A DNA stretch of 64,000 nt, taken from a virus. The translations under genes were made by a program, and so were the position numbers. Shown piece after piece: positions 1-64,000 of this stretch; position 1 is the stretch's first letter; the number at the start of each line of letters is the position of its first letter. Where the stretch lies: positions 1 through 64,000 of the IMG/VR virus record IMGVR_UViG_3300031344_000007; one strand, written 5' to 3'. The notes beneath the pieces are model-generated. The model was not told the DNA's origin, searched no databases, and saw only the letters and a program-made list of their open reading frames with translations.

Positions 1-197
1 AGCATGAAAAATGTCTCGGAAAAATTATTGCGTTTCATGTTGCCAACCATGATTACATTATAAATTCCTACTGAACATTAAGAGCAGCTTCTTATGCAAC
101 TGGAACTCGCACACTTTACATCAATCAATTACTGCAATAAAAGATTGTTTATAGTATTATGTGAATTATGAACTGAATTGCAGTACAGTTCATTAAG
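1..197. other. unassigned left edge
   Basis: This stretch lies downstream of tRNA-Ser(TGA) in the direction of tRNA transcription. I see one 6-bp hairpin (GAACTG/CAGTTC, 170-191) but no complete cloverleaf and no convincing gene. A 19-codon plus-strand frame at about 4-63 has no support. Confidence 0.3.
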
Positions 198-288
198 CGG
201 AGGTGATAGGCATCGAACCTACATACCGCTTTTTACACGATAACTGGTTTTCAGGACCAGACCGATACCAATTTCGGATGACACCTCC
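198..288 (-). tRNA. tRNA-Ser(TGA)
   Basis: Acceptor GGAGGTG/CACCTCC with discriminator G73, and a long variable arm typical of class II tRNA. The anticodon stem is CTGGT/ACCAG and the loop CCTGAAA, giving anticodon TGA with C instead of the normal U at position 33. It is the last tRNA of operon 1 inside the window. Confidence 0.9.
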
Positions 289-306
289 AAATATTATAAA
301 TAAAAG

Positions 307-392
307 AAGAGAGTGTGAGATTCGGACTCACGGAACAATTTCTCGTTCTATTGTTTAGCAAACAATTGCAATAACCACTCTGCCAACTCTCT
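307..392 (-). tRNA. tRNA-Ser(GCT)
   Basis: Acceptor AGAGAGT/ACTCTCT, anticodon stem ATTGT/ACAAT, loop TTGCTAA (GCT), long variable arm. It reads AGT/AGC, the serine codons not served by the TGA tRNA next to it. The discriminator appears to be T rather than the usual serine G. Confidence 0.87.
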
Positions 393-403
393 ATAAATTT
401 TTG

Positions 404-477
404 TTGTCTTGAGTGAGAATGATTCACTGACCCCTTCCTTATCAGAGAAGTGCTCTAACCAACTGAGCTACAAGACA
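404..477 (-). tRNA. tRNA-Ile(GAT)
   Basis: Acceptor TGTCTTG/CAAGACA, D-stem GCTC/GAGC, anticodon stem CTTCT/GGAAG, loop CTGATAA (GAT), discriminator A. The T-loop (ATCATTC) departs from the usual TTCRANY. Third gene from the left in operon 1. Confidence 0.88.
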
Positions 478-482
478 ATAAG

Positions 483-570
483 AGTCTGGTATGCGATTTG
501 AACGCATGTGTGCATATTACGTGCATATGGTTTTGCAGACCATCCCAATCGACCGCTCTGGCAACCAGAC
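483..570 (-). tRNA. tRNA-Cys(GCA) with long variable arm
   Basis: Acceptor GTCTGGT/ACCAGAC with T73, the usual cysteine discriminator. Anticodon stem ATGGT/ACCAT, loop CTGCAAA (GCA), T-stem ATGCG/CGCAT. The variable region is 19 nt and can form a TGCA/TGCA stem, whereas tRNA-Cys is normally class I. First tRNA of operon 1, after the boxA-like site. Confidence 0.87.
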
Positions 571-576
571 AAATAA

Positions 577-596
577 TTCCAACATGTCAAAGAACA
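577..596 (-). promoter_or_regulatory. boxA-like antitermination site, operon 1
   Basis: The minus strand reads TGTTCTTTGACATGTTGGAA, closely resembling the boxA (NusB/NusE) element of rRNA operons. The identical 20-mer lies in the same place in operon 3 (20458-20477), in both cases between the attenuator and the first tRNA. Role inferred from resemblance and position. Confidence 0.65.
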
Positions 597-606
597 TAAA
601 AACAAA

Positions 607-684
607 AAACCCGACTCATTTCTGTGTCGGGTTTGGTTTGATTCTTTTTGTTTAACTTCATTATGAAAACAAAATCCCCGACAC
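607..684 (-). promoter_or_regulatory. attenuator of tRNA operon 1
   Basis: Terminator hairpin AAACCCGAC/GTCGGGTTT (arms 626-634 and 607-615) followed by a T-rich run. The leader ORF contains GTGTCGGG (677-684), which pairs perfectly with CCCGACAC (624-631) at the 5' arm, giving a mutually exclusive antiterminator. Read-through would express the Cys, Ile and Ser tRNAs. Confidence 0.8.
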
Positions 685-789
685 GTTACTATTTCTGCCA
701 ATAAAATTTGAACAGAATATAGTTCTTCCTATGCGACTTGTTGTGGTCGATATAGAACTAAAAATATTTGTCGTTAAAGTTTTCATCAT
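661..789 (-). CDS. leader peptide of tRNA operon 1 (Ser/Ile/Thr/Cys rich)
   Basis: A 42-codon frame (start at 789 or 786) lies between a host-type promoter and the attenuator hairpin. It has 8 Ser codons (AGT and TCN), 6 Ile, 7 Thr and 1 Cys (TGT). The operon encodes tRNAs for Ser(GCT), Ser(TGA), Ile and Cys. The antiterminator strand lies in its last codons. A role as a sensor of charged tRNA is inferred by analogy with trp/his leaders. The Thr excess has no partner inside the window, which suggests a tRNA-Thr gene to the left of base 1. Confidence 0.75.
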   Translation of the reverse strand: MMKTLTTNIFSSISTTTSRIGRTIFCSNFIGRNSNVSGILFS

Positions 790-827
790 TTTTATTATTA
801 TAAAATCCTTTTTATCTAAATACGTTG

Positions 828-858
828 CAAAGATATAAAATGTTACAATATATACAAA
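828..858 (-). promoter_or_regulatory. Bacteroidota-type promoter of tRNA operon 1
   Basis: On the minus strand TTTG (855-858) is followed after 19 bp by TATCTTTG (828-835), matching TTTG-N19-21-TAnnTTTG. A run of about 40 bp around it is nearly identical to the operon 3 promoter at 20712-20757. Confidence 0.85.
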
Positions 859-881
859 CAATTTTTAAATTATTTGTATAA

Positions 882-911
882 AAAAACCTCAAAAATAGTT
901 TTGGGGTTTTT
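882..911 (-). terminator. terminator after the 762-aa VWA gene
   Basis: Hairpin AAACC.CAAAA/TTTTTGAGGTTT followed by a T run on the minus strand, 22 bp beyond the stop codon of the VWA gene. Confidence 0.8.
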
Positions 912-932
912 AAATATGTGATTTAAAGAGTT

Positions 933-3221
933 TTAAATCTTTTCTTCTTTTTCACTTAATTCAAATGTAAAATCCAAATCTTGACCATCAATATTCAAAG
1001 CAAGTTTATTTTCATCAAAACTTTTGAATTCAGAAAACCATTTTTTCGACAGAATTAATGAAAATTTAATTTGTGCAATTTCTTGTAAAATTTTTCTTCT
1101 TTGTTTATTAAGAATACCTGACTTAGTTTCAAGATAAGTTTTTAACACACCTTTCTGTTGTTCTTCTGATAGAGATAAGTACATTTCAGATTCAGTTTGT
1201 GACATGTATTTCTTTATAGCATCAGCCATAACCCATTCATTCAACTTTAATTCTTTTTTTGCTTTAATTTTAGCAATAACATCTTCAACTTTTGGAAGTG
1301 AGGATAAACCTTTAATTTTGGTTTCAAGATTAACTGACATGTAAAAATCTGTTGCTTCTGCAGATGTTACTTTTGGAGCAAAACCATTAAAATCGGTTAT
1401 TCCTACTTCTTTAAGCCAATCTGTAGCTTCCTGACCAAGCAATTCAACAAATGATTTACTGGTTTTAGGAAATAATGATTTTCTAAAATAATCATATGTT
1501 TTTTTATCACCCTGTAATTTTATAAGTTCCCATTCCTGTTTTGCAAGACTGGTTGCAGAAACTGATTTTACCATACCTCTATTAATAAGAGGTAATGAAG
1601 TAAGGTCAATAATGATTTTAGTATCTTCATTTGGAGGTACAGGTACTGGACTTCTCCATAAATTATATTTAACATTATTTTCTGCCAAAAGAGTAAGTAA
1701 TTCATTACTATAACTTACTGGAAGTTTATCAACATTTACAATACCATCTTTTATGAGAGTAAAAGTATTGTATTTGAAAGAACTGACTTTATCTACATTA
1801 AATTTATTTTTTGGAAGTAATGCTTCGCCTTCAATATAGATACGAACTGATAAATTTGCACGTGATTCATTCCAAACCAAATCAGTTAATGGATAACCCC
1901 TGTCAGGATTACTATTAACAAATTTCACATCAACTTTCTTTTCTTCAAATTCTTTAAGAAGTTTGTTGGCATCTTCAACATTTTTTGCTTCAGAAAGTTG
2001 TTTTTTTTCTGATTCTGTTAGAACAGTTGCTGCAGAAATCTTTTTTCTACCAATTCTGTTATATTGAAAATCCGAATGATTTGGGTAGAATAAACAACCT
2101 TCAGTATTACCTAAATCTTCAATAAGATTCATCAAGCAGTATGCATTATCAGAAACTTTCTGAATAGCACTAATACCATTAGGAAATCTTTTTGATACAT
2201 CAGCAACGCATTCTTTAATTGCAGTTTTAAATGCATTAAGTTTTTGTTTTCCAAATGCATTAGCTAATATTTGATAATAATGTTGGTCACCAAGAGCATA
2301 GAAAACTTTTTCGGCATCATCATTCATGAGTTTATCGGCAAGTACATAAATTGCAGCATATAATTTAGCTACTTGTTCTTGAGGAACAATATTATTAATT
2401 AATGCAGATTCTTCATTACCAATTGCTTTAGAACTAAAGAAATAAATTTCTTTTACATCTGAACCAACCATGATTTTACTGTCCACAATATTATATAACA
2501 ATACACTTCCATTTGAAACAGAAAATGCAAAATCATAAAGATATTTATCAGTAATATCAACAACAATTTTCTTTCCACCTTTAATACTTGAAGAAATTTT
2601 ATTGTCAAAAACTGGTTCAAAATCAATAAAACCATCACAACTAATTTTTTCACCACCAAGCATTGATGCCATTTGAGTTAATGCACGTGAATCTGCATAA
2701 AATCCATATTCAACAAATGTTGAAGATGCAATGTCATTTTCAAGTGATTTAAGTGTTTTAATAACCTCATTCCAAGAGCAGTCATTATTACACCCATCTG
2801 TAAGAAAAATCATTGAAAATGCACCGTTAGGTCTGTTTTTCTTAATTCTACCAATTAATTCCTTAACCAATTCTAATGGTTTTAAGAAAGCAGTTAATCC
2901 AATAGGACGAAGCCATTTATCGATAGCATCATTCAAATCACTGAGGGTTTTAAGTGACTTTACTTCAACTTCTTCTTTAAGTATTCCAGCATCTCTACTA
3001 CCCGAAAACCAAACAATTGAAATAGTATCACCTTCCTTCATTAAATTAGAAAGTTTGTTTTTTAATTGTGTTCTGATTAGAGGGAGTTCATTTGACATTG
3101 AGCCAGACACGTCAACCACGAAAATGTGGTTTGTTTTTTTTGCAACCTCTATAGTTGCATTACTATTAACTTCTTGAGTAGTTAGATAATAGTTTTCATC
3201 AAATTTTACGTATTTCTTCAT
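933..3221 (-). CDS. VWA-domain protein
   Basis: 762 aa. A von Willebrand factor A domain fills about residues 30-210. Its metal-ion-dependent adhesion site is complete: DVSGSMS near residue 37, the Thr of GLTAF near 112 and the Asp of LTDG near 143. The remaining 550 residues show no family I recognise and no signal peptide or membrane segment, so the protein is probably cytoplasmic and binds a partner through Mg2+. It has its own host-type promoter (3248-3278) and terminator, so it is a single-gene unit and probably expressed early. A second, unrelated-length VWA protein is encoded at 7253-8062. VWA proteins often act with AAA+ ATPases, but none is seen nearby; the function is unknown. Confidence 0.85.
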   Translation of the reverse strand: MKKYVKFDENYYLTTQEVNSNATIEVAKKTNHIFVVDVSGSMSNELPLIRTQLKNKLSNLMKEGDTISIVWFSGSRDAGILKEEVEVKSLKTLSDLNDAIDKWLRPIGLTAFLKPLELVKELIGRIKKNRPNGAFSMIFLTDGCNNDCSWNEVIKTLKSLENDIASSTFVEYGFYADSRALTQMASMLGGEKISCDGFIDFEPVFDNKISSSIKGGKKIVVDITDKYLYDFAFSVSNGSVLLYNIVDSKIMVGSDVKEIYFFSSKAIGNEESALINNIVPQEQVAKLYAAIYVLADKLMNDDAEKVFYALGDQHYYQILANAFGKQKLNAFKTAIKECVADVSKRFPNGISAIQKVSDNAYCLMNLIEDLGNTEGCLFYPNHSDFQYNRIGRKKISAATVLTESEKKQLSEAKNVEDANKLLKEFEEKKVDVKFVNSNPDRGYPLTDLVWNESRANLSVRIYIEGEALLPKNKFNVDKVSSFKYNTFTLIKDGIVNVDKLPVSYSNELLTLLAENNVKYNLWRSPVPVPPNEDTKIIIDLTSLPLINRGMVKSVSATSLAKQEWELIKLQGDKKTYDYFRKSLFPKTSKSFVELLGQEATDWLKEVGITDFNGFAPKVTSAEATDFYMSVNLETKIKGLSSLPKVEDVIAKIKAKKELKLNEWVMADAIKKYMSQTESEMYLSLSEEQQKGVLKTYLETKSGILNKQRRKILQEIAQIKFSLILSKKWFSEFKSFDENKLALNIDGQDLDFTFELSEKEEKI

Positions 3222-3247
3222 AATTATAAATTTAAATTATTTTGTTG

Positions 3248-3278
3248 CAAATATATTAAATTTATATTAATAAACAAA
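3248..3278 (-). promoter_or_regulatory. Bacteroidota-type promoter of the VWA gene
   Basis: TTTG (3275-3278), 19 bp, then TATATTTG (3248-3255) on the minus strand, 27 bp before the start codon at 3221. Confidence 0.8.
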
Positions 3279-3331
3279 TATATACAAACAATTTTTTATA
3301 AATTAAAGAAAGAATTAAATATTGATTTATT

Positions 3332-4345
3332 TTATTTACTAAGAAATTTTAACCATTCCTTTTTTGCTTTATTATTATATTTATTTAATTTATATTTTGC
3401 ATACAATTTTAATATTTTTAAATTTCTAAATATATAAATAAAAACAATTTTATTTATGACATGATTATAATTTATTGTAGAAGTTTTTAAGATATTTGGC
3501 ATCCAAGTAATTGAATCACCGACTAAAATTAATTTATTATTGTTAACAAAATCTGCAGCGACAATATTAAAACTTTCCGTAAATGATAATTGTAACCCCA
3601 AATCCATCTTTTGAATTAATTTTTGAAATTCATCATGTGTTTGCCAATCATAAACAATTAATTCATGCTTGGAATTTTTAAATATTTCTTTTAAATTAAA
3701 ATATATTGAATTCTTAGTATCTAATGTGATGTAAAATTTTAATTTTTTGTTTAAAATATCCGCAGCTTTAATTGCACAAATAGCTTGAAAACATTGATTT
3801 TTTAAAATTCTTAATGCACCAAAGCATCCAATATTAATGTATTCATTTTTAATGTTTTCATATTCAATATTTTTTTCGTTTGTTTTAATAACATTTGGTA
3901 AATAAACAAATTTGTAATTTAATACATGACCATAATTTTCCATAAAATTTTTATTGTTTATTCCTATTATTAAATTTTTTTTATGAAGAGAAATATAATC
4001 ATTAATATATTTTGTTGCAAAAGTTTCGGAAGATAAAAATCCAATATCACTATGAATTCGTATTATCCATTTAATATTTTTATATCTTGTTAATTCAATT
4101 AGTTCTTTCATTTTTTCGGCACTTACCCATAGTGCTTCAATAATAACAATATTTGGTTTATAATTATAAACTTCTTTATCAATGTCATTACCGTCATTAA
4201 CTGTTTCTACTTTACATTCAAAACCTTCTTTTTCTAAAAAATAAATTAATTGTAATGAAGAATTAATTAAACCGTATGACGAACCATTTGTACTATATCC
4301 ATAATCACCATAACCTCTTTTTTTCAATAAAAACAATATTTTCAT
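3332..4345 (-). CDS. putative glycosyltransferase (GT-B-like)
   Basis: 337 aa. The N-terminus (MKILFLL, then a Gly/Tyr-rich loop near residues 11-25) and the order of hydrophobic strands resemble GT-B glycosyltransferases. PNIVIIEALWV near 67, IRIHSDIGF near 95 and LPNVI near 148 match their first domain; GCFGALRILKNQ near 173 and the acidic stretch around FTESFNIVAADFV near 255 match the nucleotide-sugar-binding half. It could modify phage DNA, a virion protein or host surface sugar. An exact AAGGAG sequence lies upstream of the start, unusual in this window. It is the downstream neighbour of the ribonucleotide reductase gene on the same strand. Confidence 0.6.
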   Translation of the reverse strand: MKILFLLKKRGYGDYGYSTNGSSYGLINSSLQLIYFLEKEGFECKVETVNDGNDIDKEVYNYKPNIVIIEALWVSAEKMKELIELTRYKNIKWIIRIHSDIGFLSSETFATKYINDYISLHKKNLIIGINNKNFMENYGHVLNYKFVYLPNVIKTNEKNIEYENIKNEYINIGCFGALRILKNQCFQAICAIKAADILNKKLKFYITLDTKNSIYFNLKEIFKNSKHELIVYDWQTHDEFQKLIQKMDLGLQLSFTESFNIVAADFVNNNKLILVGDSITWMPNILKTSTINYNHVINKIVFIYIFRNLKILKLYAKYKLNKYNNKAKKEWLKFLSK

Positions 4346-4360
4346 GATAATCTCCTTTAT

Positions 4361-4369
4361 AATAAATAC
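4361..4369 (-). promoter_or_regulatory. GTATTTATT motif (putative phage promoter)
   Basis: The minus strand reads AGTATTTATTATAAAGGAG, ending about 10 bp before the start codon at 4345. It is one of about 25 copies of the GTATTTAT(A/T) motif found just upstream of genes in this window. Confidence 0.55.
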
Positions 4370-4493
4370 TATAATAACATTTTAAAATGTTATATAATTC
4401 CCATATAATATTACATAATTCCCATGTTATTTAATTTTTTTCTTAGAAACAATTATTTGAATTAATAGTGTATATAAAAGCACTAATAATCAA

Positions 4494-7052
4494 TTAACCG
4501 CATTTTGACCAAGAGCATTTAACACAACGAATACAACCTTCTGCAAATACAAAATCAGTTCCACCACATTCCGGACAATTGCCTTTACTTTTTTCACCAT
4601 CTTTAACATATCTTTTTATAATACGTGCAACACCGTTTTTCCAAGTGTTTATATAATCTTCTTTAAAATTAAGTGAATCAACTAATTCAAATTGTTTAAT
4701 AATTGGCATTCCATGTCGCATTATACCAGAAATTAGTTTAGCATAGTTCCAAAATTCGGGATTAAATGCATGATTTAAACCTATATGTGTTTGTTTTACA
4801 CCATTTAAATCAATATATTCAATATCATACCTTTTAATTTTACATGGTTTTCCATCAATATCAATTCCATCAATAATATTTTTAACCACTTCACAATCTT
4901 TTACCGTATTGGGAAGATTACTTAATCCATTTTCGAATTTACCTGTGAATATTTCGTAAGGTCTATTATCTTTTATGCCAACAACTGCAATCCATTTTTC
5001 CAAATTATTTTGAAAACGATGAATTTCGGCTTTTAATCTTTTGGGACGTTTTATTGCATGTATGTCATGAAATTCTTCTTTTTTTTCTTCGATACTAACT
5101 AACACTCCATTACGACTTTTATCACGATAAACAGTTATTCCTTTACAACCAACAGAATGTGCAGTTCTATATAATTCATCAACTAATTCAACTGTTGTGT
5201 CAGTAGGTAGATTAATTGTTTTTGAAATTGAATGGTCAACATATTTATTTATAGCACCTTGCATATTAACACATTCTTTCCAATCAATATCATTACTACA
5301 TGCTTTATAATATGGAGATTGTTCAAATATTTTATTTAAAAAATCTTCATTTAATAATTCAATATTATTATATCCATTTATTTCTGCCCAAATTTTAAAT
5401 TTTTTATGAAAAACAAAATATTCTTCCCAAGAATCACCTATTTCATCAACAAATGCTATTTTACTGTTTTTATCGTTTGGATTTATTTTCTTTCTTCTTT
5501 TATAATATGGTAAAAATAATGGTTCAATTCCTGATGTTGTTTGCGTTAATATTGAAACAGACCCTGCTGGTGAAATTGTTAATAATGAAATATTTCTTCT
5601 TCCATATTTTTTTGTTAATTCAAATAATTCATTAGAATCATTATATAATCTATTAACAAATGGATTATTAATTTCTTTTTCAAATTTAAAAATAGGAAAT
5701 GTTCCTCTATCTCTTGCCATTTCTGCTGATGAAATATAACTATTAATTGCTAATAATTTATGAACATATACTGAAAAATTTGTGGCATCTTTTGTTCCAT
5801 ATCTAAAACCTAACGCTGCTAGCATATCACCTTCACCAGTAATACCAGTTCCAGTGCGTCTTCCTTTAATACATTTATCTTTAATTCTTAACCATAAATT
5901 TTTTTCAATTCTTTTGGTTTCATCACTTTCTGGGTCACTTTCAATTTTTTCTATAATTCTTTCAATTTTTTCCAATTCTAAATCCACTATATCATCCATA
6001 TATTTTTGAGCAATTTTTACTGTTTCAATAAAAACTTTTTCATTAAAATATGCTTCAACTGTAAATGGTTTTTCAACAAAAGAATATAAATTTAATAGTA
6101 AAAGCCTACAACTATCCGAATCGCAAAGAGTTATTTCACCACACGGATTTACACCAATTGTTTCAAATCCTAAATCCGAGTAACAATCAGCAACTGATTC
6201 ACGTAGAATATTATCTATAAATAATATTCCCGGCTCTGCAGATAACCAATTATTTTTCATTAATTTATTCCAAATTATTTTAGGGTCAATTTCTTTTTGT
6301 AAAATTGGATTATTACTTTTTATTGGAAATTTTTGAATATATTTTTTATTATTATTTAATGCATCCATGAATTCATCATCAATCTTTATTGATATATTTG
6401 CACCAGTTACTTTTTTAGTGTCTATTTTAGCATCAATAAATAATTCACAATCTATTGAATTAATGTGAGTGGATAAGAGCAATGCGCCACGTCTCCCAAA
6501 TTGTGCTACTTCTCTAATAGAATTAGAATATCTTTCCATAAAAGGTATGATACCTGTTGATGTTAATGCAGCATTTTTTACTATAGTTCCTTCTGGTCTT
6601 ATGTGTTCTAGTGTTGTTCCAACACCTGCTCTACGTTTAGATAATTGTATTATTTCTTGGTCAATTTTAAGAATCGAACCGTATGAATCTTCGTATATAC
6701 CATTAACTTTTTGTGGACCAATTACAAAACAATTTGATAAACTAGAAACCTGAAAATCATTGCCAATGCCTGACATTGGACTACCTTGAGGTATAATATA
6801 TTTAAAATTTTTTAGCGTTTCGTAAATTTGGTCTTCATTGATTGGATTTGGATAATTTGCTTCGATTCTTGCAAGTTCTTTTGCAATTCTTCGATGCATA
6901 TCATCTGGAGTTAATTCGTAATAATTTTTTTCGTCTTTTAAACAGTATTTCTTAATCCAGACATCTGTTGCAAGTTCATCATTTTTAAAATAATTTAATG
7001 TTGCTTTTTCTACTTCTTGTTTGGAATAAACTTTTTGAGATTTTTCTATCAT
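4494..7052 (-). CDS. nrdJ: adenosylcobalamin-dependent ribonucleotide reductase (class II)
   Basis: 852 aa, about the length of phage and bacterial NrdJ. It would reduce ribonucleotides to deoxyribonucleotides for phage DNA synthesis using a B12-derived radical. Visible marks are an N-terminal ATP-cone-like region, SNCFVIG near 107 (first active-site Cys), the NPCGE finger-loop motif near 303 (catalytic Cys and Glu), and SPAGS near 485. The C-terminal CPECGG...CIRCVKC zinc-ribbon (last 30 residues) carries the Cys pair that is typically used for re-reduction. There is no NrdB-type small subunit nearby, as expected for class II. A GTATTTATA motif lies 54 bp upstream. Confidence 0.92.
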   Translation of the reverse strand: MIEKSQKVYSKQEVEKATLNYFKNDELATDVWIKKYCLKDEKNYYELTPDDMHRRIAKELARIEANYPNPINEDQIYETLKNFKYIIPQGSPMSGIGNDFQVSSLSNCFVIGPQKVNGIYEDSYGSILKIDQEIIQLSKRRAGVGTTLEHIRPEGTIVKNAALTSTGIIPFMERYSNSIREVAQFGRRGALLLSTHINSIDCELFIDAKIDTKKVTGANISIKIDDEFMDALNNNKKYIQKFPIKSNNPILQKEIDPKIIWNKLMKNNWLSAEPGILFIDNILRESVADCYSDLGFETIGVNPCGEITLCDSDSCRLLLLNLYSFVEKPFTVEAYFNEKVFIETVKIAQKYMDDIVDLELEKIERIIEKIESDPESDETKRIEKNLWLRIKDKCIKGRRTGTGITGEGDMLAALGFRYGTKDATNFSVYVHKLLAINSYISSAEMARDRGTFPIFKFEKEINNPFVNRLYNDSNELFELTKKYGRRNISLLTISPAGSVSILTQTTSGIEPLFLPYYKRRKKINPNDKNSKIAFVDEIGDSWEEYFVFHKKFKIWAEINGYNNIELLNEDFLNKIFEQSPYYKACSNDIDWKECVNMQGAINKYVDHSISKTINLPTDTTVELVDELYRTAHSVGCKGITVYRDKSRNGVLVSIEEKKEEFHDIHAIKRPKRLKAEIHRFQNNLEKWIAVVGIKDNRPYEIFTGKFENGLSNLPNTVKDCEVVKNIIDGIDIDGKPCKIKRYDIEYIDLNGVKQTHIGLNHAFNPEFWNYAKLISGIMRHGMPIIKQFELVDSLNFKEDYINTWKNGVARIIKRYVKDGEKSKGNCPECGGTDFVFAEGCIRCVKCSWSKCG

Positions 7053-7105
7053 GAGAATAATAATTTTTTATAATATTTTATTTTATAAATGTATTGAAAA
7101 ACATT

Positions 7106-7114
7106 TATAAATAC
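7106..7114 (-). promoter_or_regulatory. GTATTTATA motif upstream of nrdJ
   Basis: Perfect GTATTTATA on the minus strand. It is followed by a small hairpin (AAATGT/ACATTT, 7087-7106) in the putative leader of the reductase gene. Confidence 0.55.
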
Positions 7115-7200
7115 AAGCGTATATGAGTTTTTATTTAGATTTTATTAATTATTTTTTTAAATTTTTTAATGATTTAGTACTGAAACTTTTAACAAAAAAA

Positions 7201-7217
7201 GGGAGCAAATTTGCCCC
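7201..7217 (-). terminator. terminator after the 269-aa VWA gene
   Basis: On the minus strand GGGGGCAAATTTGCTCCC forms a GC-capped hairpin and is followed by seven T residues, 36 bp after the stop codon. Confidence 0.8.
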
Positions 7218-7252
7218 CAAATAAAACGAAATTAGATACAAAAAAACAGAAA

Positions 7253-8062
7253 TTATTTATTGTCTTTAGTAACTATTAAAGTATTGGTTGATGTTACTGA
7301 ATTTCCATCTGCAGTGCTGAATAAACTCAAATTCCCACTATCTTTAACATCTTTTTTATTTTCATCATCAGTAGTAATTAAAGATTTTGACAATTTTTGA
7401 AAATTACCATCTGTTGTGTTCATACTTCTATATGATACTGATGCATTATTCAATGTATTTGACATACTAACTACTCCATCAGTTGTTGCCATATAAGTAA
7501 AAGTATTTCCAGCACTTACACCAAATGATTGACCAACAGAAAATGCATCTTGATTTGCAGCCAAATAAATAATATTCCAATTATCATTCTCGCATTCTTT
7601 TATAAGTTTTTTAATATCATCAAGTTTATATTCATGACTAGCATTTTCCTCACCATCAGTTACAATACAAACCAAAACTTTCGAAGGTTTTTCATTGCCA
7701 AGACGTGCATGTATACTTTTAACATTATTAATTGTTTTACCTATTGCATCATAAAGAGCAGTCATTCCTCTTGGAATCCAGATTTCACTTGTGAGTTCTT
7801 CTGCTTTCTTTATATCAATATTGTCATAAAGTAAATTGTATTCATTATCAAATAATACAACAGTTATTGTTGCTTCATCTTTTAATTCTTTTTGCTTTCT
7901 TAAAAAAGTATTAAATCCACCAATACTATCAGATATAATACTTGACATTGAACCACTTCGGTCAAGTATACAGATAATTTGAGTTTTTTCGTTTGTAGGA
8001 ACGTCAACAATTTCTTCAGTGACGGTGGTTGTAGTTGTTTTTTTAATTTTTTTGTTTGCCAT
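7253..8062 (-). CDS. VWA-domain protein, TerY-like
   Basis: 269 aa, essentially one von Willebrand A domain. MIDAS residues are DRSGSMS near residue 34, the Thr of GMTALYDA near 104 and the Asp of VTDGEEN near 138. The size and the motif spacing fit small bacterial VWA proteins of the TerY type. A Thr/Val-rich N-terminal tail and a Ser/Thr/Asn-rich C-terminal tail look disordered. There is no signal peptide. It is flanked by its own terminator and by both a host-type promoter (8098-8128) and a GTATTTATA motif (8171-8179), so it may be transcribed early and late. Role unknown. Confidence 0.85.
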   Translation of the reverse strand: MANKKIKKTTTTTVTEEIVDVPTNEKTQIICILDRSGSMSSIISDSIGGFNTFLRKQKELKDEATITVVLFDNEYNLLYDNIDIKKAEELTSEIWIPRGMTALYDAIGKTINNVKSIHARLGNEKPSKVLVCIVTDGEENASHEYKLDDIKKLIKECENDNWNIIYLAANQDAFSVGQSFGVSAGNTFTYMATTDGVVSMSNTLNNASVSYRSMNTTDGNFQKLSKSLITTDDENKKDVKDSGNLSLFSTADGNSVTSTNTLIVTKDNK

Positions 8063-8097
8063 TTTTCATATTACTTAAGCATAAAATTATTTTATCC

Positions 8098-8128
8098 CAA
8101 ATATAACATCTTTTTATCAAAAATGCAA
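8098..8128 (-). promoter_or_regulatory. Bacteroidota-type promoter of the 269-aa VWA gene
   Basis: TTG (8126-8128), 20 bp, TATATTTG (8098-8105) on the minus strand, 36 bp before the start codon. Confidence 0.65.
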
Positions 8129-8189
8129 GTTATTTTTATTTAATCCAAATAAAAATAATAAGTATGGGAATATAAATACATTAAATAAA

Positions 8190-8219
8190 AAAACCTGCTA
8201 GTTAATTCTAACAGGTTTT
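8190..8219 (-). terminator. terminator of tRNA operon 2
   Basis: Hairpin AAAACCTG/CAGGTTTT with a T run on the minus strand, 8 bp beyond tRNA-Lys(CTT). It closes operon 2. Confidence 0.8.
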
Positions 8220-8227
8220 AAATTACG

Positions 8228-8300
8228 TACCTTTGATGGGACTTGAACCCACAACCCGATGATTAAGAATCACCTACTCTACCAATTGAGCCACAAAGGT
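8228..8300 (-). tRNA. tRNA-Lys(CTT)
   Basis: Acceptor ACCTTTG/CAAAGGT with A73, D-stem GCTC/GAGT, anticodon loop TTCTTAA (CTT), T-arm GTGGG-TTCAAGT-CCCAT. It reads AAG. The 5' 27 nt overlap the 3' end of the HNH endonuclease gene. Confidence 0.93.
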
Positions 8301-8927
8301 ATTTTCATATTCTTTTTTTAATTTATGACATCTACAATAATTTCCACCCTTTGCTGCCAATCCAACAGAAATTAATGCTTGCCTCATATTAAAATTATAA
8401 TCAATTAATGCCATTAATAACTCTTCATCATTTATTTTACGTTTATTATTTTGTTTGTTTCTTCCTCTCCATGTTGGGGTTAATGAATGACAATTGGGAC
8501 ATAATGCTTCAAGATTTTCTCTTTTATTATTTTGATGATTACCATCAATATGTTCTAATTCTAATGTTATTTTTTCATCAAGCCATTTAGATAATTTACA
8601 TTTATTACATTGTTCGTTTTGTTCTAAAATAACTTTATTTCTTTTACTATCAACCCCCAAATCATTAAAATTTGTATTAAATAATTTATTTTTCCAATAT
8701 TCTTTTCTTTTTTCATTAATTTCTTTCCATTTTTCTTTTGAAAAATTATTAAATCTATTAATTCCAGTAGGTTTTCCTTTTAATTTGTTACTTAATTTTT
8801 CATTAATTTCTTTTCTTTTTTCTTTGGTGCTAAAACTTCTTGCACATTTTGATGAACAAAAATTACCGTTACTATATTTACTATATTTAATAGCATCTTT
8901 ACTTTGACAATTTTTACATTTTTTCAT
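8274..8927 (-). CDS. HNH homing endonuclease
   Basis: 217 aa. An N-terminal CKNCQ...CSSKC zinc finger (residues 4-28) is followed by a basic helical linker. The HNH nuclease (about 105-155) has CNKC, the metal-binding LELEHIDGNHQNN core and CPNCHS, and a helix-turn-helix-like tail follows. Free-standing HNH enzymes of this type spread by cutting cognate alleles. The gene sits between two tRNA-Lys genes, and its last nine codons lie inside the tRNA-Lys(CTT) gene, so the insertion left the tRNA intact. It has its own GTATTTATA motif 16 bp upstream. Confidence 0.88.
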   Translation of the reverse strand: MKKCKNCQSKDAIKYSKYSNGNFCSSKCARSFSTKEKRKEINEKLSNKLKGKPTGINRFNNFSKEKWKEINEKRKEYWKNKLFNTNFNDLGVDSKRNKVILEQNEQCNKCKLSKWLDEKITLELEHIDGNHQNNKRENLEALCPNCHSLTPTWRGRNKQNNKRKINDEELLMALIDYNFNMRQALISVGLAAKGGNYCRCHKLKKEYENTFVAQLVE

Positions 8928-8942
8928 TTCGAACTATTTTAA

Positions 8943-8951
8943 TATAAATAC
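8943..8951 (-). promoter_or_regulatory. GTATTTATA motif upstream of the HNH gene
   Basis: Perfect motif on the minus strand. The endonuclease therefore probably has its own transcription signal inside operon 2. Confidence 0.5.
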
Positions 8952-8979
8952 ATAATAAATTAAAATAGTTCGAATTTTG

Positions 8980-9052
8980 TCTCCCCGCTTGGAATCGAAC
9001 CAAGCCCTTCGGTTTAAAAGACCGAAGCAATACACCTGTTTGCTACGAGGAG
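8980..9052 (-). tRNA. tRNA-Lys(TTT)
   Basis: Acceptor CTCCTCG/CGGGGAG with A73, D-stem GCA/TGC, anticodon stem TCGGT/ACCGA, loop CTTTTAA (TTT), T-arm CTTGG-TTCGATT-CCAAG. It reads AAA, complementing tRNA-Lys(CTT). Confidence 0.93.
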
Positions 9053-9063
9053 AAATTATAAAG

Positions 9064-9148
9064 TGAGAGTGGTAGGATTCGAACCTACTGAGTATCATAG
9101 TGCGGGATTTACAGTCCCGTGCCCATCCACCATCTGAGCAGCACTCCC
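9064..9148 (-). tRNA. tRNA-Tyr(GTA)
   Basis: Class II tRNA with acceptor GGGAGTG/CACTCTC, A73, anticodon stem CGGGA/TCCCG, loop CTGTAAA (GTA) and T-arm GTAGG-TTCGAAT-CCTAC. First tRNA of operon 2. Confidence 0.95.
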
Positions 9149-9169
9149 ATGACATATATTAAAAGCAAA

Positions 9170-9254
9170 AAACCCGAAACTTTCGAATCGGGTTTATGTT
9201 ATTTATACTTTGTAATTTATTAGCATTGTATTTTGAACACAGCATTCCCGATTC
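9170..9254 (-). promoter_or_regulatory. attenuator of tRNA operon 2
   Basis: Terminator hairpin AAACCCGA/TCGGGTTT (9170-9195) with a T run. GAATCGGG inside the leader ORF (9247-9254) pairs perfectly with CCCGATTC (9185-9192), which includes most of the terminator's 5' arm. The two pairings exclude each other. Confidence 0.8.
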
Positions 9255-9312
9255 TCATAAGTTGTTTCTTATAAGATTTTTTACCGTAATAATATGTTCC
9301 AAATGTAAACAT
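9220..9312 (-). CDS. leader peptide of tRNA operon 2 (Tyr/Lys rich)
   Basis: A 30-codon frame between the promoter and the attenuator. It has three consecutive Tyr codons plus a fourth, and five Lys codons using both AAA and AAG. Operon 2 encodes exactly tRNA-Tyr, tRNA-Lys(TTT) and tRNA-Lys(CTT). The antiterminator strand lies in the ATC-GGG-AAT codons near residue 21. Function as a translation sensor is inferred. Confidence 0.78.
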   Translation of the reverse strand: MFTFGTYYYGKKSYKKQLMRIGNAVFKIQC

Positions 9313-9348
9313 TGCTTTATTTTTTATTTTAATTATTAATTTCTTTTG

Positions 9349-9380
9349 CAAATGTATATCATAAATACGAATAAAACAAA
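9349..9380 (-). promoter_or_regulatory. Bacteroidota-type promoter of tRNA operon 2
   Basis: TTTG (9377-9380), 20 bp, TACATTTG (9349-9356) on the minus strand, 37 bp before the leader ORF. A GTATTTATG sequence lies in the spacer. Confidence 0.8.
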
Positions 9381-9423
9381 TAAATGTTACAAAAAATTAA
9401 ATTATTTTAAATTAATGTGTGAT

Positions 9424-10692
9424 TTATGAAATTTGTATTGCTTCTCTCATTATTTTAATTTCTTGTTGTTTAATATAATTACCTAAATTAGAAGCAAATA
9501 TCCAACCCGACCTTTCAAATGGAGTTTTACCACCGTTATAAATAAAATGAATTTTAAATTTTAGTTTTTTATTATCTTCTTCATTTTCGTCATATTTAAA
9601 TTCGGTGATATTAATTGTTTTATCTTGTTGTTTATATGTAGCAATTATTCCTTTCTTATTAACAGGTGTAAATTTATATTTAGAAATATATTCTTGTAAT
9701 TCTGTATATCCTTTAACAAGTCCATAATAATCACTATCAGGGTCATCAAATCCATTAATAATATCAACTAATTTATCATCAATTGCTTGATTAAGTTCAG
9801 TTAAATCCATATTATTATATGCCGTTTCATAAATATTTTCATAATTAATATCATTTTTCGTTCCCAAATTATCTAAAAATTGGTCAAAAGTTGAAATGTT
9901 TTTAAAATTATTTTTATATATAAAAGGTAATAATTTATCAATCATAAATTCAGTTTCATCATTATTAATTTTCAATGGAAATGTTTCTAATTGTTCTTCT
10001 GCTGCAGTTATATTGGCATTGTCAAATGCTTCACCATATTCAGATAAATAAATTTCATTAATTATATTTAATTTATGCTCATCTAAAAAATCTGAGAGAT
10101 TACCTTCTTTCTGAAATCCAGATATTGTTTCATCATCTGCTCCCATCATTTTAGCAATTTCATTTATTTTTGACATATTATTATTAGATAATGTACGTTG
10201 CATATATAATAACTTATCAGAATCTGCATATCCATTACCATAATATCCACCAGCAGTTGAGGTAACATTTTCGTAATTATCACCTAAATTAAGTATGTTA
10301 ATAACATTATCTTTATCTACTTTAATTGTAAAATAATCATTTTGAAAATAAATTCCTCTTCCATTTTCTTTATAAAAATTACTATTTGTAATAAAATTTT
10401 CTAATTCTTTAAAATTATCGCCATGTTCATAATTTAGAAGTATTTTTAAAAATCCGGTACTTTCTTTATTATATGCATCCAGTATTGGTGTGATATATTG
10501 TTGAACTTTAGGATTTGTAGTATAAATTTCATAAACATCACCAATACTTAATTTACTAAAATCCATAATTTTATTTTCCAATGCATATTTACTATATTCA
10601 TACGGTAAATATTTATATCTTAGCTTATGGCTTGCAGCTATTGCCCTTTTACGATAATATGTGTCAATTAGTGACTTTTGTGCTTTATCCAT
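9424..10692 (-). CDS. hypothetical protein, 422 aa
   Basis: I do not recognise a family. The N-terminus (RKRAIAASHKLRYKYLPYEYSKYA) is basic and helical; the rest is acidic, Asn-rich and predicted mixed alpha/beta, without a signal peptide, membrane segment or Cys clusters. It follows the 349-aa gene with a 9-bp gap on the same strand and probably shares its transcript. The partner carries a prohead-type N-terminal signal, so both may be virion proteins. No enzymatic motif is visible. Confidence 0.7.
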   Translation of the reverse strand: MDKAQKSLIDTYYRKRAIAASHKLRYKYLPYEYSKYALENKIMDFSKLSIGDVYEIYTTNPKVQQYITPILDAYNKESTGFLKILLNYEHGDNFKELENFITNSNFYKENGRGIYFQNDYFTIKVDKDNVINILNLGDNYENVTSTAGGYYGNGYADSDKLLYMQRTLSNNNMSKINEIAKMMGADDETISGFQKEGNLSDFLDEHKLNIINEIYLSEYGEAFDNANITAAEEQLETFPLKINNDETEFMIDKLLPFIYKNNFKNISTFDQFLDNLGTKNDINYENIYETAYNNMDLTELNQAIDDKLVDIINGFDDPDSDYYGLVKGYTELQEYISKYKFTPVNKKGIIATYKQQDKTINITEFKYDENEEDNKKLKFKIHFIYNGGKTPFERSGWIFASNLGNYIKQQEIKIMREAIQIS

Positions 10693-10701
10693 AAAAAAAT
10701 A

Positions 10702-11751
10702 TTAAACCTCTTCATTTATTAATACATTAAATTGTTTTTCTGGTATTGGTTGTCCAGTATCAAGATATTGATGAAGTAAATGAAATCCACCCTTATCATT
10801 TTTATATTGCCATAAATATTCAAATTGTTCATCACCAAGTAATTGTCCACGTCCAATATATTTTGATTTTTCTTCAAATGTAAGTTTTTTGAACCAATCT
10901 AAATTATGATTTTTTGTACCCAAATTTGCTGTTTCTTTTTCTTCTTCAGGTGTTTTTGGTTTATTAACAAATAATTTATTTATTGGAACACCTTTAGTTT
11001 TTAAATATCTTAAATAAGCATTAGTATTGTTTGCATATTTTGCAATATTACCAGTACTATTACTAGCATCAGTTAATTCAATTCCTCTATCAGTAGCATC
11101 AACAACAACAATATGTAACGGATTACTTAAATCATAATTACCATCAATAACATAATAAAATGTACTTGTTTTAGTATCTCGATAACTTTGCCACATGGTA
11201 TTTGCTGGTTGCCCAATACAAAAACCATAATGTTGTCCTGTAAGTGCACCAGTAGTATAATGAATACATTTACCAACATCATTACCATCATAAATTTTAA
11301 TATTATTACCTTCCCATATTGGTGGTTCATTAGTATCTACATTAATTTTACCTTTCCATTGTTCATGACCTTTAGACATAAATTCTAAACCATGAATAAA
11401 TTCAGCAAACTTTAAATAATTTGAAAAAGTTTTATTATTGATGATATATCTTGTATCTGATATTTGTGGTGTGGTAATTTTATTTGTATTAAGTAATTCA
11501 GATATTGTTGTAAATAAATGTAGCATATCATTTAATCCTCTATCACCAACTTCAAGATATGCTTTAGACATGATTGGAATAAGCACTTGATTTTTTGACC
11601 TATCAATACCTCGAAATTTAATTATTAAATTATTAATGTTATTATCTGCAATTCCACCTTTTTTTAATATAGCAATTGCTTGTTGTTCTGTTTGCTTAGA
11701 TTCCGTTAAATAATTTTTAACTTCTTCTCGTATGATTTCAATTATATTCAT
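10702..11751 (-). CDS. hypothetical protein with putative capsid-targeting N-terminus
   Basis: 349 aa, no family recognised with confidence. The first 17 residues form an amphipathic helix ending in NYLTE, which fits the (L/I)-x-E cleavage rule of T4-type prohead proteases and resembles the N-termini at 14186 and 33825. A central block around HYTTGALTGQHYGFCIGQP (about residues 163-181) and SYRDTKTSTFYYVID looks like a folded enzyme-like or ADP-ribosyltransferase-like core, but catalytic residues cannot be assigned. Packaging in the head and injection with the DNA is a guess from the N-terminus. Confidence 0.65.
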   Translation of the reverse strand: MNIIEIIREEVKNYLTESKQTEQQAIAILKKGGIADNNINNLIIKFRGIDRSKNQVLIPIMSKAYLEVGDRGLNDMLHLFTTISELLNTNKITTPQISDTRYIINNKTFSNYLKFAEFIHGLEFMSKGHEQWKGKINVDTNEPPIWEGNNIKIYDGNDVGKCIHYTTGALTGQHYGFCIGQPANTMWQSYRDTKTSTFYYVIDGNYDLSNPLHIVVVDATDRGIELTDASNSTGNIAKYANNTNAYLRYLKTKGVPINKLFVNKPKTPEEEKETANLGTKNHNLDWFKKLTFEEKSKYIGRGQLLGDEQFEYLWQYKNDKGGFHLLHQYLDTGQPIPEKQFNVLINEEV

Positions 11752-11785
11752 GATTATATAATTAATCTATTTAATAACATTTTTT

Positions 11786-11794
11786 TATAAATAC
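11786..11794 (-). promoter_or_regulatory. GTATTTATA motif upstream of the 349-aa gene
   Basis: Perfect motif directly after the T run of the preceding terminator, 34 bp before the start codon. Confidence 0.6.
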
Positions 11795-11797
11795 AAA

Positions 11798-11823
11798 AAA
11801 AGCGAAGAAAATTCTTCGCTTTT
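11798..11823 (-). terminator. terminator after the RNA ligase operon
   Basis: AAAAGCGAAGAA/TTCTTCGCTTTT hairpin followed by a T run on the minus strand. It separates the ligase/Mom operon from the two genes downstream. Confidence 0.85.
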
Positions 11824-11848
11824 AAATACTATGACAATATAAAATGAA

Positions 11849-12943
11849 TTAATTATTTTCCAAACTATTTTCTGTATTTCGAGAAAACGGTTTCGAAAAT
11901 ACTGGTCGTATTTGCTTCCATATAATATTATTATAATTTTTTTTATCATATAATTGAAATAATATTGAGCGATATTCTGATTTTATTGATTCCATAGCAA
12001 ATGCTTTACGGTCAGTAATTCCATTAACATGGTAAATTCTTACAAATTCTTTTAATGATTTTCTTTCGATTTCATTGAAATTCAATTGTAATTCTTTAAT
12101 TGTTTTATTCAACCAACCCAAAAATTCATCAGGAACTTTATCAAGTAAAGCATCAAAATCATAATTATTCATCAAATGTTCCCAAACAGTTAGATTTGAA
12201 ACATTAGTTAAAATACCATGTAATCTAACATATTCTGCAAATTTAACTTTTACTCTGAATCCATCTTTGAATTTCACAACGAATCCTTCTCGGTTTTCTT
12301 CTTCAAGTTTTTGTAAATCTTTAAGATTTTTAATATTATTTATATTGTATTTCTTAACGATTGTAAAATACTTTGAATAAGTAGATACAATATCGTCATA
12401 GCATATTTCATCACCAGTTTTTGTATTAATTATGGTAAGTAATACAAGTTCTCTTCTATCACCATAATCAACAACAATGCGGTTTTCAGGTGCTAAGTAT
12501 TCTAAAACATACGTAAAATTCTTATTTAAATTATCATAAACAGAATTATTAATTAATTTTTTTGCCTCAATTGCTTGTTCAGAAATAAATGAACCTCTAC
12601 TAGCTACAATCCACTCCATACGTGGAATATAATAAAAAATTTCTATATAACTACCATCAATTTTTTCCAATATCTCAAATTCTTGTGACATATCAATTTC
12701 TGAAGGGTCATGTTCTTCATAGTTCTTGAATTTTTTTATACACCTAGCTAAAATATTACCTTCTGCATCAATAACCAATCCTCTACAAGAACTGGTATAT
12801 AAATCCCAAAATTTTTTGAATTGAACTTTAGGTGAATAATTTAATATCCAAATCTCATATTCTGGATGTTTATTTGCAATTATGAGATTGTTGTCAACAT
12901 AACTTTTTAATACATTCCAATCAATTTTTTCTAATATTTCCAT
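11849..12943 (-). CDS. rnlA: RNA ligase, T4 Rnl1 family
   Basis: 364 aa, close to the 374 aa of T4 Rnl1. It seals 5'-phosphate and 3'-hydroxyl RNA ends via a lysyl-AMP intermediate. The nucleotidyltransferase motifs are in order: motif I EKIDGS with the adenylated Lys near 94, the LEYLAPENRIVVDY region near 172 (motif III/IIIa as in Rnl1), REGFVVKF near 243 (motif IV) and VKVKF near 254 (motif V). In T4 the enzyme repairs host-cleaved tRNA. It lies amid tRNA operons and a cyclic-phosphate-processing protein, which supports a tRNA-repair role. The start is 1 bp after the stop of the Mom-like gene, so they are co-translated. Confidence 0.9.
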   Translation of the reverse strand: MEILEKIDWNVLKSYVDNNLIIANKHPEYEIWILNYSPKVQFKKFWDLYTSSCRGLVIDAEGNILARCIKKFKNYEEHDPSEIDMSQEFEILEKIDGSYIEIFYYIPRMEWIVASRGSFISEQAIEAKKLINNSVYDNLNKNFTYVLEYLAPENRIVVDYGDRRELVLLTIINTKTGDEICYDDIVSTYSKYFTIVKKYNINNIKNLKDLQKLEEENREGFVVKFKDGFRVKVKFAEYVRLHGILTNVSNLTVWEHLMNNYDFDALLDKVPDEFLGWLNKTIKELQLNFNEIERKSLKEFVRIYHVNGITDRKAFAMESIKSEYRSILFQLYDKKNYNNIIWKQIRPVFSKPFSRNTENSLENN

Positions 12944-12944
12944 A

Positions 12945-13814
12945 TTAATTTCCTCTTTCTTTTGGATATTGAAAGATTTTGTTTCTTTCTATAAATATTT
13001 TTCTCAATTTTTTTGTTTCAGTATTATTCATACCTAATACATATGCATATTTATGTTTAGGTTTCATTTCTCTACTTTCACAAGATAATAAATATTCTTT
13101 TGAAAGTTTTCTTATTTGTAATGCAATTTCTTCTGGCATTTTATCAAACATTACACTATCACCATTTTGCCATTCGTCATGCCAAATGATTTCATTTTCT
13201 TTTGCAAGTCTTTTATAGACTGACCTCGCTCGAAAATATCTATCAGATACCCATCTTCCAGTTTCAATTTTATATTGATTTTTTGCACCAGATTTTTTAC
13301 CTAAATAATAAAAATTACATGCTTGATAAATTGTACCTAATTCTTTTGCTTCAACATCTGAATAAGCAACAAATAAACGATATTGTGTATTTTTTACCAT
13401 CCAATTAATTGTAAACATAATTAAAGAACTTCCTAAATTTTTTGGTGACCAACTGATACAAGCACCTCTACTTATTAATCTTTCAATTTTTTTTGTATCT
13501 TCTCCTAATAATTTTGAAAATACACTTGGCATATCAATAATTACTACACCAGCCAAAATTCCTTTATATCTTGCTGTAAATATGTGTGTTGGGTATAAAC
13601 TTACTCTTTGCAACCATTCATGTCTTTCAATAAATTTTTTAATTTCATCAAAACATGTTTTCTTATCTTCATTCTGAAAAACAAAATCACCAACTTTTAA
13701 TTTTTTTGCTTCATCAATAGTTATATTCGCTTGCTTTAAATCATTGGTCAAATTATTTAACCTGATATCATATTGCCAACAATGTTGTTGATTATAATTA
13801 TTAATCATTTCCAA
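12945..13814 (-). CDS. Mom-like DNA modification protein (GNAT fold)
   Basis: 289 aa. Residues about 110-180 carry the signature I associate with the Mom family: SRGACISW, SLIMFTINWMV, then AYSDVEAKELGTIYQACNFYYLG. Mu Mom converts adenine in DNA to N6-carbamoylmethyladenine and protects it from host restriction enzymes; it has an acetyltransferase-like fold. The N-terminal 100 residues contain a GNAT-like strand pair. It overlaps the upstream 101-aa gene by 14 bp and is followed after 1 bp by the RNA ligase. Modification chemistry is inferred from the family only. Confidence 0.72.
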   Translation of the reverse strand: MEMINNYNQQHCWQYDIRLNNLTNDLKQANITIDEAKKLKVGDFVFQNEDKKTCFDEIKKFIERHEWLQRVSLYPTHIFTARYKGILAGVVIIDMPSVFSKLLGEDTKKIERLISRGACISWSPKNLGSSLIMFTINWMVKNTQYRLFVAYSDVEAKELGTIYQACNFYYLGKKSGAKNQYKIETGRWVSDRYFRARSVYKRLAKENEIIWHDEWQNGDSVMFDKMPEEIALQIRKLSKEYLLSCESREMKPKHKYAYVLGMNNTETKKLRKIFIERNKIFQYPKERGN

Positions 13815-14106
13815 TAATTTTAATTTTTTTTGCTAAAAACCATTTACCACCTTGATGTATTGGTCTATTAAATTCTGAATATTCTTTCATTTCAACTTTA
13901 AGCCAAATTCTATTTTTATTACTTAAATGCGGTGCTTCTGGTTTTTCAGTACAATGCCAAAATGGTCGTACTTTATATCCTTTAGTCGGATAACAATTTG
14001 CTTCTAGCCATGCATTTCTTTTTAATTGTTCCGATTTATTAATAAAAAGTGATGTTATTTCACCAGATTTTAATTCTCTAAATAATTTATACGCAATTTT
14101 TGACAT
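13801..14106 (-). CDS. hypothetical protein, 101 aa
   Basis: A basic, Trp-rich small protein without recognised domain, signal peptide or membrane segment. It starts the operon 13801-14106 / Mom-like / RNA ligase and overlaps the Mom-like gene by 14 bp, so translation is coupled. An accessory role in base modification would fit the arrangement but is not shown. Confidence 0.65.
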   Translation of the reverse strand: MSKIAYKLFRELKSGEITSLFINKSEQLKRNAWLEANCYPTKGYKVRPFWHCTEKPEAPHLSNKNRIWLKVEMKEYSEFNRPIHQGGKWFLAKKIKIIGND

Positions 14107-14138
14107 AATGTTACAAATTTATTTGTTTTTAATATATG

Positions 14139-14146
14139 CAAATATA
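14139..14146 (-). promoter_or_regulatory. TATATTTG box upstream of the Mom/ligase operon
   Basis: A TAnnTTTG -7 element on the minus strand 33 bp before the start codon. The -33 box is weak, so this is a tentative host-type promoter. Confidence 0.4.
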
Positions 14147-14169
14147 TAAAAAAATTAAAGAATCACAGA

Positions 14170-14178
14170 GTATTTATA
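14170..14178 (+). promoter_or_regulatory. GTATTTATA motif upstream of 14186
   Basis: Perfect motif only 7 bp before the ATG at 14186. If it is a promoter, the message is nearly leaderless or starts at a later ATG (14192). Confidence 0.55.
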
Positions 14179-14185
14179 TAAAATT

Positions 14186-14632
14186 ATGTTTATGGGTGGT
14201 TTAAATATTAATAACTTCATTAAAAAAGAGGTGCAAAATTTTCTAAATGAAGCATCAGTTGTAAAAGATAATAGATTTCATTTCAATCAAAGATTAAATA
14301 ATTCTTCATTTTCTAATTATGATACATTTACTTCAGAATTTGATGCAAATATTATTGAAAGTGACATTGTTATAACATGGATAGTTTTATTTTGGTTAAA
14401 TGATATGGGAATTGAAAATTTTGTAATAGAAGTGGAAAAAGCAGAAGGAACATTTACAATTGAAATGCGTGATAAACATAGTGATGAAATAAAACAAAAT
14501 ACACCAAAAAATATTAATGACTTTAATTGGAAATTTGTTATTGATGATGCTGTTTTACAAAAAAGCGGTTCGTTATATATTTCAGGATTAGAATTTGATT
14601 TTAAATCACAAATTTGTAAATTAAAATTTTAA
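14186..14632 (+). CDS. hypothetical protein with putative capsid-targeting N-terminus
   Basis: 148 aa. The first 22 residues (amphipathic helix ending NFLNE before ASV) match the pattern of T4 internal head proteins that are cleaved after (L/I)-x-E by the prohead protease. The rest is an acidic alpha/beta protein with no motif I recognise. Followed after 19 bp by a membrane protein gene on the same strand. Confidence 0.65.
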   Translation: MFMGGLNINNFIKKEVQNFLNEASVVKDNRFHFNQRLNNSSFSNYDTFTSEFDANIIESDIVITWIVLFWLNDMGIENFVIEVEKAEGTFTIEMRDKHSDEIKQNTPKNINDFNWKFVIDDAVLQKSGSLYISGLEFDFKSQICKLKF

Positions 14633-14651
14633 ATAAAAAAATATAATTATT

Positions 14652-14903
14652 ATGAAAAAAATTTGGGAAGAAATTAAAGCATGGTTCATTACAAAATGGA
14701 CCGCATTAAAAGCATGGTTCATTGCAAAACCATTGGCTTGGATTAAAAAAAATTGGTTTATGATTGTCAATTACATAGTAATAGTATTGGCATACAATAA
14801 TATTTATGGTAAAACTAATGCCGAATTTGCTGAAGTTTTATTAGGACTTTGGATATTTACATCTGTTGCATATGCTGGATGGAAACTGTTTATAAAAAAA
14901 TAA
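14652..14903 (+). CDS. small membrane protein, 83 aa
   Basis: A Trp/Lys-rich amphipathic N-terminus with a repeated KAWFI element is followed by two hydrophobic segments (about residues 34-52 and 58-76). No signal peptidase site. It could be a holin-like or superinfection-related membrane protein, but no lysis gene lies beside it. Confidence 0.6.
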   Translation: MKKIWEEIKAWFITKWTALKAWFIAKPLAWIKKNWFMIVNYIVIVLAYNNIYGKTNAEFAEVLLGLWIFTSVAYAGWKLFIKK

Positions 14904-14947
14904 ACATGTTGGAATTCTAAATCTGTTATTGATAATGTTTTTATTCG

Positions 14948-15018
14948 TAGCGATAATAAGAATCGAACTTATATGTCCTCCTTATGAGAGAGTTATCCTA
15001 CCATTGAATGATATCGCT
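14948..15018 (-). tRNA. tRNA with CAT anticodon (Met or lysidine-Ile)
   Basis: Acceptor AGCGATA/TATCGCT with A73, D-stem ATTC/GGAT, anticodon loop CTCATAA (CAT), T-arm ATAAG-TTCGATT-CTTAT. There is no run of three G-C pairs in the anticodon stem and no 1-72 mismatch, so it is not an initiator. Elongator Met and Ile(k2CAU) cannot be separated by eye. Confidence 0.85.
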
Positions 15019-15021
15019 ATA

Positions 15022-15351
15022 TTATGTTGAGAATTTAATCTCAACATAAGTTCTTTTGTGTCCAATTCTATGTTCTTCAACAATTTTAATTGGTTTTCGC
15101 ATCCATTGTTTTTTATTTTTAGAAACCAATTTCCAGTTTGGAAATCTTGTATTAGTTCCTTTTCTTTTACCATGACAAGTTTCCATATCATCGTAAATAA
15201 TTCCGCCATACCATTTTTTATCATTGTTTTCATTTTGATGATAACCACAGTATGAACAATGAATTTTTCCTGTTTGTTCAAGATGCAATTTATATGCACG
15301 ATTGAATTCACCACGATTTGTGGTTGTTTTAACTAAATTTTTACTTCCCAT
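15022..15351 (-). CDS. hypothetical small protein with CxxC
   Basis: 109 aa, basic, with one CSYCGYH zinc-knuckle-like motif near residue 32 and a His/Cys further on. The hairpin at 15356-15381 ends 4 bp before the ATG. Ends 3 bp before the tRNA with CAT anticodon. Function unknown. Confidence 0.6.
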   Translation of the reverse strand: MGSKNLVKTTTNRGEFNRAYKLHLEQTGKIHCSYCGYHQNENNDKKWYGGIIYDDMETCHGKRKGTNTRFPNWKLVSKNKKQWMRKPIKIVEEHRIGHKRTYVEIKFST

Positions 15352-15355
15352 TTTT

Positions 15356-15381
15356 CTTGTTACGCTTTAGTGCGTTACAAG
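15356..15381 (-). other. 10-bp hairpin next to a start codon
   Basis: CTTGTAACGC/GCGTAACAAG with one internal mismatch, directly upstream of the ATG at 15351. There is no T run, so a translational or processing role is more likely than termination. Confidence 0.5.
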
Positions 15382-15405
15382 AATTCAAAATTTTTTTTCA
15401 TAATT

Positions 15406-15570
15406 TTATATTTTTGAGATTATATCTTTATGTTCTTTTAATGACCATTCAATACTTTTAAATGTTAATTCCATTATTTCAGGATTAGCTAAATCAATTT
15501 CAGATTCATCAATTTCATCTTCATAATTTTTGAATCTTATTTTACTATTTTTTCTTAATCCAAAATTCAT
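15406..15570 (-). CDS. hypothetical protein, 54 aa
   Basis: A short acidic protein; its ATG lies 2 bp after the stop of the protease-like gene, so translation is probably coupled. No motif recognised. Confidence 0.5.
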   Translation of the reverse strand: MNFGLRKNSKIRFKNYEDEIDESEIDLANPEIMELTFKSIEWSLKEHKDIISKI

Positions 15571-15572
15571 TG

Positions 15573-16061
15573 TTATTCGCTTTTAATTATTACTGATTTA
15601 GTATATTTTTTATCATTCCATTCATCATGCCAACGATTATTAAATTGGTCAAATGTAAATAATTTAATTCCACCAATATATGGGTCATAAATAAATACTC
15701 GAAAATCATCGAAACCAAATACAATACAGTAATGTCCATGACTCCAAGTATTTTTCCAAGATTTTCTATATTCTTTTCTTGCTTGTAAAAGAACAATTAC
15801 TGGTTTTTTATTGTTTATTTGATTTTTTAAATATCTTATATTTTTATGTTCTTCTAATTTGGTTTCTAAACCAAATTTTTTTAGTAAAGTAACTAATTTT
15901 TCTGGACATAATCCATCAATTGGTGAAATCTTTGATATCTTTAAAAGTGTATTATAATCAACTTTTATTTTAGAATGTTTTAAGTGTGACCATGCTACTG
16001 CAAGACTACAATCAAAATCATAATTCTGTTCACGCATGGGAATTTGTAATATCATGTACAT
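15573..16061 (-). CDS. C39-like cysteine peptidase
   Basis: 163 aa from the Met at 16061; longer readings would run into the tRNA-Leu gene. DFDCSLAVAW near residue 16 (nucleophile Cys), HGHYCIVFGF near 108 (His) and YDPYIGG near 126 (Asp) match the papain-like C39 peptidase core found in bacteriocin exporters and in free-standing bacterial proteins. It lacks a signal peptide, so it should act in the host cytoplasm. Substrate unknown; candidates are host or toxin proteins, or phage precursor processing. Confidence 0.68.
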   Translation of the reverse strand: MYMILQIPMREQNYDFDCSLAVAWSHLKHSKIKVDYNTLLKISKISPIDGLCPEKLVTLLKKFGLETKLEEHKNIRYLKNQINNKKPVIVLLQARKEYRKSWKNTWSHGHYCIVFGFDDFRVFIYDPYIGGIKLFTFDQFNNRWHDEWNDKKYTKSVIIKSE

Positions 16062-16079
16062 AAAATTTCCCTCTATTTG

Positions 16080-16162
16080 TTTCCTTGGTGGGAGTCGAAC
16101 CCACACGCCCGAAGGCACTCGCTTTTGGGGAGAGCATGTGCTGCCAATTTCATCACAAGGAA
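16080..16162 (-). tRNA. tRNA-Leu(CAA)
   Basis: Class II tRNA with acceptor TTCCTTG/CAAGGAA and A73, anticodon stem CTCTC/GCGAG with one mismatch, loop CCCAAAA (CAA with C33), variable arm with a TTCG loop. It reads TTG. Confidence 0.85.
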
Positions 16163-16163
16163 A

Positions 16164-16280
16164 TTATACTTTTTTCTTTATAATTCGTCTATAGTTTATT
16201 TTTTTCCTTTCAGTTATTTTAACCGATTTTCCACATCCACAATCATCTTCTTTTTGAAGTGGTTTTCTAATATTTGTCAT
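16164..16280 (-). CDS. hypothetical protein, 38 aa
   Basis: A Lys/Arg-rich micro-protein with one CGC cluster, starting 8 bp downstream of a perfect GTATTTATA motif and ending just before tRNA-Leu(CAA). It may be a true small gene or a leader for the tRNA; no attenuator hairpin is seen here. Confidence 0.45.
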   Translation of the reverse strand: MTNIRKPLQKEDDCGCGKSVKITERKKINYRRIIKKKV

Positions 16281-16288
16281 AATTTTAA

Positions 16289-16297
16289 TATAAATAC
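16289..16297 (-). promoter_or_regulatory. GTATTTATA motif upstream of the 38-aa ORF
   Basis: Minus strand AGTATTTATATTAAAA, a full match to the recurring motif. It could drive the micro-ORF, tRNA-Leu(CAA), the peptidase and following genes. Confidence 0.55.
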
Positions 16298-16384
16298 TTG
16301 GTTTGTTTATTTGTAGCTCTGACGGGATTTAAACTCTTACGAACTTTTGGTTCAAGTTGTTGTAATAATTTTTCTGCGTTCTTT

Positions 16385-16431
16385 CCAATTTGCCACAGTA
16401 TTATATTTTCATATGAATACTGTGGAATTGG
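16385..16431 (-). repeat. inverted repeat after the tmRNA
   Basis: CCAATT...CCACAGTAT/ATACTGTGG.AATTGG, arms of 6 and 9 bp, directly beyond the tmRNA 3' end. No T run; a processing or transcription-stop role is possible. A frame without ATG overlaps it on the minus strand. Confidence 0.5.
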
Positions 16432-16439
16432 AAATTATG

Positions 16440-16801
16440 TGGTGGAGATGCGGGGCATCGATTCCCCGGTGTTGCAATGTGATTAATAAGTTTTCTACAA
16501 GTTTATTTGATTTTCATAAATCAGCAAAATGTTAATTGTATTTTTCCAGAACAACTACAAAACTGTCCAGAACTTATTTTACTTCCTTTCTGATTTGGGA
16601 AGTTTTTTGCTGTTTATTTTTTCCTGTTACGCAATTGAAAGTACGGCACTCTTTACAAATACGCTGTTTCCTTTTGTCAAGGAAGTAGGAATAGACATAA
16701 TGTCTTCTGCATTTATTGTTTTGAACCTTTTTAAAGTAGTCCGATTCAACTACTACTTGCTTACATCATTTTTCTACATACAGTCAAATCCATTCATCCC
16801 C
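16440..16801 (-). ncRNA. ssrA: tmRNA
   Basis: 362 nt. The 5' end GGGGATG pairs with CATCTCC at the 3' end, followed by encoded A-CCA; the tRNA-like 5' part contains GGATTTGAC and the 3' part a T-arm CGGGG-ATCGAT-CCCCG. Pseudoknot 1 is clear: stem AGTAGT/ACTACT with a loop TTGAATC pairing with GGTTCAA downstream. After it comes a possible resume codon GCA (16708-16710) and a 27-codon tag ending SIA-stop (16627-16629). Further hairpins follow, e.g. ACTTCC/GGAAGT. tmRNA with its partner SmpB rescues stalled ribosomes and tags nascent peptides. The tag is long and lacks the usual ALAA end. Confidence 0.9.
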
Positions 16802-16843
16802 ATTATTTTAAAGAACTTTTATTCTAATAATAAATAGTTGTTA

Positions 16844-17569
16844 TTATTTTTTATTTTTCGGTTCTTTTCTAAAACTCCATTTATAATCAAAACCGTGTTG
16901 TTCAATTTTATATTTATCAGCCACTTCAATAATTTCTTTTTCACCTCTACCAAGAACACCACCAATAAACATACTTATTTCCTGAAATGCTTGAAAACTA
17001 TCAAATACTCTATAAAACAGATAATCACTTAAAATTGGATTAATAAAAAGTTTTTCATCACGTCTATAATAATGACCAACACTTTTTCTATTATAATCAC
17101 TATCATAAATAAAAATAGGTGCTTTAAAATCTCTAAATAATTGAAGAGCATCGTAATTTTTAATATAATTATAGTGTTCTTCAAGATTTCCATACCAACC
17201 TTTATTATCAATAATTGTTTTTATTAAATCAAAATCATATGTAATTGTAGTTATAAGTGTTTCTGGATAATCTTTTTTGTTTTCATAATATAATTTCCAA
17301 CCAATATATAATTTTCCACAAAATCCAATAATAAAAGAACTACAATTTTGATAATTTTTATATTGTTCATTTTTTATTGTATGATTTCCAATATTTAAAA
17401 AAGGCGAATCTTTACTTTTTTTAAAAGAAAATCCCTTTCTTTGAAATATTGATGGGAATTTTTTTTCTTCAACCTCAATTATTTCACGGTCATAAACAAG
17501 TGTCTTATCAATACCCATAGTACCAACAACACCATCGTAAAAATCTTTTTTCTTCGAAATTATTAACAT
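16844..17569 (-). CDS. hypothetical phage protein, 241 aa
   Basis: The N-terminus (MLIISKKKDFYDGVVG) and the pattern of aromatic residues remind me of conserved proteins of unknown function in other large phages. No signal peptide or membrane segment; no catalytic motif can be named. It lies between tRNA-Trp and the tmRNA gene and is probably co-transcribed with both. Confidence 0.7.
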   Translation of the reverse strand: MLIISKKKDFYDGVVGTMGIDKTLVYDREIIEVEEKKFPSIFQRKGFSFKKSKDSPFLNIGNHTIKNEQYKNYQNCSSFIIGFCGKLYIGWKLYYENKKDYPETLITTITYDFDLIKTIIDNKGWYGNLEEHYNYIKNYDALQLFRDFKAPIFIYDSDYNRKSVGHYYRRDEKLFINPILSDYLFYRVFDSFQAFQEISMFIGGVLGRGEKEIIEVADKYKIEQHGFDYKWSFRKEPKNKK

Positions 17570-17638
17570 AATTTTACAAATTTAGTCTATTATATAAATA
17601 TATGCAAATAAAAAATAAGTTTTATTTAGATATCAAAG

Positions 17639-17721
17639 CACACCGAGAACGATTCGAACGCTCAAAACCATTACTGGTCGCACTTTTGGAGAGTGTTTGG
17701 CTTACCAATGCCTACCGATGT
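17639..17721 (-). tRNA. tRNA-Trp(CCA) with long variable arm
   Basis: Acceptor ACATCGG/TCGGTGT with G73, D-stem GGC/GCC, anticodon loop CTCCAAA (CCA), T-arm GAGCG-TTCGAAT-CGTTC. The 16-nt variable region folds into ACCA-GTAA-TGGT, a class II-like arm that tRNA-Trp normally lacks. The top pair of the anticodon stem is a mismatch. Confidence 0.78.
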
Positions 17722-17744
17722 GTATATTACTGAAATAATTTTTG

Positions 17745-17826
17745 TAGCTCTGGTCGGATTCGAACCGACACGCCCGAAGACATTTGCTTTTAAGACAAAC
17801 ACGTCTACCAATTCCATCACAGAGCC
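17745..17826 (-). tRNA. tRNA-Leu(TAA)
   Basis: Class II; acceptor GGCTCTG/CAGAGCT with A73, anticodon stem TTTGT/GCAAA, loop CTTAAAA (TAA), variable arm with a TTCG loop. It reads TTA, the most frequent Leu codon of an AT-rich phage. Confidence 0.93.
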
Positions 17827-17832
17827 ATATTG

Positions 17833-17903
17833 TGGATACTTCGGGACTCGAACCCAATCTTCTGAGTGCAAAACAGACGTTCTTTCCTTTGAACTAAAGA
17901 CCC
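17833..17903 (-). tRNA. tRNA-Ala(TGC), copy 2
   Basis: Acceptor GGGTCTT/AGTATCC with the G3-U70 pair that defines alanine identity, one mismatch at 5-68, A73. D-stem GTTC/GAAC, loop TTTGCAC (TGC) with a weak lowest anticodon-stem pair. Somewhat degenerate compared with the copy at 17966. Confidence 0.78.
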
Positions 17904-17965
17904 ATATTAAATTTCTATGCTTTCCATTACTTGGAACTATGAAATTTTTAACAGTCTTTCTACCG

Positions 17966-18039
17966 TGGAATCGAAGGGCATCGAACCCTCACTCTCCTGA
18001 TTGCAGGTCAGGTGCTTTAGCCAGTTAAGCTACGACCCC
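17966..18039 (-). tRNA. tRNA-Ala(TGC), copy 1
   Basis: Acceptor GGGGTCG/CGATTCC with G3-U70 and A73, D-stem GCTT/AAGC, anticodon stem CCTGA/TCAGG, loop CCTGCAA (TGC with C33), T-arm GAGGG-TTCGATG-CCCTT. Confidence 0.9.
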
Positions 18040-18052
18040 AATTATTATTTAG

Positions 18053-18131
18053 TAGCCAAGAAGAGACTCGAACTCTCACCAATGATTATGCGTTCTAAGC
18101 GCACAGACTTTACCATTTTGTCCACTCGGCT
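18053..18131 (-). tRNA. tRNA-Leu(TAG)
   Basis: Acceptor AGCCGAG/CTTGGCT with A73, anticodon stem GTGCG/CGCAT, loop CTTAGAA (TAG), rather short variable arm. It reads CTA. Confidence 0.88.
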
Positions 18132-18136
18132 AAATG

Positions 18137-18228
18137 TACCCTAAATCCGACTCGAACGGATATTTTAGTTTTCACTAAAAAATTGCTTCTTAGACAATCG
18201 TGTCTCACTCCAGTTGCACCATTAGGGC
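18137..18228 (-). tRNA. tRNA-Leu(AAG)
   Basis: Acceptor GCCCTAA/TTAGGGT with A73, anticodon stem ATTGT/GCAAT, loop CTAAGAA (AAG), long variable arm TTTTAGT/ACTAAAA. A34 is rare in bacterial leucine tRNA and would need deamination to inosine to read CTC. Confidence 0.82.
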
Positions 18229-18240
18229 ATTTAATTATCG

Positions 18241-18329
18241 GTTGTAGAACAAATATCGCCTTTTTAACCGATAAATATTAAATATCGGTAATTAAGGCGA
18301 TATTATGATTGTATTTGGCACTACAATCT
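18241..18329 (-). ncRNA. structured element inside the tRNA array
   Basis: Between tRNA-Leu(AAG) and tRNA-Val the transcript can form GATTGTA/TACAATC and then a long hairpin AATATCGCCTT...ACCGATA/TATCGGT...AAGGCGATATT (18252-18304) with a 4x4 internal loop. It has no T run and no cloverleaf. Possibly a processing signal, an unknown small RNA or a palindromic insertion. Confidence 0.5.
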
Positions 18330-18333
18330 TTTG

Positions 18334-18408
18334 TATTCCCTGTAGGCTTCGAACCTACGACATCTTGCTTGTAGGGCAAGCACTCTGACCCATCTGAGTT
18401 AAGGGAAT
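18334..18408 (-). tRNA. tRNA-Val(TAC)
   Basis: Acceptor ATTCCCT/AGGGAAT with A73, D-stem ACTC/GAGT, anticodon stem CTTGC/GCAAG, loop CCTACAA (TAC with C33), T-arm GTAGG-TTCGAAG-CCTAC. Confidence 0.93.
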
Positions 18409-18508
18409 ATATTTGTTAGTAAAAGCCAGCATTAAATCAAATTTTATATGATAATGTTAGTATTTCTGTAAGTTTTGACATTATTTTAATGAATCTTATG
18501 TAAAATAA

Positions 18509-19474
18509 TTATTTCCAAACACTATTTCTATTATTACCTTTACCAGCACATTGTCTTGAGCAATATATATTTTTTGATTTACATTGCTTTCCACAGACTT
18601 TACAAAAATTAGTTAACTTATTATATGGATTATCATCATATAAATGAATATAATTTTTACCATATTTTTCAATTATATATGAAAAAATATGTTTTAGTTC
18701 GTTTTTTTTCATAACAATTAATGGTTTTTTAAAAGAATTATATTTTAAAATATCTTTTTTCCTTTCATATCCTTTTATTTCATAATAAACATTGTCGATA
18801 ATAAAATCAGGATAATATTTGTGTTTTATATTATCAATGTAATATTCGAATCCATTATTATTTCTTTCAAAAATAATTTTATGGTCTATATTATAGATAA
18901 CAAATGCTAATTCATAACTACTATCACACCAATATCCTTTATACCAACCAGATTTACCTCTACCAGAACCTTTTCTATAACCACCCTTACTAACACCTCT
19001 ATATTTACAATTTTTATCATTACAATAACATTTTTTTGAACAATATATTCTATTATTTCCAGATTCTCTCACCCAAAAATCATTTTTACAAATAGGACAA
19101 GTTTTTAATATTCTTTTATTTAAATTTTTTTGTACCCACCTTTTATTTTTATCGTGTAACAAATAATTTTTTTTATTAATAAAACCTATTTTAAGTTTTG
19201 TTTCTTCACTATGTTTTCTAGTGTTTGCACAACTTCTTGAACAAAAATATTTTTCTTTTTTTGGAATATTAACGTTATATTCACTAATTTCAAATTCGCT
19301 TTTACATGTAAAACATTTAACTTTAAAAATTTTCCATTTGTTTAAAACAGTTATTTTTTGTTTTTCAATACTTTCTAATGTAGGAATATATTTTGTAGGG
19401 TTGTGTTTATTTCTACATTTTGAATTACAATATTTATTTTTTACTTCTTTACCACAATTTAAACATTTATTCAT
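18509..19474 (-). CDS. zinc-finger homing endonuclease, PD-(D/E)XK type
   Basis: 321 aa. Four or more CxxC...C zinc knuckles (near residues 4-19, 54-82, 126-146 and the C-terminal CKVCGKQ...CSRQC) surround a nuclease core: SSYELAFVIYN near 193, YYPDFIIDN near 228 and YYEIKGYE near 239, i.e. the E...PD...ExK arrangement. It should bind DNA sequence-specifically and cut it to promote its own spread. It splits tRNA operon 3 between Glu(CTC) and Val and has its own GTATTTATA motif 14 bp upstream. Confidence 0.82.
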   Translation of the reverse strand: MNKCLNCGKEVKNKYCNSKCRNKHNPTKYIPTLESIEKQKITVLNKWKIFKVKCFTCKSEFEISEYNVNIPKKEKYFCSRSCANTRKHSEETKLKIGFINKKNYLLHDKNKRWVQKNLNKRILKTCPICKNDFWVRESGNNRIYCSKKCYCNDKNCKYRGVSKGGYRKGSGRGKSGWYKGYWCDSSYELAFVIYNIDHKIIFERNNNGFEYYIDNIKHKYYPDFIIDNVYYEIKGYERKKDILKYNSFKKPLIVMKKNELKHIFSYIIEKYGKNYIHLYDDNPYNKLTNFCKVCGKQCKSKNIYCSRQCAGKGNNRNSVWK

Positions 19475-19487
19475 ATATAATATTTTA

Positions 19488-19496
19488 TATAAATAC
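19488..19496 (-). promoter_or_regulatory. GTATTTATA motif upstream of the homing endonuclease
   Basis: Minus strand AGTATTTATATAAAA, a full match. It may also supply transcription of the distal tRNA genes of operon 3 and the tmRNA independently of the attenuator. Confidence 0.55.
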
Positions 19497-19549
19497 TATA
19501 TACTCTTAAAAAGAATCGAAATTGTTTAATTAGAATGATTTAAATTTTG

Positions 19550-19633
19550 TACTGCATGAGGAATTCGAATCCTGCGAAGCCTTTCGGCACTTGCTTGAGA
19601 GGCAAGTCGCTTTAACCACTTGCATAATGCAGC
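19550..19633 (-). tRNA. tRNA-Glu(CTC) with long variable arm
   Basis: Acceptor GCTGCAT/ATGCAGT with A73, anticodon stem CTTGC/GCAAG, loop CTCTCAA (CTC), T-arm CAGGA-TTCGAAT-TCCTC. The 15-nt variable region folds as GCC-GAAA-GGC. Glutamate tRNAs are normally class I, so this could be a class II tRNA that changed anticodon; the leader codon content supports glutamate. Confidence 0.8.
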
Positions 19634-19709
19634 AAATTAATTATTTCGTTTTTCTATTATTAATTCATTCAATTTTAAAAACAATATAACAAATAGTTAT
19701 CTTAATTAT

Positions 19710-19768
19710 CAATGCTGAGAACGTAGAATGAGAATCTTTTGTCCTAACCATTAGACGAACCGAGCATT
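19710..19768 (-). pseudogene. decayed tRNA-Glu(CTC)
   Basis: The 5' half has the canonical glutamate D-arm context (GTTCGTCTAATGGTTAGGAC) and an anticodon loop TTCTCAT (CTC). The T-arm and much of the 3' half are missing and only part of the acceptor pairs (AATGCT/AGCATT). It sits 1 bp beyond the SiaC-like stop codon and 76 bp before the class II tRNA-Glu(CTC). Confidence 0.65.
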
Positions 19769-19769
19769 T

Positions 19770-20165
19770 CTATTTAAATTGTTTTGGAAGTAAAAAATGC
19801 TTATATTGAAAATGAATTTTAGGTTTAAGTGATGTTTCAAAAAATTCTCCTTGTTCTTTCATATCTTCATCATCTTCTTCATATTTCCAAACAACTAAAA
19901 TATTGGTAAGGGATTTTGCAACTTTTTGTAATATATTAAAAAGTGCTTTATTTGATGATGAATTAATATATTCAAATTCACAAGTAATTGTTAAATCAAC
20001 ATCTGAATGGTTTTTAATAAATTCATCTAATGCTTTATCAATATTATCAAAGAACATTAAGGAATTCTCAGGAAATGATTTTCCAGTTATTGTAAGAATA
20101 CCTCTTTTAATATTAAAAAAAACTGCGGGTGTGTTGTTCGTTGCATTAATATACAAATTTTCCAT
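19770..20165 (-). CDS. SiaC-family regulatory phosphoprotein (DUF1987)
   Basis: 131 aa from the Met at 20165; a longer frame would run through tRNA-Glu(TTC). It shows the SiaC pattern in order: TPAVFFNIKRGILTITGKSFPENS, FEYINSSSNKALF and VVWKYEEDDEDMKEQGE. In Pseudomonas SiaC is phosphorylated on a Thr by the kinase SiaB and dephosphorylated by the SpoIIE-like SiaA, and so controls a diguanylate cyclase. The stretch that normally reads NTSS is NSSS here. The gene is embedded in tRNA operon 3; a SpoIIE-type phosphatase is encoded at 23893-25122. No SiaB homologue is seen. Confidence 0.82.
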   Translation of the reverse strand: MENLYINATNNTPAVFFNIKRGILTITGKSFPENSLMFFDNIDKALDEFIKNHSDVDLTITCEFEYINSSSNKALFNILQKVAKSLTNILVVWKYEEDDEDMKEQGEFFETSLKPKIHFQYKHFLLPKQFK

Positions 20166-20194
20166 AATTAAAATTAGTTTTAATTTAACATTTG

Positions 20195-20278
20195 TACAGC
20201 GTGTGGGATTCGAACCCAGCGAAACCTTTCGGTACAAGATTGAAGGTCTTGCCACTTTAACCGCTTGTATAACGCTGC
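20195..20278 (-). tRNA. tRNA-Glu(TTC) with long variable arm
   Basis: Acceptor GCAGCGT/ACGCTGT with A73, anticodon stem CAAGA/TCTTG, loop CCTTCAA (TTC with C33). The variable arm folds as ACC-GAAA-GGT. Same architecture as tRNA-Glu(CTC) at 19550, clearly a paralogue. Confidence 0.82.
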
Positions 20279-20280
20279 AT

Positions 20281-20377
20281 AAAATATTAATGTCGCTCTT
20301 CCTTGCTGAGTCGTACACCTAATTCAGAATTTTCATCTGAGGTCACAAGAATCGAACTTGCGTCCACATTAATATTT
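20281..20377 (-). ncRNA. circularly permuted tRNA-like element
   Basis: Perfect 13-bp inverted repeat (AAAATATTAATGT/ACATTAATATTTT) encloses three arms. On the minus strand they come in the order T-arm (GCAAG-TTCGATT-CTTGT), a bulged helix ACCT.CAGA/TCTG....AGGT, then a D-arm-like hairpin CG.CTC/GAGCG with GG in its loop. This is the order expected of a tRNA opened in its anticodon, with acceptor strands joined by a loop. It fits exactly between tRNA-Asp and tRNA-Glu. Whether it is processed is unknown; it may also be a rearranged pseudogene. Confidence 0.5.
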
Positions 20378-20379
20378 TG

Positions 20380-20452
20380 CCGAGACTGAGAGATTCGAAC
20401 TCTAACCCACTGCGTGACAGGCAGTTATACTAGCCATTATACTACAGCCTCG
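20380..20452 (-). tRNA. tRNA-Asp(GTC)
   Basis: Acceptor CGAGGCT/AGTCTCG with G73 (aspartate identity), anticodon stem ACTGC/GCAGT, loop CTGTCAC (GTC). First tRNA of operon 3. Confidence 0.93.
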
Positions 20453-20457
20453 AAAAT

Positions 20458-20477
20458 TTCCAACATGTCAAAGAACA
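20458..20477 (-). promoter_or_regulatory. boxA-like antitermination site, operon 3
   Basis: The same 20-mer as at 577-596, 5 bp upstream of tRNA-Asp and 43 bp downstream of the attenuator hairpin. Confidence 0.65.
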
Positions 20478-20520
20478 TTATACGAACAATATTAATTTTT
20501 GTTACATTCTTTTCAAAAAA

Positions 20521-20588
20521 AAATCTCGACCATTTTTAAGTGGTCGAGATTTTTTCATTAAGAAAGGAAATATTATCTTTCTCGACCA
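20521..20588 (-). promoter_or_regulatory. attenuator of tRNA operon 3
   Basis: Terminator AAATCTCGACCA/TGGTCGAGATTT (20521-20552), 12 bp, followed by a T run. TGGTCGAGA in the last codons of the leader ORF (20580-20588) pairs over 9 bp with TCTCGACCA (20541-20549) of the 5' arm, forming an antiterminator. Confidence 0.85.
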
Positions 20589-20668
20589 AATATAACAATA
20601 TCTTCTGCATCTGCCCATAATAGGACAACTGCCATCTCTGATACTAATATGTCGAGTAATCTTTTCAT
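20573..20668 (-). CDS. leader peptide of tRNA operon 3 (Leu/Val/Asp/Glu/Ala/Trp)
   Basis: 31 codons. Nineteen encode the six amino acids whose tRNAs follow: Leu 5, Val 4, Asp 3, Glu 3, Ala 3, Trp 1. Leu codons TTA, CTC and CTA correspond to the three Leu anticodons downstream; Glu codons GAA and GAG to TTC and CTC. The TGG codon is matched by tRNA-Trp 2.9 kb downstream. Antiterminator strand in the Gly-Arg-Glu codons. Also holds three Arg codons with no visible tRNA-Arg. Confidence 0.82.
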   Translation of the reverse strand: MKRLLDILVSEMAVVLLWADAEDIVIFGRER

Positions 20669-20723
20669 TATTTTTTAATTATTAAATTTGTTTTACTAAC
20701 TTCGTTTAATTCTAAATACGTTG

Positions 20724-20754
20724 CAAAGATATAAAATGTTACAATATATACAAA
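20724..20754 (-). promoter_or_regulatory. Bacteroidota-type promoter of tRNA operon 3
   Basis: TTTG (20751-20754), 19 bp, TATCTTTG (20724-20731). It begins 7 bp beyond the stop codon of the receiver-domain gene. Confidence 0.85.
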
Positions 20755-20760
20755 CTTTTT

Positions 20761-21132
20761 TTAAAATATTTTTTTATAAGTATCAAATAATGATTTAATA
20801 TTTCGACTTCCAACCGGATTCATTGAGTGTATTAGAATTGTTTTAGGTATTTCTAATTTATTGTCAATACAATAATATATTAACCATTTAGCACAATGAT
20901 AACCAGTTTTTTCTGGATTATCATCATAATTAGCAACTCTTTCATAATCAATATAATTAAGGTCATGGTCAAAACTAATAGTTTCTGGAATACCATTTTC
21001 TTGAATCATTTTTACAAACTCATCATAATTTCTTACAATTTTCCAATCAAGAATATTATATGTTGGATTCCCTAAATAATAAAAAGAATCTACAGGTTCT
21101 CTGAAGTCATCGAGATAAAGATTATATATCAT
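20761..21132 (-). CDS. cyclic-phosphate processing receiver-domain protein
   Basis: 123 aa. The pattern LYLDDFREPVD at the N-terminus, SFDHDL near residue 53, a Trp-Leu helix near 82 and ILIHSMNPVGSRNI near 101 is that of the cPRD family, a receiver-like fold predicted in RNA-repair systems to act on 2',3'-cyclic phosphate ends. It is the last gene of tRNA operon 4, after two tRNA-Gln genes. With the Rnl1-type ligase at 11849 it would supply both end-healing and sealing. Activity inferred from the family prediction only. Confidence 0.75.
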   Translation of the reverse strand: MIYNLYLDDFREPVDSFYYLGNPTYNILDWKIVRNYDEFVKMIQENGIPETISFDHDLNYIDYERVANYDDNPEKTGYHCAKWLIYYCIDNKLEIPKTILIHSMNPVGSRNIKSLFDTYKKIF

Positions 21133-21199
21133 AATTTTTAATTATTAATTTGCAAAGATAATAAAAAAATAGATTAAATTTTATAAAAAATATAAATAG

Positions 21200-21270
21200 T
21201 TCCCTTATTAGGATTTGAACCTAAATATTCATTTTCAGAGAATGAAATGTTACCATTACATCATAAGGAA
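21200..21270 (-). tRNA. tRNA-Gln(CTG)
   Basis: Acceptor TTCCTTA/TAAGGGA with A73, anticodon stem TCATT/AATGA, loop CTCTGAA (CTG), T-arm TTAGG-TTCAAAT-CCTAA. It reads CAG. Confidence 0.9.
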
Positions 21271-21276
21271 ATATTG

Positions 21277-21349
21277 TTGCCATGTACAGATTCGAACTGT
21301 AACTAATTGATTCAAAGTCAATTGTGCTAATCCATTACACAACAAGGCA
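21277..21349 (-). tRNA. tRNA-Gln(TTG)
   Basis: Acceptor TGCCTTG/CATGGCA with one mismatch and A73, anticodon stem ATTGA/TCAAT, loop CTTTGAA (TTG), T-arm TACAG-TTCGAAT-CTGTA. It reads CAA. Confidence 0.92.
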
Positions 21350-21355
21350 ATATTG

Positions 21356-21427
21356 GGGGTGATGAGGTATTTGAAACCTCCCCGACAGAATCACAATCTG
21401 GCATGCTACCGCTACACCAATCATCCC
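21356..21427 (-). tRNA. tRNA-His(GTG)
   Basis: Extended acceptor with encoded G-1 pairing with C73, the histidine identity mark; one A-C mismatch at 3-70. Anticodon stem CAGA/TCTG, loop TTGTGAT (GTG). Confidence 0.88.
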
Positions 21428-21434
21428 ATATAAA

Positions 21435-22283
21435 TTATATATTATTATAATATTCTAAAAATTTATTTATTTCATTCTTTATATATTGTTTACCATTTTC
21501 AGTATTAATATTTTTCCATTTTATTCTATAAACAACGTATCCATTATCATTTAATATTTTATCTCTAATTACATCATGTTCTTTTCTATAATTATGTTGT
21601 TTACCATCAATTTCTAAATCAATATTTTTATCTTCAATATAAAAATCTAAAAAATAATTACATGAATCGGTTAAGCCTAAATTTCTTTTATTTACTGGAT
21701 AATTATGTTTATAACCAATATTATTATTTTTTAGTACATTAATAAAAAACCGTTCAGGATAACTAATAATATTTCTTGCTGTCCAACCTTTATGAATACC
21801 ATTTGCAATTCTTTTATTTATAAAATCTTTAGTATTATTACTTTTTAATTTTAAATGGCATTCTTTTGAACAACATTTAGATTTACTTGGTTTTCCACTT
21901 AAACATTTTTGAGAAATAAATTCATTTTTACATATTACACATATTTTTTTAGTTTCACGATTAACTTTATTATTAATAAATCTATTGTTTAATAATGAAT
22001 CACTTATTTTATTTTTTGTTTCGTTACTTAATTTTCTTTTTTTATTATTAAATGTTGCAGCACATGAACTATTACAAAATTTGTTTCTACTATTTATTTT
22101 TTTATTACAATTTAAACAATATTTTATTTTTTTATTAAAATGTGATACATTAATATCATTTTCTAATATAAATTCGTTTAATTCTTCATATACTCTAGCA
22201 TTTGAAAATCCAAAATATTTTAATAATATTTCATTTTTAGATTTAGATGTTTCAATAATCTCAATTAATTTTTTTTCACACAC
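21435..22283 (-). CDS. VSR-like (EDxHD) homing endonuclease
   Basis: 282 aa, GTG start at 22283. Zinc knuckles near residues 56-73 (CLNCNKK...CNSSC) and 113-141 precede a VSR/very-short-patch-like nuclease: CNYFLDFYIEDKNIDLEIDGKQH near 212-234 and YVVYRIKW near 252. The acidic residues and the QH fit the EDxHD homing endonuclease family. It interrupts operon 4 between tRNA-Pro and tRNA-His, with its own motif upstream. Confidence 0.8.
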   Translation of the reverse strand: MCEKKLIEIIETSKSKNEILLKYFGFSNARVYEELNEFILENDINVSHFNKKIKYCLNCNKKINSRNKFCNSSCAATFNNKKRKLSNETKNKISDSLLNNRFINNKVNRETKKICVICKNEFISQKCLSGKPSKSKCCSKECHLKLKSNNTKDFINKRIANGIHKGWTARNIISYPERFFINVLKNNNIGYKHNYPVNKRNLGLTDSCNYFLDFYIEDKNIDLEIDGKQHNYRKEHDVIRDKILNDNGYVVYRIKWKNINTENGKQYIKNEINKFLEYYNNI

Positions 22284-22298
22284 AATATTTAAATTTAT

Positions 22299-22307
22299 TA
22301 TAAATAC
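22299..22307 (-). promoter_or_regulatory. GTATTTATA motif upstream of the EDxHD endonuclease
   Basis: Minus strand CAGTATTTATAATAAA, 15 bp before the GTG start. Confidence 0.55.
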
Positions 22308-22315
22308 TGTGGATG

Positions 22316-22420
22316 TCGAAAAAATACGAGTTGAACTATAGGTATTTCAAAGAACTTTGCTAAATTTTTAGTTAACCTTTTGGTTATGCAGTGATTACTA
22401 CGTGCAAGTAATTTAACATC
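22316..22420 (-). other. hairpin-rich stretch after tRNA-Pro
   Basis: Consecutive small hairpins on the minus strand: ATTACT/AGTAAT, AACC-AAAA-GGTT, CTAAA/TTTAG, CAAAG/CTTTG and GAAATAC/GTATTT around a TTCAACT loop. GACATCC at the 3' end partly pairs with TGATGTT at the 5' end. It may be a decayed or unusual tRNA-like RNA. An 11-codon ORF starts inside it; no anticodon can be assigned. Confidence 0.35.
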
Positions 22421-22427
22421 AATCACT

Positions 22428-22513
22428 TCGGGGTGACACGGTTCGAACGTGCGAGGGATTTCTCCACCTGCTTCCAAGGCAGGACTGCTACCAACTACAG
22501 ACCTACACCCCGA
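22428..22513 (-). tRNA. tRNA-Pro(TGG) with long variable arm
   Basis: Acceptor CGGGGTG/CACCCCG with A73, anticodon stem CCTGC/GCAGG, loop CTTGGAA (TGG), T-arm GCACG-TTCGAAC-CGTGT. The 14-nt variable region folds as GGA-GAAA-TCC. First tRNA of operon 4. Confidence 0.85.
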
Positions 22514-22529
22514 TATATATAATAAAAAA

Positions 22530-22603
22530 CCCCATTCGTTTGAATGGGGTCTACTAATTGCTCTCTCACTTCTTAAAAAACTTAAGCATAGTTTCCCCAT
22601 TCA
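22530..22603 (-). promoter_or_regulatory. attenuator of tRNA operon 4
   Basis: Terminator ACCCCATTC-AAAC-GAATGGGGT (22530-22551) with a T run. TGAATGGGG in the leader ORF (22595-22603) is able to pair over 9 bp with CCCCATTCA (22542-22550), excluding the terminator. Confidence 0.85.
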
Positions 22604-22650
22604 GTCACCTGTGGATGTTGTTGGGGGTTAATATGCATTAAATTTTTCAT
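22582..22650 (-). CDS. leader peptide of tRNA operon 4 (Gln/His/Pro)
   Basis: 22 codons: Gln 3 (CAA, CAA, CAG), His 2, Pro 2, Asn 3. Operon 4 encodes Pro(TGG), His(GTG), Gln(TTG) and Gln(CTG). The cognate codons form a tight block at positions 6-14, and the antiterminator strand follows at Glu-Trp-Gly. Confidence 0.8.
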   Translation of the reverse strand: MKNLMHINPQQHPQVTEWGNYA

Positions 22651-22687
22651 AACTAAAATTTTATAACTATGTTTAACAAAATCATTG

Positions 22688-22717
22688 CAAATATATGCAT
22701 TAAAATTATAAATACAA
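22688..22717 (-). promoter_or_regulatory. Bacteroidota-type promoter of tRNA operon 4
   Basis: TTG (22715-22717), 19 bp, TATATTTG (22688-22695), 38 bp before the leader ORF. A full GTATTTATA motif (22707-22715) overlaps the -33 box, so two polymerases or sigma factors could start here. Confidence 0.78.
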
Positions 22718-22811
22718 GCATTTTTTAAAAAAATTTTTATTAATAAGAAAAAATGTGTGAATCATGTAACATATTATCGGAAATGTGTAACCTTTTTTAA
22801 ATACCCTAAAT

Positions 22812-22870
22812 GTATTTATTAGTGTTAGATAGCCACATTTTTCAATAAAAATTTAACACCAATAAAATAA
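22812..22870 (+). promoter_or_regulatory. GTATTTATT motif and structured 5' leader of 22875
   Basis: Motif at 22812-22820. The following leader can fold as GTGTTA/TAACAC enclosing ATTTTT-CAAT-AAAAAT, ending just before the start codon region. Confidence 0.5.
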
Positions 22871-22874
22871 ATCA

Positions 22875-23294
22875 ATGAAAACTACTAAACAAATTTGGAC
22901 GCTTGAAGCTCTTAAGGAGCATTATGATATTGTATTGAAAAATCAATATGAACACTATAATGTATTGCTTGCTGAACGAGATGAACGAGTAACACAAAGA
23001 TATCAAGCAATGGAATTGGCAGTAAATAAAGCAGAAACTGCAACTGAAAAGCGTTTTGAAGGTGTAAACGAATTTCGTGCACAACTTGGTGACCAGTCAA
23101 GAACACTTATGCCACGTATTGAAACAGAAGTGTTATTAAAAAATGCTAACGATAAAATTGACGCACTTACAATTAAAGTTGAAAAAAGCGAAAATATTAA
23201 AGCAGGTGGAAATACAGTAATTGCATATATTGTTGCTGGTATATCATTAATTGTAACACTTATTACATTATTGGGAAAATTTAAAATAATATAA
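22875..23294 (+). CDS. coiled-coil protein with C-terminal membrane anchor
   Basis: 139 aa. Residues 1-105 are a charged helix with the pattern WTLEALKEHYD, LAERDERVTQRYQAMELAV, EKRFEGVNEFRAQL and LMPRIETE, seen in many phage proteins of unknown function. One transmembrane segment (about 116-134) ends the chain with a Lys tail in the N-in or N-out orientation. It may be a lysis or membrane-associated scaffold protein. First of four same-strand genes ending with the phosphatase. Confidence 0.72.
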   Translation: MKTTKQIWTLEALKEHYDIVLKNQYEHYNVLLAERDERVTQRYQAMELAVNKAETATEKRFEGVNEFRAQLGDQSRTLMPRIETEVLLKNANDKIDALTIKVEKSENIKAGGNTVIAYIVAGISLIVTLITLLGKFKII

Positions 23295-23316
23295 AAAAAA
23301 TTGATTATAATTAAAA

Positions 23317-23469
23317 ATGAAAATTAATATAGATAATGTTAATATGCCATATGAGTCATATGAAGTACATTCACTTAAAATTCTCAATAAAATAAAAACT
23401 GATTTAGTTTTACGACTTAAATATATTAATGAACGAATTATAAATTTAATAAAGAAAGAAAATGAGTAA
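23317..23469 (+). CDS. hypothetical protein, 50 aa
   Basis: Short helical protein between the membrane protein and the hendecad-repeat protein. Its stop overlaps the next start by 8 bp, which argues for a genuine translated, coupled gene. Confidence 0.6.
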   Translation: MKINIDNVNMPYESYEVHSLKILNKIKTDLVLRLKYINERIINLIKKENE

Positions 23470-23887
23470 TAATGAAAAAAATTATGATGATATTCTATTA
23501 ATTGAGAATATGACATTAAATGAATTTGATGTGAAGTTTATTAAAAATTTATTAATACGTCAGGATGAAATAAAGGAAATGGAATTATCAAATATGTTAA
23601 AAAATAATGTAGATACTATTGTTAATGCAATTATTACCGAATTAAATAGTAGAGAAGAAAGAATATTTGATGCATTAAAGTATCAAGAAAATAAAGTACA
23701 TAATGCATTAAAAATTCAAGAAGATAAAGTACATGATGCAGTAAAAGAACAAGAAATTAAGGTTCTTGCAGCAGTAAAAAATCAAGAAGATAAAGTATTA
23801 AGGGCTTTAAAAGAACAAGAAGATAAAGTATTAAAGGCTTTAAAAGAACAAGAAGATAAAGTATTAAAGGCAATTAATGGTCAATAA
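23462..23887 (+). CDS. hendecad-repeat coiled-coil protein
   Basis: 141 aa. Residues about 72-137 are six successive 11-residue repeats with the consensus AL-K-x-Q-E-D-K-V-x-x, giving a right-handed hendecad coiled coil. The last three copies are almost identical in DNA, a sign of recent expansion. The N-terminal 65 residues are acidic and helical. It ends 5 bp before the phosphatase gene, so a physical link to signalling is possible but not shown. Confidence 0.7.
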   Translation: MSNNEKNYDDILLIENMTLNEFDVKFIKNLLIRQDEIKEMELSNMLKNNVDTIVNAIITELNSREERIFDALKYQENKVHNALKIQEDKVHDAVKEQEIKVLAAVKNQEDKVLRALKEQEDKVLKALKEQEDKVLKAINGQ

Positions 23888-23892
23888 ATAAT

Positions 23893-25122
23893 TTGAAAAT
23901 GAAAAATTCCATTAGAATACTTTTATTGGAAAATTCCAATGTTCAAGCAAAGACGATACTTCAATTATTAAGAAACGGTGAAAACAATATATCAGTATTG
24001 ATTGCCGAAAACAGAAAATCTTATATTGAATTATTAAATGATAATGCTATTGATATTATCATATGTAATCATGTATTACCAGAAGGTTTCAATTCATTAG
24101 AAGCAATGAGAATTGCTAAGAATATTTATCCAAATATTCCATGTATATTACTTTCAGGGTCAATTAATGATGATTTTGCTATCGAGTTACTTAAAGAAGG
24201 ATTTGATGATTACGTTAGTAATGACCATTTATTCTTTTTACCATTTTCAATTGAAAACGTTTTTCTTAAATATTCATATAAGGCAGAAATTACTAAATTA
24301 GAATCTGAAATCAAAATATTGCAAGAATCTTATAATATAATTGATGATGAGAAAAGAAGTATGACACAAAGTATTATTTTTGCTGAAAGAATTCAAAGTT
24401 TAACATTACCCAAAATTGATTTATTACTTAATAATTTCAAAGAAGCATTTATATATTATAAACCAAAAGATATTGTAAGTGGAGATTTTTATTGGTTTTC
24501 AGCAGATGGTGATAATGTTGTTATTGTGGTTGCCGATTGTACTGGACATGGTGTATCTGGTTCATTATTAGCCATGCTTGGTTCTAATTTTTTAAATGAA
24601 ATTGTTGAAAATGAAAATAATTATGATAATCCAACAGATATACTTATAAAACTTGATGCTAATCTTTGTAAAGTATTAAAACAATCAGTAGAGAATAATT
24701 ATCAAGATGGAATTGATTTAGCTTTAATTTCCATTAATAAAAAAGAAAAGAAAATACGTTTTAGTGGATGTAATGGTTCATTATTATATATTATGAAAGG
24801 TCAAAAGAAAATCAACATATATAAAGGAAATTCATATTTAATTGGTGGTATTGATTATTATAGTATTAATAAAAAATTTGTTACAGAAGAAATAAATTAT
24901 GAAACAGGTGATGTAATTTATATGCACACAGATGGATATGTTGACCAATTTGGTGGAGATAATAATAAAAAATTTAATAAAAATGTTTTTTATAATTTAT
25001 TATGTTCATTTCAACATTTAAGTTTACAATATCAATGTCAATTAATCGAACAAAGATTATTAAAATGGAAAGGTTGTTTCCCACAAACAGATGATATTTT
25101 AGTTGTTGGCATTAAATTATAA
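23893..25122 (+). CDS. pseudo-receiver / SpoIIE-type PP2C phosphatase
   Basis: 409 aa. Residues 1-130 have a response-regulator receiver fold, but the phospho-acceptor position reads IIICNHVLPEG (Asn instead of Asp) and the conserved Lys-Pro is lost, so it should not be phosphorylated. A helical linker (about 135-165) leads to a PPM/SpoIIE domain with its metal ligands: DIVSGDFYWF, VADCTGHGVSG, FSGCNGSLLYI, MHTDGYVDQFGG and TDDILVV. This layout is that of RsbU/SiaA-type phosphatases, which act on anti-anti-sigma or SiaC-like phosphoproteins. The SiaC-like protein at 19770 is the obvious candidate substrate. Confidence 0.85.
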   Translation: MKMKNSIRILLLENSNVQAKTILQLLRNGENNISVLIAENRKSYIELLNDNAIDIIICNHVLPEGFNSLEAMRIAKNIYPNIPCILLSGSINDDFAIELLKEGFDDYVSNDHLFFLPFSIENVFLKYSYKAEITKLESEIKILQESYNIIDDEKRSMTQSIIFAERIQSLTLPKIDLLLNNFKEAFIYYKPKDIVSGDFYWFSADGDNVVIVVADCTGHGVSGSLLAMLGSNFLNEIVENENNYDNPTDILIKLDANLCKVLKQSVENNYQDGIDLALISINKKEKKIRFSGCNGSLLYIMKGQKKINIYKGNSYLIGGIDYYSINKKFVTEEINYETGDVIYMHTDGYVDQFGGDNNKKFNKNVFYNLLCSFQHLSLQYQCQLIEQRLLKWKGCFPQTDDILVVGIKL

Positions 25123-25156
25123 AATTTTTTTATTTTATGATAATAACACATAAAAA

Positions 25157-25185
25157 AATTGCATCATAATAAATATGATGCAATT
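25157..25185. terminator. bidirectional terminator after the phosphatase gene
   Basis: AATTGCATCAT/ATGATGCAATT, 11 bp, with T-rich sequence on the plus side and seven T residues on the minus side. Confidence 0.75.
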
Positions 25186-25202
25186 ACATTTTAAATATCA
25201 TT

Positions 25203-25310
25203 TTATTTTAAAAAATAACCACTATCTGGCATTAAATTTTTAAAAATCATTCCTGATTCTCAGAACTAACTTAATTACTAGTTAAGCAATGATTCTCTGT
25301 ATATAAATAC
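25203..25310 (-). other. possible short minus-strand transcript
   Basis: A GTATTTATAT motif (25301-25310) faces left and about 115 bp later the terminator at 25157-25185 would end transcription. The stretch holds a small hairpin (CTTAA/TTAAG) and a 15-codon ORF (25203-25250). It could be a small RNA or micro-protein between two plus-strand genes. Confidence 0.35.
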
Positions 25311-25374
25311 TTATAATATAAATATAATTTAAGTATTTTTGATGATATTAATCAACTTTTAAATAAAATATTTA

Positions 25375-25383
25375 GTATTTATA
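25375..25383 (+). promoter_or_regulatory. GTATTTATA motif upstream of 25396
   Basis: Plus strand AGTATTTATAAAAAA, 12 bp before the start codon. Confidence 0.55.
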
Positions 25384-25395
25384 AAAAATGATTTT

Positions 25396-26001
25396 ATGGA
25401 GAATAAAAAAATCATAAAAATAATTAATGAAGAAATTACAAATTTTGATTTTTTAAGTAATGATGAACGTCTTAAGGGACAGGAAGACACTGATTTACTA
25501 AAAAATGAAGATATGCAAAAACAATTTATTTGTGATTCGCTTTTAAATAAAAAAGATAAAATAAAAATTGTAGAAGTTACTGACGCTCGTATTGGTGGAA
25601 ATTGGAAAGAGGATGTTGACGATGCAAATAAACTTACCATTGAATATTATTTAAAGATTCAATATACTTATGACCCACAAAAAAAACCAATTATTTTTTA
25701 TTTAAATTTCGATAGTGATGATATTTCATTTAGTAAAAATGTTTCTTATGATAAGGGTAGTAATGATGTTGCACCATATGGTGAATCATGGTTTAACTCA
25801 TTAAATTGGAACGATATAAATGTTATATTATCTACTGAAGATGGTGATGAAATAGAATTTATTGCATTCAAAAAAGCACCACAAAAAATACAAATGTTGT
25901 TTATTAGGGAATATACTGCAGACTTTATTGAAAATGAAACTAATATGGATATCCGTACAAGAGAAATGAATGATAAGATTCAAAATATTCCTTATTGTTA
26001 A
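25396..26001 (+). CDS. hypothetical protein, 201 aa
   Basis: The N-terminus ends a short helix with IINEE, compatible with (I/L)-x-E processing as in the putative internal head proteins. The remainder is an acidic, beta-rich single domain with no family I recognise. Followed by a 46-aa ORF after 3 bp. Confidence 0.65.
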   Translation: MENKKIIKIINEEITNFDFLSNDERLKGQEDTDLLKNEDMQKQFICDSLLNKKDKIKIVEVTDARIGGNWKEDVDDANKLTIEYYLKIQYTYDPQKKPIIFYLNFDSDDISFSKNVSYDKGSNDVAPYGESWFNSLNWNDINVILSTEDGDEIEFIAFKKAPQKIQMLFIREYTADFIENETNMDIRTREMNDKIQNIPYC

Positions 26002-26004
26002 TAT

Positions 26005-26145
26005 ATGATAAACGAAAGAAAAAAGATATTAAATAAAGTCAACGAATTAATTGATAGAAGAAAAAATGAGTTACTTAATGAGCTACAAAAAAACAATGTG
26101 TCGGAATTAAATAATATATATGTAGTTACAAGTAATACTATTTAA
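26005..26145 (+). CDS. hypothetical protein, 46 aa
   Basis: A small basic/helical protein starting 3 bp after the preceding stop, and ending exactly where the convergent zinc-finger gene ends. No motif recognised. Confidence 0.5.
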   Translation: MINERKKILNKVNELIDRRKNELLNELQKNNVSELNNIYVVTSNTI

Positions 26146-26349
26146 TTACCATTTTTTTAAGATACAATGGGCTTTTGGACTGCGAACCTTGGCTAGCATA
26201 TAACAACCACATAGTTTACAAGTATTTCTTTTAGTTAATTTATCACAAACAATACAAATTTCAATTCTTCTTTTTGCCTCTGCTTCTATTTTTGGATTAG
26301 GAAATGTAAAATTTTTCCAACCTTCATATATTTCAGATAATTTACTCAT
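26146..26349 (-). CDS. small zinc-ribbon protein
   Basis: 67 aa. Six Cys arranged CIVCDK..C-KLCGCYM...C before a C-terminal KKW fit a zinc-binding protein often found in phage tail regions. An amphipathic WKNFTFPNP segment precedes it. Encoded downstream of the tail fibre gene on the same strand with a 65-bp gap. Likely role unknown. Confidence 0.65.
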   Translation of the reverse strand: MSKLSEIYEGWKNFTFPNPKIEAEAKRRIEICIVCDKLTKRNTCKLCGCYMLAKVRSPKAHCILKKW

Positions 26350-26414
26350 AAAATTTTATTTTTTGTAAATTTAACAATTTTACTATTATAATTTTAAATT
26401 TTTAATATATTTTT

Positions 26415-29400
26415 TTAATCTAAAACAATGGTATATTCATTTGTACTAATAATAAAATTTCTTATATAAACTGTACTTCCTACTCCAGCTTGTACATAAA
26501 TTGTTATATCATCACCGGGAGACCAACCTGCTATATCTTCACTATAAGTAACATAACTTGTAGTTGCAGTTCGTGGTGTTCCTACTCCACTAGCACCTTT
26601 TTCAATTAGTGCTGCTCCACCTGCTCCACTTGCATATTTAACATCAAATTTAATTCTATATGTTCCTGAATAAGCATTTATTTTAATATCTTTTAACTTG
26701 GTTGGAGTAGTAGATGTTGATGTTCTTTCAGTTAATGATTGAGCTATAATAGAATCTCCTGCTAAACTAACTATATTAGTTACTCCATAAATAGTTGTAC
26801 CTGATATAATTGGACTTTTTACACTTGTTGCTGCATAAAGATTTCCTGATGTTGTATCAATTCTAACAACATTAGTAGTACCAGCAGCATTTGTAAAAGT
26901 AAATCCTGAATAACTATCAACTCTTGGTTTAAAAGTTAAATTACCAGAATTATTATAAAGAGTATGACTATAATCACTAATACTTGTAGATGTTCCACCC
27001 ATTACCAATGAATTTGCACCTATTATTCTTGCACTACCATTAACATCAAGCATATACATAGGTGCTGTTGCAAAACCTATTGCCATACTTCCATTTTGGG
27101 CAATGCCATCCACGTAAGTATAACCCCCACCATTTCTATCAAAAGCAAATCTCAATAGTGAAGTTGGAGTAGTACCTTTAGTAGATAAGTTTTCTATTAT
27201 CCAGTTCATCGTATTACTAACTGCTACTGCAGTTGTATTCCAAGCCGTACCAGATAATCTAATACGGGGAGATATCTGGTCTTGTCCTACTAAAGCAGCA
27301 GTAGTATTGGTTACAACTAATCCATCAGTTGATGTTAGTGTTAAAGCTGTTTTTGTTGATGCTACATAGCTAAATGCTCCTGTAGTCGCAGCTAATGCAG
27401 CAGTCGTTATATTTCCAGCATAAAGATATGATTGAGTTCCTAAAGTAATAACTGGTAGGGCATTCGTAGCACTTGAGCCAGCTATAGACCATGACATTAA
27501 GGTAATACCATCCGCAGTTTGAATTTGATTTGATGCTAATTTTAAATTACCATCAATTAATAAATCGCCTGTTCCTACTGTTTTATCTTTTATACTAATA
27601 GATGTTATAGTTATTGTTTGAGATGCGGGAGCTATAATAATTAGTTTACCAGTTGTTGTAGCTAATATATCACAAGTATATGTTCTTGCACTTAGTAAAT
27701 AATAAAGACCAGAAACTCCTCCAAGTTGATAATTTATTGAACTACCTACGGAAACAGCACTAACTATAATGGTTACTCTATATGTATGTCCTATTTGAAT
27801 GTTTGATGTTCCTGTTGGAGTTGCAGTTAATGAATTAGTACTTGCTGTTTTTACTAAAGTACCGCCAGTTGCTTTCCAACCACCAACACCAGCATCATAC
27901 CCTAATGTCCAAAATGATGTGGTTAATGGTGGTGCTAATTCTGCACCAATGGTGGCATAAGTTTTTGCATTTTGTCCTGCAGTATTTGAACCAATATCTA
28001 ACCCTATTGTAGGTGAAGCATTTCCTATTCCTATTTTTCCACTATTTAAAATTCTCATTGCTTCAGTATTACCATTATTTCCAACTTTAAAAACAATATC
28101 AGCACCTGTTGTACCACTTGCAGAAGTTGATATTATATTTAATCCTGAATTTGTTGAGGTTGAACCAATTATTGTTTGACCACCACTAAGACCAGTAATT
28201 AAATTATTTTTAACGATTCTGCTACTTAATGTTATACCTGATGTTGCACCAGTAATTGCATTAGTTATTGCAGTATTGGTTTTACCTGTATAACTATTAA
28301 TTTGTGTTTTATTATAATAATTTGCAGGTTCAGTAGTACCAGTATAATAATTAATTTGTGATGTTGTACTATATTGACTATGTGTATGTCCAGTTTGAAA
28401 GATACTTAAAGTCGTACCTGATAACCATGCAGGTTTATTAGTTAATGTAGTCCAAGATGGTGTTGCTATAATTGGAGAATATATTGTAACAGTATTTGTA
28501 GCTCCAGTTTTAATAATAGTTGCTCCACTTTGAATAAATGTATAATAATTGGTTTTAGTTAAACCTGAAACTCCTTGTATACCCTGAATGCCTTGACTTC
28601 CAGTATCACCCTTATCACCTTTAATTCCCTGTATGCCTTGAATACCCTGCGCTCCAGTTGCACCACTTAAACCACGTATACCTTGTATACCCTGAGCACC
28701 TGTAGCTCCTGAAATGCCTCTTATGCCCTGTATTCCCTGTATACCTTGAGCACCAGTAGCTCCTGAAATGCCTTGAATCCCTTGACTTCCAGTATCACCT
28801 TTATCGCCTTTAATTCCCTGTATGCCTTGTATACCCTGTGCTCCAGTTGCGCCACTAATACCACGTATACCTTGAATTCCCTGTATACCCTGAGCACCTG
28901 TAGCTCCACTAATACCACGTATACCTTGGATGCCTTGAGCACCAGTAGCTCCACTTAAACCACGAATACCTTGAATACCCTGTATACCTTGAGCACCAGT
29001 TGCACCACTAATTCCTCTTATGCCTTGGATACCCTGACTTCCAGTAGCACCACTTAAACCTCTTATGCCCTGTATTCCCTGTATACCTTGAGCACCAGTA
29101 GCTCCTGAAATGCCTTGAATGCCTTGTGCTCCTGTAGCTCCTGAAATGCCTCTTATGCCTTGTGCACCTGTAGCTCCACTAATACCTTGTATTCCTTGTG
29201 CACCAGTGTGTCCTGAAATTCCTTGAATACCTTGTATACCCTGTGCACCAGTAGCTCCACTTAAACCTCTTATACCTTGTATACCTTGAATTCCCTGTAT
29301 ACCTTGTGCACCTGTAGCTCCACTTAAACCACGAATACCCTGTATACCTTGAATTCCCTGTGCTCCAGTTGCACCTGAAATTCCTCTTATACCTTGTGCT

Positions 29401-31238
29401 CCAGTTGCGCCACTAATACCACGTATACCTTGAATACCTTGTGCACCAGTAGCTCCTGAAATGCCTCTTATGCCTTGAATACCTTGTATTCCTTGAGCAC
29501 CTGTTGCTCCACTTAAACCTCTTATACCTTGAATACCTTGAGCACCAGTTGCTCCTGAAGGTACATAGATATTTAATGTGTAGGCATTACCTATTTTATT
29601 TTGATGTACAATTGTTGAACCTGAACCAGAAAAAGTAAATGTTGGCGTTATTCCTGAAATGCCTTGTATACCCTGAACACCAGTATGTCCACTAACCCCT
29701 TGTATGCCTTGAATTCCCTGTATACCTTGTGCACCAGTAGCACCACTTAAACCTCTTATACCTTGAATACCCTGTGCTCCCGTAGCTCCACTTAAACCAC
29801 GAATACCCTGAATACCTTGACTTCCCTGTGCACCAGTTGCACCACTTAAACCACGAATACCCTGAATACCTTGTGCTCCTGTTGCACCACTAATTCCTCT
29901 TATGCCTTGGATACCTTGAGCACCAGTATGTCCACTAACCCCTTGAATGCCTTGTATACCCTGTATGCCTGTATGTCCACTAACTCCTTGAATTCCCTGA
30001 ATGCCTGTATGTCCACTAACTCCTTGAATTCCCTGAATGCCTTGGATGCCTTGAGCACCAGTAGCTCCTGAAATTCCTTGGATACCTTGACTTCCAGTAT
30101 CACCTTTATCACCCTTAATACCTTGTATACCCTGAATACCTTGTGCTCCTGTTGCACCACTAATTCCTCTTATGCCTTGAATTCCCTGTATGCCTTGTAT
30201 TCCCTGAGCACCCGTAGCACCACTAATACCACGTATACCCTGAATACCTTGTACTCCAGTATGTCCTGAAGGTGCATAGATATTTAAAGTATAATTGTTA
30301 CCTACTTTATGCTGGTTAATTATTGTACTTCCTGAACCAGAAAAGGTAAAAGTTGGGGTCACGCCTGAAATTCCTTGAATACCTTGACTTCCAGTATCTC
30401 CTTTTACACCAGTGTGTCCCGAAACTCCTTGAATACCCTGTACACCAGTACGTCCACTAATTCCTTGAATTCCTTGTGCTCCTGTTGCACCCGAAGGCGA
30501 ATAAATATAAATTTTAGTTATATCACCAATTGTTGTTGCACTAACCACAGTTGGTGTTACACCAGTAAAAATATAATTTCCCGAACCTCCTGTTGATATT
30601 CGAGTATAAATTCTATATGTATTATCCACCAATTTTACAATAGTTTCACCACTACCTAAAAATGAAGGTTTATTTGTTATTGTATTTCCAGTATAACTAT
30701 GATTATGTGCTAATTCAAAATTAATTAAAGTTGTTCCAGTTAACCATGTAGGACGATTTTTTAGAGTTAACCAAGAAGTTGATATACCAGTAATTGCATT
30801 ATAAACAGCAAGTGTTGAAGTATATCCGGTTATATTTGGATTTAATAAATCGTTCTTTTTATTAGCAATGTTTTCTGCAATATATGGTGGTCTAATTACT
30901 GGTATATTTGAATTATAATCAGTTAAGACAACCATATCTTTAGCTGCATCAATAATACCTTGTCCGGTATTAGTAACTTCAACATATTCTAATAAGTTAG
31001 AATTGTTACTACTTAAAACAATTACTTCGTTATTTGTATTAACAATTTTTTTGTGATTATGTACTAATCCATAAGTTAATGGTATTGTTGTACCAGTATA
31101 AATATTAAATTTTGAACCATAATCAGTTAAGACAATCATATCTTTAGCTGCATCTTGTCCAGTATTTGTAACTTCAACATATTCTAATAAGTTAGAATTG
31201 TTATCATTTATAACAATTTCTTCATTATTTGTATTCAC
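26415..31238 (-). CDS. collagen-like tail fibre protein
   Basis: 1607 aa. Residues 1-130 contain two copies of a NNSNLLEYVEVTNTGQ...DAAKDM-VLTDY module; 130-250 hold the KNRPTWLTGTTL pattern. A Gly-x-y collagen-like region (about 255-965), mainly GATGAQGIQG, GIRGLS and GIQGVS triplet blocks, is interrupted by two ITPTFTFSGSGSTI modules. After a repeat of the WLSGTTL module the last 600 residues form a Ser/Thr/Ile-rich beta domain ending in a putative receptor-binding head (YVTYSEDIAGWSPGDDITIYVQ). It should form a long triple-helical side fibre. It follows the 819-aa fibre gene with no gap. Confidence 0.88.
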   Translation of the reverse strand: MNTNNEEIVINDNNSNLLEYVEVTNTGQDAAKDMIVLTDYGSKFNIYTGTTIPLTYGLVHNHKKIVNTNNEVIVLSSNNSNLLEYVEVTNTGQGIIDAAKDMVVLTDYNSNIPVIRPPYIAENIANKKNDLLNPNITGYTSTLAVYNAITGISTSWLTLKNRPTWLTGTTLINFELAHNHSYTGNTITNKPSFLGSGETIVKLVDNTYRIYTRISTGGSGNYIFTGVTPTVVSATTIGDITKIYIYSPSGATGAQGIQGISGRTGVQGIQGVSGHTGVKGDTGSQGIQGISGVTPTFTFSGSGSTIINQHKVGNNYTLNIYAPSGHTGVQGIQGIRGISGATGAQGIQGIQGIQGIRGISGATGAQGIQGIQGIKGDKGDTGSQGIQGISGATGAQGIQGIQGIQGVSGHTGIQGIQGVSGHTGIQGIQGIQGVSGHTGAQGIQGIRGISGATGAQGIQGIRGLSGATGAQGSQGIQGIRGLSGATGAQGIQGIRGLSGATGAQGIQGIQGIQGVSGHTGVQGIQGISGITPTFTFSGSGSTIVHQNKIGNAYTLNIYVPSGATGAQGIQGIRGLSGATGAQGIQGIQGIRGISGATGAQGIQGIRGISGATGAQGIRGISGATGAQGIQGIQGIRGLSGATGAQGIQGIQGIQGIRGLSGATGAQGIQGIQGISGHTGAQGIQGISGATGAQGIRGISGATGAQGIQGISGATGAQGIQGIQGIRGLSGATGSQGIQGIRGISGATGAQGIQGIQGIRGLSGATGAQGIQGIRGISGATGAQGIQGIQGIRGISGATGAQGIQGIQGIKGDKGDTGSQGIQGISGATGAQGIQGIQGIRGISGATGAQGIQGIRGLSGATGAQGIQGIQGIKGDKGDTGSQGIQGIQGVSGLTKTNYYTFIQSGATIIKTGATNTVTIYSPIIATPSWTTLTNKPAWLSGTTLSIFQTGHTHSQYSTTSQINYYTGTTEPANYYNKTQINSYTGKTNTAITNAITGATSGITLSSRIVKNNLITGLSGGQTIIGSTSTNSGLNIISTSASGTTGADIVFKVGNNGNTEAMRILNSGKIGIGNASPTIGLDIGSNTAGQNAKTYATIGAELAPPLTTSFWTLGYDAGVGGWKATGGTLVKTASTNSLTATPTGTSNIQIGHTYRVTIIVSAVSVGSSINYQLGGVSGLYYLLSARTYTCDILATTTGKLIIIAPASQTITITSISIKDKTVGTGDLLIDGNLKLASNQIQTADGITLMSWSIAGSSATNALPVITLGTQSYLYAGNITTAALAATTGAFSYVASTKTALTLTSTDGLVVTNTTAALVGQDQISPRIRLSGTAWNTTAVAVSNTMNWIIENLSTKGTTPTSLLRFAFDRNGGGYTYVDGIAQNGSMAIGFATAPMYMLDVNGSARIIGANSLVMGGTSTSISDYSHTLYNNSGNLTFKPRVDSYSGFTFTNAAGTTNVVRIDTTSGNLYAATSVKSPIISGTTIYGVTNIVSLAGDSIIAQSLTERTSTSTTPTKLKDIKINAYSGTYRIKFDVKYASGAGGAALIEKGASGVGTPRTATTSYVTYSEDIAGWSPGDDITIYVQAGVGSTVYIRNFIISTNEYTIVLD
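28580..30490 (-). repeat. collagen-like coding repeats
   Basis: Dozens of 9- and 18-bp units encoding Gly-x-y triplets in the fibre gene, with few silent differences between units. Such arrays recombine easily and can change fibre length; the plus-strand complement yields spurious open frames. Confidence 0.85.
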
Positions 31239-31239
31239 A

Positions 31240-33699
31240 TTAATAATTTTTTATTGTATTATCTAATAAATTACCATATGTAATATCGATTACAAATATT
31301 TTATCAAAAATATTATCGATATCATTTGGGTCTGCCCATTGAAATTTAATTTCAGCAAATAATGTTTCATTTGGATGTTGTCCTGTAATTGTATTTGGAA
31401 CAATAAAATCGTATGTGGTATCATTAATAAAAATTAATTGAGTCCAACCACTCGTTGCTATTTTCTTAAATTTAATTAATTCAATACTTGGGTTATTTCT
31501 ACTTTTAACGATTACTTTAATATCAATCATTTGATACAAATCTTTATACGAACCATCATTATTTCTATAACGTATTGATTTTCTAATATCCGAACCAGAA
31601 CTTTGTTGAGGTATGTATGGAACATCTTCATATTGTTGAATAATTCTACCACCTTTAGAAATTAAAATACCAAATCCAGTATTATTTTTTGCTTCAACAA
31701 TGGCATTATGTAATATTTCTTGTGGTTGTAATGCAATATCATATACTCTTAATTTTTGAATACTTCCAATATATGATGAATTGAAATATTTTTCAATTAA
31801 TAAATTATTTTTATTTTTGTCTTGAGATATATTATCCGCAGCAATGCATTTAAAATCATTAATATATAATGTACCACCAGTATTGAATAATCCATCTGTT
31901 TCAATTAATATTCCTATATATACAATATTTTTTCCTGAATTATCTTCTGTTTTAAATGTTGTTTTTATTGGTAACCAACTATTTTCGCCAGTTAGTATAA
32001 TGTTTGGACTTTCATTACCAAATCCAACAATAGATGCATTTTCTAAGGTAACAGGAATTCCGTTTACACCATAATACATTATCTTATTCAACATATATTC
32101 ATATTCACATTTATCTGCAAATGGGTGTAATCCAAGATTTTGAAGGCTCAATATATATTCATTAGTTAATGGATATATATATTCGGTATTATTAATAATA
32201 TTAATGTCGACATTATCACTATACATTATTATAGATATTTTACTAATATCACCACCATTAAAAAAAGAGTTATTAAATAATGATAAATTAACAATATAAT
32301 CTCTATTAGATAAAACCGAAATTGGTTGGTCATATTTTATAAAATATGTATTTCCCGTTCCACCAGTATATTGTATACGCATCACAGTCAAAGGATATTT
32401 AACATTAGAATTACATTTATCAGCATATGTAAATGTTGTATTATCAGCACTTAATGATAATCCAGCTAAATATGTATCACCTGTTGGTGCTATGTAACAA
32501 TCACTTGAAATTGGGTCTGCTTCGACAATAAAATTATTATTAATATATGTTGTACTTTGACCAGTATACATAAAATGCGTTTGATAATCATAATGCCATG
32601 AATTTTTTAAACCAAAACTACCACCACCCCAACTAATATTATATGGAACACCTAATTGTTTTTCTTTATCATTATCAAGTCCTTTAAAATAAAATTCATC
32701 AAAATCTTTAATCTTCCAAAATATTCTACCATTAATATAAAAAATAAGGTCTCCTTTTCTTCTTGGATAACATTTACTTAATGAATCAAAATCATCAATT
32801 ATTTCATATGGTTTAAATACAATACCAATAATTGTCCAACCAATTCTATTTATTATATTTGGTGATTCGTTTTGAATAATATTACCATTAGAATCGACAT
32901 ATTTATATTTAATTTTCTTATTGTTAGTTATTTCAAATGAAATTATATTATTACTAATATTATTCAATTGTTGAATGCTATCAAAAATAATTGTATTGGC
33001 ATATTCTGGTTGTCTAAAATTTGATAAATTTTTACTATCTTTACTATAAGCAACTAAATAATTATTTTCTGATGTTGTAACACCACTAAATTGATATTCA
33101 TAACCAGTTGATTTTCCGCCATATGATATGTTTGTTGTATTTGTAATTGTTGTTTCACCACTAAAAAATGGATTATATTTATCCTCTGCCCTTGTTCCCA
33201 TGTAATAAAATATTCCTTCTGATTGAGGAAGAATTTCGATAATTGTTTCGATTGTAATACCTTTATTATATCGAAATGGAAGTAAATTAAAATTATAATC
33301 TTCTAATTTAAAAAATCCTTGTAGATATCCTCCAGATAATGAAAAATATCTACCAACCGAACTTCCAGTTATTCCAGATATTGCATAACCTGTATAAAAA
33401 GTACCACCGCTATTATTATTAAAACCAATACGATAAAGAGCTAATTTATCATTATTTTGCGTTAATGTTAAACCACTATATAATTTATCAATTCTTCCAT
33501 TATCAAATGCTGTTAATCCAAAATCAATTAAGTTTAAATCATCAACAGTTGCATTTTTCCATTTAGTTAAACTAAATAATGTTAATCCAGTATTTAGATT
33601 CCATGAATTAAGATTAGTTAAGTCAATATGTATTGCTAAATTATCTGTTATTATGCTATTAAGACAGTTTAAATTCATATTATATGAGAATTTAAACAT
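31240..33699 (-). CDS. tail fibre / adhesin protein with lectin-like domains
   Basis: 819 aa. A GFTIETIIEI-like strand pattern (around KGITIETIIEILPQSEGIFYYMG, about residues 135-160) and later QGFFKLEDYNF, RRKGDLIFYINGRIFWKI and FNSSYIGSIQKLRVYDIALQPQEILHN are typical of concanavalin/LamG-like laminarin-type modules. The C-terminal 150 residues carry a distinct beta domain. Likely a carbohydrate-binding fibre or baseplate component. The GTATTTATG-like motif overlaps the first ATG (33699), so the Met at 33678 is a plausible real start. Immediately followed by the collagen-like fibre gene. Confidence 0.78.
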   Translation of the reverse strand: MFKFSYNMNLNCLNSIITDNLAIHIDLTNLNSWNLNTGLTLFSLTKWKNATVDDLNLIDFGLTAFDNGRIDKLYSGLTLTQNNDKLALYRIGFNNNSGGTFYTGYAISGITGSSVGRYFSLSGGYLQGFFKLEDYNFNLLPFRYNKGITIETIIEILPQSEGIFYYMGTRAEDKYNPFFSGETTITNTTNISYGGKSTGYEYQFSGVTTSENNYLVAYSKDSKNLSNFRQPEYANTIIFDSIQQLNNISNNIISFEITNNKKIKYKYVDSNGNIIQNESPNIINRIGWTIIGIVFKPYEIIDDFDSLSKCYPRRKGDLIFYINGRIFWKIKDFDEFYFKGLDNDKEKQLGVPYNISWGGGSFGLKNSWHYDYQTHFMYTGQSTTYINNNFIVEADPISSDCYIAPTGDTYLAGLSLSADNTTFTYADKCNSNVKYPLTVMRIQYTGGTGNTYFIKYDQPISVLSNRDYIVNLSLFNNSFFNGGDISKISIIMYSDNVDINIINNTEYIYPLTNEYILSLQNLGLHPFADKCEYEYMLNKIMYYGVNGIPVTLENASIVGFGNESPNIILTGENSWLPIKTTFKTEDNSGKNIVYIGILIETDGLFNTGGTLYINDFKCIAADNISQDKNKNNLLIEKYFNSSYIGSIQKLRVYDIALQPQEILHNAIVEAKNNTGFGILISKGGRIIQQYEDVPYIPQQSSGSDIRKSIRYRNNDGSYKDLYQMIDIKVIVKSRNNPSIELIKFKKIATSGWTQLIFINDTTYDFIVPNTITGQHPNETLFAEIKFQWADPNDIDNIFDKIFVIDITYGNLLDNTIKNY

Positions 33700-33782
33700 A
33701 AATAGTTTTGAATTTTATTTAAAATAAATAAAATCGTTTTTTTATATTGTTTAGTTATTTATTAATTTTAATAAATAATTCT

Positions 33783-33791
33783 GTATTTATA
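33783..33791 (+). promoter_or_regulatory. GTATTTATA motif, start of the head gene cluster
   Basis: Plus strand CTGTATTTATATGAAAA, 33 bp before the start codon at 33825. It would drive the 33825-36006 genes. Confidence 0.6.
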
Positions 33792-33824
33792 TGAAAATAA
33801 ATTAAATCATAAAAAATCAAGAAT

Positions 33825-34340
33825 ATGAAAAAAAATAGTAAAGAAAGACTTTTTGAAGTCATGAGTAGGCTCGATAAAACATTCAAGCCAAAATTAAATG
33901 AAGATGTTGAGATAGGTGCTGAAGTAAGTCCCGAAGAACCTGTAGCTGCATTACCATCTAGTGAAGAAACACAGGAAGAAAAAACTCCTGAAGAAAAACT
34001 TGAAGAATTAACGGCAAAAGTTGATGAACTTTATGCTATACTTCACGGTGAAGAAGAAACATCTACTGAAGAGATTCCTGCTGAAGAAACTGGTGAAAAC
34101 CTTCAAGAATGGAATTTCGATAAGAAAAAGGGTGAAAAGAAAGAAGAAAAACCAAAAGACAAAACCCAATTTAATTTTGACAAGAAAGAAGATAAAGAAT
34201 CTAAGGAACATGAAGATGCTGAAACTCCTGCTGAAGAAAAAAAGGAACATAAAGAAAAGAAAGAGTTGAAAGAAGTAGAAAACAATGATGGAAAAAAAGT
34301 TCCTGTTGCTACTTGGGATAAAGCGAAAACTGGTAAATAA
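33825..34340 (+). CDS. putative internal head protein, Glu/Lys-rich
   Basis: 171 aa. The N-terminal 26 residues form a basic amphipathic helix ending PKLNE before DVE, fitting capsid targeting and (L/I)-x-E cleavage. The rest is disordered, with alternating Glu and Lys blocks and two NFDKK repeats. Similar proteins are packaged inside T4-like heads. Inferred from sequence character and from its position ahead of the terminase and portal genes. Confidence 0.62.
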   Translation: MKKNSKERLFEVMSRLDKTFKPKLNEDVEIGAEVSPEEPVAALPSSEETQEEKTPEEKLEELTAKVDELYAILHGEEETSTEEIPAEETGENLQEWNFDKKKGEKKEEKPKDKTQFNFDKKEDKESKEHEDAETPAEEKKEHKEKKELKEVENNDGKKVPVATWDKAKTGK

Positions 34341-34366
34341 TTAGATTTTAATATATAATAATTGAA

Positions 34367-34924
34367 ATGAAAAAAGTACTTGATACTAAATCATTGCTTT
34401 TGGAAAATATGGCAAAATTAAATCCAGATTTCCAGTTAAGAGAAGAAGATAAAAAATGGATTCAAAAGGCTGTTAATCCAGAACATAAGGGTTATTGCTC
34501 ACCGATGACAAAGCCAACGTGCACATCGAAACGTAAAGCATTGGCAAAACGTTTTAAAAAAGGTATTGAAGAATCAAAAATGATTCTTAAAGAAGGTATC
34601 ACTGATATGAACGCTCCGGAATATATTAATCAATATAAATCGAGGGTTATAAAAATAAAAGAATTTGTTGATTCATTATTAAATCAGGGTGAATATGATA
34701 TTATTGATACATTATTTAAATTATTGATTGATAGGAAAAAACAAGTTCCAGCATCAGTTAATGAAAATAATTCATTTAAATATCAAGAAAAGGTTGAACA
34801 TCTTAAAGGTAAAATCGATTATCTTTTTGATACAAATCATTATGATATTCTTGATAAAATTGATGGTATAATTTCAAAATTATTTCCAATTAGTGATGAA
34901 GAACTTGCAGCAGAATTAGCTTAA
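34367..34924 (+). CDS. conserved phage protein, basic N-terminal motif
   Basis: 185 aa. Residues 25-65 contain WIQKAVNPEHKGYCSPM and KPTCTSKRKALAKRFKKG, a Cys/Lys-rich motif that I have seen in uncharacterised phage proteins; it could bind DNA or metal. The rest is helical and acidic. Same unit as the neighbouring putative head proteins. Confidence 0.65.
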   Translation: MKKVLDTKSLLLENMAKLNPDFQLREEDKKWIQKAVNPEHKGYCSPMTKPTCTSKRKALAKRFKKGIEESKMILKEGITDMNAPEYINQYKSRVIKIKEFVDSLLNQGEYDIIDTLFKLLIDRKKQVPASVNENNSFKYQEKVEHLKGKIDYLFDTNHYDILDKIDGIISKLFPISDEELAAELA

Positions 34925-34941
34925 AGTATTGATTAAATTTT

Positions 34942-35754
34942 ATGATTGAAGAAAAAAAAACACCACGTTCTTGGTCTGGCAGGTATTGGAAAAATCACAA
35001 TATTTCAGATACTTTGAAAGAAGTCGTTGAGCCAGATAATGTTAATGTATCGTCAATTCAAATGCATGATACATTATCACCATTTATTTGGGAATCTGAT
35101 AAAAAAATGAAACCGGAAGTTAGAAAAATTTTATTAATGAATGCTAAGAGATTCATTGAATTTTGCGATGCTGAAAATCTTAAATTTAATGATATTATAT
35201 TAACAGGAAGTCTTGCAAATTATAATTATAATGAAAATTCTGATTTAGATGTTCATATTATTCTTGATTTCAATCAAATATCGGAAAATAAAGAATTTGT
35301 GGGTGACTTTTTTAAAATGAAAAAACAATTATGGGCAGAAAATTTACCAATTCAAGTAAAGGGGCATGATGTTGAAATATATTTTCAAGATAGTGCAGAA
35401 CCACATCATTCTTCTGGTACATATTCTCTTATTAAAGATGATTGGCTTAGAAAACCAATAAAAAAAATTGTCAATATTGATAGTGCTGATGTACAATTAA
35501 AAACAGCAGATATTATGAATTCTATTGATGATTTGGAAGCACATGAAAATCAAAAAGATTTTTTAAAAAAGCATGAAATTTTAAAAGAAAAAATAAAAAA
35601 ATATAGACAATCTGGACTTGAAACTGGTGGAGAATATTCAATTGAAAATCTTGTATTTAAATTATTAAGAAATACTGGTTATCTTGAAAAAATGGTTGAA
35701 TTAAAAAATGACTATTTAACACAAGAATTAAGTCTCAAGGAATTTACGAATTAA
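34942..35754 (+). CDS. nucleotidyltransferase-domain protein
   Basis: 270 aa. ILTGSLANYNYNENSDLDVHIILD (about residues 88-112) is the GS...DxDxH signature of the pol-beta superfamily of nucleotidyltransferases, with a further acidic pair in HDVEIYFQD near 148. The catalytic Gly-Ser and both Asp are present. No substrate-specific domain is visible; substrates could be tRNA ends, nucleotides or a protein. It sits among putative packaged proteins, so it might enter the cell with the DNA. Confidence 0.75.
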   Translation: MIEEKKTPRSWSGRYWKNHNISDTLKEVVEPDNVNVSSIQMHDTLSPFIWESDKKMKPEVRKILLMNAKRFIEFCDAENLKFNDIILTGSLANYNYNENSDLDVHIILDFNQISENKEFVGDFFKMKKQLWAENLPIQVKGHDVEIYFQDSAEPHHSSGTYSLIKDDWLRKPIKKIVNIDSADVQLKTADIMNSIDDLEAHENQKDFLKKHEILKEKIKKYRQSGLETGGEYSIENLVFKLLRNTGYLEKMVELKNDYLTQELSLKEFTN

Positions 35755-35757
35755 GTC

Positions 35758-36006
35758 ATGAAAAGATTTATTGTAACAAAAGAGCAATTAAAAGAATACG
35801 TTGAAAGAAAAAAATCTGAAAAAGTATTCTATGATATATTAGAATGTTTACACAAAAATTCAAAATATTTAAATGAAAGTATTTCACATAAAAAAGCAAA
35901 CCAAACAATTATTAATGATTATCAACGAAAAGGTTTAATTACACCATTGATATATGAAATGCTTATGAAGCATAAAATAATTGGTGAAAAACTGGAAATA
36001 TTATAA
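35758..36006 (+). CDS. hypothetical protein, 82 aa
   Basis: Lys/Glu-rich helical protein starting 3 bp after the nucleotidyltransferase gene. KYLNE before SIS near residue 43 fits the prohead cleavage rule. No family recognised. Confidence 0.6.
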   Translation: MKRFIVTKEQLKEYVERKKSEKVFYDILECLHKNSKYLNESISHKKANQTIINDYQRKGLITPLIYEMLMKHKIIGEKLEIL

Positions 36007-36033
36007 GTTTCCAATTTTTTTGCTTTAAATTAA

Positions 36034-36042
36034 GTATTTATA
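36034..36042 (+). promoter_or_regulatory. GTATTTATA motif upstream of 36085
   Basis: Plus strand AGTATTTATAAAAAAATATAA, 42 bp before the start codon. Confidence 0.6.
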
Positions 36043-36084
36043 AAAAAATATAAAGTAAATAATAAGACATTAAATAATATTCAA

Positions 36085-38526
36085 ATGAAAAAACACACAT
36101 CAGAAGAAGCATATTACGAAAGATTAAGAAATTTAGCAGTTGTTAATAAAACAATTGTAAAAGAATCTCAGAGTCGTAATTTAGGTACTTTAATTGATTA
36201 TAAAAGAGCTGCAGATGGCATTGCTTATGGCATTATTAAAGAAAATCATAGTTATTATATTAAGAAATCTGGTCTTAAAGAAGACCCCAATGTTGCCGAT
36301 TTTGCATATATTGGTGGATTAGCAAATGTTACTGATTATCAATATAAGAAACTTTCAGAAGCCGAAAAACAAAGAAATATGTTGTTTCGTACAATTAATG
36401 AAGCGGTTTCATTAAAACCAAATAAAACTGGTAGTAAAAAAAGATTAAATGAAGATAAAGCTGGTGAAGAAATTAAGGCAAGTCAAGAAATGGCTGCTGG
36501 ATTAGATGCTGCAAAAAATACAACTTCTACTTCAGAACCAACTCTCGATTTAGGTGGTGAACCCGAAAATGGTTTAGAAACCTCTGCCCCTACCGAAGAA
36601 CCTATTCCTAATACAGGTGCTGAAGAACAAACACCACCTACTGATATTGCAACTGATGGAGCACCTACTGATGATGAAACTGGTGAAGCACCTGTTGGTG
36701 GCAATGAAACTGGTGAAGCACCTACTGATGATGAAACTGGTGAAGCACCTGTTGGTGGCGATGAAACAGGTGAAGAAAATCCCACTCCAGAAGATGGTAC
36801 AGAAAGTAATCCAGAAGACCAAAAAAATATTACCACAAAAGAAATTGAAAAATCTCTTGGTAAATTGACGGAAAAAATAAGAAAAACAGAAATGACAGAT
36901 TCTCAAGTTAAGTCATATGTTAATTCATTTCTTGCATCATTTAAAGATAAATTTCCTGATGTTGAAATCGAAGATAGAAAAACAATGGCAGAAAAAATAA
37001 CTAAAGTTGTTCCTGATGAAGATATTGAAGACTTAGGACAAAATGTTGAAAAAACTGAACCTGCTGAAGTAGAAGAAGGACAATGTGCAGAATGCGGTAG
37101 TTTTGCTAAATTTGCAGAATCAAGAGGATATAATGCACAATCAATTCAAGAATGTGGAGAAGAAGAAATGACAAATTTGGTTAGTGGTTATGCAAATGCG
37201 CATAATGATGGACAAAATGATGGTGATTTTAAAGCAGTCGCATTATTTATTTCTCCTAAAATCCTTGGTAAATTGAAATCAGATTATGGTCATGATGAAT
37301 ATAGTGAAAAATTAACTCCTTATACTAATGAATTAGGTGAGAGTGATGAAGCATCTAAAACTCAACAAATTGAAGAACTTTTTGGTGGTATTGGTGGTGC
37401 ATTTAAAAAAGTTGGCGGTGATATTAAAAATAGCGCACAAGCAGTCGGTAATGCTGTTGGTAATATAGTTCAAAAAGGTGCACAAGCTGTTGGTCAATAT
37501 GCACAAGGTGTTAAACAAGCATATCATGCTGGTGAAGTACCCGGTGAAGTAAAAAAACTTGAAGGTATTGCTGCTAATTTGGGTAAACAAGTTCAATCAT
37601 TAAATACAAGATTAACTAAATCTGGTCAACAACCTATTGATATTAAAAATATAATAAAAGCAATATCACAACAAATTACAGGTAAGGGTGCTGGTGTTGC
37701 TGGTTTAAATCCAGTTGCTGAAAGTCTTGATGACCCAGCAAAAATTGAAACACAACCTATTGAAGAAATAAAAGTACCTGAACCAAAATCGGGTCAAAAA
37801 CTTAGTGCAACTGCACCTATAAAACAAATAAAAGAAGAAGAAGAACCGGAAGTTGAGGATGATACTACTGAAGAAAAACCAGAAATTGAAGTTGATGATA
37901 CTACTGAAGAAAAACCAGAAATTAATATAGCCCCTGCTGGAGAAACTCTAGGTGGTGGCGTTGTTAAACCTGAAGGTGCTGGTATTGAAATTAGAATAGA
38001 ACCTGATAAAAGTATTGATATTTCAATGAATGAATCAGAAAGAAAACTTAGAAAATATATTCGTAATAGACTTGAAGAACATGCTGGTACTAGAAAACCT
38101 ATTTTAAGTGAAAGTAAAAAATCTTTAACATTAAAAAAACTTGATTCAATAATTGATAAACAATTCAAATTATCTGAATCTGTTGTATTAAAAAAAAAAG
38201 ATAATGTAAACGAAATTTTTGGGTTTGGGATTAAAGAAAAATTTGCAAAACTTGACCCAAATGATACTGCGGGTGTCGAAGCATTATTTGCTGCAGCATT
38301 TAGAAATATATTGATTAATCCTAGTATGGGTGCAATTGGTAGAGCATCAAAAACAACCCCAATTAATAAGAAATATGATATATTAAAACAATATGTTGAT
38401 AATGGCGGTGGTACATTAAGACTTGCTGATAGTAAAACTGTAAAATATGCACCGCAATCAGTAAAAAATGCTGCAACAAAAAATGATTATTCTGCTTCTG
38501 GCGGAAATGTAGCAGGAACAGTATAA
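36085..38526 (+). CDS. large low-complexity phage protein, putative internal virion protein
   Basis: 813 aa. An N-terminal basic segment (1-118) ends with KRLNE before DKA. It is followed by an acidic, disordered part with tandem GEAPTDDETGEAPVGG repeats (about 190-240), helical blocks, a CAECGSFAKF pair near 337, a Gly/Ala-rich amphipathic stretch (GAFKKVGGDIKNSAQAVG, about 437-500) that could insert in membranes, and a C-terminal globular domain with MGAIGRASKTTPINKKYDILKQYV. The mosaic is reminiscent of internal or ejection proteins. No enzyme motif seen. Terminated by a hairpin at 38551. Confidence 0.62.
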   Translation: MKKHTSEEAYYERLRNLAVVNKTIVKESQSRNLGTLIDYKRAADGIAYGIIKENHSYYIKKSGLKEDPNVADFAYIGGLANVTDYQYKKLSEAEKQRNMLFRTINEAVSLKPNKTGSKKRLNEDKAGEEIKASQEMAAGLDAAKNTTSTSEPTLDLGGEPENGLETSAPTEEPIPNTGAEEQTPPTDIATDGAPTDDETGEAPVGGNETGEAPTDDETGEAPVGGDETGEENPTPEDGTESNPEDQKNITTKEIEKSLGKLTEKIRKTEMTDSQVKSYVNSFLASFKDKFPDVEIEDRKTMAEKITKVVPDEDIEDLGQNVEKTEPAEVEEGQCAECGSFAKFAESRGYNAQSIQECGEEEMTNLVSGYANAHNDGQNDGDFKAVALFISPKILGKLKSDYGHDEYSEKLTPYTNELGESDEASKTQQIEELFGGIGGAFKKVGGDIKNSAQAVGNAVGNIVQKGAQAVGQYAQGVKQAYHAGEVPGEVKKLEGIAANLGKQVQSLNTRLTKSGQQPIDIKNIIKAISQQITGKGAGVAGLNPVAESLDDPAKIETQPIEEIKVPEPKSGQKLSATAPIKQIKEEEEPEVEDDTTEEKPEIEVDDTTEEKPEINIAPAGETLGGGVVKPEGAGIEIRIEPDKSIDISMNESERKLRKYIRNRLEEHAGTRKPILSESKKSLTLKKLDSIIDKQFKLSESVVLKKKDNVNEIFGFGIKEKFAKLDPNDTAGVEALFAAAFRNILINPSMGAIGRASKTTPINKKYDILKQYVDNGGGTLRLADSKTVKYAPQSVKNAATKNDYSASGGNVAGTV

Positions 38527-38550
38527 AACATATAAATTAATTAATTATTA

Positions 38551-38577
38551 AAAACCCGAATATTTTCGGGTTTTTTT
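38551..38577 (+). terminator. terminator after the 813-aa gene
   Basis: AAAACCCGAA-TATT-TTCGGGTTTTTTT, a stable hairpin with a T run 25 bp after the stop codon. Confidence 0.88.
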
Positions 38578-38629
38578 GTAACATTTTTATATCTTTATCG
38601 TATATATTGTTTAACTAAATTATATTATT

Positions 38630-39052
38630 ATGATAGACAGAACATTTTTAAAATATAAATTTTTTAGAACACATATCGGTGGTGGTTCAAAGAAACATGA
38701 AATTGAAATATTTGAAAAAGTTCAAGGTAGTAATGATGATAATTCTGATTGTGATTGGTTTGAATATCGAAAAATATTTATTCAATATTTTGATGATTTG
38801 CTTAACGTTATTTTTAGCTGGAAAGTATTGTTGAAAAATTTGAGTTATATATTTGCCATTCTTTCAATATTTTTACTGTTTAAAAGTTTATTAATATTTA
38901 TAATCATTTTTTCAATATCATTTATATTTCAAATTCTATATTTATTTTTAAAAAATAAAATAAGAAAAAGATTGAGGGAATATAATATGTGTTTAACAAT
39001 AATATTATATACAATAAAAGAACAAACAGGTTTCGAATTCGATAAAAATTAA
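38630..39052 (+). CDS. membrane protein, 140 aa
   Basis: Two adjacent hydrophobic segments (about residues 64-84 and 87-107) joined by a short turn, with basic residues at the cytoplasmic ends. The N-terminus and C-terminus are soluble and charged. No family recognised; it has its own terminator. Confidence 0.65.
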   Translation: MIDRTFLKYKFFRTHIGGGSKKHEIEIFEKVQGSNDDNSDCDWFEYRKIFIQYFDDLLNVIFSWKVLLKNLSYIFAILSIFLLFKSLLIFIIIFSISFIFQILYLFLKNKIRKRLREYNMCLTIILYTIKEQTGFEFDKN

Positions 39053-39054
39053 AA

Positions 39055-39073
39055 CCACGCCAGTGGCTTTTTT
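39055..39073 (+). terminator. terminator after the 140-aa membrane protein gene
   Basis: CCAC-GCCA-GTGG hairpin followed by seven T residues, 2 bp after the stop codon. Confidence 0.7.
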
Positions 39074-39081
39074 TATTGAAA

Positions 39082-39090
39082 GTATTTATA
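39082..39090 (+). promoter_or_regulatory. GTATTTATA motif upstream of 39104
   Basis: Plus strand AGTATTTATAATAAAA, 13 bp before the ATG. Confidence 0.55.
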
Positions 39091-39103
39091 ATAAAATTAC
39101 ATT

Positions 39104-39589
39104 ATGGACTACGAAGATAATAAATTAAAATTAATTTTTATTTTAAAAATTGGTTATAATGCAAAAGGAGATGGTTTATATGAATTTATATTTTCGTTAG
39201 ACCCTACAAATATTGATGTAGAAGGTTGGTTATGGGATATAAGTCCAGCTTGCGATAATGCAATGCCTCCGACTGAAAATTATTTTAATGCAATTTTTAA
39301 TCTAAAAACTAGTTCATTCGATTTATTTTGTTTACATGAAGCGGTGGATAGAGAATATATGCATGGTTATCATACAATACATGCTTTAGCATATGAAACT
39401 GAAAAACAATCAGATGAAAATGGTAATTCTGGTGATTATGAAAAAATGTTTGAAAAAAATGAGGAGGAATTTCCATTATTAGTGTTTCATTATGGTATGA
39501 CATTAACTAAAATCAAAGATTTACTTAGTGCTAGAAAAATTATTTTAAAAAATAATGAATTTGTTGAGACATCTTCAATAAAATTATAG
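39104..39589 (+). CDS. hypothetical protein, 161 aa
   Basis: Acidic protein with strand-rich N-terminus (LIFILKIGYNAKGDGLYEFIFSLDP) and an HEAVDREYMHGYH segment near 80 that could bind metal. No family recognised. Followed after 17 bp by a 61-aa gene. Confidence 0.6.
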   Translation: MDYEDNKLKLIFILKIGYNAKGDGLYEFIFSLDPTNIDVEGWLWDISPACDNAMPPTENYFNAIFNLKTSSFDLFCLHEAVDREYMHGYHTIHALAYETEKQSDENGNSGDYEKMFEKNEEEFPLLVFHYGMTLTKIKDLLSARKIILKNNEFVETSSIKL

Positions 39590-39606
39590 TATTTAATGAA
39601 TAATAA

Positions 39607-39792
39607 ATGTGTAGCTTAATAGAAGAAATACAATATCAATCTATGATGCTAATTCGATGGATACGAGAACAAAAATTGTATTTATTTGGTGTTAGTAGAG
39701 CATTTTATTGCCAACGAGAAATTGAAGGACAAAGTAAATGCACTCATCAATGCGACCACTGTAAAGAATATTACAAACCTTTGGAACAATAA
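39607..39792 (+). CDS. small Cys-rich protein, 61 aa
   Basis: The C-terminal half has CQRE...CTHQCDHC, a likely zinc knuckle. No further assignment. The next gene on the opposite strand ends 5 bp beyond. Confidence 0.5.
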   Translation: MCSLIEEIQYQSMMLIRWIREQKLYLFGVSRAFYCQREIEGQSKCTHQCDHCKEYYKPLEQ

Positions 39793-39797
39793 AAAAA

Positions 39798-40382
39798 TTA
39801 AGTTAAAGAATGAATAATATATAAAATTGTATCTTTACTAACGCCATATTCTTTTGCTAACATATTAGCAGTATATTGTTTAGGAATATATTTTTGTTTT
39901 ATCTCGTTTCTTTGTATTGGTGTTGTTTTATACTTTCCATAAAATTTATTTTTTAATTTATCACTAATTTTCTTTTTTGATTCGACAGTATGCCTATATC
40001 CAATACGATTTTTATTACCTAAATTTATAACTCTCATTTTTTGACAAAATTCTTTAGGCATTTTTTTATTCTTATTCCAAGGTATTCTACCTAAACAATT
40101 TTTAGCATTTTTACAAATATTAAAATATGTATTGGTCATATCTAAGAAATATTGTTCTCTAACCAACAATTTTTCTTTTGAACATTCTTCAATTAATGTA
40201 AAAATTAAATCATTTATACCATATTTATTAAAATGTCGTTGTAGTTTTATTGAATGATGTTTATTTTGTTTTAAATCATATCTGTGTTTATTCCATCGTT
40301 GGAAAACATTAATCGTACTTCCAATATATATTCGTTCTGGACGTATTATTGATTGGATTTTATATATACCAATTATTTTCAT
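39798..40382 (-). CDS. GIY-YIG homing endonuclease
   Basis: 194 aa. GIYKIQS near residue 4 and YIGSTINVFQRWNKHR near 19 form the GIY-YIG catalytic core, with Tyr, Arg and His in place and Glu in VREQYFLD near 75. A NUMOD-like basic middle section (HTVESKKKISDKLK) and a C-terminal helix-turn-helix (NMLAKEYGVSKDTILYIIHS) provide DNA binding. It is inserted against the direction of the surrounding structural genes, just before the terminase gene. Confidence 0.9.
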   Translation of the reverse strand: MKIIGIYKIQSIIRPERIYIGSTINVFQRWNKHRYDLKQNKHHSIKLQRHFNKYGINDLIFTLIEECSKEKLLVREQYFLDMTNTYFNICKNAKNCLGRIPWNKNKKMPKEFCQKMRVINLGNKNRIGYRHTVESKKKISDKLKNKFYGKYKTTPIQRNEIKQKYIPKQYTANMLAKEYGVSKDTILYIIHSLT

Positions 40383-40389
40383 ATGTCTA

Positions 40390-40398
40390 TATAAATAC
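40390..40398 (-). promoter_or_regulatory. GTATTTATA motif of the GIY-YIG gene
   Basis: Minus strand AGTATTTATATAG, 8 bp before the start codon at 40382. Confidence 0.55.
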
Positions 40399-40423
40399 TG
40401 TGTTTTGCGGTTTTATAATATCG

Positions 40424-40432
40424 AGTATTTAT
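40424..40432 (+). promoter_or_regulatory. GTATTTATT motif upstream of the terminase gene
   Basis: Plus strand AGTATTTATTATAAATATTTA, 16 bp before the ATG at 40448, back to back with the minus-strand motif at 40390. Confidence 0.55.
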
Positions 40433-40447
40433 TATAAATATTTATAA

Positions 40448-42505
40448 ATGTCTGAAGATATTGACAAATTAAAAGATAAAGAAGAAGAACAATTCCCTGA
40501 CCATATTCCAGTAGTTCCATTTGATGTTCAAAAGGAAAGAGAAAAAGAAGAACAAAGAAAATTAGCAAAAGAACTTCGAAAAAAATCTAAGAATACTGAA
40601 CCTATTATTATTACAAAATCTGGTGTAATAAAAAAAGCAAGCGAATTAAATTATACTGAACAAGAAGATGAGATTATTCGTTGCGCATCAAACCCAATCT
40701 ATTTTATTGAAACATATTTAACAATTTTTGACCAAACTCAAGGTAAAGCTGGTCTTATTGTTCCTTTCAAATTATTTGAATTTCAAAAAGAATTAATTCA
40801 ATCATATTTGGAAAATCGTTTTGTTGTTGCAAACAAATATAGACAAGCAGGAGTTACAACCACCACGTCAGCATATATAGCATGGTATGTTATGTTTAAT
40901 CGTAATAGACAAGTTGCAATTGTTGCTGATAAACTTGAAACTGCTCGTGATGAAATAATGAGTGATGTTGTTGATTTTATTGAAAATTGTCCTGTATGGC
41001 TTAGACCAAAAACTGGAAGAAATACAGAAAAGAACTTAAAAGATACGCAAAAATTAAAGTACTACGATAATGATTCAAAATTAGGTGCTTTTGCATCAAA
41101 GAGTTTACGTGGTATGACACCAACGCTCTTGTTTTGGGATGAAACTGCATGGGCGGAAAAGGGTGATAAATTCTGGACTTCAGCACAACCAACATTACAA
41201 ACTGGTGGTGCTGCTATTATGGTTAGCACTCCATCTGGGATGGATTCTGTATTTTATAAACATTTTAGTGAAGCAAGAAAAGGAAAAAATAATTTTAAAG
41301 CAATTGAATTATGGTGGTTTAATGACCCTCGTTATAATAAAGAATTGGTTTGGCTTAAAAATAAAGGTAAAACCACTGAAATTAAATTAATTGATGAAAA
41401 TTGGACTAATGAAAAAAGAATTCAATTAATGGATGATGGCTGGGAAGCATCTTCACCTTGGTTTGAAGAACAGATTCGTAACGCAAATGGCGATATGAAA
41501 CGTATTGCGCAAGAACTTATGTGCAATTTTTTGGGGTCTGGTGATAATTTTATTGCAGAAGAATATTTAAAAAGAATTGAAGAAAATGAAAAACAGCCTC
41601 CTATTCGTCAAGAATATATAGATGGTAATATGTGGATTTGGAAAGACCCTGAACCCGGAGAAGATTATATTATGGCATTAGATGCCTCTCCGGGTCATGG
41701 GGAAGATAATTCAACACTCAATATGCTTAAAACTATAGAAATTATTGAAGAAAAAATAATAAAAAAAGGTGATAAAATAAAAAAAGTTAAAACAAAAAGA
41801 CATAAAGTTGAACAAGTTGCTGAGTATTATGGCAAAGTAACACCACAAATGTTATCAGAAATAGCATATCAATATGGTAAAAGATATAATAATGCATATT
41901 GTATTGTTGATATTACTGGCGGTTATGGTGTGCAGAGTGTTGAAAAATTATTAGAATTTGGGTATGGCAATGAACATATTCATTATGCGGAAGTAACACA
42001 TAAACCAAGTAGAGATAGATTACAAGGATATATAAAAAAAGGTCAAAAAATAATGTCTGATGGTAGTATAATAAATGTTGATTTAATTCCCGGATTTTTT
42101 ATTGGTAATAATCGTGCATCAGTTATTCAGGAAATGCAAAGAGCAATACATTTGGAAGATGTTATCATTAGGTCGATTAGATTATTAGAAGAATTAAAAA
42201 CATTTGTAACTATTGCAGGAAATAGAGTTGCCGACCATAAACGTACATTTCATGATGACTCAATTATGGGATTAAGTATTGGTTTATATGTGCTCAATTT
42301 TGATATGGCTAGATATAAACAAAGTAAAGGAATGACTGAACATATGCTTAATGCTATAATTACTAATAATGATATTAATGAAATGAAGGGAAAAATGGAT
42401 ATTAAGAATAGACCAATGATTTCACCTAATAGCGTATCACCATTAAATCCCTATGGGGCAAATGCATGGTTATTTAATGGTATTAAAGATAAAAAGAAAA
42501 CATAG
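40448..42505 (+). CDS. terL: terminase large subunit (gp17-type)
   Basis: 685 aa. It pumps DNA into the prohead using ATP and cuts the concatemer. A charged N-terminal 60 residues precede the ATPase: Walker A-type KYRQAGVTTT near 136, TLLFWDETAW (Walker B and catalytic Glu) near 225, and a coupling motif MVSTPSGMDS near 258. The C-terminal RNase-H-like nuclease has MALDASPG near 411, VDITGG near 492 and HDDSIMGLSIG near 600 with the acidic metal ligands. No intein here. A long basic insertion KIIKKGDKIKKVKTKRHK near 435 is unusual. Confidence 0.93.
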   Translation: MSEDIDKLKDKEEEQFPDHIPVVPFDVQKEREKEEQRKLAKELRKKSKNTEPIIITKSGVIKKASELNYTEQEDEIIRCASNPIYFIETYLTIFDQTQGKAGLIVPFKLFEFQKELIQSYLENRFVVANKYRQAGVTTTTSAYIAWYVMFNRNRQVAIVADKLETARDEIMSDVVDFIENCPVWLRPKTGRNTEKNLKDTQKLKYYDNDSKLGAFASKSLRGMTPTLLFWDETAWAEKGDKFWTSAQPTLQTGGAAIMVSTPSGMDSVFYKHFSEARKGKNNFKAIELWWFNDPRYNKELVWLKNKGKTTEIKLIDENWTNEKRIQLMDDGWEASSPWFEEQIRNANGDMKRIAQELMCNFLGSGDNFIAEEYLKRIEENEKQPPIRQEYIDGNMWIWKDPEPGEDYIMALDASPGHGEDNSTLNMLKTIEIIEEKIIKKGDKIKKVKTKRHKVEQVAEYYGKVTPQMLSEIAYQYGKRYNNAYCIVDITGGYGVQSVEKLLEFGYGNEHIHYAEVTHKPSRDRLQGYIKKGQKIMSDGSIINVDLIPGFFIGNNRASVIQEMQRAIHLEDVIIRSIRLLEELKTFVTIAGNRVADHKRTFHDDSIMGLSIGLYVLNFDMARYKQSKGMTEHMLNAIITNNDINEMKGKMDIKNRPMISPNSVSPLNPYGANAWLFNGIKDKKKT

Positions 42506-42543
42506 AATGTATTTATATTTAAATAACTTTTCAAAAAATCTTA

Positions 42544-42552
42544 GTATTTATA
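42544..42552 (+). promoter_or_regulatory. GTATTTATA motif upstream of the portal gene
   Basis: Plus strand AGTATTTATAAAAAAATATAA, 22 bp before the ATG; nearly identical to the copy at 36034. Confidence 0.6.
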
Positions 42553-42574
42553 AAAAAATATAAAAATTTATAAA

Positions 42575-45500
42575 ATGGCTGAACCAGCAAAAAATAAAGG
42601 AACTGTATATCAAGAACTCAATAAAATGATGAATCTTGATGGGTTTGGTTTTCAAGATAATCAACCTACAAGTGTAATGCAACAAGCATCCGCACCACCA
42701 TCAGAAAAATCTAAAATAATTATTAAGGGTAATAGTCCTGAAGAAATTCATAAAAAGGGTTTAGAGTTAGAACAGAAAAGAGAACTTCAAAATAAATTTT
42801 TTAGAACAACTGATAGGGGTTTTCAAAAAGCACTTCAATATGAAGCAGCAAGATTACCTGCATACATGGATTATGAAGGGATGGAATATTATCCTATTAT
42901 CAGCAGTGCGTTAGATTTATTCATGGAAGAAGCAACTACAATTGGTTTCAATGGTAAAATGTTAAATATATATTCCAATAAAGAAAGAATAAAAATGTTG
43001 TTAGAGGAATTTTTTTATGATATAGTAAATGTTAATGTTAATTTACCATTCTGGGTAAGAAATACACCAATTAAATATGATAGTATTATCCCATTATTGA
43101 GTGGTGAAGAAATCACAATAAAAGAATTATCAGAAAGATTAAAGAAAAACCCAAAGGATGAAATTTGGACTTATTCAATTCAAGATAAAACAAATAAAAT
43201 AGTTGCTGGTAAAATAGTTTGGTGTGATTTAACTAGAAAAGATAGTGATATATTAAAAATTACTTTCGATGATGGTACATATGTTGAAACAACACCAGAC
43301 CATGAATATATGCTTAGAAATGGTTCATATTTAAGAGCAGATAAATTAAATGCTGGTTCTAGTTTAATGCCATTTTATACATTAACAAGTAATGAGGCTA
43401 ATTATATTTCTGGATACGAAAAAGTTTATAATCCAGCATCAAATCATCATGTATTTACCCATAGAATTGTTGCACAAGAATGTGTTATTAATTTAGATGA
43501 AGAGAATAGAATAAAAGAAGATTTTGTTACACACCATGTTGATTTTAATAAAAAGAATAATAGTCCTTCAAATTTATTAAGAATGACAAATGCTGAACAT
43601 GGTAATTATCATGCTAAACTAGGTAATGTGGGAAAAATTATATTACAAAGAGAAGATGTAAGAAAAAATAGAATGTTAGGTATTGATAAATATTTACGTT
43701 CAGAAAAAAGAAAAAAAAGATTATCAAAAGAAATGTTAGGAATTTACCCAACTTATTTTGATAAATATAATAACAGTCCATTACATGATGAACATAATAT
43801 TATTCGTAAGAATAAAATGACAGAATTGTGGTTAGATGAAAATTATCAGAATAAAGTAAAAGATAAGATGCAATTAAAATTAAATGATAATTGTTTAAAA
43901 CATATAGTTAATATTTTGGGTCGTAGTAAGACATATATTGGATGTGCTAATTTAGGAAAAGAATTAATGAAAGATGCTCAATTCATGCTATTATTTAAAT
44001 CATCTAATCCTAATATTAGAAAAAATTTAAATAAATCATTAAGTAGTACTACATTATATAAACTTATATTTAGAAAAACGCAAATGAAATATTGTGATTT
44101 TGTGTCAAGTATTAATCCTAAGATAATTAATGAAACAAATTTTAAAAGAGCAAATGCTATTTCAAATAAATCTAATATAAAAGCATCATCAATATTAAAT
44201 CATAAAGTATTATCGATTGAAAAAATTGATGAAAAATGCGATGTTTATTGTATGGAAGTTGTTGGCAAAAACAATGAGCAAGATAGACATAATTTTCCTG
44301 TTTGTAGTAAAAATGAAAACGGTGAATATACCAGAAATGGTGTCTTTCTTTCGAATTGTAAATATGGCGATAATTTCGTCCTATTATATGGTGAACGTAA
44401 AAAAGGTATTACTCATGTGAAACAATTAGTTAATTACGAAATTGAAAGATTTGAAAGAATTCAAAATGGTAAACCATTGGTTAAATTCAAAGAAAGAATG
44501 ACTGGTGACGAATTTAATGTTTTTGAAATTGCTCATTTTCGACTTTTAGGTGATGATAAATATTTACCTTATGGAAGTTCTATTTTAAATAAAGTTCGCA
44601 GAGTTTTTAGACAACTTGTAATGGCAGAAGATGCCATGCTTACATATCGTATTATTCGTGCTGGTGAAAAGAAAGTATTTAAAATTGATGTTGGAAATAT
44701 TGATGAGGATGATATTGAAGAATATATTTATAAAGTTGCTACAAAATTTAAAAAATCAGCACAAGTAAATCCAAATGATGGTCAGATTGATTATCGTTTT
44801 AATATACTTGGTAATGATGAAGATTATTTTATTCCAGTTAGAAATGCAAATACTGAAACTGGTATTGATACATTACCCGGTGCAACTAACCTAGATGCTA
44901 TACAAGATATTGAGTATCTGAGAGATAACCTTTTCATCGGACTTGGGATTCCAAAACCTTTTTTATCATTTCAAGATGCTGCAGGTGCAGGTAAAAATAT
45001 GGCACAATATGATATTAGATTTTCAAAAAAAATAAATCGTATTCAACAAGCCATAATTCAAGAATTGAATAAAATGGCAATGGTTCATTTATATTTATTA
45101 GGATATACTGGCGAAGATTTAAGTAGTTTTACACTTACGCTCACAAATCCAAGTACTCAACAAGAATTATTAAAGTCTGAATTAATGCGTGATAAAGCAC
45201 AAACATATACTGAATTAACACGTGCTGAAGGTGGTATTGCAGCTATGTCACATACTACTGCAAAACGTATGATTTTCAATATGAGTGATAAAGCTATTGT
45301 TGATGATTTGAAACAACAAAAAATGGAAAAAGTTGTTATGCAAGAACTTCAAGATTCTCCAGTTACAATTAAAAAATCTGGTTTGTTTACTGATATTGAT
45401 AAACGTTTTGGTTCACCAGAAGAAATGCCAATATCTGGTGCAACTGCTGGTGGTGCTCTTCCTTCTGCTGGTGGTGGAACTGGTGCTCCACCTGCTGGTG

Positions 45501-45898
45501 GTGCTCTTCCTTCTGCTGGTGGTGGAACTGGTGCTCCACCTGCTGGTGGTGCTCTTCCTTCTGCTGGTGGTATAAATGGTGGTGGAGCAACAGGTGGTGC
45601 TGAAACAATGATGGAAAATAAAAAAAATAAATTAAGTGAAGAAGATTTTAATAAACATATTGAAAAATTAGTATATGGAAGTAGTAAGGAAACTGAAATT
45701 AAAAAAGAAACTGAACATACACAAATTATTCAAGAAAATAATGAAATTAATGATTATTTGAACAACAAAGCATTGAATATGGTTAACGAAATTACTAATT
45801 TATTAGAAAATCATGAAAGTATAAATACAGAACAAAAAAATATTGAAATACAAGATACTGAAATTATGGATATTGAAAACATTGATTTAAACGAATAA
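42575..45898 (+). CDS. portal protein with intein (gp20-type)
   Basis: 1107 aa, about 676 after removal of a 431-aa intein (residues about 164-594). The portal ring is the DNA entry port of the head. The N-part has AYMDYEGMEYYPIISSALDLFMEEAT near 95-120 and the C-part CKYGDNFVLLYGE, YLPYGSSILNKVRRVFRQLVMAEDAMLTYRI near 667 and LGIPKPFLSFQDAAGAGKNMAQYD, which match the portals of large T4-like phages. The tail carries three GGALPSAGGGTGAPPA repeats (about 955-1005) encoded by near-identical 48-bp units, then an acidic C-terminus. Confidence 0.88.
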   Translation: MAEPAKNKGTVYQELNKMMNLDGFGFQDNQPTSVMQQASAPPSEKSKIIIKGNSPEEIHKKGLELEQKRELQNKFFRTTDRGFQKALQYEAARLPAYMDYEGMEYYPIISSALDLFMEEATTIGFNGKMLNIYSNKERIKMLLEEFFYDIVNVNVNLPFWVRNTPIKYDSIIPLLSGEEITIKELSERLKKNPKDEIWTYSIQDKTNKIVAGKIVWCDLTRKDSDILKITFDDGTYVETTPDHEYMLRNGSYLRADKLNAGSSLMPFYTLTSNEANYISGYEKVYNPASNHHVFTHRIVAQECVINLDEENRIKEDFVTHHVDFNKKNNSPSNLLRMTNAEHGNYHAKLGNVGKIILQREDVRKNRMLGIDKYLRSEKRKKRLSKEMLGIYPTYFDKYNNSPLHDEHNIIRKNKMTELWLDENYQNKVKDKMQLKLNDNCLKHIVNILGRSKTYIGCANLGKELMKDAQFMLLFKSSNPNIRKNLNKSLSSTTLYKLIFRKTQMKYCDFVSSINPKIINETNFKRANAISNKSNIKASSILNHKVLSIEKIDEKCDVYCMEVVGKNNEQDRHNFPVCSKNENGEYTRNGVFLSNCKYGDNFVLLYGERKKGITHVKQLVNYEIERFERIQNGKPLVKFKERMTGDEFNVFEIAHFRLLGDDKYLPYGSSILNKVRRVFRQLVMAEDAMLTYRIIRAGEKKVFKIDVGNIDEDDIEEYIYKVATKFKKSAQVNPNDGQIDYRFNILGNDEDYFIPVRNANTETGIDTLPGATNLDAIQDIEYLRDNLFIGLGIPKPFLSFQDAAGAGKNMAQYDIRFSKKINRIQQAIIQELNKMAMVHLYLLGYTGEDLSSFTLTLTNPSTQQELLKSELMRDKAQTYTELTRAEGGIAAMSHTTAKRMIFNMSDKAIVDDLKQQKMEKVVMQELQDSPVTIKKSGLFTDIDKRFGSPEEMPISGATAGGALPSAGGGTGAPPAGGALPSAGGGTGAPPAGGALPSAGGINGGGATGGAETMMENKKNKLSEEDFNKHIEKLVYGSSKETEIKKETEHTQIIQENNEINDYLNNKALNMVNEITNLLENHESINTEQKNIEIQDTEIMDIENIDLNE
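43064..44356 (+). mobile_element. intein in the portal gene, with HNH-like insert
   Basis: Inserted directly before the Cys of CKYGDNF. Hint-domain marks: IKYDSIIPLLSG (block A), TPDHEYML (block B), CDVYCMEV...RHNFPV (block F) and FLSN before Cys+1 (block G). A nuclease-like middle with HHVDFNKKNNSPSNLLRM...NAEHGNYH resembles HNH enzymes. The first residue would be Thr or Pro instead of the usual Cys or Ser, so it may splice by a non-standard route or not at all. Confidence 0.8.
45440..45585 (+). repeat. Gly/Ala/Pro-coding tandem repeat in portal
   Basis: Nearly perfect tandem copies of a 48-bp unit encoding Gly-Gly-Ala-Leu-Pro-Ser-Ala followed by a Gly/Thr/Ala/Pro stretch. Probably a flexible linker and prone to length change. 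Confidence 0.8.
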
Positions 45899-45951
45899 TT
45901 TAGATATATTATTTATATATTGCATGATGATAACATTTACAATTAATTTTA

Positions 45952-45960
45952 GTATTTATT
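45952..45960 (+). promoter_or_regulatory. GTATTTATT motif upstream of 45980
   Basis: Plus strand AGTATTTATTATAAATC, 19 bp before the ATG. Confidence 0.5.
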
Positions 45961-45979
45961 ATAAATCGAATAATATCAT

Positions 45980-46768
45980 ATGAAAAACGCCAACATAGGA
46001 GTAGTTAATTTAATAATTTCAAACAAATTAAAAGATTCTTATTTTAATGATAAATTGATTGAAGAATCTAAAAAAATTGCTTTTGATTTTCTTGATATAA
46101 TCAAAAGTTCTCCAATTTTACAATTAGAATTTAAAGTGTTTAATAATATGGAAAATAAACACATTGAAAATGATGTTGCTGCAACTCGTTATATAGATAA
46201 TAATATTAAATTATTTGAAGTTTATACTATTCAAGAAATTGATGCTGCGCATGAAAAGTTGACTACTTTGTATGAAGAAGTTCCCGCATTTTACGGTCAA
46301 ACAGAACAAGATAAACTTAAATTATATGAAGCAATAGATAATTTAATTAGAGAATCTCTCCAAGATTATGATAATATTAATGTTGATAATTTACATGAAT
46401 CATTTACTTTAGTTTTAAATCATATAAAAACACAAAGGAAATCATTAATTGAAAATGTTGAAGTAAAACCTATTGATGAAAATGTTATTGAAATTGCAGT
46501 AAATAAATTTAATGAAAAATATGAATCATTGGATGAAAATGATAGAAATTTACTTACAACTCTTATTAAATCAAATGATATAAGCAAAAAAATACTTCTT
46601 GAAACTTATAAAACTGAAACTCTTACTATTTTAGAAAGCATATATAAAGATAATGCTAAAGATAGTGTTGTAAATGCTATTCAAAAAATAAAAGAAATGA
46701 TTTATAAACAAGAAAATGTTGATGATAATATTATCAGCTTGCATGAACTAAAAAAAGAATTACTTTAA
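45980..46768 (+). CDS. hypothetical structural-region protein, 262 aa
   Basis: An all-helical acidic protein with no known domain. It is encoded alone on the plus strand right after the portal gene with its own motif and overlaps the convergent transglycosylase gene by 4 bp. Similar helical proteins accompany portals in other phages, but I cannot name it. Confidence 0.6.
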   Translation: MKNANIGVVNLIISNKLKDSYFNDKLIEESKKIAFDFLDIIKSSPILQLEFKVFNNMENKHIENDVAATRYIDNNIKLFEVYTIQEIDAAHEKLTTLYEEVPAFYGQTEQDKLKLYEAIDNLIRESLQDYDNINVDNLHESFTLVLNHIKTQRKSLIENVEVKPIDENVIEIAVNKFNEKYESLDENDRNLLTTLIKSNDISKKILLETYKTETLTILESIYKDNAKDSVVNAIQKIKEMIYKQENVDDNIISLHELKKELL

Positions 46769-47589
46769 GTTCTAAGATGTGTTTCATCTACTTGAGCTTG
46801 ATAAGAATCAAAAGGTAATTTCATTCCCAATTCATCATAACCAAAATTATTATATAAGAATTTAAATATACTTAATACATAATTAACTCCTTCTAATTCA
46901 GAACCGGGTTTATGTTTCGATGCATTTTGTATTGATGTACTGTAAGAAGGGGTACAAGGGAGGTGTTCACCTCTACTATAACCAAATAATGTGCTACTTG
47001 CAGTACCTTTAGTGAAATTATCTGAAATATATTTCATATAAACAAATTGTGCCTTAATCATTATTTTAGGATTATCACAAATATTTTGATGTAAAAATGG
47101 TCTATTTTTTGGTCCATCTTGCCAATTTATATAACTACTTGGCAAATTAGGATTACTTAAAAAACCAATAGTAAGTGCATCTTTTTCTAATTGAGAAAAG
47201 AAATTCTTATTAACTTTAAATATTTGGTCATAAACTGTTGGCATAATAAATTGACTAATTCCTCCTGCAGTACTTACAACTTTTTCATTTTCAGCAACAT
47301 AATTCCACACCTTATATGCAGATTCTTGATATGCTTGTGCTGCAATAATGTTTGGGTCTATTTTATATAAACCGCCAAATTCATTAAGCCAATTAATTAA
47401 TGCTTCACCTAATTGTTGATTTGTTTTAATATTTCCATTAATATTTGGATTTGATGTCCAAGATTTATTTATTTTTGGGTCGCTATCAGGTAAAGGTCCA
47501 TTATTTCCAACCAATAATGAGTTACCTGTTCCATTACATGCATTACGAATAAATGTTTTACCTTTTTCAGTTAATGATGTTTTTGCCAT
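46765..47589 (-). CDS. lytic transglycosylase-like protein
   Basis: 274 aa. IDPNIIAAQAYQESAYKVWN near residue 77 contains the catalytic Glu in the SLT-type ES motif, and AGGISQFIMPTVYDQI near 107 is the following G-x-x-Q-F-x-P element. No signal peptide, so it is not a secreted endolysin with a Sec route; encoded immediately downstream of the large baseplate gene, it fits a tail-associated enzyme that opens peptidoglycan during infection. Possible alternative: endolysin released by a holin. Confidence 0.8.
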   Translation of the reverse strand: MAKTSLTEKGKTFIRNACNGTGNSLLVGNNGPLPDSDPKINKSWTSNPNINGNIKTNQQLGEALINWLNEFGGLYKIDPNIIAAQAYQESAYKVWNYVAENEKVVSTAGGISQFIMPTVYDQIFKVNKNFFSQLEKDALTIGFLSNPNLPSSYINWQDGPKNRPFLHQNICDNPKIMIKAQFVYMKYISDNFTKGTASSTLFGYSRGEHLPCTPSYSTSIQNASKHKPGSELEGVNYVLSIFKFLYNNFGYDELGMKLPFDSYQAQVDETHLRT

Positions 47590-47590
47590 A

Positions 47591-50500
47591 TTATGATATT
47601 TTAAGTGTATACATTGAATTATATTTTGTTTGTGGAATATCTGTTAAAAGTGCTCCTTGTACAATTTGACCTGCAGATAAATTACTAATATCTTCATCAA
47701 TACCTACAAATGCTACTGGATTTAGTACACGAGGTACTGGATATTTTAATATTTTAACTCCAGAAAATTCTGTCATCATTTTATTTGGAGTAATTGTATG
47801 TTCAACACTTAATATGATATATGCGCCATTAAATAATGGAACATTTTCAATTTGAAAATATTGTGTAGGTTGAATTGTTGCATTACCCATTGAAGTAATG
47901 GTTGCTTTATATGACCTATTTTCATATAAATTATATAGATTTTGACCTTTTGGTGTTGGTGCTTCTACTTTATTATCTCCGGCAAGTCTTGCAAGAATAT
48001 TAATTGATTCGTTTGTGTCCGTATATTCTTTACTATCAATTTTTATATTAGTAAACATCGATTGATTTTGTTCACCAAATCTAACTCTAAATGCACGTAC
48101 TTGTTGCCAAGGAAATGTTGGATTTTTTATTTCTTGGTCTTGTTTTGTATTATTGTTGTTATCTTTATTATTAATTGAATTAAAATCTGGAACACCCGGA
48201 TGAAGTAAATCAATAACACCATCATTTACAAATCCATTAGTTTCTGGACTTGATGTTGATGGATAACAAGATGAACCACCAATATACATACACACAAATG
48301 CACTTGAAGTTTTTAAAGTGGGAATACTTGTGGTTATTCTAAATGAATCCTCCCAACCTTTATTATCAGCAAATGACATGAAATTTTGAAGTGGAAAAAA
48401 TTCAAAACCATTGGCGGATAATAATTGTGATAATACACTAAAAACAGAAACATTATTGTCTTCAAATAATTGTGGAAGTAATTCAGCATTAATCATTGTA
48501 TCACCAATAGGATTCATTGCTCTATCAACAAATGCAAATGAATCAATTAAATCTTTTCCCGCATCATTATATGGATATCCAGTAGTTGTTTCAGTAGGAC
48601 TTGTTAACCATTTATCATTTATATTTTTAAACGAATAATATGTTTGTGTTATAATATCAATATCTCCCTTTATTTTATCTTGTTTATCCTTTTCTTCTTT
48701 TGTTTTATCATTTATTGTAAGAATTTCGCTATTTAATTTTTTGAAAAAAATACTAAAAAATTTATCATTTATTTTTTTTGTATTAGGCTTGTTATTTTTT
48801 GTTTTAAGTGAAATATAACCAGCATTATAAGTAGTATCCATTTTAAAAGTAATTTGACTAAATATAACAATATTTTTTCTGGTAATTAATGGTGTAATTA
48901 TATTATCGCAATATTGTCCATGTGCTAAAGCTGGCAAATTTTCTGAATTTGGGTTTAATAATACATCATATGCGGTTTTTAAGTCTCTGTATATAAAATG
49001 TGTAACACCATTATGAGCTTCATTATATAATTTTATAACTGATGATGATAATGATGAGTATCCTTGAGGATTAGAATAAAATAAATTAAATTCATTTTTA
49101 AAAATTGCTTTATCTTTTGCTGATAAATATAATTTAACATCGTGTAAATCTGCAGCAATATAAATTCCATGTTCTTGAATAGTTTTACCACTACCAACAG
49201 TAAAAAAATTATTAATAGTATTAACCCAAGGAGGATATGTATCACCACCTTCAATTGCATCAATTAATGCTCCAATATATATTGGTAAATAAGCTGGAAC
49301 TTCAATTACAGCAGTATTGCCAAAAATTATTTCATTTAATCCAATTGTTAAATTAAATGGTCCAAGAGTATATCCAAAATTTGATACAAACATTAGTGCG
49401 CTTAAACGTGATTGAGTATTTATTATATCATTAAATATTTCAACATCATGTTGTGATAAAATATTAGTCCAGACATTAAAAATACTTTCATTATAATTAA
49501 GATTTGATGCTGGAAAATTTGATGTTCCATTGGGAGCAAGAGCAATATTACCATTAGCTAACATATTATTATACTGTGTTATTATACTACCAAATGAAGT
49601 TGCATTACTAAATTTAGCCAAATATCTTGTACCAAAATATATGCCATTGTATATATATTTTGTCTCACCAACATCCTCAATGTACATTATATTTTCTTGA
49701 GTAAATTCAGAATAAAATTGTGGCGGACTGCCATAAAAAATTCTTTCAAAAAAAGAACCCTCTAAATTTGAAATAAAATTATCAATAAGATTGCTTGAAT
49801 TTTCTGTATCAGTTTTATTTTCTCTTTTTTGTATACCTGATGTATATAAATTAACTCCAACAAATCCAGCATTATTTTTATTTGTATATGCCAATCCATT
49901 CATATCATCAGTTGGTGTTATTGGAAAAGCTACGATACTATTATCAGTAAAATTATATAATTTAACACCATTTTCATTTGGCATTGTAGCTAAATAATTA
50001 TAAAAATTTGTAAGGTTTTGTGAAAAATTATTTATGTTGGTTTTTATTAAATCATTTAATTTTGAATTTGGAATTGCTGCAAGAGATTCGGCTAGATTTA
50101 CTGCTTCAGAATTAGCATATAAATCAATATATGCATTAGATGCTGTAGTATTTTCAGAAAATTGATATGGAATTGTACCTTGAGATAAAATATAATACCT
50201 TCTTAATAATATTTGAAAAATTTGTGCCAAATTATCAGAAGAAGAAGTAACTATTCCAAAATATGGACTTGTTGGAGATGCACCACCAAGTATTGAATCA
50301 GATGGAGATACTGGAATCCATTTATATGTTCCATCATCATTTTGTTCAGTTCTCATATTAAGTTCTGCATCAGCATTTTTTTGCGTTTGAAAACTATCAA
50401 TAAATTCTTGAACTAATGTTAATTCAGGAAAATTAGCACCACGTTTTTGTAATTCAATTGGTGCAATTCTTTCTTGTGTTGTACTAGTTGTTCGAACAAT

Positions 50501-52096
50501 CAATGGAAATGAATAAATATGTTTTCCACTCACATCTGTATTATTATCAGCAATAATATTTTTATCTGGAATATTATTGTGTGCTATTTCTGCTAAATTT
50601 GAAGTTTTTCTAAGTGTATCAAAAAAAGTATCAACATCGTGTAAAATTATTTTGAATATATTATAAACAGTTGGCAACATTCCCAAATCTCTTATAATAA
50701 TATCATTAACCGTATTGTTAATATCTAATGCAAGACTAGTTTTTTGTTTATTTAAATTATTTTTTGTATTATATAAGTTAGTATAATAATCAGTAATATC
50801 AAGTGTAACATATCTTGTTGATGTGTTTATTTTTGATTCAATATTATATTTATTATAATTATTAATATTGGCATCAGAAATTTTTATATTTTTTATTGAT
50901 GATGGTATTATAAGTTTATTGCGATATGAATTTAAAGTATCTTTTAATTTATTAATACGTCCCATATCACCAAGATTTGATGGTGAAATATTAGTTGCAG
51001 CAACATATCCAATATATAATCTCATATTTGAATTAGTTACAATTCCAGATGATGATTGTTTTTTTAACATGTCATCAAATTGACTTAAAGAATCAATTTT
51101 TTGATAATCAGAATTTTGATTAGGTTGCGTTGCAGGAATTTGTTTTATGTTAGGTGTTATGGATTCTACATATTGTACAATTAAATATATGGTATTACTA
51201 TTACTTTTTAATTCTTCATTTTTATTAAATTCATCTAACATTATTATAGCATTATCGATTTCTGCTAATTTTTTAAGTACCACATCATAATCTTGACTTA
51301 CTGGTTGTGTTTTAAATTGTTTATCAATATCTGAATATAAATTTTTTAATTTAAGTATTAATTCAAATGTGGTTGTTGGTGGAGTCTTTGCTTCAGGATT
51401 CATTGATATGTTATTTGTAATTAATGGTACATTTACAATATATCTAAATAATATATCACTTAGTGGTGCAAATGTCATTGCAACAAAATCAGCATTAATT
51501 ACAAAATTACCATTTTCTGCTTGAAATTCTGTCGTATATTTAACAAGATGTAATTTATAAGTTAATGCTTTACCATAGTATCCTTTAACTGTTAATGTGA
51601 ACATTGGTGGTGGAAAATCAAATAATACTCGATATGGCGAATTTTTGGTATTGAAAAACGATAATCCTCTTATATCTACGAATTGAATTGTAACTTGTGG
51701 AACATATGATGAGTTAACAGTTATTTTAATACTTGTAATACCAAAACTTTCAAGAACATCTTTATTACCCATACTACCATCATAATAATTTGTGGTAAAA
51801 TTTAAATAATCAGGATTATTGGATGTATTATCTTGATTCATTCCCATCATATTAATTTTTACCCCATTATCACTTTCTATTGTTACGTTATTACTATTAA
51901 AATTAATAACAGACCTTCCTTTACTTACTGCAGTTAATTCTGCAAAAATAAACATATCTTGATATTGAGGAATACCGTTAACGAACGAAACACCATCAAT
52001 AAGATTAGTATTTATATTTATATCATTAGGTTCTACAAGAATTACATTACCATTGGTTTCTGAATGAGTATCTTTTATTGTAGGGTCATTTGCCAT
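47591..52096 (-). CDS. large baseplate/tail structural protein
   Basis: 1501 aa. The first 250 residues contain ITSIKITVNSSYVPQVTIQFVDIRGLSFF and SPYRVLFDFPPPMFTLTVKGYYGKALTYKLHLVKY, a beta-barrel pattern of tail-hub or baseplate proteins of myoviruses. A long Asn/Thr/Ser-rich middle with helical stretches follows, and the C-terminal 150 residues (YLILxxEHTITPNKMMTEFSGV-like) resemble a hub domain. Position next to the transglycosylase supports a baseplate hub role. No Cys clusters or signal peptide. Confidence 0.75.
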   Translation of the reverse strand: MANDPTIKDTHSETNGNVILVEPNDININTNLIDGVSFVNGIPQYQDMFIFAELTAVSKGRSVINFNSNNVTIESDNGVKINMMGMNQDNTSNNPDYLNFTTNYYDGSMGNKDVLESFGITSIKITVNSSYVPQVTIQFVDIRGLSFFNTKNSPYRVLFDFPPPMFTLTVKGYYGKALTYKLHLVKYTTEFQAENGNFVINADFVAMTFAPLSDILFRYIVNVPLITNNISMNPEAKTPPTTTFELILKLKNLYSDIDKQFKTQPVSQDYDVVLKKLAEIDNAIIMLDEFNKNEELKSNSNTIYLIVQYVESITPNIKQIPATQPNQNSDYQKIDSLSQFDDMLKKQSSSGIVTNSNMRLYIGYVAATNISPSNLGDMGRINKLKDTLNSYRNKLIIPSSIKNIKISDANINNYNKYNIESKINTSTRYVTLDITDYYTNLYNTKNNLNKQKTSLALDINNTVNDIIIRDLGMLPTVYNIFKIILHDVDTFFDTLRKTSNLAEIAHNNIPDKNIIADNNTDVSGKHIYSFPLIVRTTSTTQERIAPIELQKRGANFPELTLVQEFIDSFQTQKNADAELNMRTEQNDDGTYKWIPVSPSDSILGGASPTSPYFGIVTSSSDNLAQIFQILLRRYYILSQGTIPYQFSENTTASNAYIDLYANSEAVNLAESLAAIPNSKLNDLIKTNINNFSQNLTNFYNYLATMPNENGVKLYNFTDNSIVAFPITPTDDMNGLAYTNKNNAGFVGVNLYTSGIQKRENKTDTENSSNLIDNFISNLEGSFFERIFYGSPPQFYSEFTQENIMYIEDVGETKYIYNGIYFGTRYLAKFSNATSFGSIITQYNNMLANGNIALAPNGTSNFPASNLNYNESIFNVWTNILSQHDVEIFNDIINTQSRLSALMFVSNFGYTLGPFNLTIGLNEIIFGNTAVIEVPAYLPIYIGALIDAIEGGDTYPPWVNTINNFFTVGSGKTIQEHGIYIAADLHDVKLYLSAKDKAIFKNEFNLFYSNPQGYSSLSSSVIKLYNEAHNGVTHFIYRDLKTAYDVLLNPNSENLPALAHGQYCDNIITPLITRKNIVIFSQITFKMDTTYNAGYISLKTKNNKPNTKKINDKFFSIFFKKLNSEILTINDKTKEEKDKQDKIKGDIDIITQTYYSFKNINDKWLTSPTETTTGYPYNDAGKDLIDSFAFVDRAMNPIGDTMINAELLPQLFEDNNVSVFSVLSQLLSANGFEFFPLQNFMSFADNKGWEDSFRITTSIPTLKTSSAFVCMYIGGSSCYPSTSSPETNGFVNDGVIDLLHPGVPDFNSINNKDNNNNTKQDQEIKNPTFPWQQVRAFRVRFGEQNQSMFTNIKIDSKEYTDTNESINILARLAGDNKVEAPTPKGQNLYNLYENRSYKATITSMGNATIQPTQYFQIENVPLFNGAYIILSVEHTITPNKMMTEFSGVKILKYPVPRVLNPVAFVGIDEDISNLSAGQIVQGALLTDIPQTKYNSMYTLKIS

Positions 52097-52110
52097 CTAT
52101 TAATTTTTTA

Positions 52111-52119
52111 TATAAATAC
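52111..52119 (-). promoter_or_regulatory. GTATTTATA motif upstream of the baseplate gene
   Basis: Minus strand CGTATTTATATAAAAAAT, 15 bp before the start codon at 52096. It would drive the baseplate and transglycosylase genes. Confidence 0.6.
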
Positions 52120-52155
52120 GGAATAACAAAAAATATAAAATTAATAATAACAATC

Positions 52156-52614
52156 ATGTTATTTATACTATTTATTAAAAACAAAAATATGTTAACTCAA
52201 TCAATATTATTACGGACAATACAAAATGTTTATCCAATATGGGGGGATACTTTTTTTTATTTATTTATTATTTCAGGAATATTATTTTTTCCCATAACAT
52301 TAGTTATAATGAGGGTGTTAAAGAAAAAAAATATGGAAATAAAATTGATACAACAACAACACGTTGCAAAGATTGATATAATTAGAAAAGAACATTCAGA
52401 TACATTGGAAAAAATTAGAGTTGAAATGCTTAAACGTGAAGAAGAAAGAAATCGTCAATGGATAGAATCAGAAAAAGAAACACTACATGTATTAAATGGT
52501 GTTTCCATATTATTAGATTTAAGTGAAAAAATTGGTAGAGTTGAATCAGATAAAATTTTGAAAAAACTTAATGAAATTCAAACACAAGTAATAAAAATAA
52601 CAACACCAGAATAA
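52156..52614 (+). CDS. membrane-anchored coiled-coil protein
   Basis: 153 aa if translation starts at 52156; a start at 52090 would overlap the divergent baseplate gene and is less likely. Hydrophobic segments near residues 1-8 and 33-55 (FFYLFIISGILFFPITLVIM) are followed by a basic and then an amphipathic helix to the end. It may tether something to the inner membrane; role unknown. Confidence 0.6.
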   Translation: MLFILFIKNKNMLTQSILLRTIQNVYPIWGDTFFYLFIISGILFFPITLVIMRVLKKKNMEIKLIQQQHVAKIDIIRKEHSDTLEKIRVEMLKREEERNRQWIESEKETLHVLNGVSILLDLSEKIGRVESDKILKKLNEIQTQVIKITTPE

Positions 52615-52619
52615 TCTTT

Positions 52620-52751
52620 ATGTCAAAAAAATTAAATAAACTTAAAGAAATTAAATTACAGGTTAATGATGTATTAATGGAATTGGAAACTCAAATATTT
52701 ATTGAAAATATTAATGATTTCAAGAAAAATATAATTAAAGAAAAAACTTAA
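52620..52751 (+). CDS. hypothetical protein, 43 aa
   Basis: Lys-rich helical micro-protein starting 5 bp after the preceding stop. The spacing and helical periodicity favour a real small gene. Confidence 0.5.
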   Translation: MSKKLNKLKEIKLQVNDVLMELETQIFIENINDFKKNIIKEKT

Positions 52752-52765
52752 AATAGTATTTGAAA

Positions 52766-52774
52766 CTATTTATA
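52766..52774 (+). promoter_or_regulatory. CTATTTATA motif upstream of the prohead protease
   Basis: Plus strand ACTATTTATATAAAAA, one mismatch to the consensus, 14 bp before the start codon. Confidence 0.5.
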
Positions 52775-52788
52775 TAAAAATATTTAAC

Positions 52789-54693
52789 ATGAGTAAGATA
52801 TTACGAGCAGGTGAAATAGGATTCGGGATTTTGGTGGAAAATGATGCAGGATTTATTAATTCAAATATTAATAAAGATATTCTCAATGAAAATTTTGAAC
52901 TTAAACCTAATGAACCAGTTATGGTTAATTGTATATTACAAAAATGGGGCGTTAAAAATAAAAATGGTCGTATCTATCCTAAAGATGTTTTAGTACCACA
53001 AGTTAAATTATATCAAGAATTGGTTGATACTAATAGTGCAGTATCAGAAAGTGACCATCCTGATTGTGTTCAAGCATCTAATTCTCAAATACTTACAAAG
53101 AATGGTTGGAAGTGGTTTAAAGATATTAGCGATGAAGAAGAAATTTTGACATTAAATGTTGAAACAAATCAAATTGAAATTCAAAAGATTGATAAAAAAA
53201 TATATATGCCATATGAAGGTAAAATGTATAAATTTCTTAGTAATTCAATTGATTTAACTGTCACCGCTAATCATAGATTTTTATTGGAGAATTCTAAAGG
53301 TAATAGAGAATATTATTATGCCAAAGATATTTATGATAATAAAAATAATATTTTATCATCGGGTAAGTATAAAATACTAAAAATTGCTGATTGGAACGGA
53401 CAATATTTAGAATATTTTACCATAAATGGAGTAAATAGAAATACATTAAGTTTTAATTTAAAACACGATTTAATTGAAAAATATATAAAATCTATTAATA
53501 TTAAATCAGAAGATTGGTTTGCATTTATGGGAATATATCTAGCTGAAGGTCATTGTTCTGGAACAAAATCAAATCAATATAAATTAAAAGGATATGATGT
53601 CGTTATAACACAAAAAAATGAAGAAAAAAAGAAATTAATTGTTGATTTATTAAATAAAATGCCTTTTGAATATTGGATATCTGAACATGAAGATGGAAAA
53701 TGTCAATATCATATTGCAGATGCTAGATTATATGATTATTTATATGTTTTAGGTGATTCACATAATAAATATATACCAATTGAATTAAAACAAGCATCTT
53801 CCGATTTATTAAAAATATTATTTAAATGGTTTGAATTGGGTGATGGGAGATTAGTAAAAAACAAAATTACTAATAAAATACGAAAAGAATCGGTTTTTTC
53901 AATATCAAAAAATTTAATTGAAGATTTACATGAAGTTTTAATTAAAATTGGTGGTAGTGGTAATATTACTACATATCAACCAAAAAATAGGGAAATTATT
54001 GACCATAAAATATTAAAAAAAGAGATTGTTCTTTCAGATGGAACTATTGAATATGTTAATGAAACCACTGATAATAAAAGACTAATTAAATCCGAAAATA
54101 GTCATTTACAATATAATTTAAATATTTCAAGAACAAAACATATTTATTTAGATAAAAGATGTATTGAAATCTCTGAAATAGATTTTAATGATAATATTGC
54201 TTGTATAAGAGTAAAAAATGGTAATTTTTTAATTAAAGTAAATGGTAAATCTCATTGGACGGGTAATTCGTCAATTATTTCACTTCAAAATATTTCACAT
54301 ATGATTACTAAAATGTGGTGGGGTACTGGTGAGCAAGAAAATGTTTTATATGGTAAATTAAAAATAATTGTTAGTCCGGGATATATTAGATATGGTGTTG
54401 TTTCAGTAATTGGAGATAAAATTGTTTTGTATTTACAAAACAAAATTAAATTAGGAATTTCAAGTCGTGGTGTTGGAACACTAAAAGAAATAAATGGTGA
54501 AAATTTTGTTCAAGGAGATTTTGAATTAATTGGTTTTGATTTAGTTTCAACTCCAAGTACTCCGGGTGCATATTTGTTTCCAGAAAAACATGGTGATAAA
54601 AGTTTTGGTGAGAATTATGTAAATAAAAATGGTATTCTTATTAAAGAAGATGAAAATAAAATAATAAAAGCAATTAATAATTTCTTATTATAA
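52789..54693 (+). CDS. prohead protease with intein (gp21-type)
   Basis: 634 aa, about 233 after removal of a 401-aa intein. The protease degrades the scaffold and trims head proteins during maturation. Extein marks: KWGVKNKNGRIYPKDVL near 53-70, SESDHPD near 86 with the catalytic His, then after the intein GISSRGVGTL (nucleophile Ser) and ELIGFDLVSTPSTPGA. This His/Ser/Asp layout is that of the T4 gp21 (S80) family. The intein is inserted after the Asp of DHPD, right beside the catalytic His, so no active protease forms without splicing. Confidence 0.9.
   Translation: MSKILRAGEIGFGILVENDAGFINSNINKDILNENFELKPNEPVMVNCILQKWGVKNKNGRIYPKDVLVPQVKLYQELVDTNSAVSESDHPDCVQASNSQILTKNGWKWFKDISDEEEILTLNVETNQIEIQKIDKKIYMPYEGKMYKFLSNSIDLTVTANHRFLLENSKGNREYYYAKDIYDNKNNILSSGKYKILKIADWNGQYLEYFTINGVNRNTLSFNLKHDLIEKYIKSINIKSEDWFAFMGIYLAEGHCSGTKSNQYKLKGYDVVITQKNEEKKKLIVDLLNKMPFEYWISEHEDGKCQYHIADARLYDYLYVLGDSHNKYIPIELKQASSDLLKILFKWFELGDGRLVKNKITNKIRKESVFSISKNLIEDLHEVLIKIGGSGNITTYQPKNREIIDHKILKKEIVLSDGTIEYVNETTDNKRLIKSENSHLQYNLNISRTKHIYLDKRCIEISEIDFNDNIACIRVKNGNFLIKVNGKSHWTGNSSIISLQNISHMITKMWWGTGEQENVLYGKLKIIVSPGYIRYGVVSVIGDKIVLYLQNKIKLGISSRGVGTLKEINGENFVQGDFELIGFDLVSTPSTPGAYLFPEKHGDKSFGENYVNKNGILIKEDENKIIKAINNFLL
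53065..54267 (+). mobile_element. LAGLIDADG intein in the protease gene
   Basis: Starts with Cys1 (CVQASNSQI), block B TVTANHRF, two LAGLIDADG-type helices FMGIYLAEGH and LFKWFELGDG with a basic insertion between them, and ends GKSHWTGN before Ser+1. The C-terminal residue pair is Gly-Asn; the usual penultimate His appears displaced. Confidence 0.88.
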
Positions 54694-54721
54694 AAAAGAT
54701 ATATAAATAAGAATTTTAGCT

Positions 54722-54758
54722 TATAAATACACTTTTTCATAAAAAGAGTGTATTTATA
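54722..54758. promoter_or_regulatory. palindromic double GTATTTATA motif
   Basis: TATAAATACACT and AGTGTATTTATA form a 12-bp inverted repeat with A/T-rich centre, so one copy points left and one right. The right-facing copy (54750-54758) would serve the scaffold and capsid genes. Confidence 0.6.
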
Positions 54759-54791
54759 TAAAAATTATGATATTAGTTATACATTAATAAT

Positions 54792-56432
54792 ATGAAAGAC
54801 GATAAAAAATCATCGATAATCAAAGAAGCATTAACTGATTATAATACAATTAAGGAATCTGCTGAAGCTAATGCCAAGCAAAAATTAGCTGAAGAATTTC
54901 CTGAAAAGTTTAATAACTTATTAAAAGAAGAATTACAAAATAAAAATAAAAAAACAAAAGAGTCATATAAAAAAGTTGACGAAACTAAAGAACCTATAGT
55001 TGTAGGTAAAATTGAATCAAACAAAGAATCTGATATGAAAAAAGATGTAAAAGAGACCAAAAAGGTTGAAGAAACTGCTGGAAAAGATGGTGTATTCACA
55101 ATACCAGCAAAAAAAGTGGCAAAAGTTGAAGAAACTGCTGGAAAAGATGGTGTATTCACAGAAAAACCAAAAAAAATTGAAAAGGTAGAGGAAGATGTAA
55201 AAATCACTGATACTGTTGGTAAGGGTGACCCATTTAAAGAAAAAGCTAAAGTTACTAAAAAAGTTGAAGAAACTACTAGTAAAAATAAACCACTTCAAAC
55301 TGAAGAATTTAACATAACAGAACTTGATGTTGATGGTGTTGGTTCTGCTTTAGAAGGTGCAGAAAATGAAGATGAAGTTATTACAATGGATGAAATCGAA
55401 CAAGAGATTTCAACAATGCAAGGACTTGGTGAAGAACTGAAAGGTATTAAACCAGAATCACCTTCATATATGGAAAAAGACAATAACGGAAATGCATTTA
55501 ATCAATTAGTTAGTATGAGAAATCAAATCGATGAAATGATTAAATCAATGGATGGTAATAATATGGAAGAAATGCATGCTGGTGGTGCAACTGATGGTGC
55601 TCAAACTTATGGTACTGACAGTCAAATATCAACACAACACGCACAAGGTCCTACCGATAAACTTATTGACGAAAAAAACATAGAAGAAATGCATCAAGGC
55701 AATTTTCCTATTGACAAAATGCATGCTGGTGATTATGATAATAAACTTATTGATGAAGAACCGATTACTAATAAAGATGTTGAAGCTGTATTAGGTGGTG
55801 GTGTTTCAGAAAGTGAAATCGAAGAAAGTAAAACACAAACGCTTGCAAATATGAAAAAAGTAACGGCAGCTATTCCCGGTAAAGGATATAGAGATACTGC
55901 TGCAGCAAATAAAATGCGTAGTGGTCTTCAAACCGAATCTGAGAAAAAACTTGGTGGTTTAATTGATGAAAATAAGAAATTAACAAAACAATTAAATGAA
56001 ACTAAGAAATATAAACAATCAGTAACAACATTAGTAGAACAATACAAATCTGCATTGGGAAAATACCGTAATCAATTGAAAGAAATGGCAACATTCAATA
56101 CCAATTTGGCTCATGTAAATAACCTTTTAGTAAATGAAAGTTTGGCATTAACACAAGATGATAAAATTAAAATTATCAATGAATTTAAAAAAATTGATAC
56201 AATCGCTGAATCATTGAAAAAGTATAAAACAATCCTTACAGAAATGAAAGGTAGTCGTAAAACTTTAACTGAAAGCATTGAAAACAAAGTATCTGCTTCG
56301 ATACAACCGTCTTCAAAGCAAAAACTTGATGAAGTAGTTGAAAAAACAGCATACGAAAATAATGAACATATTAATAGAATGAGACAATTAATTGAGTATG
56401 CAGAAAAAACAAGAAGCAAAAAAATAATTTAA
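54792..56432 (+). CDS. prohead core / scaffold protein
   Basis: 546 aa, highly charged and helical, encoded between the protease and the major capsid genes as in T4 (gp22). An N-terminal acidic/basic part has tandem copies of a KVEETAGKDGVFT element (about residues 90-150). A Gly/Met/Asp-rich centre follows, then a long C-terminal coiled coil (about 395-546) that ends in a basic tail SKKII, likely to contact the capsid shell. Assignment by position, composition and coiled coil; no strict motif. Confidence 0.78.
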   Translation: MKDDKKSSIIKEALTDYNTIKESAEANAKQKLAEEFPEKFNNLLKEELQNKNKKTKESYKKVDETKEPIVVGKIESNKESDMKKDVKETKKVEETAGKDGVFTIPAKKVAKVEETAGKDGVFTEKPKKIEKVEEDVKITDTVGKGDPFKEKAKVTKKVEETTSKNKPLQTEEFNITELDVDGVGSALEGAENEDEVITMDEIEQEISTMQGLGEELKGIKPESPSYMEKDNNGNAFNQLVSMRNQIDEMIKSMDGNNMEEMHAGGATDGAQTYGTDSQISTQHAQGPTDKLIDEKNIEEMHQGNFPIDKMHAGDYDNKLIDEEPITNKDVEAVLGGGVSESEIEESKTQTLANMKKVTAAIPGKGYRDTAAANKMRSGLQTESEKKLGGLIDENKKLTKQLNETKKYKQSVTTLVEQYKSALGKYRNQLKEMATFNTNLAHVNNLLVNESLALTQDDKIKIINEFKKIDTIAESLKKYKTILTEMKGSRKTLTESIENKVSASIQPSSKQKLDEVVEKTAYENNEHINRMRQLIEYAEKTRSKKII

Positions 56433-56460
56433 TTAAAAATAAATATTTAAATAAAAAAAA

Positions 56461-58149
56461 ATGGGATATTTAATGGAATCTGCGGAAGTTGGAAACATTG
56501 GTTTAAAACAACTCCGTGAACAAAGAGAAATAACTACTAACAGATGGGAAAAAATCGGTTTGTTAGAAGGTTTGGAAGGTAATGTAAAAGAAAATTGTGC
56601 TCAATTATTCGAAAATCAATTGTCACATATGATTAATGAATCAAGTGATTCTTCTTCAAGTGGTCAATTTGAAACAGTTGCATTCCCTGTAATTAGAAGA
56701 GTATTTGCTAAATTGTTAGCAAATGATATCGTGTCTGTACAAGCACTTAACTTACCTATTGGTAAATTGTACTTTATTAACCCTAAAACAAGTGTTAGAG
56801 TAAATAGTTCTACTACAACAACTACTCCGGGTAATTTGCACACATCACCAGATGGTGCTTATGGTAATGCTGCTGAAAAGGCTGCTACAAGTTTAACACA
56901 ATTTGAAACACGTTCATTATATGATGCATTCTATGCAACTTCATATAATGATGAAGGTACTTCATTATTTGACCGTTCAAAAGGTACTATGTCAGTAATT
57001 TCTGGAACAACTGCACTTTCATTACCTTTCACAATTGGTACTGACAAATTTGCAACCATAACACTTAGCGGTTTTTCAACTACTAATGATGGTAAATTAA
57101 TTGGTCCTGCTGGTGTTCAAATTGATAGTGAATCTTTCCTTGCTGGTTTGCATATCACATCAACTAAAACTTTTACCGCACCTGCTCCTTATGCAAGTGA
57201 AACTATAGTAGCTGGTAATCCTATTCCTTTCAATGTAAAGGTTCAGAAATATGGACAAGGTATTGTTAACAAATTAGGACAAATTGTTTTCAATGTTGAC
57301 CTTCAATATCCGGGTGCAAATGGTTATCAACCATTATCTGGCACAACTGGTGCAACAGTGTTCTATGCAACATATAGAACATATAGTGACCTTGAAGAAG
57401 ATTCAAGAATGGCTGAAGTAACTTTCGTACTTGACCAAGTAACAGTATCTGTAGAAACACGTAAAATGCGTGCTATGTGGACACCTGAATTGGCACAAGA
57501 CGTTAGTGCATTCCACAATATTGATGCTGAAGCTGAATTAACAGCTTTATTGTCAGAACAAATGGCTGCTGAAATTGACCGTGAAATTCTTCGTGACTTA
57601 CGTAGAGGTGCTGCTTGGACTGCTCGTTGGGATTACAATGGACTTCGTAAAGGAACTAACACTTATTATGGTGTACAGAAAGACTGGAATCAAACTTTGG
57701 TAACAAAGATTAACCAGATTTCTGCTCAAATTCATAAATCAACATTGCGTGGTGGTGCATCATGGGTAGTTGTATCTCCTGAAGTATCTGCAGTATTTGA
57801 TGACCTTGAATATTTTCACGTAAGTAATGCTGCTCCTGAACAGGATAAGTATAATATGGGTATTGAAAAAATTGGTACTCTTAGTGGAAGATATTTAGTA
57901 TATCGTGACCCTTATTCACCAGCTAATACAGTATTAATTGGTCATAAAGGAACAAGTATCTTGGAAACAGGATACATATATGCTCCATACGTTCCAATGC
58001 AGTTAACACCTGTGATGTATAATCCGTTTGACTTCACACCCATACGTGGTATCATGACACGTTATGCTAAGAAAATGGTATTAAATAGATATTACGGTAG
58101 AATCTACTGTGATGGTTTACAGACTTTTGGAATTGGTGACTTACAATAA
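56461..58149 (+). CDS. major capsid protein (gp23-type)
   Basis: 562 aa. It builds the icosahedral head. SSSSGQFETVAFPVIRRVFAKLLANDIVSVQALNLPIGKLYFI (about 67-110) and DIDAEAELTALLSEQMAAEIDREILRDLRRGA match gp23-like capsid proteins, and FGIGDLQ ends it. The first 60 residues form an N-terminal delta domain that ends HMINE before SSDS, a good (I/L)-x-E cleavage site for the prohead protease. Codon use is less A/T-biased than its neighbours (more C-ending codons), as expected for a highly expressed gene. A terminator follows at 58175. Confidence 0.93.
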   Translation: MGYLMESAEVGNIGLKQLREQREITTNRWEKIGLLEGLEGNVKENCAQLFENQLSHMINESSDSSSSGQFETVAFPVIRRVFAKLLANDIVSVQALNLPIGKLYFINPKTSVRVNSSTTTTTPGNLHTSPDGAYGNAAEKAATSLTQFETRSLYDAFYATSYNDEGTSLFDRSKGTMSVISGTTALSLPFTIGTDKFATITLSGFSTTNDGKLIGPAGVQIDSESFLAGLHITSTKTFTAPAPYASETIVAGNPIPFNVKVQKYGQGIVNKLGQIVFNVDLQYPGANGYQPLSGTTGATVFYATYRTYSDLEEDSRMAEVTFVLDQVTVSVETRKMRAMWTPELAQDVSAFHNIDAEAELTALLSEQMAAEIDREILRDLRRGAAWTARWDYNGLRKGTNTYYGVQKDWNQTLVTKINQISAQIHKSTLRGGASWVVVSPEVSAVFDDLEYFHVSNAAPEQDKYNMGIEKIGTLSGRYLVYRDPYSPANTVLIGHKGTSILETGYIYAPYVPMQLTPVMYNPFDFTPIRGIMTRYAKKMVLNRYYGRIYCDGLQTFGIGDLQ

Positions 58150-58174
58150 GTCAATCGATTAATAATATTTCTTA

Positions 58175-58208
58175 AAAAGAACCCATATAAAATATGGGTT
58201 CTTTTTTT
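58175..58208 (+). terminator. terminator after the major capsid gene
   Basis: AAAAGAACCCATA/TATGGGTTCTTTT with seven T residues, 26 bp after the stop codon; the strongest terminator of the head cluster. Confidence 0.9.
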
Positions 58209-58289
58209 ATATAAAATATTCGTATATTGTCTAAAAAAGAATTTAATTATTATTATTTCACCCCAATTTAAAGATTTTTATTCGATGAA

Positions 58290-58320
58290 TTGTATTTATG
58301 ATATAAATTATATATCTTTG
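58290..58320 (+). promoter_or_regulatory. Bacteroidota-type promoter of the 547-aa endonuclease
   Basis: TTG (58290-58292), 20 bp, TATCTTTG (58313-58320); a GTATTTATG sequence overlaps the spacer. Confidence 0.6.
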
Positions 58321-58345
58321 TATCATAAATAATTTATATAAAAAT

Positions 58346-59989
58346 ATGGAAAAATACAATATTCCTATTGAGATTAGAACTACAATATATAATAAATATA
58401 AATTAGGAGTTCGAATGAAAAAAATTGGTGAGGAATATGGATATTCGTTTACCGTGGTTCAAAAAGTAATTAATTCATTTAATTATGAAAATCAAATTAA
58501 AAGTAATTATCCTCAGAAAGAAGGATATTATATAGTTGCTATTTGTAATCAAACATTGAAAGAAATAAAGGATTATAGAAATGAATCGGGTGCTATTGCT
58601 GAACATGTCTTTAAATTATATCCAGAGGAAGCAAAAAACAGTAAATTTATTCGCAAATCAAAAGAATATGAAACTGGAAAATTTTGGTATGATAAATATT
58701 TTACTTTTGATTATAGGAAATTTAAAGAAGTTAAAAATTGTCATTATTGTGAATGGACAACTGAAGATATAGAAAATTTATCTGGTGCATATAAAAAACA
58801 TTTAATGATAAACCATAATTTATCTCCAGAAAGACACATAGAACAAGTACCTGCAGACCAATTTTATTTTAAAAAAAAATTACCTCTAAAAGATGGGGTT
58901 GTTTGTGCGATTTGTGGTAAAAAATTACGTATATTAAATCATAAACATTTAATGCGTAAACATAATATTTCATTATGGGAATATAAAATACAATATGGTA
59001 CTGATAATATGGTTTCACCATCAACTAAAATCAAACTAAGCGATTCATGGAGTATAAATTTAAAAAATCAGGGATTTAAAAAATCTTCGAGTTATGAAAC
59101 TGATATACTATCAATTTTAAATAAAAAATCATTAGTTTCTGGTGATAGAACTGTATTAAATGGTCTTGAAATAGATATTTATGATACTGAATTAAAAATT
59201 GGTTTTGAAATTAATGGCATTTATTATCATTCAGAAAACAAAGGAAGAAAAGATAAATATTATCATCTAAATAAACAAGAACTTGCAAATAAAAGTGGGG
59301 TTGAATTAATACATATTTTTGAAGATGAAATATATTATAAAAAAGAAATTGTTATTAATAAAATGAAACATGCATTAGGTATTAATGATAATGAAAAATT
59401 ATATGCAAAAAATTGTGAAGTAAAAGTAATTGATTCGATAATTGCAAATACATTTTATAATGATAATCATATTCAAGGTTATTCTCCATCATTAATTGAT
59501 TTAGGTCTTTATTCTGAAGATATTTTAGTTGGGGCAATGTCATTTGACAATAAACGATATATGAATAAAGAATTAATTCATAATTCAAATATTTATGAAT
59601 TAACTAGATTCACCACATCAATTAAATATATTGTAGTTGGTGGTGGTGGTAAATTATTGAATTATTTTATTACCAAATATAAACCAATAAGAATTATTAC
59701 TTTTGCTGATAGGCGATGGACAATCAATAGTAACGATAACTTTTACACTAAATTGAGATTTAAATTAGTTAAAACATTAAAACCTGATTATATGTATGTT
59801 AATGGAAAAATTGATAGATATAGAAGATTACATAAATTTGGTTTTGGTAAAAACAGTATTAAGAAAAGATTTCCTGAAATATATGATGAATCTAAAACAG
59901 AGTGGGAAATGATGCAAGAATTAGGTTATGATAGAATTTGGGATTGTGGAAAATTTAAATATGAATTAATGTTAAATATTAAAGTTTAA
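58346..59989 (+). CDS. homing endonuclease with zinc fingers and VSR-like core
   Basis: 547 aa. Residues 1-50 are a helix-turn-helix-like segment (MKKIGEEYGYSFTVVQKVINSF). Two C2H2-type fingers follow (CHYCEW...H...H near 130 and CAICGKK...H...H near 187). The nuclease domain near 255-330 has SSYETDI, GLEIDIYDTELKIGFEINGIYYHSE and LIHIFEDE, the pattern of EDxHD/VSR-like homing enzymes. A C-terminal domain with ITFADRRWTINSN and MYVNGKIDRYRRLHKFGF recurs in similar phage nucleases. It lies directly after the capsid gene terminator. Confidence 0.82.
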   Translation: MEKYNIPIEIRTTIYNKYKLGVRMKKIGEEYGYSFTVVQKVINSFNYENQIKSNYPQKEGYYIVAICNQTLKEIKDYRNESGAIAEHVFKLYPEEAKNSKFIRKSKEYETGKFWYDKYFTFDYRKFKEVKNCHYCEWTTEDIENLSGAYKKHLMINHNLSPERHIEQVPADQFYFKKKLPLKDGVVCAICGKKLRILNHKHLMRKHNISLWEYKIQYGTDNMVSPSTKIKLSDSWSINLKNQGFKKSSSYETDILSILNKKSLVSGDRTVLNGLEIDIYDTELKIGFEINGIYYHSENKGRKDKYYHLNKQELANKSGVELIHIFEDEIYYKKEIVINKMKHALGINDNEKLYAKNCEVKVIDSIIANTFYNDNHIQGYSPSLIDLGLYSEDILVGAMSFDNKRYMNKELIHNSNIYELTRFTTSIKYIVVGGGGKLLNYFITKYKPIRIITFADRRWTINSNDNFYTKLRFKLVKTLKPDYMYVNGKIDRYRRLHKFGFGKNSIKKRFPEIYDESKTEWEMMQELGYDRIWDCGKFKYELMLNIKV

Positions 59990-60005
59990 TTTTTTCATTA
60001 TATAA

Positions 60006-60014
60006 GTATTTATG
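60006..60014 (+). promoter_or_regulatory. GTATTTATG motif upstream of 60031
   Basis: Plus strand AGTATTTATGTAAAAATATTA, 16 bp before the ATG. Confidence 0.5.
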
Positions 60015-60030
60015 TAAAAATATTATATAT

Positions 60031-60486
60031 ATGAAATTAAAATCGGTATTAATATTAGTTTTAGTGTTTATTTTAAGTTTAGTATTAAAATCACAGACAT
60101 ATAGTGAAAAAAAGATATTTATTAAATATAGTGATTGGGATTTTAAATTAAGTTATGCAAGTCAAATAAGTATTTCATCGTATGTTACAAAACAAGAAAT
60201 TTTAACACATAAGGATTTTAAACAAAAAGAAAAATCACTATCGGTATTATCAAAATATAGATATGAATTAATTTTAATCAGTAAATCAACAATAGATACT
60301 AAATTAGTAAATACATGGATTTTTAATACACGTGTATTTATTAATGATATTGATATAAATAAAAATCGATTTCCAAATGGATTTACTGTACTTATAAAAA
60401 ATAAACCTACTTTAATATATTGGTATGAAACAGATGCCGATTCGATTAATATTAAAATTACTTGGGAAAATTGTAAAAATTTTTAA
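60031..60486 (+). CDS. secreted or periplasmic protein, 151 aa
   Basis: A clear N-terminal signal peptide (MKLKSVLILVLVFILSLVL, followed by KSQTYS). The mature part is a small Lys/Ser/Thr-rich beta protein without Cys. No family recognised. A cell-envelope or superinfection function is possible. Next gene starts 7 bp after its stop. Confidence 0.65.
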   Translation: MKLKSVLILVLVFILSLVLKSQTYSEKKIFIKYSDWDFKLSYASQISISSYVTKQEILTHKDFKQKEKSLSVLSKYRYELILISKSTIDTKLVNTWIFNTRVFINDIDINKNRFPNGFTVLIKNKPTLIYWYETDADSINIKITWENCKNF

Positions 60487-60493
60487 TATTAAT

Positions 60494-60946
60494 ATGAGCA
60501 CAATTTCGCAATGGCATAAAAAAGGAAATAATCATAAAATGTTAAAAAAAACTAATAACAATTCAACAACTGATAGTTCTACACCAAAAATTGTTCAAAT
60601 TGGTGCAAATACTGAAATCCTTTTTACTATAAAAAGTTTTTTTGGTTTAATTGGTGCTATTTTAATGATTTTTTATGGTTTTTATCAACTTGTTATAGTA
60701 CCAAAAGAAAATTCTATGGAAAAACATTATCAGGAAATGTTTGATGCGCAAAGAGGACAAAACACAATTTTTTATCAAGACCTTGGAAATATTAATTCTT
60801 CACTTGGCTCATTAAATTCAACAACGAGTTCATTGGTTGAAATGATAAATCAAATAAAAACGAATAATCAATCACCATCCAAAATTGGTGGTTCTATTGG
60901 TAGTACAAATTATAATAAATCAACCAATAGTATTGCAATAAAATAA
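60494..60946 (+). CDS. single-pass membrane protein with coiled coil
   Basis: 150 aa from the Met at 60494; an upstream in-frame Met would overlap the preceding gene by 60 bp. A Thr/Asn-rich basic N-terminus, a transmembrane segment near residues 44-66 (IKSFFGLIGAILMIFYGFY...VIVP) and a short coiled coil (NINSSLGSLNSTTSSLVEMINQI). Possibly an antiholin-like or spanin-like membrane protein; no proof. Confidence 0.6.
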   Translation: MSTISQWHKKGNNHKMLKKTNNNSTTDSSTPKIVQIGANTEILFTIKSFFGLIGAILMIFYGFYQLVIVPKENSMEKHYQEMFDAQRGQNTIFYQDLGNINSSLGSLNSTTSSLVEMINQIKTNNQSPSKIGGSIGSTNYNKSTNSIAIK

Positions 60947-60949
60947 TCA

Positions 60950-61234
60950 TTAATCTTCTTTAATTTCAATTACTTTAATTAATGTAAAACCTTCTGCAAT
61001 TTCTACATATGCATCAATTCTTTTTTTCATTGTTTCATACGTTCTAAGCAAAGTATTTTGAATAGTTTCTACATTAGTTTTCATTGGACATTTATCTTCA
61101 GACCAAATTTTCCATTCGAGATTATGTGGATTTGGTTTATATTCACCATAAAAAAATAATGATTCTTCTTTAGGATTAAATTCAACTTTAATCCTTTGAT
61201 TTTCTTTTCCTTCAATTTTTACTTTCCATTCCAT
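60950..61234 (-). CDS. hypothetical protein, 94 aa
   Basis: A small strand-rich basic/acidic protein; it ends 3 bp from the convergent membrane protein gene. It lies just left of the cassette-like gene group but carries no attC at its end, so it belongs to the phage backbone. No family recognised. Confidence 0.6.
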   Translation of the reverse strand: MEWKVKIEGKENQRIKVEFNPKEESLFFYGEYKPNPHNLEWKIWSEDKCPMKTNVETIQNTLLRTYETMKKRIDAYVEIAEGFTLIKVIEIKED

Positions 61235-61342
61235 GTTTTTAAGTTTTTAAAATGAATCTTTAAAATATTATCATATTTATTATTCATAATCAAATAGTTA
61301 TATGCATTATCGTATATATAATAGTTAGGCACAATAAAAAAG

Positions 61343-61573
61343 CTACTCATTTTTCTTTGCCTTGTTTAATATATTATCAAATATTTCCTTCCATTTAGCT
61401 TTATCCTCTTTCGATTGTTTTGGAGCTTTTTTGCACTTATGCTTTGAATACTCCCATCTTTCAAAATCATCACCATATACAGGAGCTTGCCAAGGCATCC
61501 GTATTTTCATTATTGGTTTAGCAATTATTTTACCACACCAAGGGCATTTCGGAGTTTCTCTATATACTGCCAT
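61343..61573 (-). CDS. cassette gene: small zinc-finger protein
   Basis: 76 aa from the Met at 61573; the longer frame would cover the attC-like site. CPWCGK near residue 10 and a HKCKK further on could form a zinc site; the remainder is Lys-rich and helical. It is the third of three short minus-strand genes, each separated by a structured attC-like element. A GTTAGGC core (61324-61330) lies directly downstream. Function unknown. Confidence 0.6.
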   Translation of the reverse strand: MAVYRETPKCPWCGKIIAKPIMKIRMPWQAPVYGDDFERWEYSKHKCKKAPKQSKEDKAKWKEIFDNILNKAKKNE

Positions 61574-61590
61574 TATTAATAGTTTACTGT

Positions 61591-61720
61591 GCCTAACACA
61601 TGCTATAAAAAATAGCGGTTTTAGTGGTTTGCACAAGGTTTATACTTCTATTTAATTTCATTGCATTTTGATAATTTATATCTTCGATTTCCGCTACTTT
61701 TCATAGCATCAACGTTAGCC
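61591..61720 (-). mobile_element. attC-like recombination site 2
   Basis: 130 bp bounded by core sites: GCCTAAC (61591-61597) on the left and GTTAGCC (61714-61720) on the right. Inner arms TGCTATAAAAAATAGCGG (61601-61618) and CCGCTACTTTTCATAGCA (61691-61708) are complementary at 16 of 18 positions. It shares GGTTTTAGTGG with site 1. This is the architecture of integron cassette attC sites. Confidence 0.72.
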
Positions 61721-61726
61721 GTCAGT

Positions 61727-61987
61727 TTAAAGTCGGCACGATGAACAACCTTCGTACAGTTGTTCAAATCCCATTTCTTTTAATTTTTCTTCGAATATTT
61801 TAGTACATTTATTACACATGCAAATCTCTTCCCCATTTACACCTAATGTAACTTCGCCGTTTCCAACACTTTCTCTATTGAATACTTTTTTATATTCAAG
61901 AAAACACATAGCAGGGTCATTGTAAGATGGTTCATTAAATTCACTTCCGCAGCAATTGCATTTAAAAACTTTTCTATAATTACTCAT
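61727..61987 (-). CDS. cassette gene: Cys-rich zinc-ribbon protein
   Basis: 86 aa. FKCNCCGSEF near residue 8 and CMCNKC near 57 look like paired zinc-ribbon knuckles, followed by a Cys-rich C-terminus GCSSC. Promoterless small gene with attC-like sites on both sides. Higher GC than the phage average fits transfer from elsewhere. Function unknown. Confidence 0.65.
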   Translation of the reverse strand: MSNYRKVFKCNCCGSEFNEPSYNDPAMCFLEYKKVFNRESVGNGEVTLGVNGEEICMCNKCTKIFEEKLKEMGFEQLYEGCSSCRL

Positions 61988-62028
61988 AATTATTTGTTTT
62001 AAAATTAGTTACTAAATAAAAACCGAAC

Positions 62029-62162
62029 GGCTAACACAACCTATAACCAATAAAGGTTTTAGTGGGTAATTGCAACGTTGTGGCTCGCATCAGTTTCGGT
62101 ATATTTTGACAGGCACGAAGCCCGTAATCCTTTACTGGTCATAGCTTCGACCGTTATGTGGC
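62029..62162 (-). mobile_element. attC-like recombination site 1
   Basis: 134 bp between GGCTAAC (62029-62035) and GTTATGTGGC (62153-62162). Inner arms CTATAACCAATAAAGG (62041-62056) and CCTTTACTGGTCATAG (62129-62144) are complementary at 14 of 16 positions. It is clearly richer in G+C than the surrounding phage DNA. Confidence 0.72.
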
Positions 62163-62163
62163 A

Positions 62164-62361
62164 TTAAACCCGAATGCTCACAATTATATCACCCTTATTT
62201 AGTTGCATAATTGTTTTTGCAGCATTTGACAATCCATTATCATTGGTATTTTCAACCCACACTTCATAATCTTCACCATATTCATCTACTTCTGGCAAGT
62301 CTTTAACCAATTCTTTCAACTCTTTAATTGTAATTCCTGTTTTATTTACTAATGCTTTCAT
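62164..62361 (-). CDS. cassette gene: hypothetical acidic protein
   Basis: 65 aa from the Met at 62361. An acidic protein with a helical first half (TIKELKELVKDLPEVDEYGED) and a strand-rich second half (EVWVEN, GDIIVSIRV). It resembles small antitoxin-like or DUF-type cassette proteins but cannot be assigned. The partial core GCCACATAAC lies directly upstream. Confidence 0.6.
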   Translation of the reverse strand: MKALVNKTGITIKELKELVKDLPEVDEYGEDYEVWVENTNDNGLSNAAKTIMQLNKGDIIVSIRV

Positions 62362-62371
62362 AATAATTAAC

Positions 62372-62408
62372 GCCACATAACAACGTGTATAAAACATTGC
62401 CTTTTGTG
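62372..62408 (-). mobile_element. partial attC-like core before the first cassette
   Basis: GCCACATAACAACG is the mirror of the right core of site 1 (GTTATGTGGC). No second core or paired arm is seen further right, so this is either an attI-like junction or a truncated site. Confidence 0.45.
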
Positions 62409-62443
62409 GTCTTTTTTAAGTTTATACCAAATATTTAAGTAAG

Positions 62444-64000
62444 TTATTCTTCGTCTGTCCAATTTCTATCAAAAATTAATTCTAATTTGGCTCTTGTAAT
62501 TGCAACATAATATAGGTTCATTTCTTGAATATATTGCCAAGGTTTCACATTTTGCATTGGTAATAAATCAGGTCTAATAATAAATACTCGATTTGCTTCT
62601 AATCCTTTAATTTTATGTACAGTACTTAGCACTATGCCTTGAATTTCATCAGTAAAAATAGTTTTAATTTTATATTTTAAATCCATAACACTATCAGAAA
62701 GTCTGGCTAAAAACAATAATGTCATTACTTTATCTTCAAGTGCAGTATATCCGCTATGTTCATTGGGGTTTAGAATACCCTCTGATTTTAAATCATGTCT
62801 AAATGTTACTAATTCTGCTTCCCAGAATTTAATTAATTTATCGATATTATTAATTTTACCAATTAATTCAATAAGATGTACGCCAATATCAGAACCTTTA
62901 ATAATTGCTTTTCTATGTTGTGTAAGAAATTCGAAAAATAGTTTTACTAATGGCATTGTAGTTCTACATAGTACAAAATCACCACTCTGTGCTTCACTTA
63001 ATACGCCACCATCTCTTACCATACCATCAGGAGCATCATCTAATGCTTTAATATCTGGAACAATTTCTTGTGCTTTTTTTATTACATTTTTTGAACATCT
63101 AAACGATGTTGTTAATGGCAATACTTTTGTATTTGGAAATTTTTCAAACCATTCAAAAGATTTATCATCTGCTGCATTGAAACCATAGACTCCTTGAAAA
63201 AAATCTCCGAAAGAGAATAATCTGCCAGTATATTTTTTGCTGATTTTATCTCTTTTTATTATTTTTTCAATAATTCGAATTTGACAACGATTTAAATCTT
63301 GACAATTATGCGCAATTATTCCATAATTTTCTGCATTTGTTATTCTTAGATGTTCAGTTTTAATTTTACTTATTGAAGTAACAATAAAATTATGATTGTC
63401 TTCAACATTCATATCATAAACTTTTTCGGATTTATAAAAACTAAATTCTTTTGTTACAACCATGCAACCAATATTATTATCTTTTTCTAATTTCCAATTA
63501 TTTTTATTAAAAAACCCTCTATCTTCTGGACATAGTTTATATTCCATACTTTTATGAATATATGAAGATAATAATTTTGATATTTTTTTTGTGTTTTCTT
63601 TATTAAATGAAAGCCAATAATAATTTCTTTTTGTTGTTGAACTTTTACCGATTTTAACTGATGATATAATATTCCAATTTTCATATATTTTATTGGATAA
63701 TAATTGTGATAATTCAAAACTTTTAGCTGTTGAATATAATCTTGATTCTAAATAATTTTTTGAAATATTACCATCATCCATCCATGAAATCGCTAATGAT
63801 TGTAATGATATATTATTAATTATTTCATTATCATTCATATTAAAATAAAAACTCTTTGTTGTAAAAGTGTGTGCAATTTTTTTCGAATAACCATTATTTT
63901 TTATTGATTTTAATTTTCCATTAAAAAAATTTGATTTCCATTGAATGTATTCTTTTTGATTATTACCATGTATTATTCTTAATCTAAAAATATTATTTGA
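62444..64000 (-). CDS. UvrD-like SF1 helicase interrupted by an intein (partial)
   Basis: The frame runs open to the right edge, so the N-terminus (Walker A and start of the intein) is outside. The right part (63305-64000) is intein: LAGLIDADG-type helix LAISWMDDGNI, block F DNHNFIV and block G IIAHN before Cys+1. The helicase resumes with CQDLNRCQ, the end of motif II (DExQD), then FGDFFQGVYGF (motif III), TTSFRCS (IV), VLSTVHKIKGLEANRVFI (V) and NLYYVAITRAK (VI). A UvrD/Rep or Dda-type helicase for phage replication or recombination is likely. Confidence 0.85.
   Translation of the reverse strand, partial: SNNIFRLRIIHGNNQKEYIQWKSNFFNGKLKSIKNNGYSKKIAHTFTTKSFYFNMNDNEIINNISLQSLAISWMDDGNISKNYLESRLYSTAKSFELSQLLSNKIYENWNIISSVKIGKSSTTKRNYYWLSFNKENTKKISKLLSSYIHKSMEYKLCPEDRGFFNKNNWKLEKDNNIGCMVVTKEFSFYKSEKVYDMNVEDNHNFIVTSISKIKTEHLRITNAENYGIIAHNCQDLNRCQIRIIEKIIKRDKISKKYTGRLFSFGDFFQGVYGFNAADDKSFEWFEKFPNTKVLPLTTSFRCSKNVIKKAQEIVPDIKALDDAPDGMVRDGGVLSEAQSGDFVLCRTTMPLVKLFFEFLTQHRKAIIKGSDIGVHLIELIGKINNIDKLIKFWEAELVTFRHDLKSEGILNPNEHSGYTALEDKVMTLLFLARLSDSVMDLKYKIKTIFTDEIQGIVLSTVHKIKGLEANRVFIIRPDLLPMQNVKPWQYIQEMNLYYVAITRAKLELIFDRNWTDEE
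63305..64000 (-). mobile_element. intein in helicase motif II (partial)
   Basis: The C-terminal 232 residues of an intein with a LAGLIDADG endonuclease. Asn at the splice junction is followed by the Cys of CQDLN. The N-terminal splice site is beyond the window. Confidence 0.82.

Follow-up and report, generated by a model that had tools for sequence, protein, structure and literature searches.

The window analysed here, i.e. positions 1 to 64,000 of the IMG/VR record IMGVR_UViG_3300031344_000007, carries four main tRNA operons (A to D), all encoded on the minus strand and all showing a Bacteroidota-type promoter, a short leader ORF and an intrinsic terminator, the 5' arm of which is complementary to a segment of the leader. 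In operon C, a promoter with the pattern TTTG-N19-TATCTTTG (20724..20754) precedes the leader ORF MKRLLDILVSEMAVVLLWADAEDIVIFGRER of 31 codons (20573..20668), the last codons of which contain the antiterminator segment TGGTCGAGA (20580..20588), complementary to the 5' arm of the terminator and a second copy of its 3' arm. The intrinsic terminator AAAAAATCTCGACCA/TGGTCGAGATTTTTT with its T run (20518..20555) comprises 15 bp counting A-U pairs, with a 9-bp core, and folds with -19.0 kcal/mol (z = -8.5), compared to -12.8 kcal/mol for the antiterminator hairpin. Between the terminator and the first tRNA lies a boxA-like element, GTTCTTTGACATGTTGGAA (20458..20476), followed by the tRNAs Asp, Glu(TTC), Glu(CTC), Val, Leu(AAG), Leu(TAG), two Ala, Leu(TAA) and Trp with inserted ORFs (17638..20452), and further along by Leu(CAA) (16079-16162) and Met(CAT) (14947-15018).

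A sequence-only reading of operon C had proposed leader-peptide attenuation on the basis of a promoter, a 31-codon leader and a terminator with T run before the tRNAs, with the terminator 3' arm being repeated in the last leader codons. These elements held upon re-examination of the sequence (TGGTCGAGA at 20588-20580), as did the list of downstream tRNAs (Asp, two Glu, Val, three Leu, Ala and Trp) and the count of 19 out of 31 leader codons being cognate to them, i.e. encoding Leu, Val, Asp, Glu, Ala or Trp; the terminator, given as 12 bp, is the 15-bp stem described above. The suggested comparison of codon content with ORFs of 20-45 codons was favourable as well, none of the 302 other ATG-started ORFs of this size in the window reaching the cognate fraction of the leader (maximum 0.60 versus 0.63). 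Overlooked were operons A, B and D, which carry the same device with matching leaders.

Operon D has the promoter TTG-N19-TATATTTG, including the -7 element (22688..22717), the leader MKNLMHINPQQHPQVTEWGNYA (22582..22650), the antiterminator segment TGAATGGGG (22595..22603) and the terminator CCCCATTC/GAATGGGG (22523..22556) in front of the tRNAs Pro, His, Gln and Gln with an inserted ORF (21199..22513). Operon B shows the promoter TTTG-N20-TACATTTG (9349..9380), the leader MFTFGTYYYGKKSYKKQLMRIGNAVFKIQC (9220..9312), the antiterminator segment GAATCGGG (9247..9254) and the terminator CCCGATTC/GTTTCGGG (9170..9195), followed by Tyr, Lys(TTT) and Lys(CTT), again with an inserted ORF (8227..9148). 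For operon A, we found the promoter at 828..858 within an upstream region that is a near-copy of the operon C promoter (91% over 69 nt), the leader MMKTLTTNIFSSISTTTSRIGRTIFCSNFIGRNSNVSGILFS (661..789), the antiterminator segment GTGTCGGG (677..684), the terminator CCCGACAC/GAGTCGGG (607..634) and a boxA-like element (577..595). As the operon is truncated by the contig end, only Cys, Ile, Ser(GCT) and, at about 190-290, a Ser(TGA)-like gene missed by ARAGORN are visible of its tRNAs (190..570).

Several other features of the window were recorded. A tmRNA (16440-16801, minus strand; RF00023, 68 bits, full length) lies beyond the operon C tRNAs within the tRNA region and escaped detection by ARAGORN. 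The ORFs inserted among the tRNAs (19770-20318, 20761-21132 and 8274-8927) comprise a SiaC-family protein, a cREC_REC protein and an HNH-looking ORF. On the plus strand, a portal gene (42575-45898) is interrupted by an HNH-endonuclease-like, intein-like insert.

The four leaders split the genetic code among each other: leader C is dedicated to Asp/Glu/Val/Leu/Ala/Trp, leader D to Pro/Gln/His ('NPQQHPQ'), leader B to Tyr/Lys and leader A to Thr/Asn/Ile/Phe/Ser/Arg/Gly/Cys. Each leader matches the tRNAs of its own operon, the true pairing of leaders and operons ranking 1 of 24. For leader A, the full operon can be read in the close relative G011, which has an identical leader and the tRNAs Thr, Thr, Cys, Ile, Ser, Ser, Phe, Gly, Met, Asn, Thr, Arg, Arg, Arg and Gly; 36 out of 41 leader residues after the start belong to the set T/C/I/S/F/G/N/R of this operon. 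Leaders B and D are less striking singly, as 10/302 and 4/302 random short ORFs do as well, so the pattern rests on the set of operons.

Leaders and tRNA content across phages

Relatives were gathered by a search with the neighbouring cREC_REC gene followed by whole-record tRNA searches. The attenuator device was seen in many viral contigs and in one cultured phage, Cellulophaga phage phi17:2, as well as in three huge phages from the literature, LR745206 (635 kb), LR756500 (462 kb) and LR756501 (735 kb). It thus occurs in numerous large phages with Bacteroidota-type hosts, the largest measuring 735 kb. The tRNA operons meet the criteria for Bacteroidota promoters (-33 TTG(T), -7 TAnnTTTG), the TAnnTTTG element being present upstream of 57 out of 69 leaders, and the attenuated operons have an intrinsic terminator between the leader and the first gene. 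The sequence-only reading would have been refuted by relatives keeping the tRNAs without the leader codons or the antiterminator pairing; the relatives keep both.

Among relatives, differences in the tRNAs of an operon are accompanied by corresponding differences in its leader. For example, G008 has its Trp tRNA in operon A, and Trp is present in leader A and absent from leader C. In L126, no His tRNA is found in the stretch examined, and the leader reads QPQPKQQPQ. LR745206, LR756501 and phi17:2 show other amino-acid partitions and correspondingly other leaders: in LR745206, the amino acids are divided differently again among seven leaders, such as MNTITNIASYESYYEEGNLVRRNNYVVM (followed by Glu and Tyr) and MKTINNTSKSSSRSSSMSEIRLYS (followed by Arg and Ser), and in phages with other partitions MTTTQQIQQQQINQTD precedes Gln tRNAs and MNNILHINLLNSLCLLGIKLIG precedes five Leu tRNAs. 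In phi17:2, the code is divided among three leaders, i.e. MKIQRLHLQELEQPIISGGTGV before Pro, Glu, Gln, His, Leu, Leu and Arg, the GTG-started VQLTKTGITVIDKTKGARAYLGDTVIG before Ala, Lys, Ile, Gly, Met, Asp, Thr, Val, Arg and Met, and MKTNYCTYNNSNWSFSYDTGSVCTLGSDGLIG before Tyr, Ser, Asn, Trp, Phe and a gene annotated as 'tRNA-Pseudo'. Only MKTNYCTYNNSNWSFSYDTGSVCTLGSDGLIG was reported by the automatic finder, the other two being read by eye. The 'tRNA-Pseudo' gene (NC_021798 91043-91116) has the anticodon loop GCA, making it a tRNA-Cys, and a Cys codon is present in its leader. As a separate observation, L155 has a single attenuator followed by 24 tRNAs in which all 20 amino acids are represented; its 40-residue leader contains 19 out of 20 amino acids (no Cys).

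The device is not found everywhere. No convincing attenuator was seen in LR756508, LR756511, Flavobacterium phage immuto and crAss001, all of which have tRNAs; in L098 a strong terminator precedes Ser with no detectable leader. Distant relatives of the neighbouring cREC_REC gene (L022-L053) revealed no attenuator under the strict rule, and under a looser rule only that of L032 (MRNILESLSSSSLWHLPRRPV before Leu/His/Ser/Trp) is convincing. A megablast search of the operon C locus against GenBank phages and a tblastn search of one leader peptide against phages returned no match. Conversely, some leaders detected by the automatic finder are likely false positives (e.g. L030, L008 at 14844).

For a statistical analysis, leaders were chosen blind to composition, as the longest ORF ending between antiterminator and terminator, counting only residues before the antiterminator. 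For 64 leaders, non-redundant at 80%, the match score was 237 compared to 0.3 +/- 17.4 for shuffled pairings (maximum 69.5; 0/20,000; z = 13.6). Nineteen amino acids are commoner in leaders whose operon carries their tRNA; Met shows no such enrichment in these 64 leaders (p = 0.2). As related leaders are not independent, the permutation was also done within phages, with leader cores and tRNA sets typed from tables and homologous phages included. The true pairing came first in all eight sets tried, among them the phages with other partitions, LR745206 (7 leaders, rank 1 of 5040), phi17:2 (3), LR756501 (3), G014 (5) and G008 (3), the product of p being about 10^-10. A correction to Tyr/Lys was applied for L169, in which a gene called Leu(gag) by ARAGORN is by eye a tRNA-Tyr followed by a tRNA-Lys. 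The leader codons are furthermore skewed to rare ones (GAG 0.47 versus 0.05; CTC 0.16 versus 0.02), as expected for sensitive attenuators, with RNA-structure constraints possibly contributing to the shift towards GC-ending codons.

These data bear on the rival explanation that the leader is a functional small protein, its likeness to the tRNA content being a compositional coincidence. In its favour, leaders of the same family begin with conserved residues (MKNLLDIL, MKNLVNI). Against it, leaders of unrelated operons share no common sequence but only cognate content, and coincidence is excluded by the pairing shuffles. Within the C family, cognate residues often interchange, differing aligned positions being cognate-for-cognate in 963 and cognate-for-noncognate in 684 cases, and the total cognate content stays steady at 0.77 +/- 0.06. 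We regard this rival as very unlikely.

Alternative pairings and folding of the leader RNA

Of 68 leaders, 87% have a copy whose pairing with the terminator 5' arm exceeds that of dinucleotide-shuffled upstream sequence (p <= 0.05). For a set of 36 distinct 5' arms, the own pairing scored 20.7 compared to 13.8 for swapped arms (0/20,000), and therefore the pairing is maintained while the sequence changes.

The arrangement was also searched for without regard to the encoded residues, scanning two DNA patterns containing only the antiterminator copy, the terminator arms and the T run over 2.9 million viral contigs. This yielded 60 distinct viral sites, with a same-strand tRNA within 600 nt in 56/60 and within 3 kb in 60/60; the chance level for a tRNA within 600 nt, obtained from random positions of the same, tRNA-rich loci, is 14%. 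In bacterial genomes, the pattern with the GAATGGGG-type stem gave no match, and the other pattern gave 19 sites, none of them near a tRNA. Among these bacterial sites are six trp leaders of Parapedobacter located upstream of a TrpE homologue (2e-127), WWW being present in five of them and WW in the sixth, and a gammaproteobacterial site with an RRRRR leader before N-acetylornithine carbamoyltransferase. Both types are classical attenuators, showing that the pattern recovers the known mechanism, and the Parapedobacter trp leaders serve as a positive control. Two further sites in Gemmatimonadales (L175, L184) have short ORFs (MKEESQVQELVGISSAN and MRQESEVQELVGISSAS) in the same stem arrangement before a protein resembling a PLP-dependent synthase by eye, possibly representing an unrelated attenuator.

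Folding of the complete leader RNA at equilibrium favoured the terminator at every ribosome position modelled, and equilibrium folding was rejected as an explanation of the switch; the decision must therefore be kinetic, i.e. co-transcriptional, as in trp. In partial transcripts of operon C lacking the 3' arm, the antiterminator probability was 0.57-0.58 with the ribosome stalled on early or middle cognate codons and 0.00 with the ribosome at the stop codon. This contrast is clear for operons C and D of the window, for leaders in L006 and L012 (14535) and for several others. In operon B of the window and several other leaders, the stop codon lies about 30 nt past the antiterminator and a static footprint model of the parked ribosome shows no block, so that for such leaders one has to postulate a block by the passing ribosome or by steric hindrance in the loop. 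An argument against the switch is that in most leaders the antiterminator would be covered by the very ribosome that stalls on the final cognate codons. In summary, codon matching and alternative pairings are strongly supported, whereas the kinetic competence of the switch is only partly supported by folding.

The boxA-like element GTTCTTTGACATGTTGGAA is conserved in relatives: TTCTTTGA is present in 25 out of 45 terminator-to-first-tRNA spacers of at least 25 nt, mostly as GTTCTTTGACATGTTGGAA or near it. It looks like the host rrn boxA because the near-identical GTTCTTTGACATATTGGAA, two mismatches away, is found in Parapedobacter rRNA loci a few hundred bases after 16S. The phage element differs from the rrn boxA of Bacteroidota in following an attenuator and preceding tRNAs, and its function here is inferred.

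Proposed mechanism and relation to known systems

Our data support a model according to which each tRNA operon is under ribosome-mediated transcription attenuation induced by shortage of its own tRNAs, which we consider very likely (probability about 0.9) in the absence of expression data. Promoter, leader, terminator, antiterminator complementarity and the matching of leaders to tRNAs with its co-variation across phages are shown from sequence; leader translation, stalling, the kinetic choice of fold, the feedback, the read-through response in vivo and tRNA loss as the natural trigger are inferred. The attenuation proposed by the sequence-only reading is accordingly supported in its codon matching and alternative pairings, its response of read-through to tRNA depletion remaining an inference. 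In this model, RNA polymerase would start at the host-type promoter and a ribosome would translate the leader. With the tRNAs of the operon being plentiful, the ribosome would reach the end of the leader and keep the antiterminator segment unpaired, allowing the terminator to form and transcription to stop before the first tRNA. With one cognate tRNA being scarce, the ribosome would stall upstream on its codons, the antiterminator segment would pair with the emerging terminator 5' arm, and the polymerase would read into the tRNAs, probably aided by the boxA-like antitermination element. The newly made tRNAs would relieve the stall, resulting in a homeostatic circuit.

One possible, though less likely, alternative is an ordinary amino-acid-starvation attenuator, sensing uncharged tRNA from low amino acids rather than tRNA loss. 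It is supported by the architecture, which is that of host biosynthetic attenuators responding to charging, such as the Parapedobacter trp leader. Against it, all amino-acid groups have leaders, and the regulated genes are tRNAs, which cannot cure amino-acid starvation; tRNA loss would therefore be the more sensible signal. Moreover, host tRNA depletion in phage infection and rescue by phage tRNAs have been published (PMC10264068, PMC11555353). A second alternative holds that the device is coupled to translation in its timing and senses general translation loss, e.g. host shut-off, rather than specific tRNAs. Without a ribosome the antiterminator would be free, so that any block of leader translation would raise read-through; general sensing needs no codon matching, yet the matching is near-universal and tracks operon content, making this alternative unlikely. 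A third, a T-box or another RNA binding tRNA directly, is suggested by the controlled genes being tRNAs, and T-box riboswitches likewise sense the tRNA state and control termination. They do so by direct tRNA binding without a leader peptide, leaving the codon-matched ORF unexplained, and at Rfam gathering scores the window revealed no T-box or other known leader, nor was a sub-threshold T-box present at the leader. We judge direct tRNA binding to be very unlikely.

Attenuation induced by tRNA shortage, as we propose it, resembles the trp/his/leu/thr/ilv leader-peptide attenuators in the codon-rich leader ORF, the mutually exclusive antiterminator and intrinsic terminator, the upstream promoter and the use of rare codons. 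Leaders for several amino acids are known from ilvGMEDA and thr. The phage devices differ in regulating tRNAs instead of biosynthetic enzymes, in up to seven leaders per phage together covering nearly the whole code, and in a simpler, two-state pairing with the antiterminator segment at the end of the leader. The Parapedobacter trp leader (L171, L172, L177, L179, L186, L187) comes close, with its stem GTCGGG/CCCGAC/GTCGGG, a copy near the end of the short leader (MLMNKFRIALWWWLDGNNVGQAGTVTCG) and a host phylum that is the same as that of the phage promoter type, but it is dedicated to Trp only and controls trpE. The tRNA clusters of T4, T5, SP15 and crAss001 are multi-tRNA phage operons as well, for which no attenuator is reported in the literature searched; SP15 tRNAs have a strong promoter (PMC11555353), and in crAss001 a promoter lies directly before the tRNA array with no attenuator found. 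As stated by the sequence-only reading for phage tRNA operons, we found no description of leader-peptide control of a phage tRNA operon, or of any tRNA operon, in the open-access literature searched (most subscription journals being outside this scope), and the main text of the paper reporting the huge phages does not mention attenuation or leaders. While the attenuation mechanism is known, its target, i.e. phage tRNA operons, the division of the code among several leaders and the setting are new as far as the literature searched shows.

Whether phage tRNAs serve codon compensation or the replacement of destroyed host tRNAs has been debated for decades (PMC10264068). A bolder reading, towards which we lean with some reserve, is that large Bacteroidota phages carry a code-wide array of tRNA sensors, each leader switching on only the tRNA set that has suffered losses; the array would serve as an inducible response to defences that destroy tRNAs or to the decay of the host translation machinery. 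If true, operon-specific induction by tRNA shortage would reveal what constitutes the problem from the viewpoint of the phage, and the cultured phi17:2 makes the question of phage tRNA purpose testable. The finding would extend ribosome-mediated attenuation to tRNA genes and provides a rule by which the leader predicts the operon and vice versa, which pointed to the Cys identity of the phi17:2 tRNA-Pseudo; the leaders may furthermore offer ready-made sensors for individual tRNAs.
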